A stretch of 64,000 nucleotides of DNA from Janibacter terrae NBRC 107853 (GTDB lineage Bacteria; Actinomycetota; Actinomycetes; Actinomycetales; Dermatophilaceae), in contig NZ_BCUV01000010.1 of NCBI RefSeq assembly GCF_001591405.1, forward strand, positions 62,001-126,000, given 5' to 3'. The notes under the pieces are model-generated. The model was not told where the DNA came from. It did not search any database and worked only from the letters and a program-made list of their open reading frames with translations. Numbering within the stretch: position 1 is the first letter of the stretch; every line of letters starts with the position of its first letter. Made by a program: the position numbers and the translations under genes. Positions 1 to 64,000 of the stretch are shown here, piece by piece.

Positions 1-1
1 G

Positions 2-370
2 ACCTATCCGCTGACCCGCACGACCAAGGTAAGGATCAACCTGTCCATGAGGGTGCTCAACGCCATCCCGGACGCTCACGAGGAGCCCACGCCCATCGCA
101 GCCGACGACCTTGGACCGAGGATTGCCGACGACGCACCCGTGAGCGCGACCTGCGAGGCCGCTCGCCTCCTTCTCTGGGCGCTCGATCACGACGTCATCT
201 CCCAGGACGAAGGGGCGCTGCTCTACCGCGCGACGCTCGACGCCAGCGCCTCGATCAACGCCGCTCTCACGGAGATCGCTGCCGAAGAGGGAGTGACCAG
301 CCGTGCCATGCACGGTCGGTACTCCCGCGTGGTCGAGAAGATCACCGCGGCCGTTCTCGAGACGACCTGA
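2..370 (+). CDS. C-terminal part of an unknown protein, 5' end outside the window
   Basis: The frame is open from the first complete codon of the window, so this is the 3' end of a longer gene; the first internal ATG is at 47. The visible 122 residues are acidic at first and then become helical. The last 40 or so (EEGVTSRAMHGRYSRVV region) look like a helix-turn-helix of the type that ends sigma-factor-like or integrase-like DNA-binding proteins, but I cannot assign a family. The gene stops 46 bp before the 12-bp repeat array in front of parA, so it belongs to the same backbone. Function unknown. Confidence 0.6.
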   Translation, partial: TYPLTRTTKVRINLSMRVLNAIPDAHEEPTPIAADDLGPRIADDAPVSATCEAARLLLWALDHDVISQDEGALLYRATLDASASINAALTEIAAEEGVTSRAMHGRYSRVVEKITAAVLETT

Positions 371-416
371 CTCCCCTGCCACCACCACTGGACTGAAGGT
401 CTGGCTGCAAGCGCCT

Positions 417-649
417 CATATGTCACCGCATATGTGTGCTCATATGCTTCCGTCTATGCCGCTTCGTATGTGTCCCCAGATGTGCCCCCCTATGCGCGTG
501 CATCTGTGAGGTCATATGGCGCGGCATATGTGGCCCTTCTGCGTCTTCGTCTGCTTGCTCATATGCTTCCCCACCTGTTGCTGCGTCTGTTTATGCATAT
601 GCCGCCGCATATGTGTCCTCATCTGCATCTTCTGATGTACCGTCATCTG
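417..649. repeat. Array of 20 units with 12-bp period (CATATG core), candidate centromere of the parA locus
   Basis: Twenty hexamers of consensus CATATG / CATCTG start at 417, 429, 441, 453, 465, 477, 489, 501, 513, 525, 536, 548, 560, 572, 584, 596, 608, 620, 632 and 644. Every step is exactly 12 bp except one 11-bp step (525 to 536). Eight units are perfect CATATG, three are CATCTG, and all twenty end in TG. The six bases between cores vary and are pyrimidine-rich. No convincing gene covers the array. Its place directly upstream of parA is that expected for a type Ib partition site or operator, where a small partner protein binds iterated boxes. That role is inference; the periodicity is seen directly. 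Confidence 0.85.
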
Positions 650-719
650 CGTGCCCGGTTTACTTCCGATGGCGGCCTTGGATAAGCCGCCGATTGGGCA
701 CCGGAGGGATGGGATCGAG

Positions 720-1382
720 ATGCCTGAGCCACAGCTCATCGTCGTCGCGGGTCAGAAGGGTGGGCCGGGGAAGTCGACGACCACAATCAACCTTGCGGCC
801 TGCTTCGCAGCGGAGGGGGAGCGCGTCCTAGTCGTCGACATCGACCCCCAAGGCAGCGCGGTCGGGTGGGCGGAGACGGCCGGAGACGCACTGCCCTTCG
901 ACTTCGCCGCCAGCGACGACCCCGGGCTGCTGTCATCCCTGAAGCAGGTCGACTACGACTACGTCCTCGTCGACACCCCCGGCTCGCTCGTCGAGGTCGA
1001 GAAGAACCAGGCCCTGATCCCGATCGCCGACTTCGTGGTCATCCCCTCGCTGGGGGACCCGCTGGGCATGGAGCCGCTGGCCCGTACCGTCCATCAGGTC
1101 CTCACACCGACAGGTGTCCCTTTCCGGGTGCTGCTCAACAACGTCTCCGACCGTCGGGGACCGGCCTGGCCGATCACCACGATCCACACGCTCGCCGCCG
1201 CCGGCCTCCCGTGCTTCCGGACCTACATCCGCTCCTACGTCACGCTGACCGACGCGCCCGGCACCGGGGCGGTGGTCACGCAGCTGACCGACGAGCCCGG
1301 CAAGAAGAGCGCCCGGCTCTACAAGCAGGTCGCCCAGGAGATCCGCGACATCCTCGCGGCCAACGACGGCGGCACGCGATGA
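720..1382 (+). CDS. parA: ParA-family partition ATPase (short, type Ib-like)
   Basis: A 220-aa ATPase with the deviant Walker A motif KGGPGKST near residues 11-18, the family [10 protein letters not shown] box near residues 40-50, and the switch-like VLVDTPGS motif. There is no N-terminal HTH, as in small type Ib ParA proteins, so DNA recognition should lie in the partner and the adjacent repeats. I chose ATG at 720 because GGAGGG (703-708) sits 11 nt upstream; the GTG at 651 would add a 23-residue leader running out of the repeat array. The stop overlaps the next start (ATGA), so the two are translationally coupled. Expected role: plasmid segregation on the nucleoid. Confidence 0.93.
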
Positions 1383-1975
1383 GCCGCCAGCAGAACCTGG
1401 CCAACCTCCTGGCCCGCGGCACAGCCAACGCCGCGCAGGCCGGCCCGATGGTCACCACAGACACCGAGCCCGCCACCAAGCCCACCCAGGCGACGCCCCG
1501 GAAGGCCCCGAAGAAGGCCGCGCCCAAGCCGGACAAGACCTCTCCGAAGACGAGTGTGGACGACGTCGCGGACGGGCCCATGGTGCGCGCCGCCAGCCTG
1601 ATCCCCGCCGACCTGCACAAGGAGATCTCTGAGCGGGCCGACGGCACCTTCGGCCAGCTCATCACCTGGTCGTGCATCGACTTCCCAGATCAGATCGTCG
1701 AGGACGTGCTGACCTCGCTCGGAGCCGGAGCTCAGGTCTCCCGCGCCCCGCGCATCAACCGTGGAGCAGCACCCAAGAGCAACACGAGACAGATCGCCCC
1801 AACCTTCCTGCCCAACGAGAACGCGATCGTGCTCGACCTCCTCGAGCAGATCAAGCAGTCCGCCGCCGACGCCGGCGTCGACCCCGGCACCGCAAAGCGG
1901 ATCACCCGAACCGTCCTGCACGCCGCAGCGCTGCGGCGCTGGGCCACGGAACATCCCCAGACCACCACCGACTGA
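1379..1975 (+). CDS. ParA partner / candidate centromere-binding protein
   Basis: A 198-aa protein whose ATG overlaps the parA stop. Residues 20-65 are rich in Pro, Lys, Ala and Thr (for example [15 protein letters not shown]) and probably disordered, a common feature of ParB-type partners, whose basic N-terminus stimulates the ATPase. The rest is predicted helical, with no ParB Spo0J-type box that I can see. Position makes it the best candidate to bind the 12-bp array upstream of parA. It may instead link partition to the Tad genes that follow 22 bp later. Family assignment is from context. Confidence 0.6.
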
Positions 1976-1997
1976 CCCGCCCACCAAAGGGGGACCC

Positions 1998-2684
1998 ATG
2001 ACAGCTGCACCCGAATCCACCACGACCACCCGGCGGGGGCCGGTCGTCGACCCGGCACCGCACGTCAAGACACGGTGGAACCGGCGGCTGCTGCTGATCG
2101 GGATCCTTCTGGCGCTGCTGTGCGGGCTGGCGGCCTACTGGGCCGTCAATCGGGCCAGCACACCTCGCTCGGTAGTCGTGGTCACCAAGGACATCGCCGC
2201 CGGGGACGTCATCACCGAGGACGCCCTCGGCACCACGTTGGTGACCGGGGGAGAGAACCTGACCACGACCCCGGAAGGGCAGCTGCGCGCCCTGGTGGGG
2301 GAGCGGGCATCAGTGCCCATGCCCGCGGGCTCTCTGGCGACCAAGGCCATGACCATCCCGCGCATCTCCCCCCGCGAGGGACAAGCCATCGTCGGTGTCG
2401 CACTGTCCCCGGGGCAGTACCCCACAAGCGGTCTGCAGCGCGGCGACGCGGTGCGCCTGGTGGTCACCGGCGGCGGGCAGAGCATCAAGGAGCTGCCGCC
2501 GGGCAAGGCCTTCACCGCCACCGTCCTGGCCGTGGGCGATGTCGACAACAACGGTCGCCGCACCGTCGACCTGTCCATCGGGACCAGCGACGCCGACCTC
2601 GCCGCGGCCGCGGCCGGCACCGAGAAGGTCGCCATCGTCAACGTCCTGCCCGTCGGCCTCAGCCCCGACAACGGACAGGGGTAA
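1998..2684 (+). CDS. SAF-domain membrane protein (CpaB/FlgA-like)
   Basis: A 228-aa protein with a Pro/Thr-rich cytoplasmic start, one membrane helix at about residues 30-50, and an extracytoplasmic part that begins with the typical SAF pattern (residues about 55-115: VVVTKDIAAGDVITEDAL, then MPAGSL). CpaB-type SAF proteins are accessory parts of Tad/Flp pilus systems. The ATG at 1998 follows an AAAGGGGGA Shine-Dalgarno. It opens the secretion operon after the partition genes. Confidence 0.82.
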   Translation: MTAAPESTTTTRRGPVVDPAPHVKTRWNRRLLLIGILLALLCGLAAYWAVNRASTPRSVVVVTKDIAAGDVITEDALGTTLVTGGENLTTTPEGQLRALVGERASVPMPAGSLATKAMTIPRISPREGQAIVGVALSPGQYPTSGLQRGDAVRLVVTGGGQSIKELPPGKAFTATVLAVGDVDNNGRRTVDLSIGTSDADLAAAAAGTEKVAIVNVLPVGLSPDNGQG

Positions 2685-2688
2685 GCAC

Positions 2689-3519
2689 ATGGCACTGACA
2701 GCTCTGACCTCCATCAGCGCCTCCCCGGGCGTGACCTCCACCGCGCTGACCTGGGCGCAGGTCTCCAAGAAGCCAACCCTGCTCGTCGAGGCAGACCCCA
2801 CCGGCGGCTCCCCGATGCTCTGCATCGCCTGGCAGGGGTCCCAGCCCCACGACCGGTCGGTGCTCGACCTGGCGCACTTCCCGGCCAGCGAGTACCCCGA
2901 CCGCATCTGGGAGCTCGCGCTGCCGCTGCCGCAGCGCCCCAAGGCGGCATGGGTGCTGCCCGCCGTGGGCTCACCGGCCCAGGCCCGCTCGATGCGTGAG
3001 CTCTGGGCCCCGGTCTGCGACGCTCTGGCCCGCATCAGCTCTGACTCCGACGTCGACGTCGTGATCGACCTCGGACGATGGAACACCGCAGGCTTCGCCG
3101 AACCTGTCCTCGCTCGAGCCAGCAGCATCCTGGTGATGACTGATACGACCCTGACCGCCCTGAACTCCCTCGCCCTCGGGCTGTCGGTGATCCGAGAGCA
3201 GCTCGAGGCCTCAGGCGGCACCCACAAGCTCGGCGTCGTTCCCGTCCTCGGACAGGAGAAGGGCACCGGGCACCGCCCCTACGGCTCCCGAGAGATCGCA
3301 CAGATCACCGACTCCGTGCCCGTCCTGCCCGGCGTGGCCCGCGACCCCAAGGCCGCAGGGGAGAGGCGGTGGACCGGTGAGAGTCAACGTGTTCGCGCCA
3401 CCGACAAGCTCCGGCCGCGCACGGCCTACCCGCTCTCGATCCAGCACCTCATCGAGGCCAACGACAAGCACGTCGCGACGGCCTCTGACTACCTCTCGAC
3501 CAGCCAGGAGACAGCATGA
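2689..3519 (+). CDS. CpaE/TadZ-like ATPase-fold protein with degenerate P-loop
   Basis: A 276-aa MinD/ParA-fold protein. The segment where a deviant Walker A should be (SISASPGVTSTAL, residues 7-19) keeps glycine and the Ser/Thr pair but lacks the signature lysines, while VEADPTGGS and DVVIDLGRW match the later ParA-fold boxes. In Tad systems the CpaE/TadZ protein localises the secretion apparatus, and degenerate P-loops are common there. The ATG lies 5 bp after the SAF gene, and the 3' end overlaps tadA by 4 bp (ATGA). An orphan chromosome-partition ATPase is less likely given these neighbours. Confidence 0.75.
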   Translation: MALTALTSISASPGVTSTALTWAQVSKKPTLLVEADPTGGSPMLCIAWQGSQPHDRSVLDLAHFPASEYPDRIWELALPLPQRPKAAWVLPAVGSPAQARSMRELWAPVCDALARISSDSDVDVVIDLGRWNTAGFAEPVLARASSILVMTDTTLTALNSLALGLSVIREQLEASGGTHKLGVVPVLGQEKGTGHRPYGSREIAQITDSVPVLPGVARDPKAAGERRWTGESQRVRATDKLRPRTAYPLSIQHLIEANDKHVATASDYLSTSQETA

Positions 3520-5093
3520 GCGAGCAGGATCAGGTCCAGTCGCCGACCTCGCTGCCGATGTTCGCCCACCGGCAGAGCCCCGCCGCCCGAGGACTGGGCG
3601 GATCCATGGCCCCTGCGCCGCAGGAGCCGGTTCACCACGAGCCCCAGCCCTCCAGGCCCGTCACCGACGGCGTCACCGCCGAGCGCGCAGACCAGATCCA
3701 CGACGCGATCCGACGGATCAGCGCGGTCGACTGGGACGACGTCGCCCGACTGCGCCTGCAGGTCAGCGGCGAGATCTCCCGACGCTTCCCCAACACACCC
3801 CTGAAGGAGGAGCAGCACCGCGAAGCCGTCTCCCTCATGGTCAACGAGGCGCTCGACGACCACGCCGACAGCCAGCTGAGCACAGGCGGGGGACGCCTCT
3901 CGGCGGAGGCGCGAGCCGAGCTGCACCGGGCGGTCATGGTCAGCCTCTTCGGCGCGGGCCGGTTCCAGCCGCTGCTCGACCTCGAGGGGCTGGAGAACTT
4001 GGAGTGCGAGGGGTGCGACAACGTCACGCTCCAGTTCGCCGACGGGCGCCTCGAGCGCGGCCCGGCGGTCGCCGACAGTGACGAGCAGCTCATCGACGAG
4101 ATCCGCTACATCGCCCGCACCGCGGTCACCGGGGAGACGGTGTTCAGCCAGCACAGGCCCTGGGTGCGCCTGGCCCTGCCCGACGGGTCACGGTTCGCCG
4201 CCGAGGCCTGGGTCTCCCGCCGCCCCTCGATCAGCATCCGCAAGCACCGCTTCGTCGACACCGACCTCGCCCAGATGCGTGACCTGGGTGCCATCGACGA
4301 GACTCTCGAGCAGTTCCTGCGCGCCGCGATCCGCGCCGGGAAGAACATCATCGTCTCCGGCGACCCCGCTGCCGGCAAGACCACCCTGGTCCGGGCGATC
4401 CTCAACGAGCTGGACCCCAACGAACGGCTCGCGACCATCGAGGCCCAGTACGAGCTGCTCATGGACCAGATGCCCCACCGGCATCACCGCGTGTGGGCTG
4501 TTGAGGCCCAGCCCGGCGGAGAGATCGGCGCTGACGGCCGCCCCGTTGGCGAGGTCACCCTGACCCGGCTCATCGAGCTCTCCCTGCAGAAGAACGTCAC
4601 CCGCATCGTCGTCGGCGAGGTTGTCGGCGACGAGGTGATGTCGATGATGGAGGCCATGCAGGGCGGGCGCGGATCCATCAGCACGATCCACGCAAGCTCG
4701 GCGCGGGACACCATCGAGCGACTGGTCACCCTGATCACCCGAGCGCGCGCCAACGTCGACCCCCTCTTCGGGTACCGGCTTGTCGCGCAGAACGTCGACC
4801 TGATCGTCCACCTCAACCTCACTGACGAGTCCGCGCTCGAAGGCGGCCGCCGCTGGCGCTTCGTCGACGACATCGTCGCCGTCGAGGTCTCCCAGGACAC
4901 CGGAGTGGCCTTCGACCAGATCTTCGCGCCTGACGAGCACGGCCGCGCCGTGCCCAGCGGCACTGTGCCGAAGTGGATCAGTGAGTTGCGCCGGCACGGG
5001 TTCGACCCGTCCCTGCTCACCGGGAGGGTCTCCTCGTGGGGCCCGCCGCCCGAGCTGCTCGTGCGCGACGACGGCGCCTGGGGCGCGGCATGA
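3516..5093 (+). CDS. tadA: TadA/CpaF-type secretion ATPase
   Basis: A 525-aa type II/IV secretion ATPase. Residues 1-60 form a variable Pro/Gln-rich leader. The N-terminal domain is followed by Walker A SGDPAAGKTTL (about residues 282-292), an Asp box with ATIEAQYELL, the Walker B region RIVVGEVVGDEV (about 365-377) and the His-box GSISTIHASSARDTIERL. The usual arginine after GEV is valine here. It powers assembly of Tad/Flp pili or a related surface secretion machine. It lies between the CpaE-like gene and tadB, overlapping both by 4 bp, which implies coupled translation. Confidence 0.93.
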   Translation: MSEQDQVQSPTSLPMFAHRQSPAARGLGGSMAPAPQEPVHHEPQPSRPVTDGVTAERADQIHDAIRRISAVDWDDVARLRLQVSGEISRRFPNTPLKEEQHREAVSLMVNEALDDHADSQLSTGGGRLSAEARAELHRAVMVSLFGAGRFQPLLDLEGLENLECEGCDNVTLQFADGRLERGPAVADSDEQLIDEIRYIARTAVTGETVFSQHRPWVRLALPDGSRFAAEAWVSRRPSISIRKHRFVDTDLAQMRDLGAIDETLEQFLRAAIRAGKNIIVSGDPAAGKTTLVRAILNELDPNERLATIEAQYELLMDQMPHRHHRVWAVEAQPGGEIGADGRPVGEVTLTRLIELSLQKNVTRIVVGEVVGDEVMSMMEAMQGGRGSISTIHASSARDTIERLVTLITRARANVDPLFGYRLVAQNVDLIVHLNLTDESALEGGRRWRFVDDIVAVEVSQDTGVAFDQIFAPDEHGRAVPSGTVPKWISELRRHGFDPSLLTGRVSSWGPPPELLVRDDGAWGAA

Positions 5094-5938
5094 CCGTCCT
5101 GGCAGTCCTCTCCGCGATCGGTGTCGCCGTCGGTCTCACCCTGGTCATCGCCGCGTCTCGCCCCGGCGGGCCGCGGCCTTCCCGGCCCGTGTCGGCAGTA
5201 CCGCAGCGACGGCGACTCAGCGCCACCGCCCGACGCAACGCACTGATCGGGCTGGGCATCGGAGTCGTCCTGGCCCTGACCGGGTGGGTGATCGCCCTGG
5301 TCCTGGCCCCGGCTCTGGCGGTGCTGCTGCCCTACCTGGTCCGCAAGGACGACAGCGTCTCCCCGGATGACCTCGAAGCACTGGAGGAGTGGGCCAGGTC
5401 TCTGGCCGGCGTGATCGGCGCCGGGCAGGGGATCTCCAGCGCCATCATCGCCACCCGCGCGTCCGCCCCCGAGCGGATCCGGCCGCAACTGGAGCGGCTC
5501 ATCGCCCGCCTCTACGCCCGCCGCCCCTTGGACGAGGCGCTCTACGCCTTCGCCGACGACGTCGACAACCAGGTCGGCGACTTCATCGCCACCGCCCTGA
5601 TCCAGGCCTCACGCCACGAGGGCGCGGCCCTGCGCAAGGCCCTGGACGGCATCGCCGTCGACGTCACGCAAGAGGTCCGTGCCCGCCGCGACATCGAGGC
5701 CTCCCGCGCCGGCACTCGCGCCCAGGCGCGGATCGTGACGATCATCGCGCTCAGCGTCCTGGCGCTCTTCGTGCTCGTCACCCCCCTCGGGTCGTACTAC
5801 CGCACCTCGTCGGGGCAGCTGATGCTCATGCTCGTCCTCGGCCTGTTCCTCGGGGCCCTGTACTGGCTGCGCAAGGCGGCCACGACCACGCCCCTGGCAC
5901 GGTTCCTCGTCGCACCCGCCCCGAAGGAGCGAGCATGA
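5090..5938 (+). CDS. tadB: TadB-like inner-membrane platform protein
   Basis: A 282-aa protein. ATG at 5090 overlaps the tadA stop. It has N-terminal membrane helices (about residues 3-22 and 45-75), a cytoplasmic type II secretion F-domain (the LEEWARSLAGVIGAGQGI and QASRHEGAALRKAL regions), and two C-terminal helices near residues 220-265. This is the TadB half of the TadB-TadC platform that the TadA ATPase drives. Upstream in-frame starts fall inside tadA and were rejected. Confidence 0.88.
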   Translation: MTVLAVLSAIGVAVGLTLVIAASRPGGPRPSRPVSAVPQRRRLSATARRNALIGLGIGVVLALTGWVIALVLAPALAVLLPYLVRKDDSVSPDDLEALEEWARSLAGVIGAGQGISSAIIATRASAPERIRPQLERLIARLYARRPLDEALYAFADDVDNQVGDFIATALIQASRHEGAALRKALDGIAVDVTQEVRARRDIEASRAGTRAQARIVTIIALSVLALFVLVTPLGSYYRTSSGQLMLMLVLGLFLGALYWLRKAATTTPLARFLVAPAPKERA

Positions 5939-6834
5939 CCGCCACCGCACTAGCCATCTTCTTCGGGCTCCTGACCGGGATCGCCCTGACCGTGGCGCTG
6001 GCCGGGGCCGTCACCCCCAGACCCGACCTGGCCTCGGCGATCGACAACCTCAGACCGCGCCACCTCGGGATCCGCAGGGTGGCCCCCGACGCACCCGCAG
6101 GCCCCAGCACGCGCCTGGAGTCGGTGGGGGAGTGGGCACGCACCAAGACCCACCGGTGGACCTTCCTCCGGGCTCCCGAGCGCGACCTGGACCTGATGCA
6201 GATCCCCACCACCGAGCACTACGGCAAGAAGGCCCTCGGCGCTCTCATCGGCTTCTCCGCAGCCACCCTCCTGCCGATGCTCGCCGGGATGGGCCTGGTC
6301 CTGCCGTTCGGCCTCGGGCTCGCCTTCGCTGCCGTGGGCTGGTTCGCCCCCGACTTCACCGTCCGCGACAACGCCAAGCAGCGCCGCGAGGACTTCGCCT
6401 ACGCCGCCGTGTCCTACCTGCGGCTCGTGGCGATCTCCCGGGCCGCCGGCGCCGGTCTCGTCGCCTCCCTGGAGTCCGCGGCCCGCACCTCCGACTCGTG
6501 GATGTTCATCCGGATCCGTGAGGAGCTCCGCCTGGCCAAGTACGCCGGCATCCCCGCCTGGGACGCCCTCGAGGGCCTGGCGCAGAGCATCGACGTCCCC
6601 GAGCTGCGTGAGGTCGCCGACATCATCCGCCTGGCCGACAGCTCCGGAGCGGCGGTCGCTGACAACCTCATGGCCCGCGCGGCATCCCTGCGTGACCGGC
6701 TCCTGACCAAGGAAGAGACCGAGGCCAACACGGCCACCACCTCCATGGGCATCCCCATGGCCGGGCTAGCCGGCGCCTTCCTGATCGCGCTGATCATCCC
6801 CGCCTTCGTCCAGCTCGCCGGAGTCAACCCGTGA
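5935..6834 (+). CDS. tadC: TadC-like inner-membrane platform protein
   Basis: A 299-aa protein overlapping tadB by 4 bp (ATGA). It has an N-terminal membrane helix (residues 3-27), a pair of helices in the middle (about 100-140), the GspF-type cytoplasmic domain with LRLVAISRAAGAGLVASLES and LADSSGAAVADNL, and a final helix (about 275-297). It pairs with TadB to form the pilus assembly platform. It ends the tightly overlapped ATPase-platform block; a 105-bp gap follows before the pilin-like gene. Confidence 0.88.
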   Translation: MTATALAIFFGLLTGIALTVALAGAVTPRPDLASAIDNLRPRHLGIRRVAPDAPAGPSTRLESVGEWARTKTHRWTFLRAPERDLDLMQIPTTEHYGKKALGALIGFSAATLLPMLAGMGLVLPFGLGLAFAAVGWFAPDFTVRDNAKQRREDFAYAAVSYLRLVAISRAAGAGLVASLESAARTSDSWMFIRIREELRLAKYAGIPAWDALEGLAQSIDVPELREVADIIRLADSSGAAVADNLMARAASLRDRLLTKEETEANTATTSMGIPMAGLAGAFLIALIIPAFVQLAGVNP

Positions 6835-6939
6835 CCAGCCCCCGAAGGGTAAGGACTCCACCAAAACTCCTTGACCCAGCGCGACAGACTGGAACCCGAG
6901 CACCAAACTAGAACCCAAAACCCGCAAGCAGGGGGAGTG

Positions 6940-7200
6940 ATGAACAGCATCAAGAGCGTCACCAGTGCCGTGCTCACCATGAGCGTCGCCGTCTACGCCG
7001 TGATGATCGGTGCCCTGATGGCCCCGGTCACTCGCATGGACCAGAAGATCCAGGCCCGAGGCGAGGACCCCGAGGCCGGAGCCATCAACACGATGGAAAT
7101 CGTCATCATGGCCGCGATCGTCCTGGCCGTCGTGGTCACCGTCGCGGCCGCCTTCGGCACCAAGATCACGAGCTGGTTCGACAAGGTCCCCGGCGGCTGA
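6940..7200 (+). CDS. Small membrane protein, candidate Flp-type pilin
   Basis: An 86-aa protein with two hydrophobic segments (about residues 10-28 and 50-72) around a charged loop (MDQKIQARGEDPEAGA). Its size and its place between tadC and the TadE genes fit a Flp-like structural subunit, but the classical Flp prepilin G/XXXXEY cleavage motif is not evident, so pilin identity is inferred from context. A strong GGGGGAG ribosome site lies just upstream; GTG at 6937 is an alternative start one codon earlier. The 105-bp gap before it may hold its own promoter, suiting a high-copy subunit. Confidence 0.6.
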   Translation: MNSIKSVTSAVLTMSVAVYAVMIGALMAPVTRMDQKIQARGEDPEAGAINTMEIVIMAAIVLAVVVTVAAAFGTKITSWFDKVPGG

Positions 7201-7219
7201 CCCCACCCGGACACCAGTG

Positions 7220-7636
7220 ATGAGCACCGTCAGCGCCCAGCACCCAGCCCGGAGCCTGCGCTCCCGGCTGGGTGCTGACGACGGGATCGCGACCCTTGAG
7301 GCGGCGATCCTGGCGCCGGTGCTGCTCTTCGCGACGATGGCCCTGGTGCAGTCCGCGATCTACTTCATGGCGACCACGTCGGTGACCAACGCGGCGCAGA
7401 TCGCGCTGGAGACCGCCCGGACCGACTCCTCCAGCGCCTCCGCCGGCGAAGGAGCCGCCACGAGCTACCTCTCGAGGCAGAGCATGGTCACCGACCCGGG
7501 CGTGAGCGTGCAGCGCGGCCCCGAGACCGTCACGGTCCTGGCCACGGGGCAGGCCCCGTCCCTGGTTCCGTTCGTCACCCTGCCGCTCATCGAGCGCAGC
7601 ATCGACGGTCCGCTCGAGAGGGTGACCGCGCCGTGA
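7220..7636 (+). CDS. TadE-like pseudopilin
   Basis: A 138-aa protein with the TadE/TadG signature: a short basic lead, then DDGIATLEAAILAPVLLF (residues about 21-40) running into a hydrophobic helix, with a Glu five residues into it as in class III prepilins. The extracytoplasmic remainder is Ser/Thr-rich. GTG at 7217 directly precedes the chosen ATG. Its 3' end overlaps the next gene by 4 bp (GTGA). Expected role: minor pilin in the envelope-spanning Tad structure. Confidence 0.85.
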   Translation: MSTVSAQHPARSLRSRLGADDGIATLEAAILAPVLLFATMALVQSAIYFMATTSVTNAAQIALETARTDSSSASAGEGAATSYLSRQSMVTDPGVSVQRGPETVTVLATGQAPSLVPFVTLPLIERSIDGPLERVTAP

Positions 7637-8067
7637 GCCGCCAGGACCTGATGGACGAGCGAGGGTCGTCAACGCTCGAGCTGGCGATCATGGCGCCGGT
7701 GATCATCGCCCTGCTGCTCATGCTCATCGCGTTCGGTCGCACGGCGACGGCGACCAGTCACGTCGATGGTGCCGCGTTCGCCACCGCCCGGGCCGCCTCC
7801 ATCGAGCGCAGCTCCGCGGCCGCCGACACCGCCGCCTCTGCCACGGCTCGCGACTATCTGGACCAGCGAGGGCTGACCTGCGACCCGCAGGTCGTGGACG
7901 TCGACACCACCGGGTTCGCCCGCGCGGTTGGGGAGCGGGCCGAGGTCGCGGTGACCATCTCCTGCACCGTGCCGATGCGTGAGGTCACCGGGGTGCTGCC
8001 GTTCGGCACGCGCACGTTCACCGCGACCGCGGTCAGCCCCATCGACTCCTACCGGGGTGCCCCGTGA
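7633..8067 (+). CDS. TadE-like pseudopilin
   Basis: A 144-aa protein beginning at GTG (GTGA overlap with the previous gene). It carries the prepilin-like stretch DERGSSTLELAIMAPVII (residues 8-25), with the conserved Glu in the hydrophobic segment, and an extracytoplasmic domain with one Cys pair (residues 77 and about 116). It is a second paralogous minor pilin of the same operon and overlaps the third by 4 bp. Confidence 0.85.
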   Translation: MSRQDLMDERGSSTLELAIMAPVIIALLLMLIAFGRTATATSHVDGAAFATARAASIERSSAAADTAASATARDYLDQRGLTCDPQVVDVDTTGFARAVGERAEVAVTISCTVPMREVTGVLPFGTRTFTATAVSPIDSYRGAP

Positions 8068-8474
8068 TCCCCGCGGTGTGGCGTCGCCTGCGCGGCGAGG
8101 ACGGGCACGTGACCATCTGGGTCATGATCATCGGCGTGACGATCATGACCGCCGGCGGCATGGTCTACGACGGCGCTGACAAGGCCAACCAGGCTCGGCG
8201 GGCCACGATGATCGCCAACGAGGCCGGACGCGCCGCCAGCCAGGAGCTCTCCGCCGACGTCGTCGCCGGCGAAGGGGTCTCGATCGACCTGGCCGGAGCC
8301 GCGGATGCCGCCCGCACCTACCTGGACTCCGCCGGGGCCGAGGGAAGCGTGAGCGTGGAGGGCACCCAGGTCGTGATCCGGACCAGCCTCCCGTGGGAGC
8401 CCTCGGTTCTCCCGCTGCCCTCCGACACCCTGACCGCCACCGCCACCGTCGACGCCCAGGAGGTAGCCCCATGA
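8064..8474 (+). CDS. TadE/TadG-like pseudopilin
   Basis: A 136-aa protein starting at GTG 8064, which overlaps the preceding stop. After the basic N-terminus comes EDGHVTIWVMIIGVTIMTAG, a divergent TadE/G hydrophobic segment, then a region (YDGADKANQARRATMIANEAGRAA, interrupted here) that matches the helical part of TadG-like proteins. Together with its two neighbours it gives three minor pilins in series. It overlaps the LysM-BTAD gene by 4 bp. Confidence 0.75.
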   Translation: MIPAVWRRLRGEDGHVTIWVMIIGVTIMTAGGMVYDGADKANQARRATMIANEAGRAASQELSADVVAGEGVSIDLAGAADAARTYLDSAGAEGSVSVEGTQVVIRTSLPWEPSVLPLPSDTLTATATVDAQEVAP

Positions 8475-11400
8475 CGACCTCCCGCTCCGCCACCATCGCC
8501 AAGGGCCTGGCCGCGCTGACCGGGATCCTGCTGATCCTGCTCGCAGTCCCCGCGGCCCTGGCCCTCTTCGGGGGCAACCCCTTCGAGGCCCTGCCGAGCA
8601 ATCTCGACGGCGCCTGGAATGCACTGACGCGACCCGACGACGGCCGGCTGCTCATCGCGGTCCTGACGATCGCCGGGTGGGCGGTGTGGGCCAGCCTCGC
8701 GGCCTCGCTGCTCGTCGAGATCCCAGCGGCCTTACGCGGCGTGCCCGCGCCTCGCCTGCCGGGCCTGTCGTGGCAGCAGGGTCGCGCCGCGGCCATGACC
8801 GGTGCCGTCGCCGCGATGCTCGCCCTCGGTGGCGCCGGTGCAGTGACCGCCGCCCCGACCACCCACGCACCCGCGGTGACACAGGCGACGACCCAGGCTC
8901 ACGCTCAGGACGCGACCCGACCCAGCACCCCGGCCACGACCAGTGATCAGCAGCGCAGCGTCACCGTCCAGGACGGTGACACCCTCTGGGGCATCGCCGA
9001 GGACGAGCTCGGCGACGGGCACCGCTACACCGACATCGCCCAGGCCAACCGCGCCCAGATCAACGACCCAGACCTGATCCAGCCCGGGTGGGAGCTCACC
9101 CTGCCCGGCACCACCGCTACCGCGAGTTCCTCCCGTGAGAGCACCCCGAAGCCCGTGCCCCAGCAGGAGCAGGAGCGGTCCGCTTCGACCACGACCCCTG
9201 ACCCCTCCGGTCAGGACGACAGCGCCCACGGCGCTGTCCCGCCGGCGATCTCATCCACCGCCGGCGAGGCGCGCCCGAGCCCGACCCATTCCCCCAGCTC
9301 GGGCGCGCCCACGACCACCGCGGTACCGGCCGCTGACCCGGCCCCCGCCGCGGCCGTCGACGGAGACCGGATGCCCGTCGCGCCGGTCATCGGCATCGGA
9401 GCTCTGGCCTGCGCCGGCCTGGTGACGCTGCTGGTGCGGCGTCGCCGGCAGCAGGACCGTCACCGCGCACCCGGACGGCGGATCGCGCGACCCGCCGGTG
9501 CAGCCGCAGACCTCGAGCGGACCATCCGCGAGGCGGCCGACCCCATCGGGGTCGACGCTCTCGACCAGGCGCTCCGTTCCCTCGGGCACGGCGCCAGCAT
9601 CGGCGCGCACGCGCTGCCGACGCTGCGCGCCGCCCGTCTCCTTCCCGAGCGCATCGAGCTCTACACCGTGGAAGAGCACACCGACCTGCTCCCCGCCCCG
9701 TGGATGCGCACCGACCAGGCCGACGGGGGAGGGGTAGCCGACCCCGGCACCTGGGTGCTGCTGCGCCGCGACCTGGACTCGCTGGCCGGCACCGACCACC
9801 TGCCGGCGCCGTGGCCGGCACTGGTCACCGTCGGCATCGACGAGCAGCACGCGCACGTCCTGCTCAACCTCGAGCAGATCGGCACCCTGGCCATCACCGG
9901 CGACCCCGCGACCGCGACCGCCGTCGTCGCCGGCCTGGGGATCGAGCTCATCACGAGCCGGTGGTGCGACGACGCCCAGATCACGCTCGTCGACGTCATG
10001 CCCGAGCTCGTCAGCGCCCTGGGCAACGAGCGGGTCGTCCACGCCACCGACATCGACCACGTCCTGGCCGGCCTCGAGCACAGCGCCGAGGTCCACCGCT
10101 CCGCGTTCACCCGCGAGGGCGTCGACGACGCCGCAGCCGCACGAACCAAGGGCGTCGTCGACGAAGCCTGGACCCCGCACCTCATCCTCACCGGCGAGAC
10201 CCTCACGAGCGAGCAGGCAGATCGTCTGCGCAGTGTCGTCGAGACCACGCCGCGACTCGCGGTCGCCGCGATCACCTCAGGGACCGCTCCGACCAGCCCC
10301 TGGGTCCTCGAGGTCAGCCCCGGCCGCGACGCTCTGCCGAGCGCATCCCTGTCCCCGACCGGGATGCGGCTGGTGCCGCAACACCTCACCCGCCAGGCCT
10401 ACCTGGCTCAGCTCGACCTCTTCGACACCACCACCCACGAGGACGTCCCCGGCCCCGACTGGGCCGAGAACATCACCGACGGGACCCCCTTCGACCTCGA
10501 GGACCTGCCCCAGCCCGAGGTCGTGGCCCTGCCCGCCCCGACCTCCCAGACCCGAGACGTCGACGAGTTCCTGGAGACGGTCGACGCCGAGCTGAGCACG
10601 CCGGAGTACGTCGTCGACGGCGACGGCGGGTACAACACCCCGGTGCCGCTCTCGGCGTCCTCCTGGATCACCTCCCACACCACGCATGACAACCAGGGAT
10701 CCCCCGCGTCAACAGCGACAGAGACACCCGCCCAGAGCACCCCCGGCGACACTGAAGCTCCCGATGCCGCAGCCCAGACCGCCGCCGACAGCGCCACCGG
10801 GCAGACCGCCAGTGAAGACCGGGGAGTGCGCTCCCTGCCGGGCGCGACCGGCCCGGTCGTACGGGTCCTGGGCAAGGTCGAGATCATCGGTGCCCGCGGC
10901 CCGCGGCCGGCGTCACACCGCCGGACCACCGAGCTCGTGACCTTCCTGACGATGCACCCCGGCGGCGACGAGAAGGTCTTCAGCGCCGCGATCTTCCCCG
11001 GCGAGGAGCTCGGGGCCAAGCTCTCCCACAAGAGGCAGACCTACATGAACACAGCCCGCAGATGGCTTGGTCGTGACGACGACGGTCGCCCCTTCGTCGT
11101 CGAGGTCGACGCGGACGGATACCGGGTCACCGGAGACGTCACGCTCGACTGGCACCGGATGCGTGACCTCATCGGCTCCGACATCGCCCAGACCCCCGAC
11201 GACGCTCTGCACGAGGCCCTCAGCCTGGTCACCGAGACCCCGTTCACCGGGATCGACCAGAGCCGCTGGGAGTGGGCCCAGGACGACATCGCCGAGGTGT
11301 GCGCCACCGTCGCCGACGTCGCGCACGAGCTGAGCACCCGAGCCCTTCGCGCTGGCGACTCCCGCACCGCGACCTGGGCCGCGGAGAAGGGTCTGCTCGC

Positions 11401-11587
11401 TGAGCCGGTGAGCGAGACCCTCTGGAGGGACCTCATCACCGCCGCCTGGAGCTCGGGCATCCCCGGCCGGGCCCGGGACACCATCGAGTCCGCCCGCGCG
11501 GCGCTGGAGCCCCTCGGCGATGACCTCGAGGACGAGACCGTGCAGCTGATCAACGACGTCATCGCCCAGGAGCGGCGCCATGCCTGA
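8471..11587 (+). CDS. Large membrane protein with LysM domain and C-terminal BTAD domain
   Basis: A 1038-aa protein. Order: membrane helices at about residues 9-33, 60-82 and 100-122; a LysM domain at about 162-214 (VTVQDGDTLWGIAEDELG to PGWELTLPG), which should face the peptidoglycan; a Pro/Ser/Thr linker; another membrane helix at about 308-327 followed by an RRRRQQ stop-transfer; a long cytoplasmic region; and a BTAD-type domain at about 795-1038 (WEWAQDDIAEVC region). LysM-BTAD proteins occur beside actinobacterial Tad loci. It could couple cell-wall sensing to regulation or to machine assembly. Its BTAD domain is clearly paralogous to the stand-alone protein at 19169-19840. Start ATG 8471 overlaps the previous stop. 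Confidence 0.85.
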   Translation: MTTSRSATIAKGLAALTGILLILLAVPAALALFGGNPFEALPSNLDGAWNALTRPDDGRLLIAVLTIAGWAVWASLAASLLVEIPAALRGVPAPRLPGLSWQQGRAAAMTGAVAAMLALGGAGAVTAAPTTHAPAVTQATTQAHAQDATRPSTPATTSDQQRSVTVQDGDTLWGIAEDELGDGHRYTDIAQANRAQINDPDLIQPGWELTLPGTTATASSSRESTPKPVPQQEQERSASTTTPDPSGQDDSAHGAVPPAISSTAGEARPSPTHSPSSGAPTTTAVPAADPAPAAAVDGDRMPVAPVIGIGALACAGLVTLLVRRRRQQDRHRAPGRRIARPAGAAADLERTIREAADPIGVDALDQALRSLGHGASIGAHALPTLRAARLLPERIELYTVEEHTDLLPAPWMRTDQADGGGVADPGTWVLLRRDLDSLAGTDHLPAPWPALVTVGIDEQHAHVLLNLEQIGTLAITGDPATATAVVAGLGIELITSRWCDDAQITLVDVMPELVSALGNERVVHATDIDHVLAGLEHSAEVHRSAFTREGVDDAAAARTKGVVDEAWTPHLILTGETLTSEQADRLRSVVETTPRLAVAAITSGTAPTSPWVLEVSPGRDALPSASLSPTGMRLVPQHLTRQAYLAQLDLFDTTTHEDVPGPDWAENITDGTPFDLEDLPQPEVVALPAPTSQTRDVDEFLETVDAELSTPEYVVDGDGGYNTPVPLSASSWITSHTTHDNQGSPASTATETPAQSTPGDTEAPDAAAQTAADSATGQTASEDRGVRSLPGATGPVVRVLGKVEIIGARGPRPASHRRTTELVTFLTMHPGGDEKVFSAAIFPGEELGAKLSHKRQTYMNTARRWLGRDDDGRPFVVEVDADGYRVTGDVTLDWHRMRDLIGSDIAQTPDDALHEALSLVTETPFTGIDQSRWEWAQDDIAEVCATVADVAHELSTRALRAGDSRTATWAAEKGLLAEPVSETLWRDLITAAWSSGIPGRARDTIESARAALEPLGDDLEDETVQLINDVIAQERRHA

Positions 11588-11606
11588 CCCCGACGAGAGG
11601 ACCGTC

Positions 11607-12182
11607 ATGCGACATCTGAAGACCACCGTGAGTTCCGCGGCCGTCGCTGCGGTCGTCGTGCTCTCGGCCGCGAGCTGCAGCAACAGCACCGACCCGAAGG
11701 GCACCGCCACCGAGAGCACCGCCTCGCCGACCACGAGCGAGGTCACCTACGACGACGAGCACGCCTTCACCGAGGCCGAGAAGGCCGCCAAGAAGGCCGT
11801 CGCACGGGACCGCAACGAGCCCGTGCCAGAGGACGCCACTTGGGCAACTGATACCTACCGACAAGACCGCGCCGCAGCACTCGCAGACAACGAAAAGCAG
11901 GGCATCACCCTGAAGGGCACCACCGAGTGGACCGGTTTCAAGCGGGGAATGTCGAACCCTGACGCAGCCGGCGGCTGGGACCTCACCGCCTACGTCTGCT
12001 CGAGGTCGGATACCCGTGCCTACAAGGGGAGCAAGGACGTCAGCCTCGGGGCTGACGGCAAGCCGCTCCCGAAGGGGAAGCGCGATGTCGTCGCCCTCTA
12101 CAGCTTCACCACGCCGGACAAGGGCAAGACCTGGCAGGTCAACGACACGCAGCAGGTGGAGGACGAATCATGCGACGAGTGA
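11607..12182 (+). CDS. Putative lipoprotein of the Tad operon
   Basis: A 191-aa protein with a lipoprotein signal (about 24 residues ending LSAASC), then a Thr/Ser-rich tether and a charged soluble domain. I chose ATG 11607 because GAGAGG lies 7-12 nt upstream and this start gives a clean signal peptide; the ATG at 11580 overlaps the previous gene and would put nine charged residues in front. Function is unknown. Position suggests an envelope accessory of the secretion system. Its 3' end overlaps the next gene by 13 bp. Confidence 0.7.
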   Translation: MRHLKTTVSSAAVAAVVVLSAASCSNSTDPKGTATESTASPTTSEVTYDDEHAFTEAEKAAKKAVARDRNEPVPEDATWATDTYRQDRAAALADNEKQGITLKGTTEWTGFKRGMSNPDAAGGWDLTAYVCSRSDTRAYKGSKDVSLGADGKPLPKGKRDVVALYSFTTPDKGKTWQVNDTQQVEDESCDE

Positions 12183-13006
12183 TCATCACCGTGGGCGCAG
12201 CCAGTACGGGGCTGCTCCTGGCCGCACCTGCATGGGCCGGCGCACCGATCCCCATGGACGGCAAGATCGACCACGAGGACGGCGTCTACACCGCCACTGC
12301 TGAGAGCCAGGGCGGTGGCTCGTCGAGCGCGGGTTCTAGTGCACCGAAGGGGGGCGGCTCCAGCTCGGCCGGGTCCAACGCACAGCCGGTGGTGCTGACA
12401 CCGGAGCAGAAGGCCGCGCAAGAAGCCGCCAGCACAGCGTGCAAGGGCGTCACGGCCATCGCCGGGGAAGTACCGGAGGAGTGCATGGTGGCGGCCGTCC
12501 CTAATGCCCCGGCGCAGCCGCGAGTCTCTGTCGCAGACGTCCGGGAGAAGGCAACCGACCAGATCACTCTGAGCGCCCCAGACCTCAAGGCCTCACCATG
12601 CCTGGCCGGGGGAGGCTGCAAGGGCACCGTCGGCGTCCCGGTCTGGCTCTGGGTCGGCGACGGCAGCTCGCTACCGTCCGACTCCGCGAGCGCGTCGGCC
12701 GGCCCCTACACGGTTAACGTCAGCGCCAAGGTCCGCCAGGTCGAGTGGAGCCTGGGAGATGGGCAGACGACGATCTGCTCGGGCTCGGGCACGCCGTACG
12801 AGAAGGCCACGCACGGCTGGTCGGCCCCGGAGTGTGGTTTCGAGAAGGGGTGGCAGAAGGCCGGGACGTACACCCTGACGGCGTCCTACGTGTGGGATGT
12901 CGACTGGTCGGGCTCTGTGACCGGGTCGGACTCGCAGACGATGTCGTCGACGCAGCAGGTCACGGTGCGTGAGATCCAGACGACTGTGTCGTCGAACGGG
13001 TCGTGA
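12170..13006 (+). CDS. Secreted protein, possibly PKD-like
   Basis: A 278-aa protein with a Sec signal peptide (cleavage likely after AWA, residue 23), a Gly/Ser-rich linker containing two GGGSSSAGS repeats (residues 47-68), two Cys pairs (CKG...CMV and CLAGGGC) and a beta-rich C-terminus (WSLGDGQTTICSGSGTPYEK, then AGTYTLTASYVWDV) resembling a PKD fold. It is the last gene of the operon and the likely surface-exposed product. Function unknown. Confidence 0.75.
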   Translation: MRRVIITVGAASTGLLLAAPAWAGAPIPMDGKIDHEDGVYTATAESQGGGSSSAGSSAPKGGGSSSAGSNAQPVVLTPEQKAAQEAASTACKGVTAIAGEVPEECMVAAVPNAPAQPRVSVADVREKATDQITLSAPDLKASPCLAGGGCKGTVGVPVWLWVGDGSSLPSDSASASAGPYTVNVSAKVRQVEWSLGDGQTTICSGSGTPYEKATHGWSAPECGFEKGWQKAGTYTLTASYVWDVDWSGSVTGSDSQTMSSTQQVTVREIQTTVSSNGS

Positions 13007-13180
13007 TGAGCGTGGTGTCGTCGTCGAGCTGGGGGTCCGCGACGGGGTAGTCGTGGGCCGCTGACGGAGCCTGATCGCCTGATGGCGGTCGGGCGTTCAG
13101 GCGTTGCCGTGTGAGTTGGTGGAGCGCTAGAAAGTCAAGAAGTTTTCGAGATTTCTGCGGTTCTGACTTCCAGACCTCGC

Positions 13181-13222
13181 GTCCGGGGCGACCTCTTCCT
13201 CTGTGAAGGGATCGCCCCGGAC
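13181..13222. promoter_or_regulatory. Perfect 11-bp inverted repeat with 20-nt loop
   Basis: GTCCGGGGCGA at 13181-13191 is matched by TCGCCCCGGAC at 13212-13222. No T-tract follows, so it is not a standard terminator. It sits in the 295-bp gap between the secreted protein and the ribbon-helix-helix gene and may be an operator, leader hairpin or part of a replication control region. Confidence 0.55.
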
Positions 13223-13270
13223 GAGAGGAGTTGCAGATCGTGGAGACGACACACGGCGCGCCTACGTCAT

Positions 13271-13280
13271 TAACCGGTTA
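13271..13280. promoter_or_regulatory. Palindrome TAACCGGTTA, candidate operator
   Basis: A perfect 10-bp palindrome in locally AT-richer DNA, 22 bp upstream of the ATG of the tandem ribbon-helix-helix gene. Autoregulation through this site is a plausible inference. Confidence 0.4.
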
Positions 13281-13301
13281 TCGGGTGGAAGTGTCGTCTT
13301 C

Positions 13302-13778
13302 ATGGCCGGCCGACCACGACGCAGCGTTCCCCGCGTGCAGTCCAACATTCGCATCGACGCCCCCGTCAAGCGCGAGCTCGAAGCGCAGGCTCAGGACGCT
13401 GGGATGCCCCTCTCTACGTACCTCGAGCACGTCGTCGCTCACGCCTTCAGGTACTCGGGTCCCTACCTCACGCCGATGGACACGCTGCCGACGAGCATCC
13501 CTCTCACGTCGCTGCGCCGCGCTGTGGCTTCTCTTGATCGGCATAGCTGCCCGAGCGTTCGCGGGGGACAGTCTCCGTACGTCACGGTCAAGCTCGACGA
13601 GCCGCTGGCCGATCCTCTGCGGCAGCGCGCTCGAGGGTTCGGCGTCCCGTACACCGACTACCTCCGCGGGGTTCTGCACCTCGCAGCCGGTTTCACCGCT
13701 TCGGGATCGAGCGGCCAGCTCGATCTCGGTTTCGACGTCTCGACCGCGAAGGGGGAGCGCCAGCTCAGAGCCTCATAG
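13302..13778 (+). CDS. Tandem ribbon-helix-helix-like DNA-binding protein
   Basis: A 158-aa protein with two similar modules, residues about 13-49 (NIRIDAPVKRELEAQAQDAG then LSTYLEHVV) and about 92-128 (YVTVKLDEPLADPLRQRARG then YTDYLRGVL). Each has the RHH order: basic strand, helix, turn, helix. A single chain could therefore mimic an RHH dimer. GTG at 13203 would give a longer form, but ATG 13302 places the basic MAGRPRR tail just before module 1. Plausible roles: copy-number or partition regulator. The assignment rests on pattern reading only. Confidence 0.6.
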   Translation: MAGRPRRSVPRVQSNIRIDAPVKRELEAQAQDAGMPLSTYLEHVVAHAFRYSGPYLTPMDTLPTSIPLTSLRRAVASLDRHSCPSVRGGQSPYVTVKLDEPLADPLRQRARGFGVPYTDYLRGVLHLAAGFTASGSSGQLDLGFDVSTAKGERQLRAS

Positions 13779-13786
13779 CAAAGGAC

Positions 13787-13848
13787 GATCGCCCCCTGCG
13801 CCAACAGGGAGCGATCTGATCCGTATAGGGGCCGGGTACCAACCGGCC
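13787..13848. terminator. Two hairpins between the RHH gene and the replication-type gene
   Basis: GATCGCCCCCTG (13787-13798) pairs with CAGGGAGCGATC (13805-13816) with one mismatch and a 6-nt loop. GGCCGG (13830-13835) pairs with CCGGCC (13843-13848). The first begins right after the RHH stop and could terminate transcription, although no T-run follows. Confidence 0.45.
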
Positions 13849-13913
13849 TTGTCACCGCGAAAGAGCTCCAGACCTTCGGAGGGAACGAGCTCAATCCTTG
13901 GAAAGGCATCTCC

Positions 13914-16085
13914 ATGCTAGCACCGAGGGCGATGTCGTCATACCCAAATGCGGGTATCGACACGCCGACTTTTGACCCTGCTCCACCCGCGCTTCAGCCC
14001 CTTGATTCTGGGGTTTGGGTGCCCCGTCTGCTGCGTGACGCGATCACGGATCCGGCACGTCTGGCGGACCTGGTGGTCCTCTACTCGTGGTCCAACGACG
14101 GTGACGTGATCGCGCGTCAGAGCGCGATCATGACGGCCCTGGGACGCCCCGGGGCCCGCCCGGACGCGCTGGGCGCGCGGCTGCGCGCGGCCGAGGACGC
14201 TGGGTGGATCGTGCGTCGCCGCACGCGCCGAGGCGCCGGTGTGACCCGGTACCGGCTCGCGCACCGGCCCTGCCCGGGCAAGGTCGCTTTTGACGTCGTC
14301 CCGCACGCGATGATGCAGGCCCTGCGCGACGGTGGGATCGGCCCGGGGGAGCTGCGCACGTGGCTGTTCCTGGACCAGGCTCTTGGGTACCGGGGGTATA
14401 CCCGAGACTCCGCGGCCGAGGTCGCGGCCCGGGTCGGGGTCAGTGCCCGCACGGTGCAGCGGCACCTGACGGCACTGGTCTCGCTCGGCTTCCTCGAGCG
14501 TGAGGACACCGCCACGGGATGGGTCCTGACCCGACCGGCGAGCACCGCGGCGACGACTGCAACGCAGGTCGACGAAATCGAGGGTGAGCTCGCCGACGCG
14601 CCGCTGCAGGGGTGCGACACCAACGCGGGGTCCTGCGACACCAACGCGGGGTCCATGTATCTAGCCCCCGATTCTCTAACCCCCGAGATCTCCCCCTCCT
14701 CACGTAGTGCTCGTCACCTAGGTAAGAACGCGACGCGCGCGACGAGCGGCCGCAAGCGGCCGAGCGGAGGGATCTACCAGGTCGACGGTGTCAGAGAGGT
14801 CGCGGACCTACTGGCTCAGGATCGGGCGTGGAGGTGGGGTGCTCGGCGGAAGTGGCTCAACGGGATCCTCGCCAAGGCCGTCGCCCCGGCGCTGCAGCGG
14901 GGCTTGACCCCCGAGGCGATCGCCATGGTCCTCACCGAGAGCGCGGCCGGGGAGCTCGACGACGCGGCCGAGCTGCTTCAGTCCCTCATCCCGGCCGCGC
15001 AGTCCGCCTTGAGCGCCTTGGCGATCGACACCCGCCTGGGCCAGGCCTGCCAGGACTGCGGCCGCCGTGAGGCCGATGCCGGCGGCGAGATCCGCGACCG
15101 GCTGTGCCCGTGGTGCCACGAGCAGCGCATCGGCATCGAGGAGATCCCCGCCGAGATCCTCGCCCAGATCCAGGCGCACCTGACCGCCCCGACCACCACC
15201 ACGCAAAGCACCGACACGACGGCACAGGAGGTGCCCGAGATGACCAGCACACCCACGACCACGACCACGACACCGGCTCAGGCGACCCACGAGCAGCGTC
15301 GCGCGCGTGACCGGGCCCGCCGCTCGAGGTACGCCAAGAGGCGCCGGCTGCGGCTGCTCGAGGGCACCTGGGAAAGCACCTTGGTCCCCGCCGGCCCCGC
15401 CCGTACGAGAGTCCTCGAGCTCCACCAGCAGGGGTGGTCCCTCGCGGCCCTGGAGGCCATGATCGGGGAGTCTCAGGGTCACCTGTCGAACCTGGTCTAC
15501 GAGGGGCACTCCGATGCCCGACGGTGGGTCACCCGCGAGCGCGAGGCGCGGATCCTGGACCTCGAGCCGACCTTGGACCTGGTCCCCGACGGGTGCCACG
15601 TCCCCGGTCTTGGGACACGGCGCCGTGTGCAGGCCCTCTCGGCGATCGGGTGGTCTCTGCAGGAGGTCGCTGACCTGGCCGGGGTGAGCAAGCAGGCCCT
15701 CGCCGGCAGCCTGCGCGCGCACCGGGTTACCGCCCGGGTCGCCCGGACCATCCGGGGGATCTACCTCGAGCTGGAGAGCACCCCCGGGCCCTCGGAGCGG
15801 ACCCGCCGGCACGCCGCCACGAAGGGGTGGCCACCGCCTGCCGCGTGGGACGACGTCGACGACCCGAGGGAGGACGCCGAGCACACCGCCCAGGCCCCGA
15901 CACACGGGAGCCGGCTCAGCGTCGACTCCCTGACCGACTGCGCCTCGTGGGGAATGACCCGCGAGCAGGCCGCGCATCGTCTCGGAGTGCGGCCCGGCTC
16001 GATCGACCGGTGGCTCAACCGCCACGAGGCGCCGGGGCTGCGCGCTCGGTTCGCCCGCAACGAGGCCGCGACGACTGCCGCATGA
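13914..16085 (+). CDS. Large multi-HTH protein, candidate replication initiator
   Basis: A 723-aa basic protein. A winged-HTH lies near residues 162-196 (SAAEVAARVGVSARTVQRHL). A zinc ribbon lies near 379-404 (CQDCGRR ... CPWCHEQ). A Thr-rich linker (about 425-450) leads to a Lys/Arg-rich segment and further HTH-like stretches (GWSLQEVADLAGVSKQAL; MTREQAAHRLGVRPGSIDRW). The first half resembles actinobacterial plasmid replication proteins with a helix-turn-helix. ATG 13914 follows GGAAAGG; ATG 13932 is possible. An internal ATG at 15240 has a strong site of its own and may yield a second product. The replication role is inferred from architecture and context. Confidence 0.65.
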   Translation: MLAPRAMSSYPNAGIDTPTFDPAPPALQPLDSGVWVPRLLRDAITDPARLADLVVLYSWSNDGDVIARQSAIMTALGRPGARPDALGARLRAAEDAGWIVRRRTRRGAGVTRYRLAHRPCPGKVAFDVVPHAMMQALRDGGIGPGELRTWLFLDQALGYRGYTRDSAAEVAARVGVSARTVQRHLTALVSLGFLEREDTATGWVLTRPASTAATTATQVDEIEGELADAPLQGCDTNAGSCDTNAGSMYLAPDSLTPEISPSSRSARHLGKNATRATSGRKRPSGGIYQVDGVREVADLLAQDRAWRWGARRKWLNGILAKAVAPALQRGLTPEAIAMVLTESAAGELDDAAELLQSLIPAAQSALSALAIDTRLGQACQDCGRREADAGGEIRDRLCPWCHEQRIGIEEIPAEILAQIQAHLTAPTTTTQSTDTTAQEVPEMTSTPTTTTTTPAQATHEQRRARDRARRSRYAKRRRLRLLEGTWESTLVPAGPARTRVLELHQQGWSLAALEAMIGESQGHLSNLVYEGHSDARRWVTREREARILDLEPTLDLVPDGCHVPGLGTRRRVQALSAIGWSLQEVADLAGVSKQALAGSLRAHRVTARVARTIRGIYLELESTPGPSERTRRHAATKGWPPPAAWDDVDDPREDAEHTAQAPTHGSRLSVDSLTDCASWGMTREQAAHRLGVRPGSIDRWLNRHEAPGLRARFARNEAATTAA
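14613..14654 (+). repeat. Perfect tandem duplication of 21 bp inside the replication-type gene
   Basis: Units 14613-14633 and 14634-14654 are identical and keep the frame, giving CDTNAGS twice. They lie between the winged-HTH and the zinc ribbon. They could be a recent slippage event or paired binding sites. Confidence 0.85.
15240..16085 (+). CDS. Possible nested product: C-terminal HTH protein from an internal start
   Basis: ATG 15240 is in frame with the 13914 gene and is preceded by AGGAGG at 15226-15231, an ideal Shine-Dalgarno 8 nt away. The 281-residue product would start in the Thr-rich linker and contain the basic RRARDRARRSRYAKRRR stretch and the two C-terminal HTH motifs. A full-length initiator plus a short DNA-binding repressor form is a known plasmid strategy. 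It remains inference here. Confidence 0.4.
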   Translation: MTSTPTTTTTTPAQATHEQRRARDRARRSRYAKRRRLRLLEGTWESTLVPAGPARTRVLELHQQGWSLAALEAMIGESQGHLSNLVYEGHSDARRWVTREREARILDLEPTLDLVPDGCHVPGLGTRRRVQALSAIGWSLQEVADLAGVSKQALAGSLRAHRVTARVARTIRGIYLELESTPGPSERTRRHAATKGWPPPAAWDDVDDPREDAEHTAQAPTHGSRLSVDSLTDCASWGMTREQAAHRLGVRPGSIDRWLNRHEAPGLRARFARNEAATTAA

Positions 16086-16113
16086 CCCGCCATCTTCGAG
16101 GGAGCGTGGCCGT

Positions 16114-16896
16114 CTATTGGCGCAAGTCGGGGTGACAGCGGGTCAGATGCGCCCGCAGCCCGCGGACCTCTACGAACGCACGTGAGCACTGGGTGCACCA
16201 GGTCCACCCGCTGAGGGTGATGTGCTGCTCGATCGTCGTGACCCACCACCACGGTGCGCGATCGCGCCCGTCCGGCGGGGGGAGGCGCCCTTCTTCGCGA
16301 CGCTTGCTCAGCACGTAGCTGACCCACCCCAGTCGCCGAGCGACGTCCATCGTGCGCCACCGCGGCGGCCCGAGGATCACCCGGCCGGCGTTGATGTCGC
16401 CAGCCAGCCGTGCGGGTGTGACACCCAGGACGGCCGCGATGTCGGGAATCTCAGCGCCCTCGCGCCATGCCTTCGTCGCGGAGAGCATCTGCTCGGGAGA
16501 GTGACGAAGGGGGGCGGGCCAACCCTCGAAGGCGACGCGGACAAGATCTGGTGGGACGTCGAAGGCGCGGCCGATCAGGGTGTAGCTCGCCCCGCGGTCG
16601 ATCGCCTTCTTCCAGTCAGGGATCTGCTCCAGGTGCGGAGCCAGGAGCCTGAGGCCGGTGAGGCGCAGGATCTGCTGTACGCGCGCGTGGTGCTCGTCGA
16701 CGTCACGGCCGAGGTCGGCCAGGCGTTCCCCGGCGGCCCGCCTGTGGAACAGCTCGAGATGCTGATCGGGGATCGGGTGCCGCCCACTTTCTGCCCAGAG
16801 TGCTGCGTGTGCCGGGGAGGTCACACCCAGCCCGGTGCGCTCGAGCGCGGCCACCCAGTCCGGATGGAGCACGTCGACGGCATTGGTGGAGGTCAC
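16114..16896 (-). CDS. Unknown DNA-binding-type protein with C-terminal C2H2-like zinc finger
   Basis: A 260-aa protein. Its C-terminal 25 residues hold a zinc-finger pattern (CTQCSRAFVEVRGLRAHLTR followed by CH). Upstream are several HTH-like helices (GASYTLIGRAFDVPPDLVRV; IPDIAAVLGVTPARLAGDI). Its stop lies 29 bp from the convergent replication-type gene, and its start overlaps the next minus-strand gene by 4 bp. A single zinc finger at the extreme C-terminus is unusual in bacteria. Function not assigned. Confidence 0.6.
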   Translation of the reverse strand: MTSTNAVDVLHPDWVAALERTGLGVTSPAHAALWAESGRHPIPDQHLELFHRRAAGERLADLGRDVDEHHARVQQILRLTGLRLLAPHLEQIPDWKKAIDRGASYTLIGRAFDVPPDLVRVAFEGWPAPLRHSPEQMLSATKAWREGAEIPDIAAVLGVTPARLAGDINAGRVILGPPRWRTMDVARRLGWVSYVLSKRREEGRLPPPDGRDRAPWWWVTTIEQHITLSGWTWCTQCSRAFVEVRGLRAHLTRCHPDLRQ

Positions 16897-17750
16897 GGTG
16901 AGGGGTCAGGGAAGGGGAGCCATGCCCAGTCGGTCTCGGATGGCAGTCGAAGGTAGAGCTTGCCGCGGTGCGAGAGTTCCAGATGAGTAAGGACGATCAG
17001 GCTTGAGCCGACAAGGTCCTCCAGTGTCGCGGCTCCGGTGCCGTCGAGGAAGTGCTGGACCGAGGGGGCCGAGACGACGACGCTCGCGGTCCCCGGCGGC
17101 CCGAAGTTCAGCCACAGCCCGGTCTCGGTGTCACCGGTGCTGATGATCGTTCCCCAGTACCCGCCGCGGGTGTCATCGCGTTCTGCGTGATCGGTGGTGA
17201 GGTTGGCGATCTCGTGGAAGAAGTCGCGGTCGCTGATCGCCAGGTCTGGCCACGTGTGAAGGCGGACCTTGCGCCCGGCGCGGGCGAAGTCGGGTGAGCG
17301 GCGCAGCTCTCGGAGGATGGGTCGAAGCCTCTTGGAGCTGCGGGCTCGGCGCGGGCCGTCGTCGTCGCCGCGCGTGTGTCGAGGGGTCGGCGTCGGCCTT
17401 GAGTAGTCCTCGGTCGGGTCGTGGTGCTGACCTGTCGGGACGCTCGAGGTGCGGGTGTCGATGATCAGCTCCTCGCCGAGGTTGAGCATCTCGGTGAGTT
17501 CTTCGTCGAGTCCGTTGCCGGCAGTAGGTGGGCCCGGCGCTGCTGCGTCGCAGCCGACGCGGTGGGAGGTGGAGCCGAAGTGCGCGGCACGACCGTCGCG
17601 CGAGCGCCGCCGGTAGAAGGACCGGGCCGCGCAGTTCTGGCCCGGGCAGATCAGGTGGCGGCGCTTCTCCCCGAGGTCTTGCTCGTTCAGGTGGGAGAAC
17701 TGCAGGGCTGAGTACGTCGTGTCGTCCAGGGTGCAGTGGGCGGTGTGCAT
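16893..17750 (-). CDS. Unknown protein with N-terminal CoiA-like zinc-binding motif
   Basis: A 285-aa protein. Near residues 33-68 the pattern CPGQNC, then HFGSTSHRVGC, recalls the Cys/His zinc-binding N-terminus of CoiA-like proteins found on plasmids and integrative elements. The middle is charged and low-complexity (RPTPTPRHTRGDDDG). The C-terminal 110 residues look like an ordered alpha/beta domain. It overlaps its downstream partner (16114-16896) by 4 bp and starts 9 bp after the AAA ATPase stop, so the three form one minus-strand operon. Function unknown. Confidence 0.6.
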   Translation of the reverse strand: MHTAHCTLDDTTYSALQFSHLNEQDLGEKRRHLICPGQNCAARSFYRRRSRDGRAAHFGSTSHRVGCDAAAPGPPTAGNGLDEELTEMLNLGEELIIDTRTSSVPTGQHHDPTEDYSRPTPTPRHTRGDDDGPRRARSSKRLRPILRELRRSPDFARAGRKVRLHTWPDLAISDRDFFHEIANLTTDHAERDDTRGGYWGTIISTGDTETGLWLNFGPPGTASVVVSAPSVQHFLDGTGAATLEDLVGSSLIVLTHLELSHRGKLYLRLPSETDWAWLPFPDPSP

Positions 17751-17759
17751 GGCATCGCC

Positions 17760-18935
17760 TCAGGTGGGCTGGCGGGTGATGAAGTCGGCCATGCGGGGGA
17801 CGGTGAAGGCGATTCGTCCGTGCTCCGGGGCGTAGATCAAGCCCTTGCTGATCAGGTTGGCCCGGACGGGCCCCAGGGAGGTGGGTTTCTTGCCTAGGCG
17901 CTTGGCGACCTCGCCGGAGCTGCTGCCGCTGTCGCCGTCGACGGCCATGGCCTGGAGGTACTCGCGCTCTTTGGGTGTGGCACGTTCCCACCGGACGCGG
18001 AAGAAGCCGTTGTCCAGGTCGCGCAGGGCGAGCATCCCACCCGCGTGGGCGTCAGCGAAGGTGATCATGTCGCCGGCGTCGTCGGCCTGCTCCCAGGAGG
18101 ACTGGCCGTACTCCTGCAGGAAGTAGGGGTAGCCGCCGGTGGCGTCGATGACGTGCATGACGGCGTCGTCATCCCAGGAGACCTGCTGGTCGCGGGCTGG
18201 GTCGACGATCGCCGCTCGGGCGTCGTGACCGGCGAGCTCTCGCACCGGGTGGTAGGAGAAGAGCCGCTCGGAGTAGGACTTCGCCTCGGCGAGCTGCACG
18301 GGCAGGCTCGGCAGTCCGGCCAGCGCGAGCAGCACCGGCCAGTTGCGCTGGGAGGCCATGTGCGCGATCGAGCACAGGGCGGTGAGTTCCTCGGTGCTCA
18401 GGTCCTGGGCCTCGTCGATGAGCAGGGCCAGGCCAACCCCTTCGTCGCCGGCCGCCGATGAGATATCGCGCACGACCTTGGACAGGTCCAGGTCCAACGC
18501 GCCGGAGTTGGCGCCGCCGCCGGAGTCACCGTCGAGGTCGAGACCGAAGGTCCAGGTGCCCTCGGAGGTCACCGAGGCGTTGAAGGACAGGAAGGTCTTC
18601 AGCGCGGTGCGGATCTTTTGACCTGCGGAGGGTCGCGCGAGATCGGCCAGGGGCAGCTGCAGGGCGTCGGTGAGCATCTCGCGCAATGACTTCCCGGCGC
18701 CGGCCTCGGCGTACCCCACGATCCACCCGGCGTCCTCGGCCGCGCTCTGCAGGTCGACCAGCAGCACGGTCTTGCCGACACCGCGCAAGCCGTAGAGGAC
18801 CATCGACTGCTCGCCACGACCGGCGGCGACCCGGGCCAGTGCGGTTGCCCAGGAGGCGCGCTGCTCGTCGCGACCGACCAGGGCGGCGGGGCGTCGGCCA
18901 GCACCGGGGGAGTAGGGGTTGCTCAGTGCGTCCAT
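17760..18935 (-). CDS. AAA+ ATPase (ORC/Cdc6- or TniB-like)
   Basis: A 391-aa ATPase with Walker A LYGLRGVGKTVLL (about residues 47-59), Walker B ALLIDEAQDL, a sensor region with LALAGLPSLP, and a C-terminal winged-helix (EVAKRLGKKPTSLGPVRANLISKGL). Such ATPases occur on actinobacterial plasmids and are often annotated as ATP-binding or ORC1-like. ATG 18935 is preferred; TTG 18953 would add six residues. It heads a minus-strand operon divergent from the BTAD gene across about 230 bp. It may assist replication or act as a regulator ATPase. Confidence 0.8.
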   Translation of the reverse strand: MDALSNPYSPGAGRRPAALVGRDEQRASWATALARVAAGRGEQSMVLYGLRGVGKTVLLVDLQSAAEDAGWIVGYAEAGAGKSLREMLTDALQLPLADLARPSAGQKIRTALKTFLSFNASVTSEGTWTFGLDLDGDSGGGANSGALDLDLSKVVRDISSAAGDEGVGLALLIDEAQDLSTEELTALCSIAHMASQRNWPVLLALAGLPSLPVQLAEAKSYSERLFSYHPVRELAGHDARAAIVDPARDQQVSWDDDAVMHVIDATGGYPYFLQEYGQSSWEQADDAGDMITFADAHAGGMLALRDLDNGFFRVRWERATPKEREYLQAMAVDGDSGSSSGEVAKRLGKKPTSLGPVRANLISKGLIYAPEHGRIAFTVPRMADFITRQPT

Positions 18936-18953
18936 GGGGCCCACTTCTACCAA

Positions 18954-19144
18954 AGTATGAAGACGTATGTGGAAATCCTATAGCCATGCATAAACCTGTA
19001 AACATGCCTGTCACGCGGCAGGGCGGCTCCAAGCGCGTCGTGTGGCGAGCCCGGGCTGGGTGCATGAAGATCGACGGGCGGGGGGCGGAGGCCATGCGCC
19101 CCATTGCGCCACGTATCAGCGCGCGCTAATGTAGTGCGTAATAG
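18954..19144. promoter_or_regulatory. Divergent intergenic region
   Basis: About 190 bp separate the AAA ATPase and BTAD genes. The region is AT-richer than its surroundings (for example around 18955-19000) and contains TAATGT near 19127-19132 on the plus strand, possibly a -10 for the BTAD operon. It should hold two opposed promoters; none can be fixed by eye. Confidence 0.35.
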
Positions 19145-19168
19145 ATGGTCGGGAAGGGGGTGAGCGAG

Positions 19169-19840
19169 ATGGGGACACCGAGCGTGCGCGTCCTGGGCGA
19201 CGTGCAGATCGAAGCAGGCCAGGAGCGTCCCGCGATGTGGCGTCGGGCCCGAGAGATCATCACCTACCTCGCTCTCTTCCCAGGCAGCTCCGAGGCGGCG
19301 TTCACCGAGGCGATCTTCCCCGGGGAGATGCGCTCACCGAAGCTGCGGCAGCGCCGCAACGAGTACCTGAGAATCGCTCGCCGATGGCTGGGCGATGACG
19401 AGAACGCTCGGCCGTGGATCCCGCTGGTGGCCGAGGGCAGCTACACGCTGCGCGCTGAGGTTGACGTCGACTGGGCACGTTTCACAGCGCTCGTGGATGG
19501 CGACCCTGCTGCCAGGACCACCAAGGAGCTCCTCGCTGCGCTCGCTCTGGTCAAGGGCCGGCCCCTGACCGGGATCGAGGAAGATCACTGGGAGTGGGCC
19601 CAAGCACTCAAGACCGAGATGTGCTGGGAGATCGCCGGCGTCTCCCGCGAGCTCCTCGAGCGGGGGCAGAGAGATGGTGACCAGCTCCTCGCGTTGCGCG
19701 CTGTCGAGGTCGGTCTGCAAGCCGTGCCCGAGGACTCGAGGATGTGGGATCGTGCCATCACCATCGCCAAGGCCACCGGCGGCAGCGCCGCGGCCAACGC
19801 GATGGCCCGGCGCAGAGCCAGGGCGCTGGAGGACGAATGA
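19169..19840 (+). CDS. Stand-alone BTAD-domain regulator, paralogue of the LysM-BTAD C-terminus
   Basis: A 223-aa protein that aligns along its length with the last 240 residues of the LysM-BTAD protein: VRVLG at the start, then IFPGE, RRWLG, LTGIEEDHWEWAQ (GIDQSRWEWAQ in the paralogue). BTAD domains occur in SARP-type transcription regulators, but no OmpR-like winged helix is obvious here. ATG 19169 is chosen because GGAAGG lies 11 nt upstream; in-frame GTG 19160 and ATG 19145 are alternatives. The stop overlaps the next gene (ATGA). The shared domain suggests interaction or competition with the membrane protein. Confidence 0.7.
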   Translation: MGTPSVRVLGDVQIEAGQERPAMWRRAREIITYLALFPGSSEAAFTEAIFPGEMRSPKLRQRRNEYLRIARRWLGDDENARPWIPLVAEGSYTLRAEVDVDWARFTALVDGDPAARTTKELLAALALVKGRPLTGIEEDHWEWAQALKTEMCWEIAGVSRELLERGQRDGDQLLALRAVEVGLQAVPEDSRMWDRAITIAKATGGSAAANAMARRRARALEDE

Positions 19841-20277
19841 GCAGGAGGAGACACGTGGCGGGGACCGTCAGCCGTTTCGGCAGGGCGAGCTCGATGAGCG
19901 GTGCCGAGATGCGATCACTCGTGGAGTCGATTGGCCTGACCCGACGCGACGTGCACCGCCTGCTCGAGGTCAGCGAGTCCTCGGTCTCCCGGTGGTGGGC
20001 CGGGCAGGCCAGCATCCCCACGGGCGTGGCCGATCACGTCCACGCCTGGGTCGCCCGCAGCGCCGATCTCGTCGACGAGCTCACCAGGCAGCTCCGCGAC
20101 TCCGGCAAGGTCCCCGTTTACGTCACCGATGACGAGCTCACCGCTGTGCGACCCGACCTGGCCCCCTTCGGTGCGATGTTCCACCGCGTTGCCGCCGCAC
20201 GAGCCCTCGACGCGATCGGGCCCGAGGGGGGAACGGGCGAGGCGCCGTCGCTGACGTGGGGCACGCACCGCTCGTGA
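19837..20277 (+). CDS. Small HTH DNA-binding protein
   Basis: A 146-aa protein with a clear HTH at about residues 24-60 (LVESIGLTRRDVHRLLEVSE then SVSRWWAGQ), of the DUF1870/XRE-like type in which a Trp follows the recognition helix. It is translationally coupled to the BTAD gene upstream (ATGA) and to the next gene (GTGA overlap at 20274). Probable regulator of its own operon; target unknown. Confidence 0.65.
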   Translation: MSRRRHVAGTVSRFGRASSMSGAEMRSLVESIGLTRRDVHRLLEVSESSVSRWWAGQASIPTGVADHVHAWVARSADLVDELTRQLRDSGKVPVYVTDDELTAVRPDLAPFGAMFHRVAAARALDAIGPEGGTGEAPSLTWGTHRS

Positions 20278-20894
20278 CGATCGAGTGGCCGATGGAGCAC
20301 CTCGCGCAGGCGCGAGCCGTGCTCGACGGGATGATGTCGGTCGACTTCTACTCGATCAACCGCGCACTGAGGGGCAGCGGGTCCCTTCAGCGAGAGTGCG
20401 GGGCCTACCTGGACTGGGAGGGCTGGGAGAGCAAGCAGCAGTTCGCCGAGGCGGCTAGCTTGGCTTTCTACGACCTGTGGCGCCGGGGCGCGCTCGGCGA
20501 TCACGCCGGCCGGATCGCCTACCGCGGTTGTACCTTCGGCTCACGGGCCCTGAAACAGATGGTGCGCGACGGTTACCTCTTGGACCATGGCTACGGCTTC
20601 GCCACGCCTTGCCGGGAGGAGGCCGAGTGCCACCTCCATGATGACGAGCGCGACATCGAGGGCATCTACCCCGACGGCGACGAGGCGTTGGTCCCGGTGC
20701 TCTTCGAGATCCAGATCGGTCAGTCCTCGCTCTATCTGCCCGCGGAGGACGAACCTGACCCCTTCGACCTGCGTACGGGGTTCATGCTCGAACGCCAGAG
20801 CGGACAGTTCATCCTCGAGCGGTACTCCATGCTGAAGTTCGTCGAGGTCGCGCACGGGGACGTGGTGCATGTGCGATGTGAGCAGCGGCTCTGA
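20274..20894 (+). CDS. Conserved-looking hypothetical protein
   Basis: A 206-aa acidic protein with no motif I recognise. GTG 20274 overlaps the preceding stop; the GTG at 20256 would overlap it more. It contains an aromatic-rich N-terminal half (DFYSINRALRG, AAYLDWEGWE-like region) and a beta-rich C-terminus. It ends the backbone operon 10 bp before the inverted repeat of a truncated IS1380 copy, so IS insertion may have removed following genes. Confidence 0.55.
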   Translation: MTIEWPMEHLAQARAVLDGMMSVDFYSINRALRGSGSLQRECGAYLDWEGWESKQQFAEAASLAFYDLWRRGALGDHAGRIAYRGCTFGSRALKQMVRDGYLLDHGYGFATPCREEAECHLHDDERDIEGIYPDGDEALVPVLFEIQIGQSSLYLPAEDEPDPFDLRTGFMLERQSGQFILERYSMLKFVEVAHGDVVHVRCEQRL

Positions 20895-20904
20895 CCGGTC
20901 TTAG

Positions 20905-21267
20905 CCTCGATCCACCGATCGACTGTGTCCGGTGGGCGGCGTGGGAGAGTGAGAATGCCCTCCTGACCTGGGAAAATGCGACTTGTCTAAGGTCCGCATA
21001 ACCCGCTCAAGAAGGGCATCTCGTAGATGCAACTGTCTCACACCCCTTCAGTGGTCTCAGCGACGTTTGACGAGCCCAACCTCGTGTCAGCCGCCGGGCT
21101 GGTCCCATTGATGGCTCTGGCTCAGGAGGCCGGGCTGCGTCGGCTGGGAGATGAGCACCTGAGCGTGGCGAGGGACAAGGGGGCCAACGCGGGCCTGAAG
21201 CTTGCCTCGTTGGTGGCGGGTATGGCCGCCGGGGCGGACAGCATCGATGACATGGCCTTGCTGCGCC
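20905..21267 (+). mobile_element. 5' fragment of the IS1380-family element
   Basis: It begins with the same terminal sequence CCTCGATCCACCGATC as the intact element at 24092 and is almost identical to it up to CTGCGCC at 21267 (one difference seen near 21094). The rest of the element is missing. It retains the left inverted repeat, the leader hairpin and the first 80 or so codons of the transposase. Confidence 0.85.
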
Positions 21268-21512
21268 GGCTCGACGGCCGCCTCGCCGGCCTCGACCAAA
21301 GCCTCGTCGAACCATTGGACAAGATGGAACGGCCGCTGCGCAGGCTCGCCTCCACCACCGGACCACTGCCCGGAAGTCTGGACCGGCTCAACCGAAGCAC
21401 CGCCGTCCTCGAAGAACTCCCCGGCTACTTCGAGAACCTCCAACGGACCCTGCGGAGAGTGGAGCGGCACGTGCGTAACCTCGACGAGAAGACCGGCCCC
21501 AACATCCGCTGA
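21027..21512 (+). pseudogene. IS1380 transposase N-terminus fused in frame to the tail of another protein
   Basis: Residues 1-80 are the IS1380 transposase start; after LLR at 21267 the frame continues for 81 residues of unrelated, Leu/Arg/Glu-rich sequence (AVLEELPGYFENLQRTLRRV) ending at 21512. That tail looks like an amphipathic coiled-coil C-terminus of a lost gene. The fusion was made by the deletion or recombination that truncated the IS. A functional product is doubtful. Confidence 0.6.
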
Positions 21513-21879
21513 CCGAATGGGACCTCAACACCACGATCCGTAGTCTCCGGGCACGCCCAGGCGTTTCGCAGTGACGCGCTCGATGCAGGTGAACCGTCAG
21601 CCGTCCGAGCACCGGGGCATGCTGGACTGCGAGGAGCACGGACACCGCGGCGATCCGGACCCCCCGCGCGTGCGGGGCTCGCTCGCTCCCTTCACCCCTC
21701 GTGACCCATCGCGCAATCGGCCGCCGTCATACTCATCTGAGAGACGGCATGATTGTCGTAAGTGAGTAGCGCAGCAACACGGTGCCGGCCTTGTCACCTC
21801 AGCACGGCCGGTGATCTGGGCAGCGGACTGGATGCCGATGGCCAGACGCTGCGGCCTGCGCCGCTCCAGGCACGGAGGG
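21513..21879. other. Gap without a supported gene
   Basis: Short ORFs here have poor composition and no recognisable motif. The stretch lies between the IS1380 fusion remnant and the 3' end of the VOC gene. I see no IS terminal repeat or hairpin in it. Confidence 0.4.
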
Positions 21880-22338
21880 TCACAGACGTAGGGGACGGAT
21901 CGGGGCGAAGACCACCGAGGGGTCGGCGAGCCACTCCTCCGTGGCCATCACATCGACGTAGAGCTCGATCTCGTGCCCGTCGGGGTCGGCGATGTAGAGC
22001 GAGTGGGTGATCGTGTGGTCGCTGGCCCCCTGGATCTGCACCCCGTGCTCGGTCAGGTGACGCACGACCTCGCGCAGGTCGTCGTCGTCGTCGCCGACCT
22101 TGAGGCCGAAGTGGTACAGGCCCACACGGTGCCCCGGGGGCATCGGCGCCGCGGCCGGGCCCACCTCGATGAGCAGCAGCTCGTGGTGGGTGCGTCCGGA
22201 GGAGAACGCCGCCGCGGGGACCGGCAGGGGGACCTCCCCGCGGATCTCGTTCCACCCGAGCACGTCTCGGTAGAACCGCCGTGAGCGCTCCAGGTCGCGG
22301 ACGTAGAGCACCAGGTGGCCGAGCTCGTGGATGCGCAT
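21880..22338 (-). CDS. VOC-family (glyoxalase/extradiol dioxygenase-like) protein
   Basis: A 152-aa single-unit VOC protein: HLVLYVRDLERSRRFYRDVLG at the N-terminus (first metal-ligand His), HHELLLIEVG, VGLYHFGLKVG and DPDGHEIELYVD near the C-terminus (Glu ligand). Members include catechol 2,3-dioxygenase-like, glyoxalase I and resistance proteins; the substrate cannot be told. It is the last gene of a minus-strand set with the luciferase-family and DoxX genes, 86 bp downstream of the former. Confidence 0.8.
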   Translation of the reverse strand: MRIHELGHLVLYVRDLERSRRFYRDVLGWNEIRGEVPLPVPAAAFSSGRTHHELLLIEVGPAAAPMPPGHRVGLYHFGLKVGDDDDDLREVVRHLTEHGVQIQGASDHTITHSLYIADPDGHEIELYVDVMATEEWLADPSVVFAPIRPLRL

Positions 22339-22424
22339 GATGGATGACTCCGATCTTTGTTCGACTGGTCCGGACCCGAGTGGCCCGGATGCCGGGCACG
22401 TCGGCGCTCTGTCAGTACGGCTGG

Positions 22425-22907
22425 TCAGGCCGGGGGGTTGGTGGCGTACTCGAAGGCGGCGGTCACGATCTGGGAGACCAGCTCTGCCTCCTCCTCGTCG
22501 CGGGGTGCGTAGATCATCACCGCGCCCGAGGTGATCAGGCCGCGGCGGGCGATCGGGTGTTGCTCTGCCCAGCCTGTCTCGATTACGCGGGAGGCGACGT
22601 CGGGCGGCAGCACCAGGTGCAGTGAGTGGTCCGGGGCGGGGTGCAGGTGAGCGAACTCGGTGCCGATCATGAAGGCCTCGGGCGGGCCCTGCGCGGCGTC
22701 TTCCGGCAGGGTCAGGGCGCGCGCTCCCGGGACCGAGATCATGCTGGGGCGCCAGACCACGTCCGGCAGCTGGGCGAGCCGCTCCTCCAGGAGGCGGCGC
22801 GGCCGATCGTCGTCCGGTTGTTGATCGAGCTGAGTGTGCGGATTGCTCGGGGTAGTGCGCGGCCTGGCGCCGCCGCGGGCGGGCAGGTCGACCAGCAAGC
22901 CGGTCAC
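22425..22907 (-). CDS. Luciferase-family (DUF5519-like) protein
   Basis: A 160-aa protein starting at GTG 22907, which overlaps the DoxX stop. Residues 50-155 carry the pattern of DUF5519 proteins (VPGARALTLPED, EFAHLHPAPDHSLHL, GWAEQHPIA, MIYAPRDEEEAELV). Such proteins are usually called luciferase family or phospholipase-like and have no firm function. Residues 1-40 are disordered and polar. Confidence 0.65.
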   Translation of the reverse strand: MTGLLVDLPARGGARPRTTPSNPHTQLDQQPDDDRPRRLLEERLAQLPDVVWRPSMISVPGARALTLPEDAAQGPPEAFMIGTEFAHLHPAPDHSLHLVLPPDVASRVIETGWAEQHPIARRGLITSGAVMIYAPRDEEEAELVSQIVTAAFEYATNPPA

Positions 22908-23320
22908 AGCGTGAACACCGGGCCGAGCACGAGCAGGCCGAGCTCGTCGCCCGCGGAGGCGAAGAACGCGAACAGGGCGAGCGCGGCACCCGCGAGGGAC
23001 AGGTCCTTGAGGAACTGGGTCTGCTCGTTGGCCTTGCTCGCCGGGTCGGTCTCGCGCCAGAAGCCGTGCATCAGCACCGCCGTCGGCACCAGGAAGGCGA
23101 CCAGCAGCAGGGCACCGAGGTCGGGCCAGACCCCGACGGCCACCATGAGGCCGCCCAGGATGCTCACCGCACCAGAGAAGGGCACCATCAACCCGGCGGC
23201 CGGCACACCCTTGCTCGCCGCGTAGCCGGTCATCATCTCCCGCTGGCTGAAGTGGCCCATCCCGGCGCCCAGGAACAGTAGCGCGAAAAGGATCCGGCCG
23301 ATGAGGACCAGAGCGTCCAT
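22904..23320 (-). CDS. DoxX-family membrane protein
   Basis: A 138-aa protein with four hydrophobic helices and the DoxX pattern (LVLIGRILFALLFLGAGMGHF at the N-terminus, split here for length). DoxX proteins are small quinone-linked or redox-stress membrane proteins. It is the first gene of the minus-strand set, divergent from the HxlR regulator across 122 bp that hold a strong inverted repeat. Confidence 0.85.
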   Translation of the reverse strand: MDALVLIGRILFALLFLGAGMGHFSQREMMTGYAASKGVPAAGLMVPFSGAVSILGGLMVAVGVWPDLGALLLVAFLVPTAVLMHGFWRETDPASKANEQTQFLKDLSLAGAALALFAFFASAGDELGLLVLGPVFTL

Positions 23321-23342
23321 GAGAGCTCCTCGTATGCGAAGT

Positions 23343-23367
23343 AGTCACTTACTCTTTGTAAGTGACT
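23343..23367. promoter_or_regulatory. Operator-like perfect inverted repeat between doxX and the HxlR gene
   Basis: AGTCACTTAC (23343-23352) and GTAAGTGACT (23358-23367) are perfect complements separated by 5 nt. The site lies 23 bp upstream of the DoxX start and 76 bp upstream of the HxlR start. Size and symmetry fit a dimeric winged-helix regulator, so it is the likely HxlR operator. Confidence 0.75.
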
Positions 23368-23442
23368 CTAGGAGTATCATTCCGGGAACGGCGTTGGCAA
23401 GAGTCAAGGTCCGGCGACTCGTCGGCCGCGGAGGTTGTCTGC

Positions 23443-23814
23443 ATGGACGAGACACAGGGCTACTGTCCGGTTTTCCACCGCGCGGTCGAGTTGATCGGGC
23501 GGCGCTGGAACGGCCCGATCATCCGCGCACTCCTCGACGGAGCCGACCGCTTCGGCGAGATCCGCTCAAGAATCCCTGGGCTCACCGATCGGCTCCTCGC
23601 CCAGCGGCTCCGCGAGCTCGAGCGCGAGGGCGTGGTGGAACGCGCCTGCCCCTCCTCCTCCGCGACCACCGTGCCGCACTACACGCTGACGACCAAGGGT
23701 CACTCCCTGGCGCCGGTGATCGAGTCCATAGCCCAATGGGCTGCGGCGTGGGAGCCTCCAGGATCGACCAGCTCGGCGCAGGGCCGCAGCGTCGCGGACT
23801 CGCGACGCCGGTGA
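23443..23814 (+). CDS. HxlR-family transcriptional regulator
   Basis: A 123-aa winged-helix protein with the HxlR pattern: a Cys near the N-terminus (YCPVFHRAVELIGRRWNGPI), then FGEIRSRIPGLTDRLLAQRL and the wing (VPHYTLTTKGHSLAPVI). The N-terminal Cys often senses electrophiles or redox state. It is divergent from DoxX-luciferase-VOC, which it probably controls through the inverted repeat at 23343. ATG 23443 starts the conserved domain. Confidence 0.88.
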   Translation: MDETQGYCPVFHRAVELIGRRWNGPIIRALLDGADRFGEIRSRIPGLTDRLLAQRLRELEREGVVERACPSSSATTVPHYTLTTKGHSLAPVIESIAQWAAAWEPPGSTSSAQGRSVADSRRR

Positions 23815-24091
23815 GCTGACCGACCACGAACGCTTGTCGCGCCGAGCTCCGCGAGAAGTGGATCCGCTTAACGGGACTCCTCCTCCACCATTCGAGCCAC
23901 CGGCTCTGGAATCTCCTGAGTTTCGGGGGGACGCTTCCTGACCTGCATAAACGCGGTGTAGGGCGCCACGTCCCCCCGCCATTCGACGGTTCGGGGGGAC
24001 GGATGCGGGGACGCTGAGCCGCCACGCTGCGGCCCGTGACCAAAGTCAGCAGCGCCAGAGTGTCCGAATCGTGCGCGCTGCGGTTGCTTAT

Positions 24092-25757
24092 CCTCGATCC
24101 ACCGATCGACTGTGTCCGGTGGGCGGCGTGGGAGAGTGAGAATGCCCTCCTGACCTGGGAAAATGCGACTTGTCTAAGGTCCGCATAACCCGCTCAAGAA
24201 GGGCATCTCGTAGATGCAACTGTCTCACACCCCTTCAGTGGTCTCAGCGACGTTTGACGAGCCCAACCTCGTGTCGGCCGCCGGGCTGGTCCCATTGATG
24301 GCTCTGGCTCAGGAGGCCGGGCTGCGTCGGCTGGGAGATGAGCACCTGAGCGTGGCGAGGGACAAGGGGGCCAACGCGGGCCTGAAGCTTGCCTCGTTGG
24401 TGGCGGGTATGGCCGCCGGGGCGGACAGCATCGATGACATGGCCTTGCTGCGCCACGGGGCGATGGGCAAGATCTTCGACCGTGCCTACGCTCCCTCGAC
24501 GTTGGGCTCCTTCCTGCGCGCCTTCACCTTCGGACACGTGCGTCAGGCTGACGCGGTGGCTTCACGGTTCGCACTTGCCCTGGCCGAGCGCTCCGAGTTC
24601 CTGGGCCGCGAGGGGGACAGCGGCACGGTGATGGTCGACATCGACGACACCATCATCGAGGTCCACGGCCACCACAAGCAGGGAGCATCCTTCGGCTATA
24701 CCCGAGTGCGTGGCCTGAATGCGCTGCTGGCCACCGTGAGCACCGAGCAGATCGCCCCGGTGATCGCCGCCCAGCGGCTGCGCAAGGGCTCGGCCGGCTC
24801 CCCGCGCGGAGCGGTCCGCCTGGCCGCTGACACCCTGGCTCTGATCCGGCGCACCTGCCTGGCCGGGCGGCCAGTGCTGGTGCGCGCGGACTCAGCGTTC
24901 TACTCCCACGCCCTGGTCACCGCCGTGCTCAAGACCGGGGCGCACGTATCGGTCACCGTGCGGATGGACCCGGCCGTCAAGCGCGCCATCGCCGCCATCA
25001 GCGACGATGCTTGGACCACGATCAAGTACACCGACGCGATCTTCGACGAAGACAGCGGCAGGTGGATCTCGCGGGCCGAGGTCGCCGAGATCCCCTTCAC
25101 CGCCTTCACCTCCAAGAAGACCAGCGAGCAGATCCCCGGCCGCCTGGTGGTGCGCCGAATCCCCGACCTGAACCCGAAGAAGAACCAGGGGCAGGCCACA
25201 CTGTTCGATACGTGGCGCTTCCACGCGTTCTTCACCACCGCCCCCGCCGCCGAGCGCGACACCGTGGCTGCCGACAAGGTCCACCGGGCACACGCCATCA
25301 TCGAGAACGTCCACGCCGACCTCAAGGCCTCCGCGCTGGCGCACATGCCCTCGGGAGTTTTCAACGCCAACGCTGCCTGGCTCGTCTGCGCGGTCATGGC
25401 CTTCAACCTCACCCGCGCCGCCGCGACACTGACCAACGCCCCGGGGCTGGCTCGGGCGACCACGGCAACGATCCGCCGCAAGCTCATCAACGTCCCGGCA
25501 CGTATTGCTTCCTCCGCCCGGCGCCTGCACCTGCACCTTCCACAGGGCTGGCCATGGCAAACAGCGTGGTCCGCGCTCTACGACGCCCTCGCCCCGCGCC
25601 GAGCGACCGCGCCGATCTGACCCACAGACCCAGTCCCTACAAGCAGGAACCCCAGTGGAAGAGCCGGGCAGACCGGCAACTCCTGCACGCCCTCACTCCA
25701 GCCCCGACATCCTGCCGCCGACAGCGACCTCCTCAGCAGCTCATCGGTGGATCGAGG
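24092..25757 (+). mobile_element. Intact IS1380-family insertion sequence
   Basis: Terminal repeats are CCTCGATCCACCGAT at 24092 and ATCGGTGGATCGAGG ending at 25757. CTTA occurs just outside both ends (24087-24090 with one extra base before the repeat; 25758-25761), suggesting a 4-bp target duplication. About 120 bp of leader precede the transposase and contain complementary stretches (GAATGCCCTCCTG and AAGAAGGGCATCTC). The element interrupts or abuts an SDR gene whose last 40 codons follow at 25758. Confidence 0.88.
24214..25620 (+). CDS. IS1380-family transposase
   Basis: A 468-aa DDE transposase. The first catalytic region [14 protein letters not shown] is followed by the [15 protein letters not shown] box and a C-terminal region with [20 protein letters not shown], the order typical of IS1380. 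The frame is complete and looks functional. The same start is present in the fragment at 21027. Confidence 0.92.
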
Positions 25758-25877
25758 CTTAAGCGACCTGGAACCCCCGATGACATCGCCGCCGCCGCCC
25801 TGTTCCTTGCCTCGGATGAGTCCTCGTGGATAACCGGACAGGTTCTGGCCGTCGATGGCGGCCACACTGCCATGTAG
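25758..25877 (+). pseudogene. C-terminal remnant of a short-chain dehydrogenase
   Basis: The 39 codons after the IS1380 end read [20 protein letters not shown] then [13 protein letters not shown], the C-terminal signature of FabG-type SDRs, ending in HTAM. No upstream part is attached. Other SDR pieces occur at 32274 and 34914, and this could be the missing end of the latter. Confidence 0.8.
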
Positions 25878-26047
25878 GCAGGCGTGCACGGCGGGTCTGT
25901 CCGAAGAACGGTGTAAGCAGCGTTTCCATTGTTAGAGGTCCTCCGCGGCCGGCATCCGGTCGGCGAAGGTGATAGCGAAGGCCTGATTGCGATCGAGACC
26001 AAGATGAACCGCCGAGCTCAAGGCGATGGTCCAGGCCCGACGGTCGC

Positions 26048-26197
26048 ACCCTGATGGACATCCACGGCATCGATCCTGTGGTAGCCGCGCGGATCCTTGC
26101 CGACGTCGGTGACGTGGCCAGGTTCGCCGACCGCAACCGGTTCGCCTCCTGGACCGGCACCGCACCGCTGGTACGCCTCCTCAGCCTGGATCCGTAA
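26048..26197 (+). pseudogene. Internal fragment of an IS110-family transposase
   Basis: Reads LMDIHGIDPVVAARILADVG then RFADRNRFASWTGTAPL, the C-terminal helix-hairpin-helix (Transposase_20) region of IS110 proteins, before a stop at 26195. It is exactly the part missing from the nearby IS110 remnant at 26380, so a rearranged copy is likely. The surrounding 25878-26379 holds no intact gene. Confidence 0.7.
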
Positions 26198-26379
26198 GTT
26201 CTTGGGTGGCCCGGGAGGGCTTGATCGCCCTTGATGGCTCCGATGGATTGGCCGCCCAGCTCCTCCTGGGACGCCTTCACTGCTGATTGAGATGCGCGTC
26301 CTGGTCGCTGTTTACGGATCTGTCGGCGGGGTGTTCCTTCGGGCCACGACAATGCCTTGTGCGCTCGAAGGAGGAGTAG

Positions 26380-27200
26380 ATGAAGGAACAGGTTCCGCTC
26401 GGGTGGGCGGGCATCGACGTCGGCAAGGGCCACCACTGGATCTGCTTTATCGACGAGGCAGATACCACGGTCTGGTCGACGAAGGTGATCAACGACGAGG
26501 CCGCAATCCTCGACGCGGTCGGCGGTGTTCTTGCCCGCGCGGAGGAGGTGGTCTGGGGAGTCGATGTCACCGGGACCATGTCGGGGCTCCTGCTTGCTCT
26601 GTTGGCGGCGCACGGTCAGCGGGTCAGATACGTCCCCGGCCGCACCGTGAACCAGATGGCCAGCGCCTACCGAGGTGAAGCCAAGACCGACGCCCGCGAC
26701 GGCTATGTCATGGCCGAGACGCTGCGGCACCGCGGCGACCTTGCCGAGGTGGAGGTCGCCACCTCGTTGGTGACCGAGCTGCGGCTGCTGGTGACCCATC
26801 GCACCGGCCTGGTCGGTGACCGGGTCCGCATGGTCAACCGGCTGCGCGACGTGCTCAGCGGCTACTTCCCTGCGCTGGAGCGGTCTTCGACTACGCCCAT
26901 AGCCGCGGCGCATTGACCCTGCTGACCGGCTACCAGACGCCGCAGGCGATCCGCCGTGCCGGTCAGTCGCGGCTGCGGACGTGGCTGGTCAAGCGGAAGG
27001 TCCGCAGCGCCGACCAGATCGCAACAGATGCCCTGGCCGCGGCCAAGGCCCAGCACACCGTCGTGCCGGCCTCGGGCACGTCCAAGCGCTCATCGCTCTG
27101 GCCCGGCGACGCGTCGACGTCCTGTGGGCCCTGCTCCGCGAGAACCGGCCCTTCGAACTGACCCCACCGTTGCGAGAACCGATGCCCCGAACGGCTTGAC
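26380..27200 (+). pseudogene. Frameshifted and internally deleted IS110-family transposase
   Basis: The N-terminal 178 codons carry the IS110 DEDD domain (GIDVGKGHHW, DVTGTMSG, RGEAKTDARDGYVMAETLRH). After LERSS near 26885 the match moves to another frame (FDYAHSRGALTLLTGYQTPQ through KAQHTVV at about 27065). A third frame gives the extreme C-terminus (LIALARRRVDVLWALLREN) to 27200. About 100 codons between these parts are absent. Confidence 0.8.
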
Positions 27201-27253
27201 AAGATCATTGACAATCCACCGCTCGGATGCCGCGGTAGCGGCGGGTCTGATGC

Positions 27254-27397
27254 AAGAGGGTGCTCCTGACCTGCAGGATCACGGTTACCACGCCAATGAT
27301 CAGTCAGAGTCAAGGGAGCACCCTCTTGGTGTCGAAGTCTTGCATGCTCGATCGTGTTGAGGTCCGAGCTGATGACGAGAATGAATCGCGGGTCTGA
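27254..27397 (+). mobile_element. 5' remnant of a second IS1380-type element
   Basis: A 13-bp perfect inverted repeat (AAGAGGGTGCTCC 27254-27266, GGAGCACCCTCTT 27315-27327) is followed at once by GTG 27329 and 22 codons resembling an IS1380 start (LDRVEVRADDEN) before a stop. The intact IS1380 at 24092 has the same layout of leader hairpin then transposase. The rest was lost when an IS3 element arrived. Confidence 0.5.
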
Positions 27398-27433
27398 TGG
27401 AGGCTCTCAATCCTGGGAAGGATGATGAGAGTC

Positions 27434-27808
27434 ATGGCAGCACCGAGGAAGTACAGCGTTGAGCTCCAGCAGCGGGCCACGCGAATGGCATTGGACGCCC
27501 GGAAGGATCCGGAGTCCGCGCGTGGAGCGATCAAGCGGGTCGCCGATCAGCTCGGGGTCCACCCCGAGGCGCTGCGGAACTGGGTCCGTCAGGCCGAGGT
27601 CGACGGCGGGGTCCGGCCAGGCACCACGAGCGATGACGCCCAGCGGCTGGCCGAGCTCGAGCGTGAGGTGCGGGAACTGCGTCGGGCCAACGAGATCCTG
27701 AAAACGTCCGCGGCTTTTCGCGGCCGCGGAGCTCGACCGCAAGATCAAGTAGAGGTGCCCACCGCGGTGCTGGTCGACTACATCGACCAGCACCGTGACC
27801 GGTTCGGG
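27434..27808 (+). pseudogene. IS3-family OrfA with truncated OrfB start
   Basis: ATG 27434 starts a typical OrfA (PRKYSVELQQRATRMALDAR, HTH with GVHPEALRNWVRQAE, leucine-zipper LAELEREVRELRRANEILK). The frame then passes the usual OrfA/OrfB junction and shows the OrfB start in another frame (VDYIDQHRDRFG) before the sequence switches, at 27809, to a recombinase gene. The element is cut after about 20 OrfB codons. Confidence 0.8.
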
Positions 27809-27809
27809 G

Positions 27810-27994
27810 ATGACCGCCCTCGCGCCGACGCTGCAGGCCTTCTTCACCGACCGGCTGAGTCATCAACTTGGTGCCAGCGCACACACGATCGCTGCCTACC
27901 GCGATACCTGGCGCCTGCTGCTCGCCTTCACCACGGCGCGCACGAACATCGCGCCGACGAACATCTGGCAGGACCCCGTGGATCGGTCCAGGTC
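27810..27994 (+). pseudogene. Tyrosine recombinase, N-terminal part, interrupted by IS3
   Basis: Starts MTALAPTLQAFFTDRLSHQL and continues ASAHTIAAYRDTWRLLLAFT, the SAM-like core-binding domain of phage-type integrases. Disrupted by the IS3 element that begins at 27995; the match resumes at 29174. Neither half has the catalytic Arg/Tyr domain. Confidence 0.8.
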
Positions 27995-28008
27995 GTGTGA
28001 GAGTCCGA

Positions 28009-28845
28009 TCAATGGGTGCAGACCGCAGCGTAGGCCACCGGGCTGAGGTAGCCCAGGGATGAGTGGGGACGGTCGTGGTTGTACTCGGTCTTCCAGTCGC
28101 CGATGACGACCTGGGCGTGGGTCATCGACCAGAACAGATTGATGTTCAGGCACTCGTCGCGCAGCCTGCTGTTGAACGATTCGATGAAGGGGTTCTTCCA
28201 GGGCTCGCCGGGTGGGATGAACAGCATCCCGGTTTGGGTGCCGGCCCACTGGGCCAGTGCTGCCGCGATCATCTCCGGGCCGTTGTCGAGCCTCAGCACC
28301 GCCGGCGAGGCGCCACGGGCGGCCACGATGTGGTTCAGCTCGGCGGCCAGGGCCTCGGCGGTGATCGAGCGTTCCACAAGGCCGCCCAGTGTTTCGCGGG
28401 TGTGTTCGTCGACGACGGAGAGGATCTTGATCGGTCGGCCGTCGGTGGTGGAGTCGAACTGGAAGTCGATCGCCCACACCACGTTGGCCGAGGTGGCGGT
28501 CGGGACTGGTGGCACGGTCGAGGATCCGACCCGTTTACGGCGGCGTCGCACGTGCACACGTAGCCCTTCTTCGCGCCACAGCCGCTGGAGCTTCTTGTGG
28601 TTCACGACCCAGCCCTGGCCGCGGGCGTCGTGGTAGGCGCGCCGGTGTCCCCACCGGGGATGGGCCCCGGCGTAGGCGCGCAGCCAGGCCCGCAGCCCAG
28701 CGTCGGGATCATCAGGAGTCTGCGCGGGCGGGGTGTGGCGTTGGGTGGATCGGTGCTGCCCGACCAGCCGACACGCACGCCGTTCGCTGACGTCGAAGAC
28801 TCGACGCAGGTGAACAACGGCCGCGCGTCGGCGGGCCGGGCTCAG
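28009..28845 (-). CDS. IS3-family transposase OrfB (reached by -1 frameshift)
   Basis: About 278 codons of open frame from the OrfA stop region (LSPARRRAAVVHLRRVF) to the end; the first ATG/GTG is internal, at 28605. DDE residues: WAIDFQFDSTTDGRPIKILS (first Asp), LDNGPEM (second Asp) and ESFNSRLRDECL (Glu). The frame begins one base back from the OrfA stop, so production of OrfAB by -1 slippage near the G-run before the stop is likely. Confidence 0.85.
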   Translation of the reverse strand: MSPARRRAAVVHLRRVFDVSERRACRLVGQHRSTQRHTPPAQTPDDPDAGLRAWLRAYAGAHPRWGHRRAYHDARGQGWVVNHKKLQRLWREEGLRVHVRRRRKRVGSSTVPPVPTATSANVVWAIDFQFDSTTDGRPIKILSVVDEHTRETLGGLVERSITAEALAAELNHIVAARGASPAVLRLDNGPEMIAAALAQWAGTQTGMLFIPPGEPWKNPFIESFNSRLRDECLNINLFWSMTHAQVVIGDWKTEYNHDRPHSSLGYLSPVAYAAVCTH

Positions 28846-29123
28846 AATTCCCCCTTGGCGACCTCGCGGAGCATGTCTTTGTCCAGCTCGGCATCAGCAA
28901 GCAGACGCTTGAGCCGCTGATTCTCGGCACGCAACTTCTTCAGCTCCTTGGCGTCCTCGGCTTTCAGCCCGCCGAACTGGTTACGCCACCGAAAGTAGGT
29001 CTGCTCGGAGACACCGAGCTGCCGGGCAACCTCGGCCGTGTCAGCGCCCCCGGCCAGCAGCCGGTCGGCCTCGACCAACTTGCGCACGACCTGCTCAGGC
29101 GTGTGTCGCTTCCTCGTTGTCAT
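28842..29123 (-). CDS. IS3-family transposase OrfA
   Basis: A 93-aa protein starting MTTRKRHTPEQVVRKL, with an HTH (TAEVARQLGVSEQTYFRWR) and a leucine-zipper segment (LKKLRAENQRLKRLLADAEL). Ends in the -1 overlap with OrfB. Confidence 0.9.
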   Translation of the reverse strand: MTTRKRHTPEQVVRKLVEADRLLAGGADTAEVARQLGVSEQTYFRWRNQFGGLKAEDAKELKKLRAENQRLKRLLADAELDKDMLREVAKGEF

Positions 29124-29173
29124 GGTGATGGAGCCTTCCTGCCCACCCTCGTGGGCCGCAAGGACTCTCACAC

Positions 29174-29466
29174 CACCCGGACCAACCAACGGGGGTCACG
29201 CCACATCGACATCGCTGATCTCGACGCGCCTCTGGTCGGGGAGTTCCTCAACCACTTGGAGAGTGAGCGCGGCAACAGCACCAGAACACGCAACGGTCGG
29301 CTCGCAGCGATCCACTCCATGTTCACCTTTGCCGCGTTGCGTCATCCAGAACATGCCGAGACGATCGCCCGGGTCCTCGCGATCCCGCCCAAACGCTACG
29401 ACCGGCCCCAGGTCACCAATCTCAGCCGAGCAGAAGTGACCGCCCTGCTCGGAGCTCCCGACCGCA
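29174..29466 (+). pseudogene. Tyrosine recombinase, continuation after the IS3, truncated
   Basis: Resumes with HIDIADLDAPLVGEFLNHLE then NSTRTRNGRLAAIHSMFTFA and YDRPQVTNLSRAEVTALLGA, matching the core-binding domain of integrases found in actinobacterial transposons. It breaks off at about 29466, before the catalytic domain. Confidence 0.8.
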
Positions 29467-29838
29467 GCGCTTTGCCTGGATGTCGGCCACGGCTGGGCCC
29501 TTCGGTGGTGAGCGAGGTCGAGGGTGAGGGGGACGTCACAGTGGTGCAGGAGTCGGTCGAGGATGGCGGTGGCACCACCCAGCGGAATTGACCCGGACAG
29601 AGCCCCTTTTGGGGGATATTTGGCCTCACCCGAGGGAGGATTTTCACGACGGCTGCGGTGTGATGTAACACTCAACGCACCAGCCCTCGAACCCGTGAGA
29701 CGGACTTGATGACGGGACGGAGTTCGGCGGTGGTGTACAGGACGACCAGGTAACCGGGAAGTCCTCTACAGCGCTGACCCCAAGAAATGCAGCGCGTTCG
29801 AATCCCCCCGACAAACGAAGTCGCAACTGAAGCTAGGA
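29467..29838. other. IS-derived debris, possibly an IstB fragment on the minus strand
   Basis: No intact gene. On the minus strand around 29520-29600 the frame reads GGATAILDRLLHHCDV, like the C-terminal helix of IS21 IstB helpers; both ends are missing. The last 140 bp before the dioxygenase presumably carry its promoter, but no clear -35/-10 pair stands out. Confidence 0.35.
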
Positions 29839-29850
29839 ATGGAGGCAACA

Positions 29851-31275
29851 ATGCTGACTGTGAATGACAGTGGTCAACTGGTGAGCCCGAACGGGCAGAC
29901 ACCTCAGGCACCACCTTTGAATCCCGCCCTGTCGTCTCAGCTCAAGGAACTGTCCGAGAGCGAGGGTGGCCTGCTGGACCGGCGCATGTTTTTCGACCCT
30001 GAGATCTACAAGGTTGAACTTGAGCGCGTCTTTGCACGATCATGGTCCTTTCTCTGCCATGAAAGCCAGCTGGCCAAGGCCGGGGACTTCTTCTCGACCT
30101 ACATCGGCGCCGATCCCGTCGTGGTGACCCGACAGCGCGACGGATCGATCAGCGCGGTGCTCAACTCTTGTCGCCATCGTGGGATGAAGGTCTGCCGCGC
30201 CGACTGGGGGAACGCGAAGGCCTTCACCTGCACGTACCACGGTTGGTCGTACAGCACGGATGGCTCGTTGGTGAGCGTGCCCCGCGAGGAATACGCCTAC
30301 TACAACGAGATCGACAAGTCGAAGTTGGGATTGCTGCGGGTTCCACAGGTGCAGTCCTACAAAGGGCTGGTTTTCGGTTGCTTCGATCCCGAAGCGCCGT
30401 CGCTTGTCGACTTCTTGGGCGACATGACCTACTACTTGGACATCCTGCTTGACCGTGTGGATGGCGGCACCGAAGTCATCTCCGGTGTCCACAAGTGGAA
30501 GATGCGGGGCAACTGGAAGCTTGCCGCCGAGCAGTTCAGTGGAGACAACTACCACACCATCTCCAGCCATATATCGGTGCTGCTGTCTGAGTTCCCGCCC
30601 GAGGCGGCGGACGCCTTCGTGAATATCGACGGGCTCGAGATCAACCCAGCGGAAGGCCATGGTATTGGTGTTATGTACTCGCCGACCGGAGCGCCGTTCT
30701 CGGCGGGGAGCAGCGAGGCGATCCTGCGCTGGCGCGACGAGACGCGCCAGGAGTCCATCAACCGCCTTGGTAAGGAGCGCGTAGAGGGGATGTCCTGGAC
30801 GCACGCCAACGTGTTCCCCAACTTCTCTTACCTCCACGACAGCTCGGTCCTGCGCGTTTGGATGCCCAAGAGTCCCACCGAGATGGAGGCCTGGTCGTGG
30901 TGCATCGTCGACAAGAAGGCTCCGCAGGAGGTGAAGAATGCTTGGCGCACGCAGGCCATCCGACACTTCAGCCCCGGTGGCACTTGGGAACAGGACGACG
31001 GCGAGAACTGGAGTTACTGCTCAGGTGCTGGGGGTCAGGAGGGAGTGGTGACCCGACTCTCCAAGTTGCATGTCGAGATGGGAGTGGGACACGAGCGCTC
31101 GCATCCGACGCTGCCCGGCAAGGTCAGTCACACCTACAGTGAGCAGAACCAGCGCAGTCTGTACCGACGCTGGGCCGAGTTCATGGCGGCGGAGTCTTGG
31201 AAGGACATCTCCGTGCCGGTGCGTACGACCGAGGTAATCGACCGAAGCGACATGGCGAAGGCGGGAGAATCCTGA
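29851..31275 (+). CDS. Ring-hydroxylating dioxygenase alpha subunit (biphenyl/dibenzofuran type)
   Basis: A 474-aa catalytic subunit. Rieske site Cys107-X-His109 and Cys127-X2-His130 (NSCRHRGMKVC, FTCTYHGW). Mononuclear iron site in GDNYHTISSH (His235, His240), with the distal Asp in EQDDGENW. The pattern matches the toluene/biphenyl branch, which includes angular dibenzofuran dioxygenases; substrate cannot be fixed by eye. ATG 29851 is chosen over 29839 because GGAGG (29841-29845) lies 5 nt upstream. The stop overlaps the beta-subunit start. It adds O2 to an aromatic ring with electrons from the ferredoxin and reductase below. Confidence 0.93.
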   Translation: MLTVNDSGQLVSPNGQTPQAPPLNPALSSQLKELSESEGGLLDRRMFFDPEIYKVELERVFARSWSFLCHESQLAKAGDFFSTYIGADPVVVTRQRDGSISAVLNSCRHRGMKVCRADWGNAKAFTCTYHGWSYSTDGSLVSVPREEYAYYNEIDKSKLGLLRVPQVQSYKGLVFGCFDPEAPSLVDFLGDMTYYLDILLDRVDGGTEVISGVHKWKMRGNWKLAAEQFSGDNYHTISSHISVLLSEFPPEAADAFVNIDGLEINPAEGHGIGVMYSPTGAPFSAGSSEAILRWRDETRQESINRLGKERVEGMSWTHANVFPNFSYLHDSSVLRVWMPKSPTEMEAWSWCIVDKKAPQEVKNAWRTQAIRHFSPGGTWEQDDGENWSYCSGAGGQEGVVTRLSKLHVEMGVGHERSHPTLPGKVSHTYSEQNQRSLYRRWAEFMAAESWKDISVPVRTTEVIDRSDMAKAGES

Positions 31276-31814
31276 TGAGCGTTCTTGAGAATACGAATAC
31301 AGAGGTTATTGACGTCGCCCGTGCGGTCGAGAAGTTCTACTACAAGGAGGCGCGACTCCTTGACGACAGGCTCTTCACGGAGTGGCTCACATTGTGGGCC
31401 GACGATGCCCACCTGTGGGCGCCTCTCCGGTATAACCTGTCTCGGCGGGAGCAGCAGTTCGAGTATTCCGGTGAAGACGACTTCGGATACTTCGACGACG
31501 ACAAACCGAATCTCGAGAAGCGGGTGCGGGGGTTGGAGACCGGGCAGGCGTGGGCCGAGGATCCCCCGACGCGCACCAGGCGCCTCATTACGAACGTCGA
31601 AGTGGAGTCGGACGATTCCGGTGTAGGAGACTACCGGGCCCGGTCCCACTTCCTCGTCTATCGCAACCGCATGGAAGCCGATGTTGACCTGCACGCTGGA
31701 TGTCGGCGCGACATCCTCCGCCGGACTGCCACGGACGGTCTGCTCATCGCCCGCCGCGAGGTCATCCTAGACAACAACGTGTTGCTGTCTAGGAATCTGA
31801 GCATCTTCTTCTGA
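31275..31814 (+). CDS. Ring-hydroxylating dioxygenase beta subunit
   Basis: A 179-aa small subunit with an NTF2-like cone fold: FYYKEARLLDDRLFTEWL near the N-terminus, RTRRLITNVEVE in the middle and the usual ending LDNNVLLSRNLSIFF. Its length is usual for the family. ATG overlaps the alpha stop by one base, giving an alpha3beta3 pair in one transcript. The ferredoxin follows after about 80 bp. Confidence 0.92.
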   Translation: MSVLENTNTEVIDVARAVEKFYYKEARLLDDRLFTEWLTLWADDAHLWAPLRYNLSRREQQFEYSGEDDFGYFDDDKPNLEKRVRGLETGQAWAEDPPTRTRRLITNVEVESDDSGVGDYRARSHFLVYRNRMEADVDLHAGCRRDILRRTATDGLLIARREVILDNNVLLSRNLSIFF

Positions 31815-31896
31815 GAAGCGAGGTCACAGTGACGTTGAATCACACGCAGATAGCCCGCTGCGCGCGGTCAAGTATCAGCAGTTGGCTTCGGGCACG

Positions 31897-32268
31897 ATGA
31901 CCAACAACGACGTGGAAGTGGCGCTGCCGAACGTCGAGGGCCGCACATGGCGCCGTGCCTGTGCGGCCCACGACGTGCCCGAGGACGAAGGTCTGTGCCT
32001 CGGTACGCTGCCGCCCGTCTCGGTGTTTGTAACAGAGGGCGAGTACTTCTGTATCGACGATACGTGCACCCACGAGACCTACTCGTTGGCGGACGGGTGG
32101 GTCGCGGACGGTTTCGTCGAATGCGCCCTCCACCTCGCTAAGTTCAACTTGCGCACCGGCGAGCCGCTCGCGCCGCCCGCCACGACGGCTGTGGCCGTCC
32201 ATCCCGTCGCACTCGTCGACGGGGTCCTTTATGTTGCGCTTCCGAGCACGTACCTCATCAAGGAGTGA
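31897..32268 (+). CDS. Rieske-type [2Fe-2S] ferredoxin of the dioxygenase system
   Basis: A 123-aa ferredoxin. Cluster ligands are in CIDDTCTHETYSL (the Cys-Thr-His pair) and FVECALHLAKF (Cys-X2-His). It carries electrons from the reductase at 32635 to the alpha subunit. The start is uncertain: ATG 31897 has a weak site, TTG 31882 is in frame, and the frame stays open further upstream with coding-like sequence (DSPLRAVKYQQ). GTG 31829 has a good site (GCGAGG) but lies in another frame, which suggests a small indel near the 5' end. Confidence 0.85.
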   Translation: MTNNDVEVALPNVEGRTWRRACAAHDVPEDEGLCLGTLPPVSVFVTEGEYFCIDDTCTHETYSLADGWVADGFVECALHLAKFNLRTGEPLAPPATTAVAVHPVALVDGVLYVALPSTYLIKE

Positions 32269-32273
32269 GAGCC

Positions 32274-32401
32274 GTGGGTTGGCTTCAGGACTACTCGGTC
32301 ATCGTCACCGGAGCCGGTTCCGGTCTCGGTCGCGCGACATCGTCGAGCGGTATGTCGAGGAGGGCGCTCGCGTCGTCGCCTTCGACCGCTCCGAGGTGAA
32401 G
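32274..32401 (+). pseudogene. Broken cis-dihydrodiol dehydrogenase-like SDR, 5' end only
   Basis: GTG 32274 with AGGAG 8 nt upstream starts WLQDYSVIVTGAGSGLGRA, the NAD-binding start of a BphB-type SDR. A one-base loss then shifts the frame; the next frame continues DIVERYVEEGARVVAFDRSE up to about 32401, where similarity ends. The rest of the gene is missing. Normally this enzyme would follow the dioxygenase and make the catechol. The gap 32402-32634 contains no supported gene. Confidence 0.8.
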
Positions 32402-32634
32402 CCACACCGACAGAGAGTCAGCCCACAGTTCATTCTAGGTGGCAGCGACGGGTCGGCGAGGAGAGGCTGGATGTCGGGCGGTTACTGACTGGCGCTCCAT
32501 GGCTCGGGACAGCCCGGGGGCGGCGGTGTTTTGGGAGGCCCTTCGCGCGCGACCCCCACCGGCCATCACACCGAGCCTCACCGAGTCCGAACAACAACCA
32601 TCATCTCGATCCCCGCCAGGAAGAGGGTGCACCA

Positions 32635-33858
32635 ATGACCGCACCGCACCACGTCATCGTCGGTGGCAGTGCTGCCGGTGTCGCAGCGGCACTAGCCATG
32701 CGGAGAAATGGCTTCGAGGGTCGGATCACTCTCGTGGAAGCAGCCTCCGAGGAGCCCTACGAGCGACCGCCTCTGTCGAAGTCTTTCACCGACCTTGACG
32801 CGCCGCGTCGGATCCTCCCACCGAGCACGTACGTCGAGGAAGACATCGACCTGCTGCTCGGCATGCCGGTCGCAGCGCTCGATGTCGACCGGAAGGTGGT
32901 GCGGTTGCCTGACGGCGAGGGACTCGGGGCGGATGCCGTGCTAGTGGCGACCGGTGTCAACGCTCGGCGTCTGGGAGTTCCGGGAGAATATCTCGAGCAT
33001 GTCCTGGTGCTGCGTGGCCTGGCGGATGCACGTGCGCTGGCGGCGCGCCTCGACGTGGGCGGTCCTTGGGTGATCGTCGGAGGAGGGTTCATCGGCCTCG
33101 AGGCGGCGGCCGTCGCGCGGGGAAGAGGGATCGATGTCACGGTAGTCGAGGCGATGCCGGTGCCGCTGGCCGGCGTGCTGGGCCCTGCCCTTGCAGCCCA
33201 CGTCCAGCGGATGCACGAGCGTGAGGGGGTGCGGATTCTGGGGGGGCGCACTGTGACCGAGTTCGTGGGGGAGAGGGAGGTCGAGAAGGTCGTCCTGGAC
33301 GATGGCTCGGTTCTGGATGCGGCCACCGTACTCGTTGGCTGCGGGGTGGAGCCCAACGACGAGCTGGCCCGAGACGCAGGGGTGTACTGCAACGGCGGCA
33401 TCGTCGCGGACCGTCACGGTCGCACGAGTGTCCCCTGGATCTGGGCGGCCGGCGACGTCGCCACCTTCGTCAGTCCGTTCACCGGGCGTCGCCAGCGCAT
33501 CGAGCACTGGGACGTCGCCAATCGTCTAGGCACAGTCACCGGAGCCAACATGGTTGGGGTACCGGCAGTCAACACAGATGCGCCGTACTTCTGGTCCGAT
33601 CAATACGGACATCGGCTCCAGATGTATGGCCGACACCAGCCAGGCGACCAGTTCGTCGTCCGACCTGGCGTGACCACGGCGCAGTTCGTCGCATTCTGGG
33701 TCCGCGATGGGCGGGTCACCGCGGCGGCTGCGATCGACTCGCCGAAGGAGTTGCGGGCGACCAAGCCACTGATCGAGGGACGAGTTCCCGTTATGGCATC
33801 GGACCTGATCGACCCGGCCGTCTCATTGCGTGCGCTCGGGCGTGTCGCTCATCCATGA
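32635..33858 (+). CDS. Ferredoxin reductase of the dioxygenase system
   Basis: A 407-aa flavoprotein of the BphA4/rubredoxin-reductase type. FAD site [20 protein letters not shown] at the N-terminus, NAD site [20 protein letters not shown] near residue 145, and the second FAD motif [11 protein letters not shown] near 270. It passes electrons from NADH to the Rieske ferredoxin. AGGAAGAGG precedes the ATG. A 370-bp stretch with the broken SDR separates it from the ferredoxin, so transcription may still be shared. Confidence 0.92.
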
Positions 33859-33911
33859 AGCCAGATCGTGATGGCGCATAGGACGATGCCTCCGCTGCCG
33901 TCCGTACCCGG

Positions 33912-34031
33912 GGAGTCGACGTCGTGTCGGGCGGCAACGTTCTCCGCATGCCGCAGGAACGAAGAGTAGACGCCGGCGTACCCGAGGGTGAGCGTCGCCC
34001 GGTCCACCCGCACCGGACGGTCCGCGTCCTC
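33912..34031 (-). pseudogene. Fragment of 4-hydroxy-2-oxovalerate aldolase
   Basis: The minus strand reads [20 protein letters not shown] then [12 protein letters not shown], matching the C-terminal communication domain of HOA aldolases (BphI/MhpE), which act in the lower meta-cleavage pathway. The piece is about 40 codons, with IS3 debris on its upstream side and the reductase 3' end on the other. The intact lower pathway for 2-hydroxypentadienoate is not in the window. Confidence 0.65.
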
Positions 34032-34034
34032 GGG

Positions 34035-34191
34035 TGCCGCAGACGGTAGTGGCGAGGAGACAGCCGAGGAGAAGATCGCCCGGCTCTCGGCCCGGGTCGC
34101 CGAGCTGGAGGCCAGCGAGAACAAGCTCACCACCAAGCGGGAGTTTCTGCGTTCGGCGGCCAAGTATTTCGCTGGGGAGACGAACTGGCGT
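34035..34191 (+). pseudogene. C-terminal piece of an IS3-type OrfA
   Basis: Plus-strand frame reads [20 protein letters not shown] then [20 protein letters not shown], the leucine-zipper tail of an IS3 OrfA. It joins head-on with an oppositely oriented OrfA start at about 34192. Confidence 0.65.
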
Positions 34192-34472
34192 AGCGTCGCG
34201 TTCTCGGCTTCGAGTCGGGCGATCTTCTGCTCCGGCGTCTCATCGACGGACCCCGCAAGGCTCGTCGGCGGCTTGGACTGCAGTGGGCTGGAGGTCAACG
34301 TTCCGTCAGCCGCGGTCTTCTTGCCCGTCTCGTACGCCTCGAGCCAGTGGCGCAGCGTGCCACGCACGATGCCCCGGTCCTCAGCGATACCGCGGACCGT
34401 GGCCCCCGGTGTGGACTCGTACAAGTCGACGGCCTGACGACGGAACTCCTCGGAGTAGTTCTTCCTGGCCAT
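34192..34472 (-). pseudogene. N-terminal piece of an IS3-type OrfA
   Basis: ATG 34472 starts [20 protein letters not shown], followed by the HTH region ([20 protein letters not shown]) and [16 protein letters not shown], where it is cut. It lies head-on with the piece at 34035. Confidence 0.75.
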
Positions 34473-34547
34473 GGTTCTTCGATCATCTCGCTTCCCAGCA
34501 GATGCTGGATTCAGCGTGTCCAAGAACCGGGGTCAGGGCCCCCTGCA

Positions 34548-34859
34548 CGCGTCGCGATCACCAGCTTCGCCGACAACTCCCGACACTCCTCGTCCTGGGC
34601 GGCCGACGCCTACCAACGAGCACGTGCGCGCGGCGCCCGACATCCTCACGCCGTCCGGATCCTCGCCCGCGGATGGATCCGAGTCATCTGGGCATGCTGG
34701 ACCACCGACAGCGTCTACGACCCCTCGCGACACCGCGGCGAACAGCTCCTTGCCGCAGCGACTTGACCAAGAGAGCTCAAGCGCTACATCAGCCGGCAGA
34801 TCTTCCGAACGCTCGCCGCAGCTTACCCTGGCCGCGAGGCCATGCCGTCAGCGGCTTGA
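34548..34859 (+). pseudogene. C-terminal remnants of IS110-family transposase
   Basis: The frame reads FADNSRHSSSWAADAYQRAR, HPHAVRILARGWIRVIWACW and YDPSRHRGEQLLAAA to a stop at 34764. In the same frame ELKRYISRQIFRTLAAAYPG follows to 34859. Both match tails of IS110 proteins. No N-terminal part is attached. Confidence 0.7.
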
Positions 34860-34913
34860 CGCGACAATGAAGCATCCTGGGTTCTCCATCGTTTGGAAAC
34901 GAGGATGGATTCA

Positions 34914-35040
34914 GGCCGAAGGAAAATCGTCACAGAGGGCGGGAATGCCTCATTTTTTAGGGTTGACGTCACGTCTGAAGATGAGGTCGCAGCACTTATT
35001 CAGCACACCGTCGAAGCCCATCATCAGATCGATGTTATGT
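34914..35040 (+). pseudogene. Middle fragment of a short-chain dehydrogenase, cut by ISL3
   Basis: Reads RKIVTEGGNASFFRVDVTSE then DEVAALIQHTVEAHHQIDVM, the segment of SDRs just before the NNAG motif. It stops where the ISL3 terminal repeat begins at 35041. The DNA is noticeably AT-richer than its neighbours, suggesting another source. The C-terminal SDR remnant at 25758 could be its continuation. Confidence 0.7.
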
Positions 35041-36486
35041 GGCTCTCCGTGGTTCGTGGTGAAGGAGAGGTCCGCGTCGTAGCGGCGTAGGAGCTCGTGG
35101 CCCTGCTGTGATGGGTGTTGTCGAGACATCCCAGAACAGAGGACCACGAGCCTGTGAACGAGCCTACGGTCTCGCGGCGTGATGCTGCGAGCACGATCTT
35201 CAATCTGCCTGACTACCGCGTCATCGACGCCGTCGACCTGCCCGAAGGCGGCCGGCGGGTGACGGTCGCCTCGACCGATCCACCCGGCTGTCCGGAGTGC
35301 GGCGTGATCGCGACGAAGGCCCACTCCCGTCGTCTGCAACGGGTCCGGGACGTCCCGGTCGCCGGCGCCGTGGAGGTGCTGTGGGCCAAACGACGCTGGT
35401 TCTGCTCCGAATCACGCTGCAGCAGAGGCACGTTCGCCGAGGCCACCACACAGGTTCCGCGGTTCGCGCGCTCGACGAGGCGGTTGAAGGAGCAGATCGT
35501 GGCGGCGGTCATCGACTCCGGCCGTGCTGCCGCGGAGGTCGCGCGCGCCCACCGGATCTCGTGGTGGCTGGTCCAGACCGCCCTGACCAGCGCGGCAGCG
35601 GCTGTGCTGCCCGACGTCGACGACATCGCGGTCACCCGGTTGGGCATCGATGAGCACCGCTACCGCTCAGTGCGCTTCTTCCGCGACGAAGCTGGCGCCG
35701 GGCGCCGGTACGAGCCGTGGATGACCACGCTGGTCGACCTGGCCACTGGGCAGGTCCTCGGCATCGTCGACGGGCGCGACTCCACCGCCGTGGGCGCCTG
35801 GCTGGCCGAGCGCTCACCCGCGTGGCGCGAGCAGGTGCAAGTCGTCGCGATCGACCCCTCGGCGGCGTTCCGCAAGGCGCTGCGCGAGCACCTGCCCCGA
35901 GCGGCGGTCTCGGTGGACAAGTTCCACCTGGTCAAGCTCGGCAACGACATGGTCACTCGGGTGCGGCAGCGCCTGACCCGCGCTCAGCACGGCCGGCGCG
36001 GCCGCAAGAACGACCCGGCGTGGGCGCACCGCTTGCTGCTGCTGCGCGGCGCGGACACCCTCTCGCAGCGGGCCTGGGCCCGGTTGGATCGGGTCTTCGC
36101 CATCGACGACCCGACCGACGAGCTGTCCGCAGCGTGGGCGATCAAGGAACAACTACGCCGCCTGCTGGCCGTCGACACGCTCGCCGACGCCTGGAACGAG
36201 CGGATGCGCCTGGGCTACTACGCGGTGGTCGCGGACATGCCCGAGACCACCGCGCTGTACGAGACCGTCGTGGCATGGTGGGACGCCATCGAGGTCCTCG
36301 TCGTCACCGGCGCGACCACCGCGAAGGTCGAGGCCGCGAACACCGGCATCAAGCAAATCAAGCGCACCGGACGAGGCTTCCGCAACCCGCACAACTACCG
36401 CACCCGTATCCTGCTGAGCAGCGCCTCCCGAACAGCGGCGTGAACACCGATCACACCCGGCCGTTCACCACGAACCGCGAAGAGCC
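35041..36486 (+). mobile_element. ISL3-family insertion sequence
   Basis: The left end begins GGCTCTCCGTGGTTCGTGGT at 35041. The right end, read on the minus strand, is GGCTCTTCGCGGTTCGTGGT, ending at 36486 on the plus strand. One transposase gene is inside. The flanks share no obvious target duplication: an SDR fragment lies on the left and a truncated acyltransferase on the right, so the element probably mediated a deletion or fusion. Confidence 0.88.
35154..36443 (+). CDS. ISL3-family transposase
   Basis: A 429-aa transposase with the N-terminal zinc-binding region (PPGCPECGVIATKAH and RWFCSESRC), the HTH, and the DDE_Tnp_ISL3 core (VTRLGIDEHRYRS, VQVVAIDPSAAFRKAL, VSVDKFHLVKLGND, ending KVEAANTGIKQIKRTGRGFR). 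GTG 35154 is taken as the start. The frame is intact. Confidence 0.92.
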   Translation: MNEPTVSRRDAASTIFNLPDYRVIDAVDLPEGGRRVTVASTDPPGCPECGVIATKAHSRRLQRVRDVPVAGAVEVLWAKRRWFCSESRCSRGTFAEATTQVPRFARSTRRLKEQIVAAVIDSGRAAAEVARAHRISWWLVQTALTSAAAAVLPDVDDIAVTRLGIDEHRYRSVRFFRDEAGAGRRYEPWMTTLVDLATGQVLGIVDGRDSTAVGAWLAERSPAWREQVQVVAIDPSAAFRKALREHLPRAAVSVDKFHLVKLGNDMVTRVRQRLTRAQHGRRGRKNDPAWAHRLLLLRGADTLSQRAWARLDRVFAIDDPTDELSAAWAIKEQLRRLLAVDTLADAWNERMRLGYYAVVADMPETTALYETVVAWWDAIEVLVVTGATTAKVEAANTGIKQIKRTGRGFRNPHNYRTRILLSSASRTAA

Positions 36487-37861
36487 CGCCGGGCTCGGCT
36501 GGGTCGGCCTCGCCGCCGTCGTCGCCGGGGGCTTCCTCCTGTCGTCCGCGACCGCGTGGCCCGGCTACGCCGCTCTCGTGCCGACCCTGGGCTCCGCCGC
36601 CGTCATCGTCTCCGGGTTCAGCAGCAGCCCGATGGGACCGGGCGCGGTGCTCTCCCTTCGCCCCATGGTGTGGGTCGGCGGGCTCTCCTACTCGCTCTAC
36701 CTCTGGCACTGGCCGCTGCTCGTGTCCGCGGAGTCGTACTGGGACGGGCTGAGCCTCAAGCGGGGACTGGCCGTGGCGGCCTTCTCCGTCATCCCGGCGT
36801 ACCTGTCCTACCGCTTCATCGAGAACCCGATCCGCTTCTCCACGAAGCTGTCGGTCTCCAACCCGCTCAGCCTGTCGATGGGCGCGAACTTCTCGGCGAT
36901 CGGCGTCGTCGCCGGTCTCGTCCTCGTCCTGGCCGTCCCGGCCTCGAGCGGGACGGGCGCGGACGGGGGCGCGGCCGCCCCGGGCGCGGCGGTCCTGCAC
37001 GAGAAGCCCGCCGCCGGCCAGCCGCGCCCCGGGACGGTCGCGAGCCTCAAGGACGTGGAGGGCTTCGTCCCCGACATCAGCCGGGTGACCGAGGACCTCG
37101 CGCCGATGGCCGAGGAGGACGAGTGCCAGGCCGGCCTGGACAGCTCCGAGCCCATCCGCTGCGAGTACGGCGACCCGGACGGCAAGCAGACGATCCTCGT
37201 CGTCGGCGACTCGAAGATCCTCCAGTGGCAGACCGTCCTCGACGAGCTCGCCAAGGAGAACGGCTGGAAGATGGTGTCGTACACCAAGTCGGCGTGCGCC
37301 TTCAGCTCCGGTGTGCAGCTGGCGAAGGGGAAGATCTACACCAGCTGCGCCGACTGGAACAGCAAGGTCAGGGACATCGCCCTCGACATGAAGCCGGACC
37401 TCGTCCTCACGACGAGCCGGATCGACCAGGCCCTCGAGGACCCCGACGATCTCGAGTCGCTCTCCCACAAGGGGATGACCGACGCCCTCGCCGCGTCGTG
37501 GCAGGAGCTCGACGACCACGGCATCCCGGTGCTCGCGATCCTCGACAACCCGAGTCCGGGCATCGAGGTCTACAAGTGCGCCGCCGAGCACATGGACGAC
37601 CTCGCCGCGTGCACCTTCGACAAGCAGGAGGGCGTCGAGTCCAGCTCCGTCGACGAGTTCCGCGCCGCGGCCAAGAAGGTGCCGAGCGTCAGGATCATCG
37701 ACTTCCGGGAGGCCATCTGCCCGGAGAAGACCTGCGTCCCCGTCATCGGCGGCGTGTTCATCTACCGGCAGACCTCGCACGTCACCGACACGTACACGCG
37801 CACCATGAAGCCGGATGTCGAGAAGGTGCTCGTTCCTGCGGTCGAGAAGATGACACGCTGA
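36487..37861 (+). pseudogene. 5'-truncated acyltransferase-3/SGNH-type membrane protein
   Basis: The frame runs from the ISL3 end to 37861 (about 457 residues). It has the last membrane helices of an OafA/YrhL-type acyltransferase (VWVGGLSYSLYLWHWPLLVS, AYLSYRFIENPIRF), a Gly/Ala linker, and a C-terminal SGNH-like domain (ILVVGDSKILQW; distal SHVTDTYT). The N-terminal half was removed by the ISL3 junction. Family members acetylate cell-surface glycans. Without its first helices it is probably inactive. Confidence 0.8.
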
Positions 37862-37865
37862 CGGC

Positions 37866-38204
37866 ATGACCGACCCACGCCCCCTGCTCGAGGACGAGCG
37901 AAGGGAGACCCTCGCCCGCCTCGCGACCCTCACCGGGGACTTCACTGCCCTCGTCGAGGCGAGTGAAGGGAGCAATGCCGACGACGAGCACGACCCGGAG
38001 GGAGCGACGATCGCCTTCGAGCGCTCGCAGCTGGATGCGCTGGTCCAGCAGGCCCGGGCCCGTCTCGGCGAGATCGACGCGGCTCTCGAGCGGGTCGGGC
38101 ACGGGACGTACGGCGCCTGCGAAGGGTGCGGTCGAGCGATCGCCGCGGCCCGCCTCGAGGCCCGGCCCACCGCCCGGCTGTGCATCGAGTGCGCAGCGGG
38201 CTGA
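37866..38204 (+). CDS. DksA/TraR-type C4 zinc-finger protein
   Basis: A 112-aa protein with a charged coiled coil (residues 8-75) and a C-terminal C4 finger CEGCGRAIAAARLEARPTAR, closing with LCIEC. In other bacteria DksA/TraR proteins bind RNA polymerase through its secondary channel; actinobacterial relatives are poorly known. It starts 4 bp after the acyltransferase stop. Confidence 0.85.
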   Translation: MTDPRPLLEDERRETLARLATLTGDFTALVEASEGSNADDEHDPEGATIAFERSQLDALVQQARARLGEIDAALERVGHGTYGACEGCGRAIAAARLEARPTARLCIECAAG

Positions 38205-38266
38205 CTGCGCTGTCCCGTCGCAGCGGTGGACGCCGACTGCGGTCCGGTGCAGGTAGCCTCGTTTGC

Positions 38267-39004
38267 GTGAGTGCACCGCCCGCGTCCCGTGCACCGAAGG
38301 GTGGTTCCACCGGTGTCGACCCGTCCCCGGCGCCATCGGTGGCCGATCGGGTCTACGCGGAGATCTTCGCCGAGGTCGCGGCGGGACGTTACGTCGCCGG
38401 TGAACGCCTGACGGAGTCGCGGCTTGCCACCGGTCACCGGGTGAGCAGAGTCCCCCTTCGTGAGGTACTCAAGCGGATGGCTGCGGAGGGGATCCTGGAC
38501 CTCTACCCGAACCGGGGTGCCGTCGTGAGGGTTCTCAGTCGTGAGGACATCCATGACTACTTCGAGGTGCGGATGGCGCTAGAGGGGTTCGCCTCGGAGC
38601 TCGTCGCCGCGCACATCGACCGGGCTGACAACCGCGACTACTTCTTCGAGGTGGTTGCCGACATGAGGCGACCCCACCCGGACCATGGGGCGGAGGCGTT
38701 CACCGAGCACGACGACTTGGTGCACGGTGGGATCGTGCGCCGGTGCGGCAACAAGCTGCTCGCCCGCCAGTGGCAACTGTTACCACTACCGCTGCATCGG
38801 CTACGGCACTTCGCGGGTACCAACACGTGGGATTTCGCCGCCTCCATGCAGGACCACGAGGAGATTCTCGCGGCGGTCACTGCGGGACGACCCGACGAGG
38901 CACGCGAGCAGATGGTCGCGCACCTCGATCGGGTTGTCCAGCGGGTGCTGTCCTTGGACCAGAAAGAGTTCGACGGGGTCTTCAATCCCGGCTGGCGTGA
39001 CTAG
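38267..39004 (+). CDS. GntR-family regulator with FCD domain
   Basis: A 245-aa protein. GntR winged helix at about residues 24-95 (VADRVYAEIFAEVAAGRYVA, RLATGHRVSRVPLREVLKRM), then an FCD effector domain (IHDYFEVRMALEGFASELVA; His residues in HDDLVHGGIVRRCGN and DHEEILAAV are metal or ligand candidates). FCD regulators commonly sense carboxylic acids or aromatics. It converges on the HbpA-like operon, its stop being 2 bp from that gene's end, and is its likely regulator through the palindromes at 42566. GTG 38267 has no clear Shine-Dalgarno and may be leaderless. Confidence 0.85.
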   Translation: MSAPPASRAPKGGSTGVDPSPAPSVADRVYAEIFAEVAAGRYVAGERLTESRLATGHRVSRVPLREVLKRMAAEGILDLYPNRGAVVRVLSREDIHDYFEVRMALEGFASELVAAHIDRADNRDYFFEVVADMRRPHPDHGAEAFTEHDDLVHGGIVRRCGNKLLARQWQLLPLPLHRLRHFAGTNTWDFAASMQDHEEILAAVTAGRPDEAREQMVAHLDRVVQRVLSLDQKEFDGVFNPGWRD

Positions 39005-39006
39005 TA

Positions 39007-40764
39007 CTACGCGCGCCCGAGGATCGCGCCCAGAGCGGCACGCAACCGAGCAGCCGCGTCCCCGGAGGAGTCGGCTGCCCGCCACCCGATCATGTGGTCA
39101 GGGCGCACGAGCAGCGCACCGTCGTCCTCGATGTCCCTGACAGCAGCGAAGTCGCCGTAGCTGTCCTGGTGCTCGCAACCACGACCGATGGCGTGGATGG
39201 TGAGGGCGACACCTAGCTCGTCAGCGACGGTGCGGGCCGCCTCGTGCCAGACGTCGCCAGCCACTCCGGTGAGCAGGGTGAACTGTCCTCGACCGCACAG
39301 GTCGAGCAAGGCCACTCGACGTTGGTCCCGTGTGAGCCAGGCGTGCGGCAGGTGCCGACCGGGCCGCGTGGAGGGAAAGTAGTGCAACTCCTCGTCACGC
39401 TCAGGGATCTCGACGTCGCTGCCGTCGGTGACAACCGCTGCGGAGTCGTAGTGCTGGTTCAGCTCGATGCCGTGGGCGTTGAAGCACAGCAGGGTGCCGG
39501 CGAGGGCGGCGTCGAACTCTTGGCGGCGCTGCAGACCCTCGGGCGTCGGCTCGGCGAGCCGCTTGATAGCAGTCTCGAGAGTTTGCTCGTCGCAGTTCGG
39601 TGGGACCTGGAGCGCCATGAAGAGTGGAGGCATGAGGTCGTTGCTCCGCGATGCCCGGTCGACGATTTGGCGACCTACTGGAACCCGCTCATCCCGATAG
39701 GTCTCCAGCAGCGCGGATGAGGCCTGCTCGCGCAGCACGAGCGCGAGCTTCCAGCACAGGTTGAAGCTGTCTTGGACGGAGGTGTTGGAACCGAGTCCGT
39801 TCATCGGGGAGTGCCGGTGAACGGCATCCCCCACGCAGAAGATGCGTCCAGCGGTGTTGTCGGTGGCCACCATTTTGTTCACCGCCCACGTGGACATCGA
39901 CTCGACCCGGACAGGCACGGACGAGTCCCCGATCAGCTTGTGAGCGATACGTACGCCGTTGGCGTCGCTCAGGTCTGCCGGACCATCGGAGGGTTCGAAA
40001 CCCCAGACCCCCACCCAGCGCGTCCATGGACGGATCATGCGCAGGACACCGATACCGTTGCCGTCGTGGCCCACTCCGGGCTGGATGAACCAGTACATGT
40101 CACCCTGCCGGTGACTGACGAGGTGGCTCAGATCGGCCTCGAAGTCGACGTTGATGGAGCTACTCACGCCCATCTCGCCCTCGAACGGCAAACCAGCCTG
40201 CTGAGCGACGATGGAGTTACCTCCATCGGCCCCGATCGCGTAGCGAGCTCGGATCGAGTACTCGCCACCGGTGACCCGGTCTCGGACATGCGCAACGACG
40301 TGGTCGCCGGCGTCGGTGATCGTCAGCAGCTCGGTGTTGAACCGGACGGTGCTGCCGCGAGAGGAGGCGGTGTTCACGAGGATGGGTTCGAGGAGGTGCT
40401 GCGGTATGTCGCAGATGCTTGTGGGGCTGGCCAGATCGTGCTCAGCCTGGAAGCGGGGGTGGGTGTACCACGTGCGTAGGCGTCCCAGCTCTTCACCGGA
40501 GAGGCTCGTGGCAAAGACGTGCTCGCCCATCTGGGACTGAGGGGTTGCCCAGCCGGTCACCTGATCTTCGATGCCGAGGTCGCGGAATACCTCGAGGGCG
40601 CGTTGGTTGGTGATGTGAGCGCGTGGCGAATTCGCCACGCTCGCGTGCTTGTTGATGGCCATGCAATCGATGCCGTACGTCGCCAGCAGTGCGGCGGCCG
40701 TAGCCCCTGACGGTCCGGCGCCGACGACGAGGACCTCGGTCTCGACTTCGTGTGGTGTACTTAT
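39007..40764 (-). CDS. Phenol-type flavin monooxygenase, like 2-hydroxybiphenyl 3-monooxygenase; start codon apparently ATA
   Basis: A 585-residue frame matching HbpA/TfdB-type hydroxylases: FAD motif VLVVGAGPSGATAAALLATY (residues 11-30), MGEHVFATSLSGEELG, the DG motif AIGADGGNSIVAQQAG, GRIFCVGDAVHRHSPMNGLG, and the thioredoxin-like end. The AGGAG site at 40769-40776 is followed by ATA AGT ACA, where ATG AGT ACA is expected; no ATG, GTG or TTG lies between it and the FAD motif. The first standard start (40662) would delete the FAD motif. Expected reaction: NADH-dependent ortho-hydroxylation of a 2-substituted phenol to a catechol. Confidence 0.85.
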   Translation of the reverse strand: MSTPHEVETEVLVVGAGPSGATAAALLATYGIDCMAINKHASVANSPRAHITNQRALEVFRDLGIEDQVTGWATPQSQMGEHVFATSLSGEELGRLRTWYTHPRFQAEHDLASPTSICDIPQHLLEPILVNTASSRGSTVRFNTELLTITDAGDHVVAHVRDRVTGGEYSIRARYAIGADGGNSIVAQQAGLPFEGEMGVSSSINVDFEADLSHLVSHRQGDMYWFIQPGVGHDGNGIGVLRMIRPWTRWVGVWGFEPSDGPADLSDANGVRIAHKLIGDSSVPVRVESMSTWAVNKMVATDNTAGRIFCVGDAVHRHSPMNGLGSNTSVQDSFNLCWKLALVLREQASSALLETYRDERVPVGRQIVDRASRSNDLMPPLFMALQVPPNCDEQTLETAIKRLAEPTPEGLQRRQEFDAALAGTLLCFNAHGIELNQHYDSAAVVTDGSDVEIPERDEELHYFPSTRPGRHLPHAWLTRDQRRVALLDLCGRGQFTLLTGVAGDVWHEAARTVADELGVALTIHAIGRGCEHQDSYGDFAAVRDIEDDGALLVRPDHMIGWRAADSSGDAAARLRAALGAILGRA

Positions 40765-40812
40765 GGATTCTCCTGGAAAGCGGTGGAATGCGTCGGGAGT
40801 GGCGCGAGGTGG

Positions 40813-41673
40813 TCAGTGTCGGTGTCCCCAGAGATCGGGGCCGGGGATCTCCCGGACCTCCCAGCAGTCGTCGTCGATGAGGATGCCGCCGCTGCCGAAC
40901 TCCGTGTGCACGCCCACAGGAGAGGTCGCGTAGAAGGAGAACATGTTGTCGTTGGTGTGGCGGCCGAGCGACATGGCAATGGGGACGCCGCTGTCCTGGG
41001 CCAAGTCATAGGTGCGTCCGACGTCGTCGATCTGCTCCACCTCGAGCATGAAGTGATGGAGGAAGGGCTCGTCGATGCCGAAGAACGGCCCGTCGACGAA
41101 AGCGACGCTGTGATGGCGTGGGTTGGTGTGCAGGAATGTCGCCTGAAAGGGCTGGCGCATGGTGTCACTGACCTTGAAGCCCAGGGTGTCCACGTAGAAT
41201 CGTTGCAGCGCGGACACGTCCGGCCCCGCGAGAACCACGTGACCGAGTCCCATGTCCCCGGTGATGAACCCGGGGATGTCGCGGGCGGAGGTGAACTCCC
41301 CATCGCCGTCAGCTGCCCCCGTGTACAGCTCGGCGCGGTTGCCGGCGGGGTCGCGGAAATGGATCATTCGCTCGACGCGACGGACTTCCAGCTCGAGCTG
41401 GCTGGCCTCCTCGAACCGGACGTCGGCATCGCTGAGTTCATCGGCCGCGGCAGCGAACGCGCTGTTGTCGGCGATCTCCCAGCCGTAGTAGGCGCCGCCG
41501 TCGACGTGGCTGGGTTCGACCGTGATCCGCTGGTATCGCTCGTCCATGCGGAACTGAGTGGTCCCGCCTTCGCCAGGCGTGGCCTGTAGTCCCAGGAATT
41601 CTGTGGCGTACGTGGTGAAGGCTTCGGGGTGGGTGGAGTTGAGCCCGAGGTAGCCCAGTTGCTTGATATCCAT
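40813..41673 (-). CDS. Type I extradiol dioxygenase (2,3-dihydroxybiphenyl 1,2-dioxygenase-like)
   Basis: A 286-aa two-domain VOC enzyme of the usual BphC/HbpC size. Iron ligands: His145 (GLGHVVLAG), His206 or 207 (DEPFLHHFMLEV) and Glu258 (VGVHTEFG), at the spacing of the canonical 146/210/260 set. It opens a 3-substituted catechol next to the hydroxyls, giving a 2-hydroxy-6-oxo-dienoate for the hydrolase upstream in the operon. It lies 24 bp after the hydrolase and 48 bp before the monooxygenase frame. Confidence 0.92.
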   Translation of the reverse strand: MDIKQLGYLGLNSTHPEAFTTYATEFLGLQATPGEGGTTQFRMDERYQRITVEPSHVDGGAYYGWEIADNSAFAAAADELSDADVRFEEASQLELEVRRVERMIHFRDPAGNRAELYTGAADGDGEFTSARDIPGFITGDMGLGHVVLAGPDVSALQRFYVDTLGFKVSDTMRQPFQATFLHTNPRHHSVAFVDGPFFGIDEPFLHHFMLEVEQIDDVGRTYDLAQDSGVPIAMSLGRHTNDNMFSFYATSPVGVHTEFGSGGILIDDDCWEVREIPGPDLWGHRH

Positions 41674-41697
41674 GGCTGTGGTCCTTTCGGCTCGCGC

Positions 41698-42531
41698 TCA
41701 GGCGGCCGTGTCCTGCGAAGGGAGGAGGAAGTCGAGCGTCAGACGGGCAAAGAGTTCGGGATGCTCGATCATTGCCCAGTGACCGCAGCGGGGGAGGAAG
41801 ATGCCTGTCGAGTCCTCAATGAGCTGGAGAATGCCGTAGGCGAAGTCCGGGGGGCAGACCTTGTCGTCCTTGCCGTTGACAACAAGGGTCCGCGTCTTGA
41901 TCTTGGCGATCTCGTCGTGTGGATATGCCATTCCGACGTCGCGCACCCACGCCATTGTTGCCGCATAGGCTTCGCGGGTTGCTGGATCGATCGAGGCTTG
42001 GTAGCGGTAGTCGATCTGAGCGTCTGAGGCCCGATAGTCCGGGTTGGTCAACGCCGACACCACCTGGCGCATGCCTTCAGGGGTGAAGTCGTAGTTGACG
42101 ATCGTCGACAACTCGGGGCTGACAGTGTTGCTGTAGCCGGCACTGCCCATGAGGACGAGGTTGGCGACCAGATCAGGGCGCTCCATCGTCACTCCGAGCG
42201 CGGTGGCCCCGCCCATCGAGTTGCCGATGAGGTTGACGCGTTCCAGTTCGAGCGCCTCGATGAAGTCGATGAGCTGTTGATTACGCGTGTCTTGGTCGTA
42301 GGTGAATGCCGCAGGGTCGGGCTTGTCCGAGCGACCGAAACCGACGAGGTCAGGGACGATGGCTCGCATCCGCTGACCGAAAATGTCGGCCGAGCCGGTC
42401 ATCCAGTTGGACCATCCGTCGGCTCCGGCGCCGCCGCCGTGGATGAGGATCACCGGCTCACCGGTCCCCACCTCGTAGTAGTGGGTTCGGAAGGAGCCCG
42501 TCGTGATGTAACGCCCTTCGTCCATCTGCAT
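41698..42531 (-). CDS. Meta-cleavage product C-C hydrolase (BphD/HbpD-like)
   Basis: A 277-aa alpha/beta hydrolase. Oxyanion-hole HGGGAGADGWSNW, nucleophile Ser105 in GNSMGG, acid Asp222/223 in VNGKDDKVCPP and His251 in RCGHWAMIEHPE. This is the profile of hydrolases that cut 2-hydroxy-6-oxo-hexadienoates into 2-hydroxypenta-2,4-dienoate and a carboxylic acid (benzoate-type or salicylate, depending on the substrate). It is the first gene of the minus-strand operon; ATG 42531 lies 34 bp from the palindromes. Confidence 0.92.
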   Translation of the reverse strand: MQMDEGRYITTGSFRTHYYEVGTGEPVILIHGGGAGADGWSNWMTGSADIFGQRMRAIVPDLVGFGRSDKPDPAAFTYDQDTRNQQLIDFIEALELERVNLIGNSMGGATALGVTMERPDLVANLVLMGSAGYSNTVSPELSTIVNYDFTPEGMRQVVSALTNPDYRASDAQIDYRYQASIDPATREAYAATMAWVRDVGMAYPHDEIAKIKTRTLVVNGKDDKVCPPDFAYGILQLIEDSTGIFLPRCGHWAMIEHPELFARLTLDFLLPSQDTAA

Positions 42532-42565
42532 GTGTTCTGACCTCGTTGTCGTCGCTGGCTCATGT

Positions 42566-42592
42566 ATTGTTATACAATGCTATGCAGCATAG
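42566..42592. promoter_or_regulatory. Two adjacent palindromes upstream of the hydrolase operon
   Basis: ATTGT-TAT-ACAAT (42566-42578) and CTATGC-A-GCATAG (42580-42592) lie side by side. The first resembles FCD-type GntR operators (TTGTATACAA-like). On the minus strand TATAAC overlaps the first palindrome and could be a -10, so binding would block transcription of the hydrolase operon. Confidence 0.7.
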
Positions 42593-42710
42593 GGCGGCAC
42601 AGAAGAGGGCGTCAAGAGGGTCCAGGCGACAGTCACTGAAGGTGCGCGACCGATCGCCGCGGGGCGGACAGGGCAGCGGGGTCGTCGACGGTTTTGAGAC
42701 GCTGTGGGCC

Positions 42711-43337
42711 ATGAGTGACCTCGATCAGGAAGCAGATCTGGCCATCGACCTGTGTCTGGCCGCGGAGGAACGGCTCGAGGCCACGGCAGCCGCCCTCGAC
42801 GACGAGGACGTGCGGGCGCCGAGCCTGCTGCCGGGCTGGTCCGTGGGTCACGTCCTCACCCACCTCGCCCGCAACGCCGACGGGCACGCTCGTCGGGTCC
42901 GGGGCGCGCTCGACGGCACGGGTCTGGCCAAGTACGCCGGCGGGGAGGAGCAGCGGGCCGGGGAGATCGAGGACGGTTCAGGTCGACCTGCTGCCGAGAT
43001 CCTCGCCGATCTGCGCTCCAGCCAGGAGGCGCTGCGCGATGCCTTCGTCGAGGCCCAGACGCAGGGGTGGCCGTACGGGTACCTCACCGGTGGCGAGGGA
43101 TACCCCGTGACCGCCTGCCCGGCGCACCGGTTGCGTGAGGTGGAGATGCACCACGTCGACCTCGGCCTGTCCTACACCGCGGCCGACTGGCCGCAGGAGT
43201 ACGTCGCCTGGGACCTCGGTGTCCTGCTCGCCACGCTCCCGGAGCGGCTGGATGGGGAGGATCGGCAGATGCTCATGGCCTGGGTCGCCGGGCGGGGCCC
43301 GGTGGACCCGGCCTGGTCCGCGGACCCGTGGGGATGA
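42711..43337 (+). CDS. Mycothiol-dependent maleylpyruvate isomerase-family (MDMPI) protein
   Basis: A 208-aa DinB/MDMPI-fold protein. Metal-ligand candidates: His in GWSVGHVLTHLARNADGH and the Glu-X3-His of REVEMHHVDLGLSY. The family includes the gentisate-pathway isomerase, but also many thiol-dependent enzymes of unknown substrate. It is shorter than the copy at 54602, and the two share only the family pattern. ATG 42711 starts the conserved domain; the longer frame from 42546 would read through the palindromes. Confidence 0.8.
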   Translation: MSDLDQEADLAIDLCLAAEERLEATAAALDDEDVRAPSLLPGWSVGHVLTHLARNADGHARRVRGALDGTGLAKYAGGEEQRAGEIEDGSGRPAAEILADLRSSQEALRDAFVEAQTQGWPYGYLTGGEGYPVTACPAHRLREVEMHHVDLGLSYTAADWPQEYVAWDLGVLLATLPERLDGEDRQMLMAWVAGRGPVDPAWSADPWG

Positions 43338-43369
43338 CGGCGGCCCACCCCTTCGGTGGCTGAGGAGGT

Positions 43370-43455
43370 CGCGCAGCGACCGTCTCGCGACACGGCGGCA
43401 ACACCGACGAGATCACCTGCCACAACTCATCACTGATCACATCGCCACGAACCAT
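43370..43455 (-). pseudogene. N-terminal scrap of an IS5-family transposase
   Basis: ATG 43455 starts MVRGDVISDELWQVISSVLP, the typical opening of IS5-type transposases, and breaks off after about 25 codons next to the 3' end of the MDMPI gene. Confidence 0.6.
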
Positions 43456-43502
43456 GCCATCCACCCTGCGCCGCCCCACGCCCGATCATTGGCAGACACG
43501 CC

Positions 43503-44393
43503 CTAGGCCAAGGCGCGGTCGAGCGACGCCCTGCCCAGGGCCCCCCACGCAGGCTTACCTCCCGGGACTCCTCGAAGACCGTTCTGCCCCATCAACATCA
43601 GGAACAGGCTTTTCAGGAGAGCGTGACCTCGAGCTCGGCGAACCATCGCCTCATCGGCGCCCGAGTAGACGGCAAAAAATCGCTCAGCAGCGCCATCCGG
43701 TAGCAGCACCCACGCGGCAGCGATATCAGCGGCGGGATCACCGGCATGCACGCCTTCAAAATCGACAATCCCGGAGATGCTGCCGTTGTTGACCACGACG
43801 TTGGCTGGATGCAAGTCGCCGTGCACCCACACCGCAGGGCCGTCCCACGCGGGGGCCGCGGTCGCGTCATTCCAGATCTCCCGCGCCCGTGCGCCTTGCC
43901 CGTCGAGCGTCGCCGGGTCCAGAGCAGAGAAGAAGTAATCAAATCCGTCGTCGCAGTCCTTCGGATGCGCGGCCCGACCAACGGTGTCCATAGGTGCGTC
44001 CGCGGGCGCTGTCCGATGCAGCGCCTCAAGAAATCCACCGAGGGCTTCAGCTGCATCATCGGGGCGAGTGATCACGGTCTGGTCCAAGGGCAGTCCAGGA
44101 ATCCACGTCACTACCGTCCAGATCTTCGGCAACGCCCGTGATGGCACCCCCTCACGGACCGGGACGGGGATGGGCAAAGGAAGGCGCGGAGCGAGCTGCG
44201 GCAACCAAAGTCTCTCCAGAAGCTGTGACTCCGTCGTGGCGTTCATCCGCTGGACGCGAACGGCAAGATCCTCACCCAATCGCCACATTTGGTTGCCCCA
44301 CCCACCGTCGACCTCATGCAACGGTAGTTCCGCAAGATCCGGATGCTGGTCCCTCAACAGTTCACGAATGAGTTCGGGGCCGACTTCAGTCAT
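43503..44393 (-). CDS. Aminoglycoside phosphotransferase-family kinase
   Basis: A 296-aa protein with the APH catalytic loop VWVHGDLHPANVVV and the metal-binding IVDFEGVHAGDPAAD, plus the N-terminal glycine-poor loop (GGWGNQMWRLGEDLAVRVQR). The family phosphorylates aminoglycosides, macrolides, choline-like compounds or sugars; the substrate cannot be read here. ATG 44393 is preferred over TTG 44402. Confidence 0.85.
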   Translation of the reverse strand: MTEVGPELIRELLRDQHPDLAELPLHEVDGGWGNQMWRLGEDLAVRVQRMNATTESQLLERLWLPQLAPRLPLPIPVPVREGVPSRALPKIWTVVTWIPGLPLDQTVITRPDDAAEALGGFLEALHRTAPADAPMDTVGRAAHPKDCDDGFDYFFSALDPATLDGQGARAREIWNDATAAPAWDGPAVWVHGDLHPANVVVNNGSISGIVDFEGVHAGDPAADIAAAWVLLPDGAAERFFAVYSGADEAMVRRARGHALLKSLFLMLMGQNGLRGVPGGKPAWGALGRASLDRALA

Positions 44394-44846
44394 GCCCAGC
44401 AACCTACGCGAAGGTCGGGTCGATCAGAATCCTCTCCAAACGCACGCGCAGAATCCTCCGATCGTCGGGAAGCGTGATCAGAATTCACCAGTGCCAGACA
44501 ACAGGACTCCTGACCGCGCCAGATACCCGCCAGGGCTGAATATCAACGAGCCATCGGCCTTTGACAGTCAGTAGCGCCGACCACCTTGGCTGGACGCGAC
44601 ATCATGCCGCACGGCCTCATCGGCGGAGTGCGCCCAACCAGAATCTTCGTATCTTAGATAGAAATCGCGTTGCTCCAATTTTGAGCGCTTCTCGACATGG
44701 GCCGCCTGTGCGATGAACGGTCATTGCCATCGCAGTGTCGCATTTGACGATCGTCAACGCACACACACTGGTGCTCGGCATGGGGACGGTTCCCTGGGTA
44801 GCGCGGAACATGTAAGGCGAGGGTGCAGATCCGGGCCCGTGGCACG
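44394..44846. other. Divergent intergenic stretch without a supported gene
   Basis: About 450 bp between two divergent genes. Its composition is AT-richer around 44640-44680 (a candidate promoter zone), and short ORFs show no motif. No IS ends recognised. Confidence 0.4.
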
Positions 44847-45980
44847 ATGAATGGGGTGGTCCCCACATCGTCTCCAGCCAACCGTGCTGCGCTCTGGATC
44901 GTAAGCGTGCTCATCGTGGGGTTGGGAGTGAGCTGGATATCGTCGGCCACACAGGCCAAGTGGTGGATTGTCCTGCTAGTTGCCGTGCTGACGGTCGTCA
45001 TCATGCTGACCTTGCCCGGCGGGTTCTTCAGTCGTTCCACCGGCGGTTATGGGCCGACCCCCTTGGGTCGAGGCGTCTCCATCGTCCTGCTCAGCGCCTA
45101 TATAGGGTCTGCTCCATTATTGGCAAATGTGGACAACATCGCCTTGAGTCTCGGGTCCATCGCTCTCCTGTGGTTAGCCGCCGTCCTGATGACATGGCGA
45201 TCACTTCGGACCCAAGCACACATAGGCGACGTAGCGACGGGGGTCGCGTGCCTGCTGCTCGGCATCTCGATCCTGCTGCTCGGGGTCACGACCCTCATCA
45301 ACGGCACCCCCCTGGACGGGGTCGCGTACCTGCTGCTCGGTACCGCGAGCATGCTGTTCGGGGTCGCTGCCCTCATCAACGTCGGCCCCTTGGAGGGGGT
45401 CTCCGTCCTACTGGTCGGGGTCGCAGTCCTGCTGCTCGGATTCGGGGACCTCGACCGCGACCCCCTGCTTGGGGTCGCACTCCTGCTCTTCGCCGCCGCG
45501 CCCCTGGTGGTCGGAGTCAGGGGCCTCATCAACGGCGCCGGCGCCACCACGGTCCGGGCCACGGCCCGGCCACTCGGAGGCGTGCTCCTGCTACTCGGTG
45601 CCGCGAGCATGCTGTTCGGGGTCGCGGGTCTCATCAACGGCGCCGCCTTGGAGGGGGTCGCGCTCCTGCTGTTCGGCGTCGGGACCGTGTTGTTGGGGGT
45701 CGCGGCCCCCATCAACGGCACCACCCTGCTCAACATCGCGCTCCTGCCGCTCGGGGTGGCAGGCACGCTCTTTGGAGTCGCGGCCCTCATCAACGGCACC
45801 ACCCTGCTCGGCGTCGCCATCCTGCTGCTTGGTGCCGGGGCACTGCTGTTCGCGACCACGCTTCTTCCAGTCGACTACAGTCCGGCACGCTTCGCACACA
45901 TCGGTCGGCGACTCCTCCAACGCGACCCTTCCAACGAACATTCTCGCCCCGACGCGAGTGAGACACCTCAAGACCTCTGA
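44847..45980 (+). CDS. Membrane protein built of tandem approx. 24-residue repeats
   Basis: A 377-aa hydrophobic protein. From about residue 130 to 345 it repeats a unit of the form GVAxLLLGxAxxLLGVAxLI followed by NGTxL; NG or NGA/NGT recurs at nearly equal spacing about eight times. At DNA level the repeats are visible as recurring GGGGTCGC and CTCATCAACGGC. Residues 1-100 hold ordinary membrane helices. GTG 44823 is an alternative start. No known function; it could be a repeat-generated integral membrane scaffold. Confidence 0.7.
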   Translation: MNGVVPTSSPANRAALWIVSVLIVGLGVSWISSATQAKWWIVLLVAVLTVVIMLTLPGGFFSRSTGGYGPTPLGRGVSIVLLSAYIGSAPLLANVDNIALSLGSIALLWLAAVLMTWRSLRTQAHIGDVATGVACLLLGISILLLGVTTLINGTPLDGVAYLLLGTASMLFGVAALINVGPLEGVSVLLVGVAVLLLGFGDLDRDPLLGVALLLFAAAPLVVGVRGLINGAGATTVRATARPLGGVLLLLGAASMLFGVAGLINGAALEGVALLLFGVGTVLLGVAAPINGTTLLNIALLPLGVAGTLFGVAALINGTTLLGVAILLLGAGALLFATTLLPVDYSPARFAHIGRRLLQRDPSNEHSRPDASETPQDL

Positions 45981-46016
45981 CGCCCGCTCAAGGCCCAGTA
46001 CTGCTCTGTTGGAGGT

Positions 46017-47240
46017 CTAGAAAAGTCCTGACTGCTCCGCGGTCTCGGCCTGTCGCTTGGCTTCGATGTACGGACGTAGCATCGGCGGCAATGCTGGGCC
46101 TTTACCCTTAAGCAGGTCAGCGATGGTCACATGCTGGAGGCGTGGGAACGCCTGCCCGTTGGCTGGGTGGGTGTAGACCCCTCCGTGAGCGATAGCGTCA
46201 TTTACCCCCTTCGTCGCCGGAGCCAACGTCACGAGGATGCCCATCTCAGCCTTCTGCGCGGTCAATGTGCCGTCGAGGTCGCGCACCATCGAGGGGGTAA
46301 TGGTCTTCCCCCCCTTGATGGAGACGAGAACGCGGCCGACATTCTTGCCCTTGGAATCGAGGAGGAAACGCCCAACACCGTCAACACCCTTGTCCCCTAC
46401 CTGCTTCTGGTTCGGCTGAGCCGCCACCAACGTGACCGCCCAACGTTCGAATTCGAACGCTGACTTCGTGAACATCGCCTGGGCAGCCCCGAGGTCCTGA
46501 GGGATGCCGTTGGTCGTGAACGTGTCTCGTATCGAGTCGCCGAAGGTGTGCTGGAGTCGCTTGATGATGAGGTCGATTGAGATGTACGTGATGTCGATCC
46601 CGATCCACCGTCGCCCCAAGTTCTGCGCCGCGTCGACGGTGGTCCCGCATCCGCAGAACGGGTCAAGGACTACGTCACCGGGGTTGCTGCTGGCTTCGAT
46701 GATCCTCTCCATGAGTGCCAGTGGTTTCTGAGTCGGGTACCCGAGACGTTCGGCAGCTTGGGAGTTCAGCGGGCGGATATCTGGCCAGATGTCGGCAAGC
46801 GGCATGCCCGCTGCGTCCTCTACGAAGAACTTGAGCCGGGGGGTTCCCCTCGAGGTCCAGTAGATGTATCCCGCTTCGTCGAGCTGATCGAGCTTCTCCT
46901 GCGTCGTTGCTCCCGCTGTGACGATTCCTTGGTCAACGAGGTACTTCGGCAACGCCCAATGCCGATTGATCGAGGTGGGGTTAACCTCTCGCCATGGCTT
47001 ACCGCTGTCGCCCGTCCTCGTGTCCGGGCCGGTCAGGCTGATGTCTTGGAACCGCCGACCTGAGTCGTCGGTCTTGGCGAACTTGGTGTCGAGGTAGTCC
47101 TCCTCGTACGGTCCGTACTTCTGGTTCCAGGTGTAGGCGGCTGACTTGCTGTACATCAACACCACGTCGTGCAAGGGCGCGTACCGCTTCGCCGACCCAT
47201 GCGCCCCGGTTCGCTTCCAGATAATTTCGTTCCGGAAGAA
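46017..47240 (-). pseudogene. 5'-truncated DNA methyltransferase with C-terminal restriction-like domain
   Basis: The frame enters from the IS3 end at 47240 (RNEIIWKRTGAHGSAKRYAP) and continues to 46017. It has the N4/N6 methylase S-adenosylmethionine motif VVLDPFCGCGTTVDAAQNLG (motif I), and GYPTQKPLALMERIIEASS before it. After about residue 215 follows a second domain (KGVDGVGRFLLDSKGKNVGR, then VLVSIKGGKTITPSMVRDLD), like Mrr/restriction-endonuclease-type folds. The N-terminus with the catalytic DPPY-type motif is missing, so the enzyme should be dead. Confidence 0.8.
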
Positions 47241-47273
47241 GGGGACTGCTGCACGAACGGGTGACAGGTTGGG

Positions 47274-48176
47274 TCACGCAGCCTGAGTGGCGGGCGTGGT
47301 CATGATGGCTTCGTATTCAACAGGGGTCAATCGTCCGAGGCCGGCCTGGCGTCGGCGTCGGTGGTAGGTCCTCTCGATCCAGGTCACGATCGCGATCCGG
47401 AGCTCCTCGCGGGTGGCCCAGGCGCGGCGGTCGAGGACGTTCTTTTGGAGCAGTGAGAAGAAGCTCTCCATGGCCGCGTTGTCCCCGGCCGCACCGACGC
47501 GGCCCATGGATCCGACCATGCCGTGCCGGTTGAGTGCGTGGACGAATTTCCTGCTTCGAAATTGCGATCCTCTGTCCGTGTGAACCACACAGCCGGCCAC
47601 GTCGCCGCGCCTGGCGACCGCGTTGTTCAGCGCCGCGACCGCCAGTCGCGACTTCATCCTCGAGTCGATCGAGTAGCCCACGATCCGGTTGGAGTAGACG
47701 TCCTTCATCGCGCAGACGTAGAGCTTGCCTTCCGCGGTCCAATGCTCCGTGATGTCCGACAGCCACAACTCGTTCGCGGCATCAGCCTTGAACTCGTGCC
47801 GGACGACGCCGTGCTTGTCGACCACGGCGCACAGGTCGTCGTGGACCGGTGGACCGGGCTTCTTCGCCTTGCCGTGCTTGGGCTTGCCGAACACCGACCA
47901 CCACCCCAGCTGGGAACAGATCCGCCACGCGGTCCGCTCCGCCATCGCCTCACCTGCGATAGCGGCCTCGTCGACCAGGAACCGATACCCGAACTCCGGG
48001 TCGTCCTTGTGGGCGTCGAACAGCGCGTTGGCGCGGTAGGCCTCGACCAGTTCTGCGTCGGTGACCGGCGCCTGGAGCCAGCGGTAGTAGGGCTGGCGAG
48101 CGATCTTGAGTACCCGGCACGTCACCGTGACGGGGATCCCGTCGACGGCCAGCTCGCGGACGAGCGGGTACATCAT
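47274..48176 (-). CDS. IS3-family transposase OrfB
   Basis: A 300-aa protein starting at ATG 48176, overlapping the OrfA stop. HTH_21 region (REL, CRVLKIARQPYYRWLQAP) and rve core with DDE residues in WLSDITEHWTAEGKLYVCAM, GCVVHTDRGSQFRS and NAAMESFFSLLQKNVLDRR. Intact. Confidence 0.92.
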   Translation of the reverse strand: MMYPLVRELAVDGIPVTVTCRVLKIARQPYYRWLQAPVTDAELVEAYRANALFDAHKDDPEFGYRFLVDEAAIAGEAMAERTAWRICSQLGWWSVFGKPKHGKAKKPGPPVHDDLCAVVDKHGVVRHEFKADAANELWLSDITEHWTAEGKLYVCAMKDVYSNRIVGYSIDSRMKSRLAVAALNNAVARRGDVAGCVVHTDRGSQFRSRKFVHALNRHGMVGSMGRVGAAGDNAAMESFFSLLQKNVLDRRAWATREELRIAIVTWIERTYHRRRRQAGLGRLTPVEYEAIMTTPATQAA

Positions 48177-48466
48177 TTTCCCGGCAGATTGGCCTGCGAC
48201 AAGTAGGCAGCCGCCCGGCGCAGCACCTCGACTTCTTGCTCGAGGAGCCGGTTGCGCCGCTTCAACTCGCGTAGCTGGGCGTTCTGGTCCTCGGTCATCC
48301 CGGGCTTGGTGCCGTCTTCGACGTCGGCGGCGCGCATCCAGGAGTTCAACGTGGTCTGGTGGATCCCGAAGTCCTTCGCGATCTGCTCCAGCGGGGTCTT
48401 CGGATCCCGGCTCCTGGCGACACGAACAACGTCGTCACGGAACTCGCGGGGGTAGGGCTTGGGCAC
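48173..48466 (-). CDS. IS3-family transposase OrfA
   Basis: A 97-aa protein: MPKPYPREFRDDVVRVARSR, HTH with LEQIAKDFGIHQTTLNSWMR and a leucine-zipper end (LRELKRRNRLLEQEVEVLRR). The stop overlaps the OrfB start. Confidence 0.92.
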   Translation of the reverse strand: MPKPYPREFRDDVVRVARSRDPKTPLEQIAKDFGIHQTTLNSWMRAADVEDGTKPGMTEDQNAQLRELKRRNRLLEQEVEVLRRAAAYLSQANLPGK

Positions 48467-48797
48467 AGCGACATCCTCTCAAGCCTGCCCGTCGGGCAAG
48501 CCAGTTCAGTTGTCACCTATTCGTGCAGCAGTCCCCTTGATTGCCGTCAGCCCGCAGAAGTTGCCGTCGCTACGCACGCGAGCAGGCGGGCTCTTGCCCT
48601 ACCTCAAGCTTCCATTTTCCGGAGACGCAATCAAAGCGGTGAGGGTCGGACCAAGCAGTGCGCCTCGGCAGGGAACTGCAGTCGAGAAGCTCCTCGCGGG
48701 GCAGGGGCTGGACGCTGATGTATCCACCTCAAGTGCGCCCTACCGACACCGCTAGAGCCAGCGCCCGGCAGCAAACTCGACCCGGCCCACTGTCGTC

Positions 48798-49520
48798 TTA
48801 TTCCGGTTCCTGGAAACCTGACCGCGGCCGGAAACTAAACGTCGGGACGTCGTGCCCACCCGCGCGTATCGCTACGCCATCCCAGAACTTGTCAGGAACG
48901 TCCGACTGCCACCGCGGGGACTCAAGCGACTTCAATGCGCCGGTGCTACTCCCCGTCCACAGCTTCTTAGTTCCAAACAGCCCGAGCTTGACCCCACCAA
49001 GCCCAGCTATGTCATTGGTCGTGGCGACGAACCCTGATGTGGTCAGTACGTAGTACCACCGACGGAAACTACGCTCGCCGGAGTTTTCTTTTACGAAGAG
49101 CACGGCCCAGCCCAGCCCGACTTCGACGAACGTGGCATCGGGTAGCCCCCCACCGGGAGTCTTGCGCCGACGCACAGCTGGCGCACCACGCGGGATCGGC
49201 GGTCGGGCAGAAGACCCCTGGCGCTTCCTCCCAACCTCCTCGTAGAGCGTGATCTCCGGGGCGTTGCCGGAACTTCGCAAGAACTCACTAGCCTTCAACA
49301 ACCGCGCATGCAGCGGACCGGACACGAACGCCGCACTCGCCTGCTGCGCTTGCTGTTCAACATCGATCCTGCGCTGACCCTCAACTCTCTCAGCAGCCTG
49401 TCGCCCAATTTCCCTCTTGCGGGCACGGTCCCGCATTTCATCTTCGAAAGATCCGACCATGCCAGCGAGGCTAAAGGTCTCGAGGACCCTAGGGCAGACC
49501 TCGACCGGGTTGCTGCTCAC
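48798..49520 (-). CDS. Hypothetical protein
   Basis: A 240-aa protein with no recognised domain. Residues 20-75 are a charged, probably coiled-coil helix (FEDEMRDRARKREIGRQAAE); the C-terminal half is beta-rich with many aromatics (RRWYYVLTTSGFVATTNDIA). Codon use looks like a real gene. It may belong with the truncated methyltransferase as part of a former restriction or defence locus, but nothing in its sequence shows that. The 260 bp between it and the IS3 hold no gene. Confidence 0.5.
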   Translation of the reverse strand: MSSNPVEVCPRVLETFSLAGMVGSFEDEMRDRARKREIGRQAAERVEGQRRIDVEQQAQQASAAFVSGPLHARLLKASEFLRSSGNAPEITLYEEVGRKRQGSSARPPIPRGAPAVRRRKTPGGGLPDATFVEVGLGWAVLFVKENSGERSFRRWYYVLTTSGFVATTNDIAGLGGVKLGLFGTKKLWTGSSTGALKSLESPRWQSDVPDKFWDGVAIRAGGHDVPTFSFRPRSGFQEPE

Positions 49521-49606
49521 TGACGTCTGTCACTGAGCCGAGGGTAATGCGGTGACGATCCTGTGCCGGACCGCCACCGGACGGACCTGACCGGTCTCGT
49601 TCATTG

Positions 49607-50200
49607 CTAGAGACCAAATGCTCCGCCGGTGACGAGGATGACGATGCCGAGGCCGATGAGGACGATGGGGAACAGGATGTGTTCCCAGCGTTCGAGGATT
49701 TCAGCGATTGGTGGGCGGGTGGCGACGAATTTGGCGAGTGCGACCAAGACGGCGACCAGCGCGAGGAAGACGATGCAGTAGGCGACGACCGCTAGGGGAT
49801 CCACGCTGAGGAAGACGGGGGTGTAGACGCCGATGTTGTCTCCGCCGTTGGCGAAGGTGACACCGGCGACGGTCCACGCGCCGATCTTCTTGCCAGCGAC
49901 CTTCGCGTCGTCATCATCATCGTCGCCGCGCCAGGCGTTCCATGCAGCCCAGAGACCGAGGATGAGGGGAATGAGCCCGAAGTAGGGAATGGCCTCGGAG
50001 GGCAGGAAGGCGCCGGCTCCGATGGTCACCAGCACTGCCGCGCCGAGGATGCCAGCGAACCCGAGGTACTGGCCGACCAGGATGCGGGTGGTGGTGCCGC
50101 GCTGGCCCGCGCCTCGAGCGAAGAAGAGTGACAGCACGATGATGTCGTCGATGTTGGTGGCCATGAACAGGCCGATGGCCTGGAGTGTCGTGGTGAGCAT
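49607..50200 (-). CDS. cadD: CadD-family cadmium-resistance transporter
   Basis: A 197-aa membrane protein of the LysE superfamily. Two related motifs, ATNIDDIIVLSLFFARG (N-terminal) and FANGGDNIGVYTPVF (middle), are the CadD signature, with about five or six helices and an Asp-rich cytoplasmic loop (RGDDDDDDAKVAG). It is coupled to the CmtR-like regulator by an ATGA overlap, so metal-induced expression is expected. Confidence 0.88.
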   Translation of the reverse strand: MLTTTLQAIGLFMATNIDDIIVLSLFFARGAGQRGTTTRILVGQYLGFAGILGAAVLVTIGAGAFLPSEAIPYFGLIPLILGLWAAWNAWRGDDDDDDAKVAGKKIGAWTVAGVTFANGGDNIGVYTPVFLSVDPLAVVAYCIVFLALVAVLVALAKFVATRPPIAEILERWEHILFPIVLIGLGIVILVTGGAFGL

Positions 50201-50559
50201 CAGGCGTCCACCTCTCCTGCGCAGCAGTCCGGGACCAAGCAGCCTGGATCGATGCATGGGGAGCTTTCGTCGACAGCCAGGGTGATGTCGACCAGCGCCG
50301 CCAGTGCCTGTGCGAGATGTGAGTCGACGATTTCATAGCGGGTCCTGCGGCCCTCGTGCTCAGCAATTACGATGCCGCAGTCGCGCAGGCAGGCCAAGTG
50401 GTTGGACACGTTCGAGCGAGTCAGGTCCAGGTCCCGGGCCAGCTCTGCCGGGTAGGCGGGACTGTCGAGCAGGGTCAGGAGGATCTGGGATCTGGTCGGG
50501 TCGGCCAGTGCACGGCCAAGACGGTGCATCGCGTCCAGCCGGGTATTAATGGTCAGCAT
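50200..50559 (-). CDS. cmtR: CmtR-like ArsR/SmtB metal-sensing repressor
   Basis: A 119-aa winged-helix repressor. The recognition region SNVSNHLACLRDCGIV has the two Cys residues four apart that bind Cd/Pb in mycobacterial CmtR, and the C-terminal tail adds further Cys (CIDPGCLVPDCC). It should repress its own operon and release on Cd(II) or Pb(II). A perfect 8-bp inverted repeat lies across its start. Confidence 0.9.
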   Translation of the reverse strand: MLTINTRLDAMHRLGRALADPTRSQILLTLLDSPAYPAELARDLDLTRSNVSNHLACLRDCGIVIAEHEGRRTRYEIVDSHLAQALAALVDITLAVDESSPCIDPGCLVPDCCAGEVDA

Positions 50560-50583
50560 CTGGTGAACTATACAGCAGATGCT
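50555..50583. promoter_or_regulatory. Inverted repeat at the cmtR start, candidate operator
   Basis: AGCATCTG (50555-50562) and CAGATGCT (50576-50583), perfect arms with a 13-nt AT-richer spacer. It spans the start codon region of cmtR, suitable for autorepression. Downstream, 50584-50763 has no gene. Confidence 0.55.
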
Positions 50584-50763
50584 GAATGATCTAGGCCCGA
50601 AGCGGATGAAGGTGCTTGCACGGCAAAATCGTCAATTGCGGCACCTCAACGTACGGCTCGGTGACGTTCGTATTCGAGCCGCCTCGTCGAGTCTCGCCAG
50701 ACGGCCCAAAATCCGGCTCGAAACTGATGGCTCAGAAGTAGAGTGGCCCGAAAGCCGTCGGTT

Positions 50764-51655
50764 TGTCGACGACGCTCGAAAATGAGGCCATAGCGACGGT
50801 CGAAAATGAGGCCACCCAGACAGATTGGATGGGTGATCTCTGTGGAGGATTGGGCTCTGGTCCGGCGGCTGGTGGCGGATGGTGTTCCGCAGCGTCAAGT
50901 CGCCCGGGACTTGGGTATCGGACGGGCGACGGTCGCGCGGGCTGTGGCCTCGGAGGGGCCACCGAGGTACGAGCGGCCGGCGGTGTCGACGTCGTTCACG
51001 CCGTTCGAGCCGGCGGTGCGGCAACTGCTGGTCACGACCCCGGACATGCCCGCGACGGTGATCGCCGAGCGGGTCGGGTGGACCGGGTCGATCACGTGGT
51101 TCCGTGACAACGTGCGGCGTCTGCGCCCGGAGCATCGGCCAGTTGATCCGGCGGACCGGCTGATCTGGCTGCCGGGGGACGCGGTGCAGTGCGACCTGTG
51201 GTTCCCGCCGGTGCGGATCCCGCTCGAGGATGGCACGGGGGCGGTGCTGCCGGTGCTGGTGATGACCTGCGCGTACTCACGGTTCACGCTGGCCCGGATG
51301 ATCCCGTCCCGTCACACCGCGGATCTGCTGCTGGGGATGTGGGATCTGCTGATGCAGCTCGGGTCGGTACCGCGACGGTTGATCTGGGACAACGAGGCCG
51401 GGATCGGACGCGGTCGCCGTCATGCTGAAGGGGTCGGTGAGTTCACCGGGACCCTGGCCACCACGCTGCAGCGCTGCAAGCCCTACGACCCGGAGTCCAA
51501 GGGACTGGTCGAGCGCAGGAACGGTTACCTCGAGACCTCGTTCATGCCCGGTCGGGACTTCGCCTCCCCGGCGGACTTCAACGACCAGGTCCAGGACTGG
51601 TTGACGCGGGCGAACGCGAAGGTGGTGCGCACGATCAAGGCCGCCCCGGTCGAGC
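50764..51655 (+). mobile_element. IS21-type element, truncated left copy
   Basis: Starts TGTCGACGACGCTCGAAAAT, with a second internal repeat of CGAAAATGAGGCCA, as at ends of IS21-type elements. It is the inverse of 53340-54230, almost identical in about 890 bp. It ends at the IS256 boundary. Confidence 0.8.
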
Positions 51656-51711
51656 GAGCCTGTCAAGTTGTCTGTGTAAGCGGTCTGGATCTCGTCGGTT
51701 GTTACAGGTAG
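50806..51711 (+). pseudogene. IS21-type transposase (IstA-like), truncated
   Basis: HTH start (LVADGVPQRQVARDLGIGRA) and rve core (GDAVQCDLWFPPVRIPLE, RRLIWDNEAG, KGLVERRNGYLETSF). True sequence ends at about 51655; the last 18 codons are IS256 DNA. No IstB follows. Confidence 0.85.
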
Positions 51712-53113
51712 GCGTTGATGCGGTCGGGATAGACGAGGGCGAGCTCTCCCAGGGCGGCTTTCCAGCCTTGGATGACGGAGCCTTCGACGAGCTTGCCGGG
51801 GGCCTTGCGGGGAGCGCCTCGGGGCAGTCCGGCTTCCTTGGCTCGTTCGCGGGCCCTCTTGTCCTCGATGTTGCGGATGGCCAGCCACAGCAGCTTGATC
51901 GCGGCCGCGTCGCTGGGGAAGTGTCCGCGGTTCTTGATGATCTTGCGCAGCTGGAAGTTCAGCGACTCGATGCTGTTGGTGGTGTAGATGACCTTGCGCA
52001 ACGCCGGCCCAAAGGCCAGGAACGGGGTGAATCGCTCCCACGCGTTCTCCCAGGAGGCCACCGCAGCGGGGTACTTCTTGCCCAGGTTCGAGTCGGCGAA
52101 GGTGGCCAACGCGATCAGCGCCGCGTCCTCGTTCGGCGCGGTGTAGATCGGACGCAGCAGTGCCGCGACGGCCTTGCGGTCGGTGTAGGAAACGAATCGC
52201 ATCGAGGCTCGGATCAGGTGCACGACGCACGTTTGGACCATCGCCTGGGTCCAGGTCGCCTCGATGGCCTCGGGGAAGCCGGTCAGACCGTCGCAGCAGA
52301 CGATCAGCACGTCCTTGATGCCGCGGTTGGCCAGCTGGGAGCACACGCTGGCCCAGAACTTCGCGCCTTCGCTGGCTTGGACCCAGATGCCCAGGACGTG
52401 CTTGACGCCGTCCATGTCCACGCCGACGGCGATGTGCGCGGCGCGATTGGCCACGTGTGCGCCGTCGCGGATCTTGACCACCAGAGCGTCGAGGTAGATC
52501 ACCGGGTAGAACGCCTCCAACGGGCGGGTCTGCCACGCGGTGACCTCCTCGGCGACGGCGTCGGTGACGTTGCTGATCGTCTCGTGGGACAGCTCGGTGC
52601 CCAGCGTCGCGGCCAGTGGTGCTGGATGTCGCGGATGGTCATCCCGCCGGCGTACAGCGAGATGATCATGTCTTCCAGCCCACCCAGGCGCCGGGCGCCC
52701 TTGGGCACCAACGCCGAGGCGAAGCTGGAGTTGCGATCCCGCGGCTGGTCCAGGCCGATGTCCCCGACCTCGGTACCGACCGTCTTCGGGGTCCTGCCGT
52801 TGCGCGAGTTGCCCGAACCATTCCCTCCCGGGTCACCCTTCTCGTAGCCCAAATGGTCGGTCAGCTCGGCGTCCATCCCGCGCTCGAGGACGGCCTTGAT
52901 CATCTCGGGCAGGAACCCGCCCTCACCCGTGAGCGACACGCCTCGTTCATCGGTGGCGGACATCAGTTTGTCGAGCATCTCGTCGTCGAAGAACTCACGA
53001 CGTAGCCGTCGAGCCTCCGGCTCCTGCTCGGACTCGCCCTTCTTCGGCTTGGTCATAGCCATAGTCAATCTCCTTCAGTAGGAGACCCGCCCCTTACACA
53101 GACCATCTGACAC
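51656..53113 (-). mobile_element. IS256-family insertion sequence
   Basis: Imperfect terminal repeats: TGTCAAGTTGTCTGTGTAAG near 51661 on the left and, on the minus strand, TGTCAGATGGTCTGTGTAAG near 53111 on the right. Exact end bases are uncertain by a few positions. The transposase gene inside carries a frameshift. Confidence 0.75.
51702..53068 (-). pseudogene. IS256-family transposase with one-base frameshift
   Basis: The first part (to about 52618) has EFFDDEMLDKLMSATDERGV and GGLEDMIISLYAGGMTIRDI. After QHH one C is missing (CACCACTGG where CACCACCTGG would keep frame), and the second part continues in another frame with FYPVIYLDALVVKIRDG, HIAVGVDMDGVKHVLGIWV and ESLNFQLRKIIKNRGHFP. All DDE regions are present, so this is a recent loss. 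Confidence 0.85.
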
Positions 53114-54188
53114 CCCCACGCTCGTGGTCCGCGACCAAGCGCCCGCCGTGGCGGACCTGCACCCGGGACAGGTCCGCGCGCACGTCGACGAAAGCGCCGA
53201 TCATGCTCGGGTCGACGGAGTAGTCGTTGCGGTCGACGCGCACGTAGTAGTCGCGCCCGAGCCGGACCCGGTTGGTCCACCCCACCGACGGCGGCACCGG
53301 GGGCAGCGCCAGCATGCCTGCGCGATCGTCGGCCAGGAGCTCGACCGGGGCGGCCTTGATCGTGCGCACCACCTTCGCGTTCGCCCGCGTCAACCAGTCC
53401 TGGACCTGGTCGTTGAAGTCCGCCGGGGAGGCGAAGTCCCGACCGGGCATGAACGAGGTCTCGAGGTAACCGTTCCTGCGCTCGACCAGTCCCTTGGACT
53501 CCGGGTCGTAGGGCTTGCAGCGCTGCAGCGTGGTGGCCAGGGTCCCGGTGAACTCACCGACCCCTTCAGCATGACGGCGACCGCGTCCGATCCCGGCCTC
53601 GTTGTCCCAGATCAACCGTCGCGGTACCGACCCGAGCTGCATCAGCAGATCCCACATCCCCAGCAGCAGATCCGCGGTGTGACGGGACGGGATCATCCGG
53701 GCCAGCGTGAACCGTGAGTACGCGCAGGTCATCACCAGCACCGGCAGCACCGCCCCCGTGCCATCCTCGAGCGGGATCCGCACCGGCGGGAACCACAGGT
53801 CGCACTGCACCGCGTCCCCCGGCAGCCAGATCAGCCGGTCCGCCGGATCAACTGGCCGATGCTCCGGGCGCAGACGCCGCACGTTGTCACGGAACCACGT
53901 GATCGACCCGGTCCACCCGACCCGCTCGGCGATCACCGTCGCGGGCATGTCCGGGGTCGTGACCAGCAGTTGCCGCACCGCCGGCTCGAACGGCGTGAAC
54001 GACGTCGACACCGCCGGCCGCTCGTACCTCGGTGGCCCCTCCGAGGCCACAGCCCGCGCGACCGTCGCCCGTCCGATACCCAAGTCCCGGGCGACTTGAC
54101 GCTGCGGAACACCATCCGCCACCAGCCGCCGGACCAGAGCCCAATCCTCCACAGAGATCACCCATCCAATCTGTCTGGGTGGCCTCAT
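53094..54188 (-). pseudogene. IS21-type transposase (IstA-like), right copy, 3' end cut by IS256
   Basis: Same protein as the left copy but 364 codons long, running past APVELLADDRAGML into VDRNDYSVDPSMIGAFVDVR. The last few codons and the stop are IS256 terminal repeat. With its flank it occupies the minus strand to the IS end at 54230. Confidence 0.85.
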
Positions 54189-54269
54189 TTTCGACCGTCG
54201 CTATAGCCTCATTTTCGAGCGTCGTCGACAACAGGTGGTGGATCGGTCGATGGCGTACGGGTAGCACCT

Positions 54270-54557
54270 TCAGCGAGGGGTCCGAAGGTCTCCCCGTACT
54301 ACGCCGTCATGGTACAGCCGTCTATCACGTTCACCTTTGGGGGAGTTGCTATCGACACCGACGCGCAAGTGCTTGGCCACGATGGCACCCCTCTTCCAGA
54401 TCTTTTCGCAGCTGGCGCCGACGCAGGCGGTCTTTCCCGCTACGGATATGTCGGCGGTCTCGCGCCCGCTTTCATCACGGGTCGCTGGGCAGGCCGACAT
54501 GCAGCCCGTCTGGCCCTACGAACGGCCAATTCACCTTCAACGGAACAGCTGCCGTAA
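54270..54557 (+). pseudogene. C-terminal remnant of an FAD-dependent fumarate reductase/ketosteroid dehydrogenase-type flavoprotein
   Basis: The frame reads PKVSPYYAVMVQPSITFTFG, GVAIDTDAQVLGHDGTPLPD, LFAAGADAGGLSRYGYVGGL, ending with a typical C-terminal helix. This is the FAD-closing part of the TcuA/FrdA-like family. The start was lost at the IS21 junction at 54230. Confidence 0.75.
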
Positions 54558-54601
54558 AGCAGAGAGAGTGCCGGAGGGAGCCGATCCTTGGCACCGGCGG
54601 G

Positions 54602-55381
54602 TCAGAACCAGCGCGGGATCTTGGGCAGCTCGCCGGTGGTGCTGGTCAGTCGGCGTGCGCCACGGCCGGTGAGCCAGCGGACGAGGTCCGCCGTGGTGCC
54701 GGTGACCGTGGGGCCGGTCCCCTCGCCCACGGTGACCTGCTCGCCGCGGTCGGCGGGGGCGAGGACGATCTCGACCGCCTCCGGGCGCCGCGCCCACGCC
54801 CGCACGACGTCGGCGAGGAGCTCGTCGAGCAGGTCGGCGGGGAAGTCTCGGAAGGAGCCGGCGTTGTCGAGGTCCACGGCGTGGACCCAGACCTCGCGGG
54901 CGCGCATCCAGGCGGTCTCGCGAGCCGGGACGGTGCGTCCCTGCGCGGTGCGGACCTCGTGGTCCCACTGATGGTCGGTGAGGTCGCGCCACTCGACGTT
55001 CAGGTGGACCTCGGCGTGGGCGAACAGGTTCCGCAGCGCCCGGGCAGGCAGGGTGGCGCCTCGGTCGATCTCGGCGTTGCGCTGCTCGGTCGAGGCGTAC
55101 ATCGGCGTCTCCACGCCGGTGCGCGCCCACTCGCACAGCCGGGTGAGCGCGCGGGCGTTGTAGCCCACGTGCGCGACGAGGGCCGCGCGGGTCCATCCGG
55201 GCAGCAGGCTCGGGCCGAACAGGTCCTCGTCGGTCAGCTCGTTGAGCTTCCGTGCGAAGTACGCCGTCCCCGTCCGTGCCCACGCCAGCTCTCGGGCCGG
55301 TGCGTCGGCGGCGTCGTACCGGGCACCCGCGCCCTGACGGCGGCGCAGCTCCTCACGGGCCTGCTCGAGCGTGGTGCTCAT
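54602..55381 (-). CDS. Mycothiol-dependent maleylpyruvate isomerase
   Basis: A 259-aa MDMPI protein of the full length of the gentisate-pathway enzyme. Metal-site residues: His in LLPGWTRAALVAHVGYNARA and Glu-X3-His in REVWVHAVDLDN; a C-terminal SCP2-like domain (VTVGEGTGPTVTGTTADLVR). It isomerises maleylpyruvate to fumarylpyruvate with mycothiol as cofactor. Last gene of the operon; its GTG or ATG overlaps the hydrolase stop region by 4 bp. Confidence 0.9.
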   Translation of the reverse strand: MSTTLEQAREELRRRQGAGARYDAADAPARELAWARTGTAYFARKLNELTDEDLFGPSLLPGWTRAALVAHVGYNARALTRLCEWARTGVETPMYASTEQRNAEIDRGATLPARALRNLFAHAEVHLNVEWRDLTDHQWDHEVRTAQGRTVPARETAWMRAREVWVHAVDLDNAGSFRDFPADLLDELLADVVRAWARRPEAVEIVLAPADRGEQVTVGEGTGPTVTGTTADLVRWLTGRGARRLTSTTGELPKIPRWF

Positions 55382-56241
55382 ACGCCCACCGTGGCCGGCG
55401 TCTGCTCGGCGGCGCCCGCGACTTTCTCGGCGACCGCCACGTTGACGACGTCGCCGATGCCGTCGATCGCGACGGACACGGTCTGCCCGGCGGAGATGTA
55501 ACGGCCCGGCTTGCGCGCGTGGCCGACGCCCCCCGGTGTGCCGGTGGCGATGACGTCACCGGGGTTGAGCGTGAAGATCGTCGAGATGTACCGCACCAGG
55601 GCGACGGCGTCGAAGACGAGGTCGTCGATGCGGGCGCGCTGCATCTCCTCCCCGTCGAGGCGGGTGACCAGCTCGGCGTCGGCGGGCAGCTCGTCCGGGG
55701 TGACGAGGACCGGGCCCAGCGGGGTCGAGCTCTCCCACGCCTTGCCCTGGAACCACTGGGGACTGCGGTACTGGTAGTCGCGCATGGTGATGTCGTTCAT
55801 GATCGTGTACCCGGCGATCGCGGCCTCCGCCTGCTCGGCGTCGGCCCGGCGAACGCTCCTGCCGACGACGACGGCGAGCTCGCCCTCCCAGTCGATCTTG
55901 TCCGACTCCGGCGGGACCTGAATCTCGTCGCGCGGACCGATGAGGGCCTCGGGGAACTTGGTGAACAGCGTCGGGTGCTCCGGCAGCTCGCGGCCCATCT
56001 CGAGGATGTGGTTGCGGTAGTTCAGGCCGACGCACACGATCTTGCCCGGTGTGGTCACCACCGGGGCGAGGTCCGCCGTCGTCAGGTCGTGCTCGGTGCC
56101 GGCCGCCTGGGCGACGGCGGCGAGGTCGCCGCGACGCAGCAGGTCCGCGACGTCGGTGTAGCCGGTCAGCTCGACGGCCTTGTCGCCGTCGACCCGGGCG
56201 GCGACGGTCCCGGAGGCGGTGCGCAGGGTGGTCAGTCTCAT
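55378..56241 (-). CDS. Fumarylpyruvate hydrolase (FAH family)
   Basis: A 287-aa protein. N-terminal small domain, then the FAH core: IVCVGLNYRNHILEMGRELP, the metal-binding WEGELAVVVG, DITMRDYQYRSPQWFQGKAW and FTLNPGDVIATGTPGGVGHA. In the gentisate route it splits fumarylpyruvate into fumarate and pyruvate. ATG 56241 overlaps the gentisate dioxygenase stop (ATGA), and its end overlaps the isomerase gene. Confidence 0.92.
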   Translation of the reverse strand: MRLTTLRTASGTVAARVDGDKAVELTGYTDVADLLRRGDLAAVAQAAGTEHDLTTADLAPVVTTPGKIVCVGLNYRNHILEMGRELPEHPTLFTKFPEALIGPRDEIQVPPESDKIDWEGELAVVVGRSVRRADAEQAEAAIAGYTIMNDITMRDYQYRSPQWFQGKAWESSTPLGPVLVTPDELPADAELVTRLDGEEMQRARIDDLVFDAVALVRYISTIFTLNPGDVIATGTPGGVGHARKPGRYISAGQTVSVAIDGIGDVVNVAVAEKVAGAAEQTPATVGV

Positions 56242-57353
56242 CGGTCGGCTCCCTCGATGTAGGTGCGGTCGAAGTGGAGACGCTCCATGATCGGGGCGTC
56301 GGAGAAACGGAACAGGTCGAAATGGGTGTCGGCCTGGAGCGACCACGACACCCACGACGGGACGACGAACATGTCGCCGATCTCGAGCTGGTGCTCGGTG
56401 CCGTCCATGACGACGGAGCCCGAGCCCTCGAAGACCTGGAAGACCGTCGAGCCGACCTCGCGGCGGGTCGCCGTCGCCGTGCCCGCGCGCAGGCGGTGGA
56501 ACTCGGCCCTGATGGTCGGCATCACGTCACCGCCGGTGGTCGGGTTCACGTAGCGCACGGCCGCGTGACCCTGCTCGACCGTCGCCGGCTGGCCCTCCTC
56601 CTCCAGGAGCAGCTGCTCGGTCAGCGCACGGTCGGTGTACTCCCACCGGTATGCGCCGATCGGCGAGGACACGGTGTTCTGCAGGCCGGAGAGCGGACGC
56701 AGGCCGGGGTGGCACCACAGCCGCTCGCCGCGGGAGTAGTTCGGGGTCGCGTAGTCGGTGACGCGCTCGGAGCCGAACTCGAAGAAGCCCACGTCGTTGG
56801 TGTAGGAGAACGGGATGTCGAGACCGTCGATCCAGGCCATCGGCTGGTCCGTCTCGTTGTGGTGGCCGTGGAAGTTCCACCCCGGGGTCAGCAGGAAGTC
56901 GCCGCGCGACATGCGCACCGGGTCGCCGTTGACGACCGTCCAGACGCCCTCGCCCTCGACGACGAAGCGGAAGGCGTTCTGGGAGTGGCGGTGCTCCGGA
57001 GCCGTCTCCTTCGGGCCGAGGTACTGGATGGCTGCCCACAGGGTCGGGGAGACGTAGGCCCGCCCTCCCATGCCCGGGTTGGCCAGGCCGATGGCGCGGC
57101 GCTCGCCCCCGCGCCCGACGGGCACCAGGTCGCCCGACTTCTGCGCGAGCGGGTAGAGCATCGACCACTTCCACACGTGCGGCACCGCCTTCGGCGAGGG
57201 GCTCGTGGGCATGAGGTCGTCGATCTGGGTCCACAGCGGGATCATGTGGTTCGCCTCGAACCCGGCGTAGAGCTCGCGCAGCTCGGGGGTGTCCTCCGGC
57301 TGCATTGCGTTCTCGACGTCGCTGTGCTCGAGCGGCTCTTCGGTGGTGGTCAT
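56238..57353 (-). CDS. Gentisate 1,2-dioxygenase
   Basis: A 371-aa bicupin. The first cupin carries the Fe(II) ligands His-X-His in PEHRHSQNAFRFVVEGEG and the distal His in WNFHGHHNETDQPMAWID; the second cupin (STVFQVFEGSGSVVMDG) lacks the full ligand set, as usual. It opens gentisate to maleylpyruvate. ATG 57353 with a GGATC-type purine stretch upstream; a 52-bp gap separates it from the gene before. Confidence 0.94.
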   Translation of the reverse strand: MTTTEEPLEHSDVENAMQPEDTPELRELYAGFEANHMIPLWTQIDDLMPTSPSPKAVPHVWKWSMLYPLAQKSGDLVPVGRGGERRAIGLANPGMGGRAYVSPTLWAAIQYLGPKETAPEHRHSQNAFRFVVEGEGVWTVVNGDPVRMSRGDFLLTPGWNFHGHHNETDQPMAWIDGLDIPFSYTNDVGFFEFGSERVTDYATPNYSRGERLWCHPGLRPLSGLQNTVSSPIGAYRWEYTDRALTEQLLLEEEGQPATVEQGHAAVRYVNPTTGGDVMPTIRAEFHRLRAGTATATRREVGSTVFQVFEGSGSVVMDGTEHQLEIGDMFVVPSWVSWSLQADTHFDLFRFSDAPIMERLHFDRTYIEGADR

Positions 57354-57405
57354 CGTCTGATCCTTTCGAAACGTGTGACGTGCTGATTTGGCAGTTCGGT
57401 CACCG

Positions 57406-58017
57406 TCAGCCGGTGACTCTTGCTTCGCGGATGGGAACGGCATCGTCCGAGCCGAAGGGCAGCGCCGGGCGGTCCGCCTCGGGGGCTGTGAGAGGGATGA
57501 CCTCCTCGAGCCGCTCGTGCGAGAGGACAGCGATTTCGTGGTACATCCGGGTGCCGTTCGCCTTCCACTCCAACTCGGTGTCGGAGAGTTCGCGGACCAC
57601 GTGAGCCGGGGAGCCGAGCACCAGGTGTCCGGCGGGAACCTGCATCTCCGCAGGCACAAGCGAGCCCGCCCCGACGAAGGCACGCTCACCGACCCGTGCG
57701 CCGTCGAGCAGGACGGCGCCGATCCCGATGAGCGCGCCGGTCCCCACCGTGCACCCGTGGAGCACCGCCGCGTGCCCGACATGCCCGTCCTCGCCGATCA
57801 CGGTCGTGCGGCGGGGAAAGGTGTGCACGACGCAGCCGTCCTGCACGTTCGAGCCCGCACCCAGCACGATGCCGCCGAGATCGGCTCGCAGGGACGCGTG
57901 CGGACCGACGTAGCAGCTCGGCCCGACCACCACATCACCGATCAGGACCGCGCTTGGATGGACGTACGCTGTCGGATCGACGACCGGGGTGACCCCGGCA
58001 AATGCGTAAGCCGGCAT
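57406..58017 (-). CDS. Gamma-carbonic anhydrase-like (PaaY/CaiE-type) protein
   Basis: A 203-aa left-handed beta-helix protein with hexapeptide repeats (AVLIGDVVVGPSCYVGPHAS) and the metal His residues (VHTFPRRT, EDGHVGHAAVLHGC). PaaY-type members are thioesterases or assembly helpers next to CoA-dependent aromatic pathways. Here it may hydrolyse gentisyl-CoA or salvage CoA esters; this is inference from the operon. ATG 58017 overlaps the ligase stop (ATGA). Confidence 0.85.
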   Translation of the reverse strand: MPAYAFAGVTPVVDPTAYVHPSAVLIGDVVVGPSCYVGPHASLRADLGGIVLGAGSNVQDGCVVHTFPRRTTVIGEDGHVGHAAVLHGCTVGTGALIGIGAVLLDGARVGERAFVGAGSLVPAEMQVPAGHLVLGSPAHVVRELSDTELEWKANGTRMYHEIAVLSHERLEEVIPLTAPEADRPALPFGSDDAVPIREARVTG

Positions 58018-59708
58018 CAGAGGCTCGCGCGGATGCCAAGCCCGGCAGCGAGACGCTCCGCGATGTCGGTGCGGAGCGCCTTCTTGTTGATCTTGCCGAC
58101 CTTCGTCGTCGGCAGCTCGTCGGTGGCCTCGAGGTGCTCGGGCCACTTGTACCGGGCCACCCCGGCCGTCTCCATCGCGGCGTGGACGTCCGTGAGGCTC
58201 ACGGACTGCCCGTCGTGCGGGACGACGTAGACGCACACCCGCTCGCCGAGGACGTCGTCGGGCATGGCGACAGCGGCGACGAGCCGGACCGCGGGCAGCT
58301 GGTAGACGAGGTTCTCGACCTCCTCGGCGGAGATCTTCTCCCCGCCGCGGTTGATCATGTCCTTGTCGCGGCCCTCGACGATGAGGTTGCCCATCTCGTC
58401 CGTGCGGCAGATGTCGCCGGAGCGGTACCACCCGTCGGTGGTGAAGGCGCGGGCGTTCTGCTCCTCGGCGCGGTAGTACCCGCGCAGCGTGTACGGGCCC
58501 TGGGTGATGAGCGAGCCGTGGGTGCCGCGGGGGACGGGGTTGTCGTGCTCGTCGACGAGGAGGACCTGGTCGGCGGGTGACATGGGGCGGCCCTGGGTGG
58601 TGAAGATGATCTCCTCGGGGTCGTCGAGGCGGGTGTAGTTCAGCAGTCCCTCGGCCATGCCGAACACCTGCTGGAGCGTGCAGCCGAGCGTGCCGGGGAC
58701 GCGGCGGGCGACCTCGTCGGCCAGCCGGGAGCCGCCGACCTGCAGCACCCGCAGGGACGCGAGCTGGCCGGTGGGGTTGGCCGCCTGCTCGTCGAGCCAC
58801 CGCTTGGCGATGGCGGGGACGACGGCGGTGTGGGTCACGCCCTCGCGCTCGATGGTGGCGAACGCCCGTGCCGGCGAGGGGCTGGGCAGCATGACGACCG
58901 TCCCGCCCACGAGCAGGGTGCCGAGCACGCCCGGGCAGGCGAGCGGGAAGTTGTGCGTCACCGGGATGCTCACGAGGTAGACGGTGTCGGCGTCGAAGCC
59001 GCAGATCTTCGTGGACTCCTTGGCGTTGTAGGCGTAGTCGTCGTGCGAGCGGGGGATGAGCTTGGGGATGCCGGTGGTGCCGCCGGAGAGCAGGAAGAGG
59101 GCGACGTCGGAGGTCGCGGGCTCCTCCGCGTCCCACCGGGCGCGGTGGGACGCGGCCTCGGCGTCGTCGGCCGGCGCCGCGCACAGGGCGCGCAGGTCGA
59201 CGGACCCCTCGGCGACGTGTTCGCCGGCGACGAGCAGGTAGCGCAGGCCAGGGTTCTCGGCGGCGAGCTCGAGTGCGAGCCGCTGGTGGTCGAAGTCCTT
59301 GACGACGTCCGGCACCGCGACCGCGACGGCCTCGGCGTGGGCGACGAAGTAGGACACCTCGTGGCGCCGGTGCCCGGGCAAGGCCATCACTGGCACGATC
59401 CCGGCCCGGAAGCAGGCCAGGGTGAGCACGACGAACTCCCACCCGTTGGGCAGCTGGACCACGATGCGGTCACCCGCGGCGATGCCGAGGTCGCGCAGCC
59501 GGGAGGCGGCGGCGTCGGCCCGGGCGACGAGCTGGGCGTAGGTCAGCCGCACCTCGCCGTCGACCACGGCGACGTCGTCCGCGTGGGCGTCGGCGGCGGT
59601 CCAGAGGTGGTGGCCCAGGCTCTTGCCCTCCCAGTACCCGGCGGCGGTGAACCGCTCGACCAGCTCGGCGGGCCAGGGGACGATTCCTTCGGAGATGGGG
59701 CGAACCAT
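58017..59708 (-). CDS. Aryl-AMP ligase, probable salicylate-activating enzyme
   Basis: A 563-aa adenylate-forming enzyme close in layout to 2,3-dihydroxybenzoate-AMP ligases: P-loop FLLSGGTTGIPKLIPRSHDD, IPVTHNFPLACPG, QVFGMAEGLLNYTR (aromatic-acid pocket region), GWYRSGDICRTDEMGNL and the catalytic Lys in KVGKINKKALR. With a salicylyl-CoA hydroxylase and gentisate dioxygenase in the operon, salicylate is the likely substrate. ATG 59708 overlaps the preceding stop; GTG 59711 is one codon earlier. Confidence 0.88.
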   Translation of the reverse strand: MVRPISEGIVPWPAELVERFTAAGYWEGKSLGHHLWTAADAHADDVAVVDGEVRLTYAQLVARADAAASRLRDLGIAAGDRIVVQLPNGWEFVVLTLACFRAGIVPVMALPGHRRHEVSYFVAHAEAVAVAVPDVVKDFDHQRLALELAAENPGLRYLLVAGEHVAEGSVDLRALCAAPADDAEAASHRARWDAEEPATSDVALFLLSGGTTGIPKLIPRSHDDYAYNAKESTKICGFDADTVYLVSIPVTHNFPLACPGVLGTLLVGGTVVMLPSPSPARAFATIEREGVTHTAVVPAIAKRWLDEQAANPTGQLASLRVLQVGGSRLADEVARRVPGTLGCTLQQVFGMAEGLLNYTRLDDPEEIIFTTQGRPMSPADQVLLVDEHDNPVPRGTHGSLITQGPYTLRGYYRAEEQNARAFTTDGWYRSGDICRTDEMGNLIVEGRDKDMINRGGEKISAEEVENLVYQLPAVRLVAAVAMPDDVLGERVCVYVVPHDGQSVSLTDVHAAMETAGVARYKWPEHLEATDELPTTKVGKINKKALRTDIAERLAAGLGIRASL

Positions 59709-61774
59709 CACGACTCCTTCGTGGTGACGACAGCGTCGAGGGCGACGAGCCCGTCCGCGGTGACCCGCAGCGGGTTGATCTCGACGTCGCCCAGGTGGGG
59801 GTGGTCGAGCAGCAGGGTGCCGAGCGCGCTGAGCAGGGCGGCGAGCTCGGACCGGTCGAGGGCGGGCGAGCCGCGGAAGCCTTCCAGGAGGGCGCGCCCG
59901 GCCAGGTCGTCAGGCATGGTGGCGGCCTCGGCGGGGGAGAGCGGCGCGACGCGGAGGCTGACGTCGGCGAGCGCCTCCGCCACGGTGCCGCCGAGCCCGA
60001 GCAGGACGACCGGGCCGAAGACGGGGTCCCTGCGCGCGCCGAGGATCAGGTCGACGCCGGCCGGGGCCATGGCCTCGACGAGGAACCGGTCCGCGCCGGC
60101 GGACCGCAGCCCGGCGAGGGCCTCGTCCAGCCCCTCGTGGCTGCGCACGCCCAGGCGGACGCCGCCGATCTCCGTCTTGTGCAGCACGGCGGCGTCGAGC
60201 AGCTTGACGGCGACCGGGCCGCCGAGCTCGTCCAGGGCCGCGTGCGCCTCGGCGTCTGAGCCGCAGGCGCGGCGCGGCATGGTGCGCACGCCGAGCTGCG
60301 CGACCAGGCTCTTGGCCTGGTCCTCGTCCCACGAGGTCCGCTCCGCAGGTACCGGCGTCCCGTTCTCGCCGGTACCTGCCGGTCGGGCGGTCGCGGCGCT
60401 GCGTGCCAGGCCGTGCTGGCGGCGGGCGTCCTCGACCAGCGCGGCGACGCCGGTGGCCAGCGCTGTCGGGGCGCCGTACGCGGCGACGCCGTTCTCGTGA
60501 AGGCGTCGGCGGATCTCGCGGACCTCGTCCGGCGCGCCGCCGAGGCCGACGAGCGTTGGCACGGTCGTGCCGGCGGAGGCGGCCGGGACGGTGGCGGCCA
60601 GGTCGATGCTGTCCGGCTCGGTGAGGGCGTAGGTGGCGACGGCGTCCACGGCCGGGTCGGCGGCGACGGTCTCGAGGACGGCGCCGAACGTCTCGGCCGG
60701 GCGGCCGGTGTCCACGGGGTTGAGCTGGTAGGTCAGCGGGGGCAGGAGCTCCCCGAGCTGCGCCACCGTCGCGTCGCCCAGCGTCGGCACAGCCACGCCG
60801 TGGCCGCGGAGGCTGTCCATGAGCATCAGACCGGGCCCCGCCTGCGCCGTCACGATGCCCACGCCCGGGTCGGCCGCCGGGGCGAGGCGGGTGTGGGAGA
60901 GCGCGGCGACGGCGTCGACCAGTTGCTGCTCGTCGTCGACCAGGATGGCGCCGGCCTGGCGCAGCGCCGCCCGCGTGGTCCGCCAGGACGTGGCCAGGGC
61001 GCCGGTGTGGGACTGGGCGAACTCGGCGACGTCGTTGCGGCCCACCACGAGGGCGACCACGGGCACCCGCTGGGTCAGCGCCCGCACGGAGTCCACGAGG
61101 CGCCGTCCGTCCGCGACCGACTCCACGTGCAGCGCGACCACGCGGGTGGCGTCGTCGTCACGGAGGTGGTCCAGGACGTCGGGGGCGGTGACGTCCGTGG
61201 CGTTGCCCAGCCCGAGGGCGAGGCTGACGCCCAGGCCGGCCTCGGCGAGGAGAAAGGACAGGGCGTGGTTGATCCCGCCGGAGGCCGCGACGACGGCGAC
61301 CCCGCCGGCGGGCACGTCCGCGGCCGCCGGGACGAAGCTCGCGGTGAGCTTCTGGGCGGGGGAGAAGAACCCCGAGGTGTTCGGCCCGAGGAGTCGCACG
61401 CCGGTGCGGCGGACGGCCTCGAGCAGGGCCGCCTGGTGGACGGCGCCCTGCTCGCCGGACTCGGCGAACCCACCGGCGCAGACGAGGGCGGCCTTGGTGC
61501 CGGCCGCGGCGGCGTCCTCGACGGCGGAGGCGCAGGCGGCGGCGGGCACGCACAGGATCGCGAGGTCCATCGGGGCGCCGAGGGCCTGCGAGGCCGCCGC
61601 GACGGAGGCGTGCAGCCCTGCGCCGGGGTCGGGGTTGCGCGAGTTGACGAGCCCGAGGGCGCCGTCGAAGCTGCGCAGGGAGCGGGCCATGACGGCGCCG
61701 AGCTTCGCGCCGGAGCGCGAGGCGCCGACGACGGCGACGCCGCGCGGGGAGAAGAGGGGTCGCAGGTCAGACAC
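59708..61774 (-). CDS. ADP-forming acyl-CoA synthetase-family protein
   Basis: A 688-aa single-chain protein: CoA-binding domain (LFSPRGVAVVGASRSGAKLG), two succinyl-CoA ligase-like domains (LLGPNTSGFF, VVAASGGINHAL), and a C-terminal ATP-grasp domain (GPVAVKLLDAAVLHKTEIGG, LGGTVAEALADVSLRVAPLS, VEINPLRV). The alanine/glycine-rich region near residue 460 joins the two. Enzymes of this family link acyl-CoA to nucleotide. Here it may transfer the salicylyl group to CoA, or handle a product CoA ester. GTG 61774 overlaps the monooxygenase by 8 bp. Confidence 0.85.
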   Translation of the reverse strand: MSDLRPLFSPRGVAVVGASRSGAKLGAVMARSLRSFDGALGLVNSRNPDPGAGLHASVAAASQALGAPMDLAILCVPAAACASAVEDAAAAGTKAALVCAGGFAESGEQGAVHQAALLEAVRRTGVRLLGPNTSGFFSPAQKLTASFVPAAADVPAGGVAVVAASGGINHALSFLLAEAGLGVSLALGLGNATDVTAPDVLDHLRDDDATRVVALHVESVADGRRLVDSVRALTQRVPVVALVVGRNDVAEFAQSHTGALATSWRTTRAALRQAGAILVDDEQQLVDAVAALSHTRLAPAADPGVGIVTAQAGPGLMLMDSLRGHGVAVPTLGDATVAQLGELLPPLTYQLNPVDTGRPAETFGAVLETVAADPAVDAVATYALTEPDSIDLAATVPAASAGTTVPTLVGLGGAPDEVREIRRRLHENGVAAYGAPTALATGVAALVEDARRQHGLARSAATARPAGTGENGTPVPAERTSWDEDQAKSLVAQLGVRTMPRRACGSDAEAHAALDELGGPVAVKLLDAAVLHKTEIGGVRLGVRSHEGLDEALAGLRSAGADRFLVEAMAPAGVDLILGARRDPVFGPVVLLGLGGTVAEALADVSLRVAPLSPAEAATMPDDLAGRALLEGFRGSPALDRSELAALLSALGTLLLDHPHLGDVEINPLRVTADGLVALDAVVTTKES

Positions 61775-63392
61775 CGGTGCCTCCCGCGGTCGCGACGAGG
61801 TCGGCCCGGCCGGAGAGCACCAGGGTGGCGGCGCGGTCCTCGTCGGCCTGCTCCTCCACCAGGGCGACCGGCAGGCCAGCGGCGAGGCGGACCTCCTCGG
61901 CGAGCAGGACCCGGGTGAGCGGCGTCCCGCCGTGCACCGCGACGAGCGCGGGTCGCTCGGCGCGGCAGGCCGCCACCGCGGCCGCGGCGCCGGTTACGCC
62001 GTCCTCCGTCTCCGGGGCCGTGAGCCACAGCGCCCACGGCTCGTCCTTGCCCGGCGCGCTGCCGCCCTCGACGGCGCGCCCGCCGTCTAGGGCGGTGGGG
62101 CACTCGGCGAGCGGGACCGCGGCGCCGCCGTCGTCGGTCACGAACCGACGCCCGTCGCGCTCGACGATCCGCACGGTGCGGCCCGGGAAGGTCACCTCGC
62201 CCAGGTCGAGCGGGGTGCTGAGCGGGTCGTTGCCGTGGCGCTCGCGCCAGGCGGCGTCGACGGCGGCGATGAAGTCGGGGCCGCGCCGGGCGATCTTGGC
62301 GCGGCCGATGGACCGGCTCATGAAGTGGAAGGCGAACTGCGTGGGGTCGAACGCGGCGTGGTAGCGGCCGAAGTGCTCCCACCAGGACAGGCTCGGCTGG
62401 GCCGAGCCCTGGATCTTCTCCACCGAGGGGCGGGCCGCCGCCTCGTACGCGGCCAGGGCCTGCTCGACGTCGTCGTGCTCGGCCACGGCGAGGGCGAGCT
62501 CGATCGCGTCCTCCATCGCCATCTTGGTGCCGGAGCCCACCGAGAAGTGCGCGGTGTGCGCGGAGTCGCCGAGGAGGGCCAGCCTGCCGGCGTGCCAGGA
62601 CGCGGCCCGGCGGGTGCGGAAGTTGCCCCAGCGGGAGTTGTTGACCAGCAGCGGCTGCCCGTCGATCTCGTCGGCGAAGAGCTCCTCGAGGTACTTGCGG
62701 CTCTTCTCGTCGCTCGGTCCCGGGGGTTGGGTGACGTCGAACTTGTCGAGGCCGGCGCGGCGCCAGGTCTCCTCGTCGGTCTCGACGATGAAGGTGCTGA
62801 CGTCCTCCGAGATGGGGTAGCCGTGGACGGCGAAGACGCCGTGCGGGCCCTCCTTGTGGACGAACGTCAGCCCGTCGAACATGTACGAGGTCCCGAACCA
62901 GATGAACTTCGCGCTCGCCTCGACCGCGGTCGGCCGGAACGTGTCGGCGCAACGCTCGCGGGCGCGGGAGTTCGCGCCGTCGGAGGCCACCACGAGGTCG
63001 TGGTCCGCGAGCACGTCGTCGACGTCCACCTCGGTCTCGAACCGCAGGTCCGCGCCCTCGGCCCGGGCGCGCTCCTGCAGGAGCAGCAGCAGCGTCTTGC
63101 GGGAGATGGCGGCCATCCCGTTGCCGCCCACCGTGATCCGCTCACCCTTGAGCCGGACCTCGAGGTCCTCCCAATGCGTGCCGTGCTCGCGCAGCGCGTC
63201 GATGAGCACCGGGTCGGCGTCGTTGATCTTCTTCAGGGTCGCGTCCGAGAAGACGACGCCGAAGCCGTAGGTGTCGTCGGCGCGGTTGCGCTCGTAGACG
63301 GTCACCCGGGCGTCCGGCCGGCGCTGCTTGATGAGCGTCGCGGCGAACAGCCCGCCGGGACCACCGCCGATGCAGGCTACAGAGAGCGACAT
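61767..63392 (-). CDS. Salicylyl-CoA 5-hydroxylase-like flavin monooxygenase
   Basis: A 541-aa protein. FAD motif VACIGGGPGGLFAATLIKQR, DG motif VVASDGANSRARERC, and LLGDSAHTAHFSVGSGTKMA, all characteristic of the salicylyl-CoA/anthraniloyl-CoA monooxygenase group. After about residue 400, a short tail ends VHGGTPLTRVLLAEEVRLAA and VLSGRADLVA, like the last strands of the old-yellow-enzyme domain that the long bifunctional members carry; most of that domain is absent. Expected step: salicylyl-CoA to gentisyl-CoA. First gene of the seven-gene operon. Confidence 0.9.
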   Translation of the reverse strand: MSLSVACIGGGPGGLFAATLIKQRRPDARVTVYERNRADDTYGFGVVFSDATLKKINDADPVLIDALREHGTHWEDLEVRLKGERITVGGNGMAAISRKTLLLLLQERARAEGADLRFETEVDVDDVLADHDLVVASDGANSRARERCADTFRPTAVEASAKFIWFGTSYMFDGLTFVHKEGPHGVFAVHGYPISEDVSTFIVETDEETWRRAGLDKFDVTQPPGPSDEKSRKYLEELFADEIDGQPLLVNNSRWGNFRTRRAASWHAGRLALLGDSAHTAHFSVGSGTKMAMEDAIELALAVAEHDDVEQALAAYEAAARPSVEKIQGSAQPSLSWWEHFGRYHAAFDPTQFAFHFMSRSIGRAKIARRGPDFIAAVDAAWRERHGNDPLSTPLDLGEVTFPGRTVRIVERDGRRFVTDDGGAAVPLAECPTALDGGRAVEGGSAPGKDEPWALWLTAPETEDGVTGAAAAVAACRAERPALVAVHGGTPLTRVLLAEEVRLAAGLPVALVEEQADEDRAATLVLSGRADLVATAGGTGV

Positions 63393-63430
63393 GGAATCTC
63401 CTACGCGTTCACGTCATCGTGGCCACCATG

Positions 63431-63469
63431 TGGCTAGCCAGGCCGGCCAGTCTGCGACATTTGGCAGAC
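63431..63469. promoter_or_regulatory. Cluster of palindromes upstream of the salicylate operon
   Basis: TGGCTAGCCA (63431-63440), GGCCGGCC (63441-63448) and GTCTGC-N8-GCAGAC (63450-63469) follow each other between the operon start and the PaaX-type remnant. They are likely operator elements for the salicylate operon. Confidence 0.5.
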
Positions 63470-63474
63470 GGGCG

Positions 63475-63846
63475 TCAAATAGTTGAAGCGGACATCTGCA
63501 CTGGTTCCTCACGTCGAGTTCCGGTTATGGAGTCAATGGCTCGCTCTGCCGCAGGGAGCAAGAGTTCGGACGCCTCTTTGAACAACTGATGGGCATCGTG
63601 GCCGCACCAACGGGCGGGCAACAGTTCCAGCGGCAGACCAAGGTCGCGGAAGGGGAACTTCCGCCACTCGTGGAAGAGCTCGATGCGTGTCACCAGTGCC
63701 TCGTCCGGCGCGAGCCGGCCCGAACGGTAGCGGGGCAACTGGGCACGGAAGCGCTCGAGGAACGCCTTGTAGTCGGCGTTGAGGGCGTCGAGGTCCCAGC
63801 AACGCTCAGCCATGTCGCGGTCCGCCGGCAGCCCCTCAGATTAGAA
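63475..63846 (-). pseudogene. 5'-truncated PaaX-type regulator, C-terminal domain only
   Basis: The frame (first start ATG 63813) carries the PaaX C-terminal domain: CWDLDALNADYKAFLERFRA, RIELFHEWRKFPFRDLGLPL and LLPARWCGHDAHQLFKEASE. PaaX proteins are about 270-320 aa, with an N-terminal winged helix that senses phenylacetyl-CoA-type ligands; here the frame is closed by TAA at about 63844, so the DNA-binding half is missing. Intact homologues would fit as the salicylyl-CoA-responsive repressor of this operon. Confidence 0.8.
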
Positions 63847-64000
63847 CTCCTAGACAACGTGCGCCCGTTAATTACCGGCGACCCGAATACGAGTGTGATA
63901 CATATGCCTAGCGGTCGTCAAGGAGATGAACCAATATTATCGTCGTCGACATCCCGTTCCCTGGTCCTCCCGGTGACCTCGATGATGGCCTGTTCGGCTC
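63847..64000. other. Window end without a supported gene
   Basis: AT-richer than the neighbouring operon (for example 63868-63945). No frame with recognisable motif; a gene may start beyond the window. Confidence 0.3.

Follow-up and report, generated by a model that had tools for sequence, protein, structure and literature searches.

The locus described here raises a simple question: what does an array of twenty short boxes, phased at 12 bp and lying directly upstream of a parA gene, do for the replicon that carries it? The window (the whole 64,000-nucleotide stretch of Janibacter terrae DNA that was analyzed) belongs to a contig of 132,461 bp that ends without overlap and is regarded as a plasmid because of its gene content. 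We are fairly confident that the array is the centromere (parS) and also the operator of a type-I (ParA) partition operon, which is organized as follows.

1..370, + strand: 3' part of the upstream gene (239 aa, starting 350 bases before the window), sigma-factor-like by weak scores only
417..655, + strand: array of 20 units, consensus CATATG-Y-NNCCN, with an invariant [AC]TG core; proposed centromere (parS) and parAB operator
525..535, + strand: sole unit of 11 bp, from box 10 to box 11; in view of scattered ±1 steps in relatives, probably an indel and not a conserved divider
656..719, + strand: 64-bp spacer between array and parA; the three elements on the next lines were read from its sequence
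659-664 (TTTACT), 16 bp, and 681-686 (GATAAG), + strand: weak promoter candidate
671-676 and 686-691, between array and parA: GGCGGC/GCCGCC inverted repeat
703-713, + strand: purine-rich putative ribosome-binding stretch
720..1382, + strand: parA, Walker-type partition ATPase, 220 aa (Pfam AAA_31, 1.3e-20; CbiA, 1.8e-16)
1379..1975, + strand: parB, 198 aa, overlapping parA by 4 bp; proposed array-binding adaptor
1998..2684, + strand: SAF-domain protein (PF08666, 1.6e-6; 33% to the SAF protein of locus L008)
2689..3519, + strand: 276-aa protein without a Pfam match, in the position of the relatives' 'hypothetical protein'
3516..5093, + strand: CpaF/VirB11-type secretion ATPase (PF00437, 1.9e-22)

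The first ten boxes start at 417 to 525 in 12-bp steps, an 11-bp step leads to 536, and ten more start at 536 to 644; the twenty units, the 12-bp phase, the single 11-bp step, and the coordinates given in the earlier note are all confirmed and stand far above the null models described below. The TG noted for every unit is present at box positions 5 and 6 in 20 of 20, with A or C at position 4 in all 20 and a pyrimidine at position 7 in 19. Column counts over the 20 units are C 19 at position 1, A 13 at 2, T 17 at 3, A 13 and C 7 at 4, T 20 at 5, G 20 at 6, C or T 19 at 7, and C 14 at 10, with the right half-box ([AC]TG) stricter than the left. The proposed CATATG core thus holds as a consensus but not as a strict repeat, as the exact hexamer is found in 8 of the 20 boxes (and CAnnTG in 13), and Tandem Repeats Finder does not report the array even at a score of 40. 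Eight of the nine exact CATATG hexamers in the 64-kb window nevertheless lie inside the array, which has a GC content of 53% versus 68% for the window. The 11-bp step had also been suggested to divide two sub-arrays of ten, but isolated ±1 steps are scattered through the arrays of relatives (13, 11, and 13 bp in pRHL1, three 13-bp steps in pRWAY01), resembling indel drift and giving no support to two sub-arrays as a conserved design.

The periodicity was compared with several controls. In-phase TG reaches 10/10 in the array, versus a best run of 7/10 in 100 first-order Markov sequences of 64 kb, and the period-12 motif-array fit of a 349-bp region scores 211 versus a mean of 47 (sd 6; 6 Markov resamples). 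Over a 600-bp region the fit scores 218 versus an own-null maximum of 58, the null for each region consisting of 6 or 8 first-order Markov resamples per period, and the second-best period is 11, with a score of 160. Chance or coding periodicity in GC-rich DNA can be dismissed for practical purposes: random 600-bp window segments, presumably mostly coding, do reach 178 at period 12 (the maximum over 200), and open frames at 434-685 and 436-831 traverse the array, but the period-12 minus period-9 score is 132 versus at most 30 in 200 such segments, and because of this difference, and because the 11-bp step breaks the reading frame inside the array, coding periodicity fails to explain it. A chance or coding origin is refuted by the Markov, segment, and period-9 controls together.

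The array is placed in the manner of ParA-associated centromeres, directly before parA-parB, as the earlier note had it, and the product of the gene at 1379-1975 would be its natural binder. ParA is of type Ib size (about 200-220 aa) and without an N-terminal DNA-binding domain; its P-loop spans residues 11-19 of the translation, its best plasmid match is 47% identical, and it scores 106.5 bits against NCBIfam ParA_partition, under the curated cutoff of 180. It is directly followed by a small adaptor gene without a ParB_N/HTH domain and preceded by repeats that make up the putative centromere, both further traits of type Ib systems. The N-terminal CTPase and HTH domain of canonical HTH-ParB/parS systems (CTP clamps) are absent from the window ParB by Pfam, and the motor beside the array is a ParA and not that of a TubZRC or ParMRC system.

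Upstream, the gene ending at 370 touches NCBIfam RpoE_Sigma70 below cutoff (E 0.055) and has no Pfam match. A consensus scan of the spacer between array and parA finds no sigma-70-type promoter. The motif TTGGATA is located 5 bases before the parA start in four of the compared loci (L007, L009, L011, and L012) and 35 bases before it in the window (678-684), and may serve a leaderless or short-leader transcript as a -10-like element. Further out, T4SS-like genes (an FtsK-like protein, an M23 peptidase, and an AAA_10 ATPase) lie to the left of the array, and Tad/CpaF genes lie to the right, in the window and in its relatives. On both sides of the window the contig also codes for two 420-aa ORFs with identical first 60 residues (C10 4749-6011 and 8576-9838) and a second pair of ORFs sharing a start (C10 83027-83512 and 86214-87620), suggesting insertion sequences, and several of its ORFs resemble aromatic-degradation genes as judged from their N-termini.

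The ParB proteins of related actinobacterial loci were assigned to three classes, I to III, with profiles built partly from the same loci. The class II gene order (parA-parB-SAF-unknown-CpaF ATPase) is present in the window, and parA-parB-SAF-unknown-ATPase is common to the Microbacterium plasmids NZ_CP012698 and NZ_CP064874, Arthrobacter pAL1, and Curtobacterium pC1c, as well as to Microbacterium No. 7 plasmid B, Xylanimonas pXCEL01, and Cellulosimicrobium pCPRO01; a SAF gene is at the same place in L008, L010, L306-L308, and L349-L351. Six of seven plasmids with this gene order have a phased 11-bp array before parA. The fitted 11-bp units number 45 in L008, 50 in L010, 32 in L308, 23 in L306, 42 in L350, and 44 in L351, the last two scoring 134 and 164 versus own-null maxima of 71 and 74; L307 has mixed 11- and 12-bp steps, with 12 the best period (135 versus 96). 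The cores are GCGC-like in L008, L010, L027, and L308. Gene order alone does not define class II, because L349 and L024 combine it with a class I ParB; they have no array in the 600 bp before parA, and their centromere may be located elsewhere.

Absence of the array upstream of close parA homologues had been named in the earlier note as grounds for abandoning its reading. The CATATG sequence is indeed absent there, but the feature is not: the nearest array-bearing parA relatives (47% and 44% identity) have an array in the same place, with a GCGC-like core and an 11-bp period. Phased arrays are found before other plasmid parA genes as well. Of 297 genomes of the order, only that of the window has three exact in-phase CATATG boxes. 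Comparison of the array with plasmids by blastn gives only four weak Staphylococcus records (E 0.2-0.8). Viral contigs contain at least 120 stretches with the CATATG-box pattern, the longest in-phase run among the matches listed being 12 boxes (up to 2 mismatches per box) in two contigs of 36% and 45% GC. They also contain 76 loci with ParA matches; the window ParA alone has no match in them, and a viral scan with class III ParB finds no relative. The array type recurs widely, and the exact CATATG boxes and the window ParB are unmatched in the searches, apart from the viral-contig pattern matches.

When as much as 600 bp before parA is scanned in one and the same way at 73 loci including the window, the period is found to be related to the class of ParB. 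Among 34 class I loci, 21 have an array at 8 bp and 2 at 14 bp (2 x 7; lag 7), all exceeding both their own null and the segment controls, and in 11 none is detected in the 600 bp. Class II is nearly uniform, with 10 of 11 loci at 11 bp and one at 12 bp, and arrays of up to 50 units; 8 of 9 in the first scan are at 11 bp above both thresholds, and L307, at 12 bp, exceeds only its own null. L350 and L351, which together with L349 were scored after the 73-locus scan, raise the count from 8/9 to 10/11. By a coding-corrected test, 13 of 15 class III loci have a 12-bp array, to which 10 to 48 units were fitted. The correction, period-12 minus period-9 (control maximum 30 in 200 segments), is applied as coding sequence raises scores at period 12 (to a maximum of 161 in 60 control segments); only 3 of the 15 loci have a raw period-12 score above this maximum. 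The corrected score is 38 to 131 in the 13 loci that pass, and L311 (1) and L318 (26) fail, with no array found in their 600 bp. The corrected score does not separate 12 from 11, as the 11-bp locus L008 has 52. In the raw scan, 12 is the best-scoring period in 12 of the 15 class III loci; L314 scores 117 at 12 versus 102 at 11, and the best period of L020 is 13 in one run and 12 in another. The window itself has period 12, within the 11-12 bp of the two-domain families. Fourteen other loci have no class, of which two pass both thresholds: L063 (8 bp), where the contig ends before ParB, and L054 (11 bp), which scores 102 versus an own-null maximum of 64 and has a ParB of HTH type by reading. 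A further observation concerns the class I arrays of L009 (about 2190-2390) and L011 (about 2190-2320), which contain near-perfect 16-bp/8-bp repeats. At lag 8 or 16 their windowed identity is 0.97-1.0, as if centromere units had expanded recently.

These counts include near-identical loci that were left unmerged (L010/L034/L037/L040; L008/L027; L016/L043; L055/L057; L017/L042/L044), and class II represents about seven distinct lineages by reading. The scored set includes 39 genome-contig loci (L025-L063) of at least 80, the other 41 being mostly non-actinobacterial by title and weaker matches, and 4 of 21 class III loci from genome searches; of the others, 16 have no ParA P-loop frame in the piece and L322 has less than 250 bp upstream. 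Among plasmid records with a ParB-query match, 16 of 44 regions were examined (13 + 3), and the minus-strand matches L022 and L023 were left out. The position of arrays before parA is not independent evidence, because the loci were chosen by parA or parB. The match of period with class is a computational result, as are the array, its place, and its recurrence before related parA genes, and it suggests that ParB class and array period go together, at 7-8 bp for short ParBs read as having a single ribbon-helix-helix (RHH) motif and 11-12 bp for two-RHH ParBs.

The fold of the adaptors suggests how such a match could arise. Homology between classes II and III extends through both domains (hhalign 97.5%, E 7.6e-12); the first of the two in class II can also be aligned with the class I domain (67.5%, E 5e-5; but 9.7% when run in reverse). 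An AlphaFold model of class II from three sequences (pLDDT 78.1, pTM 0.71) shows strand-helix-helix twice, thus predicting two RHH motifs per chain. Its top Foldseek matches, 102-120 residues long, are chains of the F relaxosome (best E 0.053, probability 0.99), although all E values are above 0.05 and AvtR (5.1) and DndE (9.0) are at noise level; the relaxosome chains matched, E-G, are presumably TraY. Both TraY and DndE, to which the class II model is weakly similar, are two-RHH proteins in which a single chain takes the place of an RHH dimer, and TraY binds DNA as a monomer (PMC10853773); the two act in conjugation and DNA modification, however, and not in partition. In class III, four of eight members give a weak match to Pfam RHH_1 (best E 0.0046), and class I, as read from its sequence, is likely built with a single RHH; the class I member tested has no Pfam and no PDB match. 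PDB sequence searches give no RHH match for the window ParB, class II, one class I ParB, or class III, and in PHROGs the ParBs match nothing better than E 0.13.

The window ParB has no Pfam match at E up to 10, no NCBIfam match, and no homologues in plasmids or viral contigs; across 375 other genomes of the order, its matches score no more than 17.6-19.2 bits. Its N-terminus (an 11-residue stretch) resembles that of class I and II ParBs, sharing M[AS]R..L..LL with most class I and some class II members. With a 25-sequence set, its profile E values are 0.0014 (class I), 0.055 (class II), and 1.3 (class III), the better stretches being confined to residues 1-71, the N-terminal tail, with the rest at noise level; hhalign gives 0.9% versus class II and 0.7% versus class III, and a separate hhalign run gives 1.1%. 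The DNA-binding part matches no class I, II, or III profile. Its AlphaFold model (pLDDT 43.7) has two C-terminal helices at low confidence (147-165 and 169-191), and two putative RHH-like stretches were read by eye, at about 68-110 and 136-191. The window ParB may be a two-RHH protein as well.

In the model that we propose, each protein module of the parB product would occupy one 12-bp unit, and the protein would cover the array in a static nucleoprotein filament. The N-terminal tail of ParB would contact ParA-ATP on the nucleoid and stimulate hydrolysis, such that plasmid copies are moved apart, and binding beside the parA promoter would repress the parAB operon. The unit length would be set by the adaptor, as a dimer of single-RHH chains would cover 7-8 bp and a two-RHH chain, acting as a built-in dimer like F TraY, would cover 11-12 bp, about one helical turn, with one chain per unit. 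Adaptors would be presented on slowly rotating faces, by about 51 degrees per 12-bp step and 17 per 11-bp step, assuming 10.5 bp per turn. For the single-RHH omega protein, one dimer binds one 7-bp repeat and at least four contiguous repeats are needed to activate ParA, and in pSM19035 the RHH-type arrays overlap promoters (PMC9499535).

Three other functional readings merit consideration. The array could be a replication origin, with iterons bound by Rep and packed beside parAB as part of the plasmid backbone, but this is unlikely. Repeats before parAB in Deinococcus radiodurans are both origin and parS-like site (PMC7671480), origins of mycobacterial prophages are within ~600 bp before parA (PMC7157519), and a 723-aa ORF of the window (13914-16085) with several helix-turn-helix matches is a Rep candidate; but this ORF is about 13 kb from the array, neither it nor any of 8 other contig ORFs tested matches a named Rep family, and the array period goes with ParB class. 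It is more doubtful still that the array is a transcription operator only, for parAB or the upstream gene, without centromere function: it ends 64 bp before parA and type Ib adaptors double as repressors (PMC5016525), yet 20 sites, and up to 50 in relatives, would exceed what an operator needs. It is very improbable that the array acts in conjugation, as an oriT-side or relaxosome site to which a TraY-like protein with two RHH motifs binds; the weak similarity of the class II fold to F relaxosome chains and the position of the operon between two secretion-type clusters, T4SS-like and Tad/CpaF, are consistent with it, but Rhodococcus and Mycolicibacterium plasmids have like arrays ahead of parA-parB amid different neighbors, in loci selected by parA or parB.

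The type Ib systems pSM19035 delta/omega, TP228 ParF/ParG/parH, and pB171 par2 share with the window a small Walker ATPase, a small adaptor, and arrays of short repeats at the operon promoter, and their adaptors bind the array statically (PMC5016525, PMC9499535, PMC13245405). In omega, each chain carries a single RHH and the units measure 7 bp (PMC9499535), whereas the window has 12-bp units and its nearest families have two RHH per chain. Class II (Arthrobacter pAL1, Microbacterium No. 7 plasmid A, and pXCEL01) shares the gene order, the place of the array, and up to 47% ParA identity with the window, but its arrays are mostly of 11 bp with other cores, and the window ParB is not recognizably homologous in its DNA-binding part. 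Class III (pRHL1, pRWAY01, and pMYCCH.01), with loci in Rhodococcus, Mycolicibacterium, Nocardia, and others, has 12-bp arrays before parA and an adaptor of similar size with two RHH-like domains; it differs in its cores, in a ParA mostly of about 290-310 aa (228 aa in L020), and in having no SAF/CpaF gene order in the annotated regions inspected, and the window ParB is off its profile. The repeat unit of pCXC100, a plasmid of Leifsonia xyli subsp. cynodontis, is about 9 nt, shorter than the 12 bp of the window; its ParB is reportedly an RHH protein by crystal structure, and the plasmid is probably of the class I kind, with one RHH per chain. The units of R1 parC and tubC are 11-12 bp, and these ParMRC and TubZRC centromeres are thus like the window in having units near one helical turn, although their motors are other than ParA. 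ParR binds 10-bp repeats, and pCXC100, like the window, is actinobacterial and has a centromere of direct repeats only, in a type Ib system (PMC5016525). In the open-licence literature searched, we found no description of 11-12-bp arrays before actinobacterial plasmid parA or of two-RHH ParBs there; the earlier statement that described ParA centromeres differ from this one therefore stands for this literature, but not as a peculiarity of the window, since 12-bp arrays precede other plasmid parA genes.

A 2026 survey of PLSDB reports that 52.1% of plasmids have no or an unidentified partition system, and gives type-I HTH-ParB as the sole type detected above 1 Mb (PMC13245405). Class III ParB-like matches are present on six Rhodococcus plasmid records above 1 Mb, and on pRHL1, the one of these six that was examined, parA is preceded by a 12-bp array. 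Several class III loci of Rhodococcus plasmids, L310 and L316 among them, have unannotated or 'hypothetical' two-domain ParB genes after parA, together with 12-bp arrays. For Rhodococcus sp. WAY2, the genome report places a plasmid parB on pRWAY01 only and suggests dependence on other replicons (PMC7276702); besides its annotated ParB/RepB/Spo0J gene, pRWAY01 codes for a class III 'hypothetical protein' that follows a parA with a 12-bp array in front.

The broader proposal, to which we give even weight for and against, is that actinobacterial plasmids, including Rhodococcus megaplasmids above 1 Mb, have an unrecognized ParA system in which a monomeric two-RHH adaptor occupies each 11-12-bp unit of arrays of 20-50 units, with adaptor architecture setting the spacing (7-8 versus 11-12 bp); the window would be a far-diverged member at 12 bp on a backbone otherwise mostly at 11. 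If true, the period of an unfamiliar array predicts the build of its ParB. An odd repeat would thereby become a testable rule, that spacing goes with adaptor architecture, and a handle on unannotated ParBs, and a tandem adaptor would offer a simple system for how ParA reads a regularly phased array.
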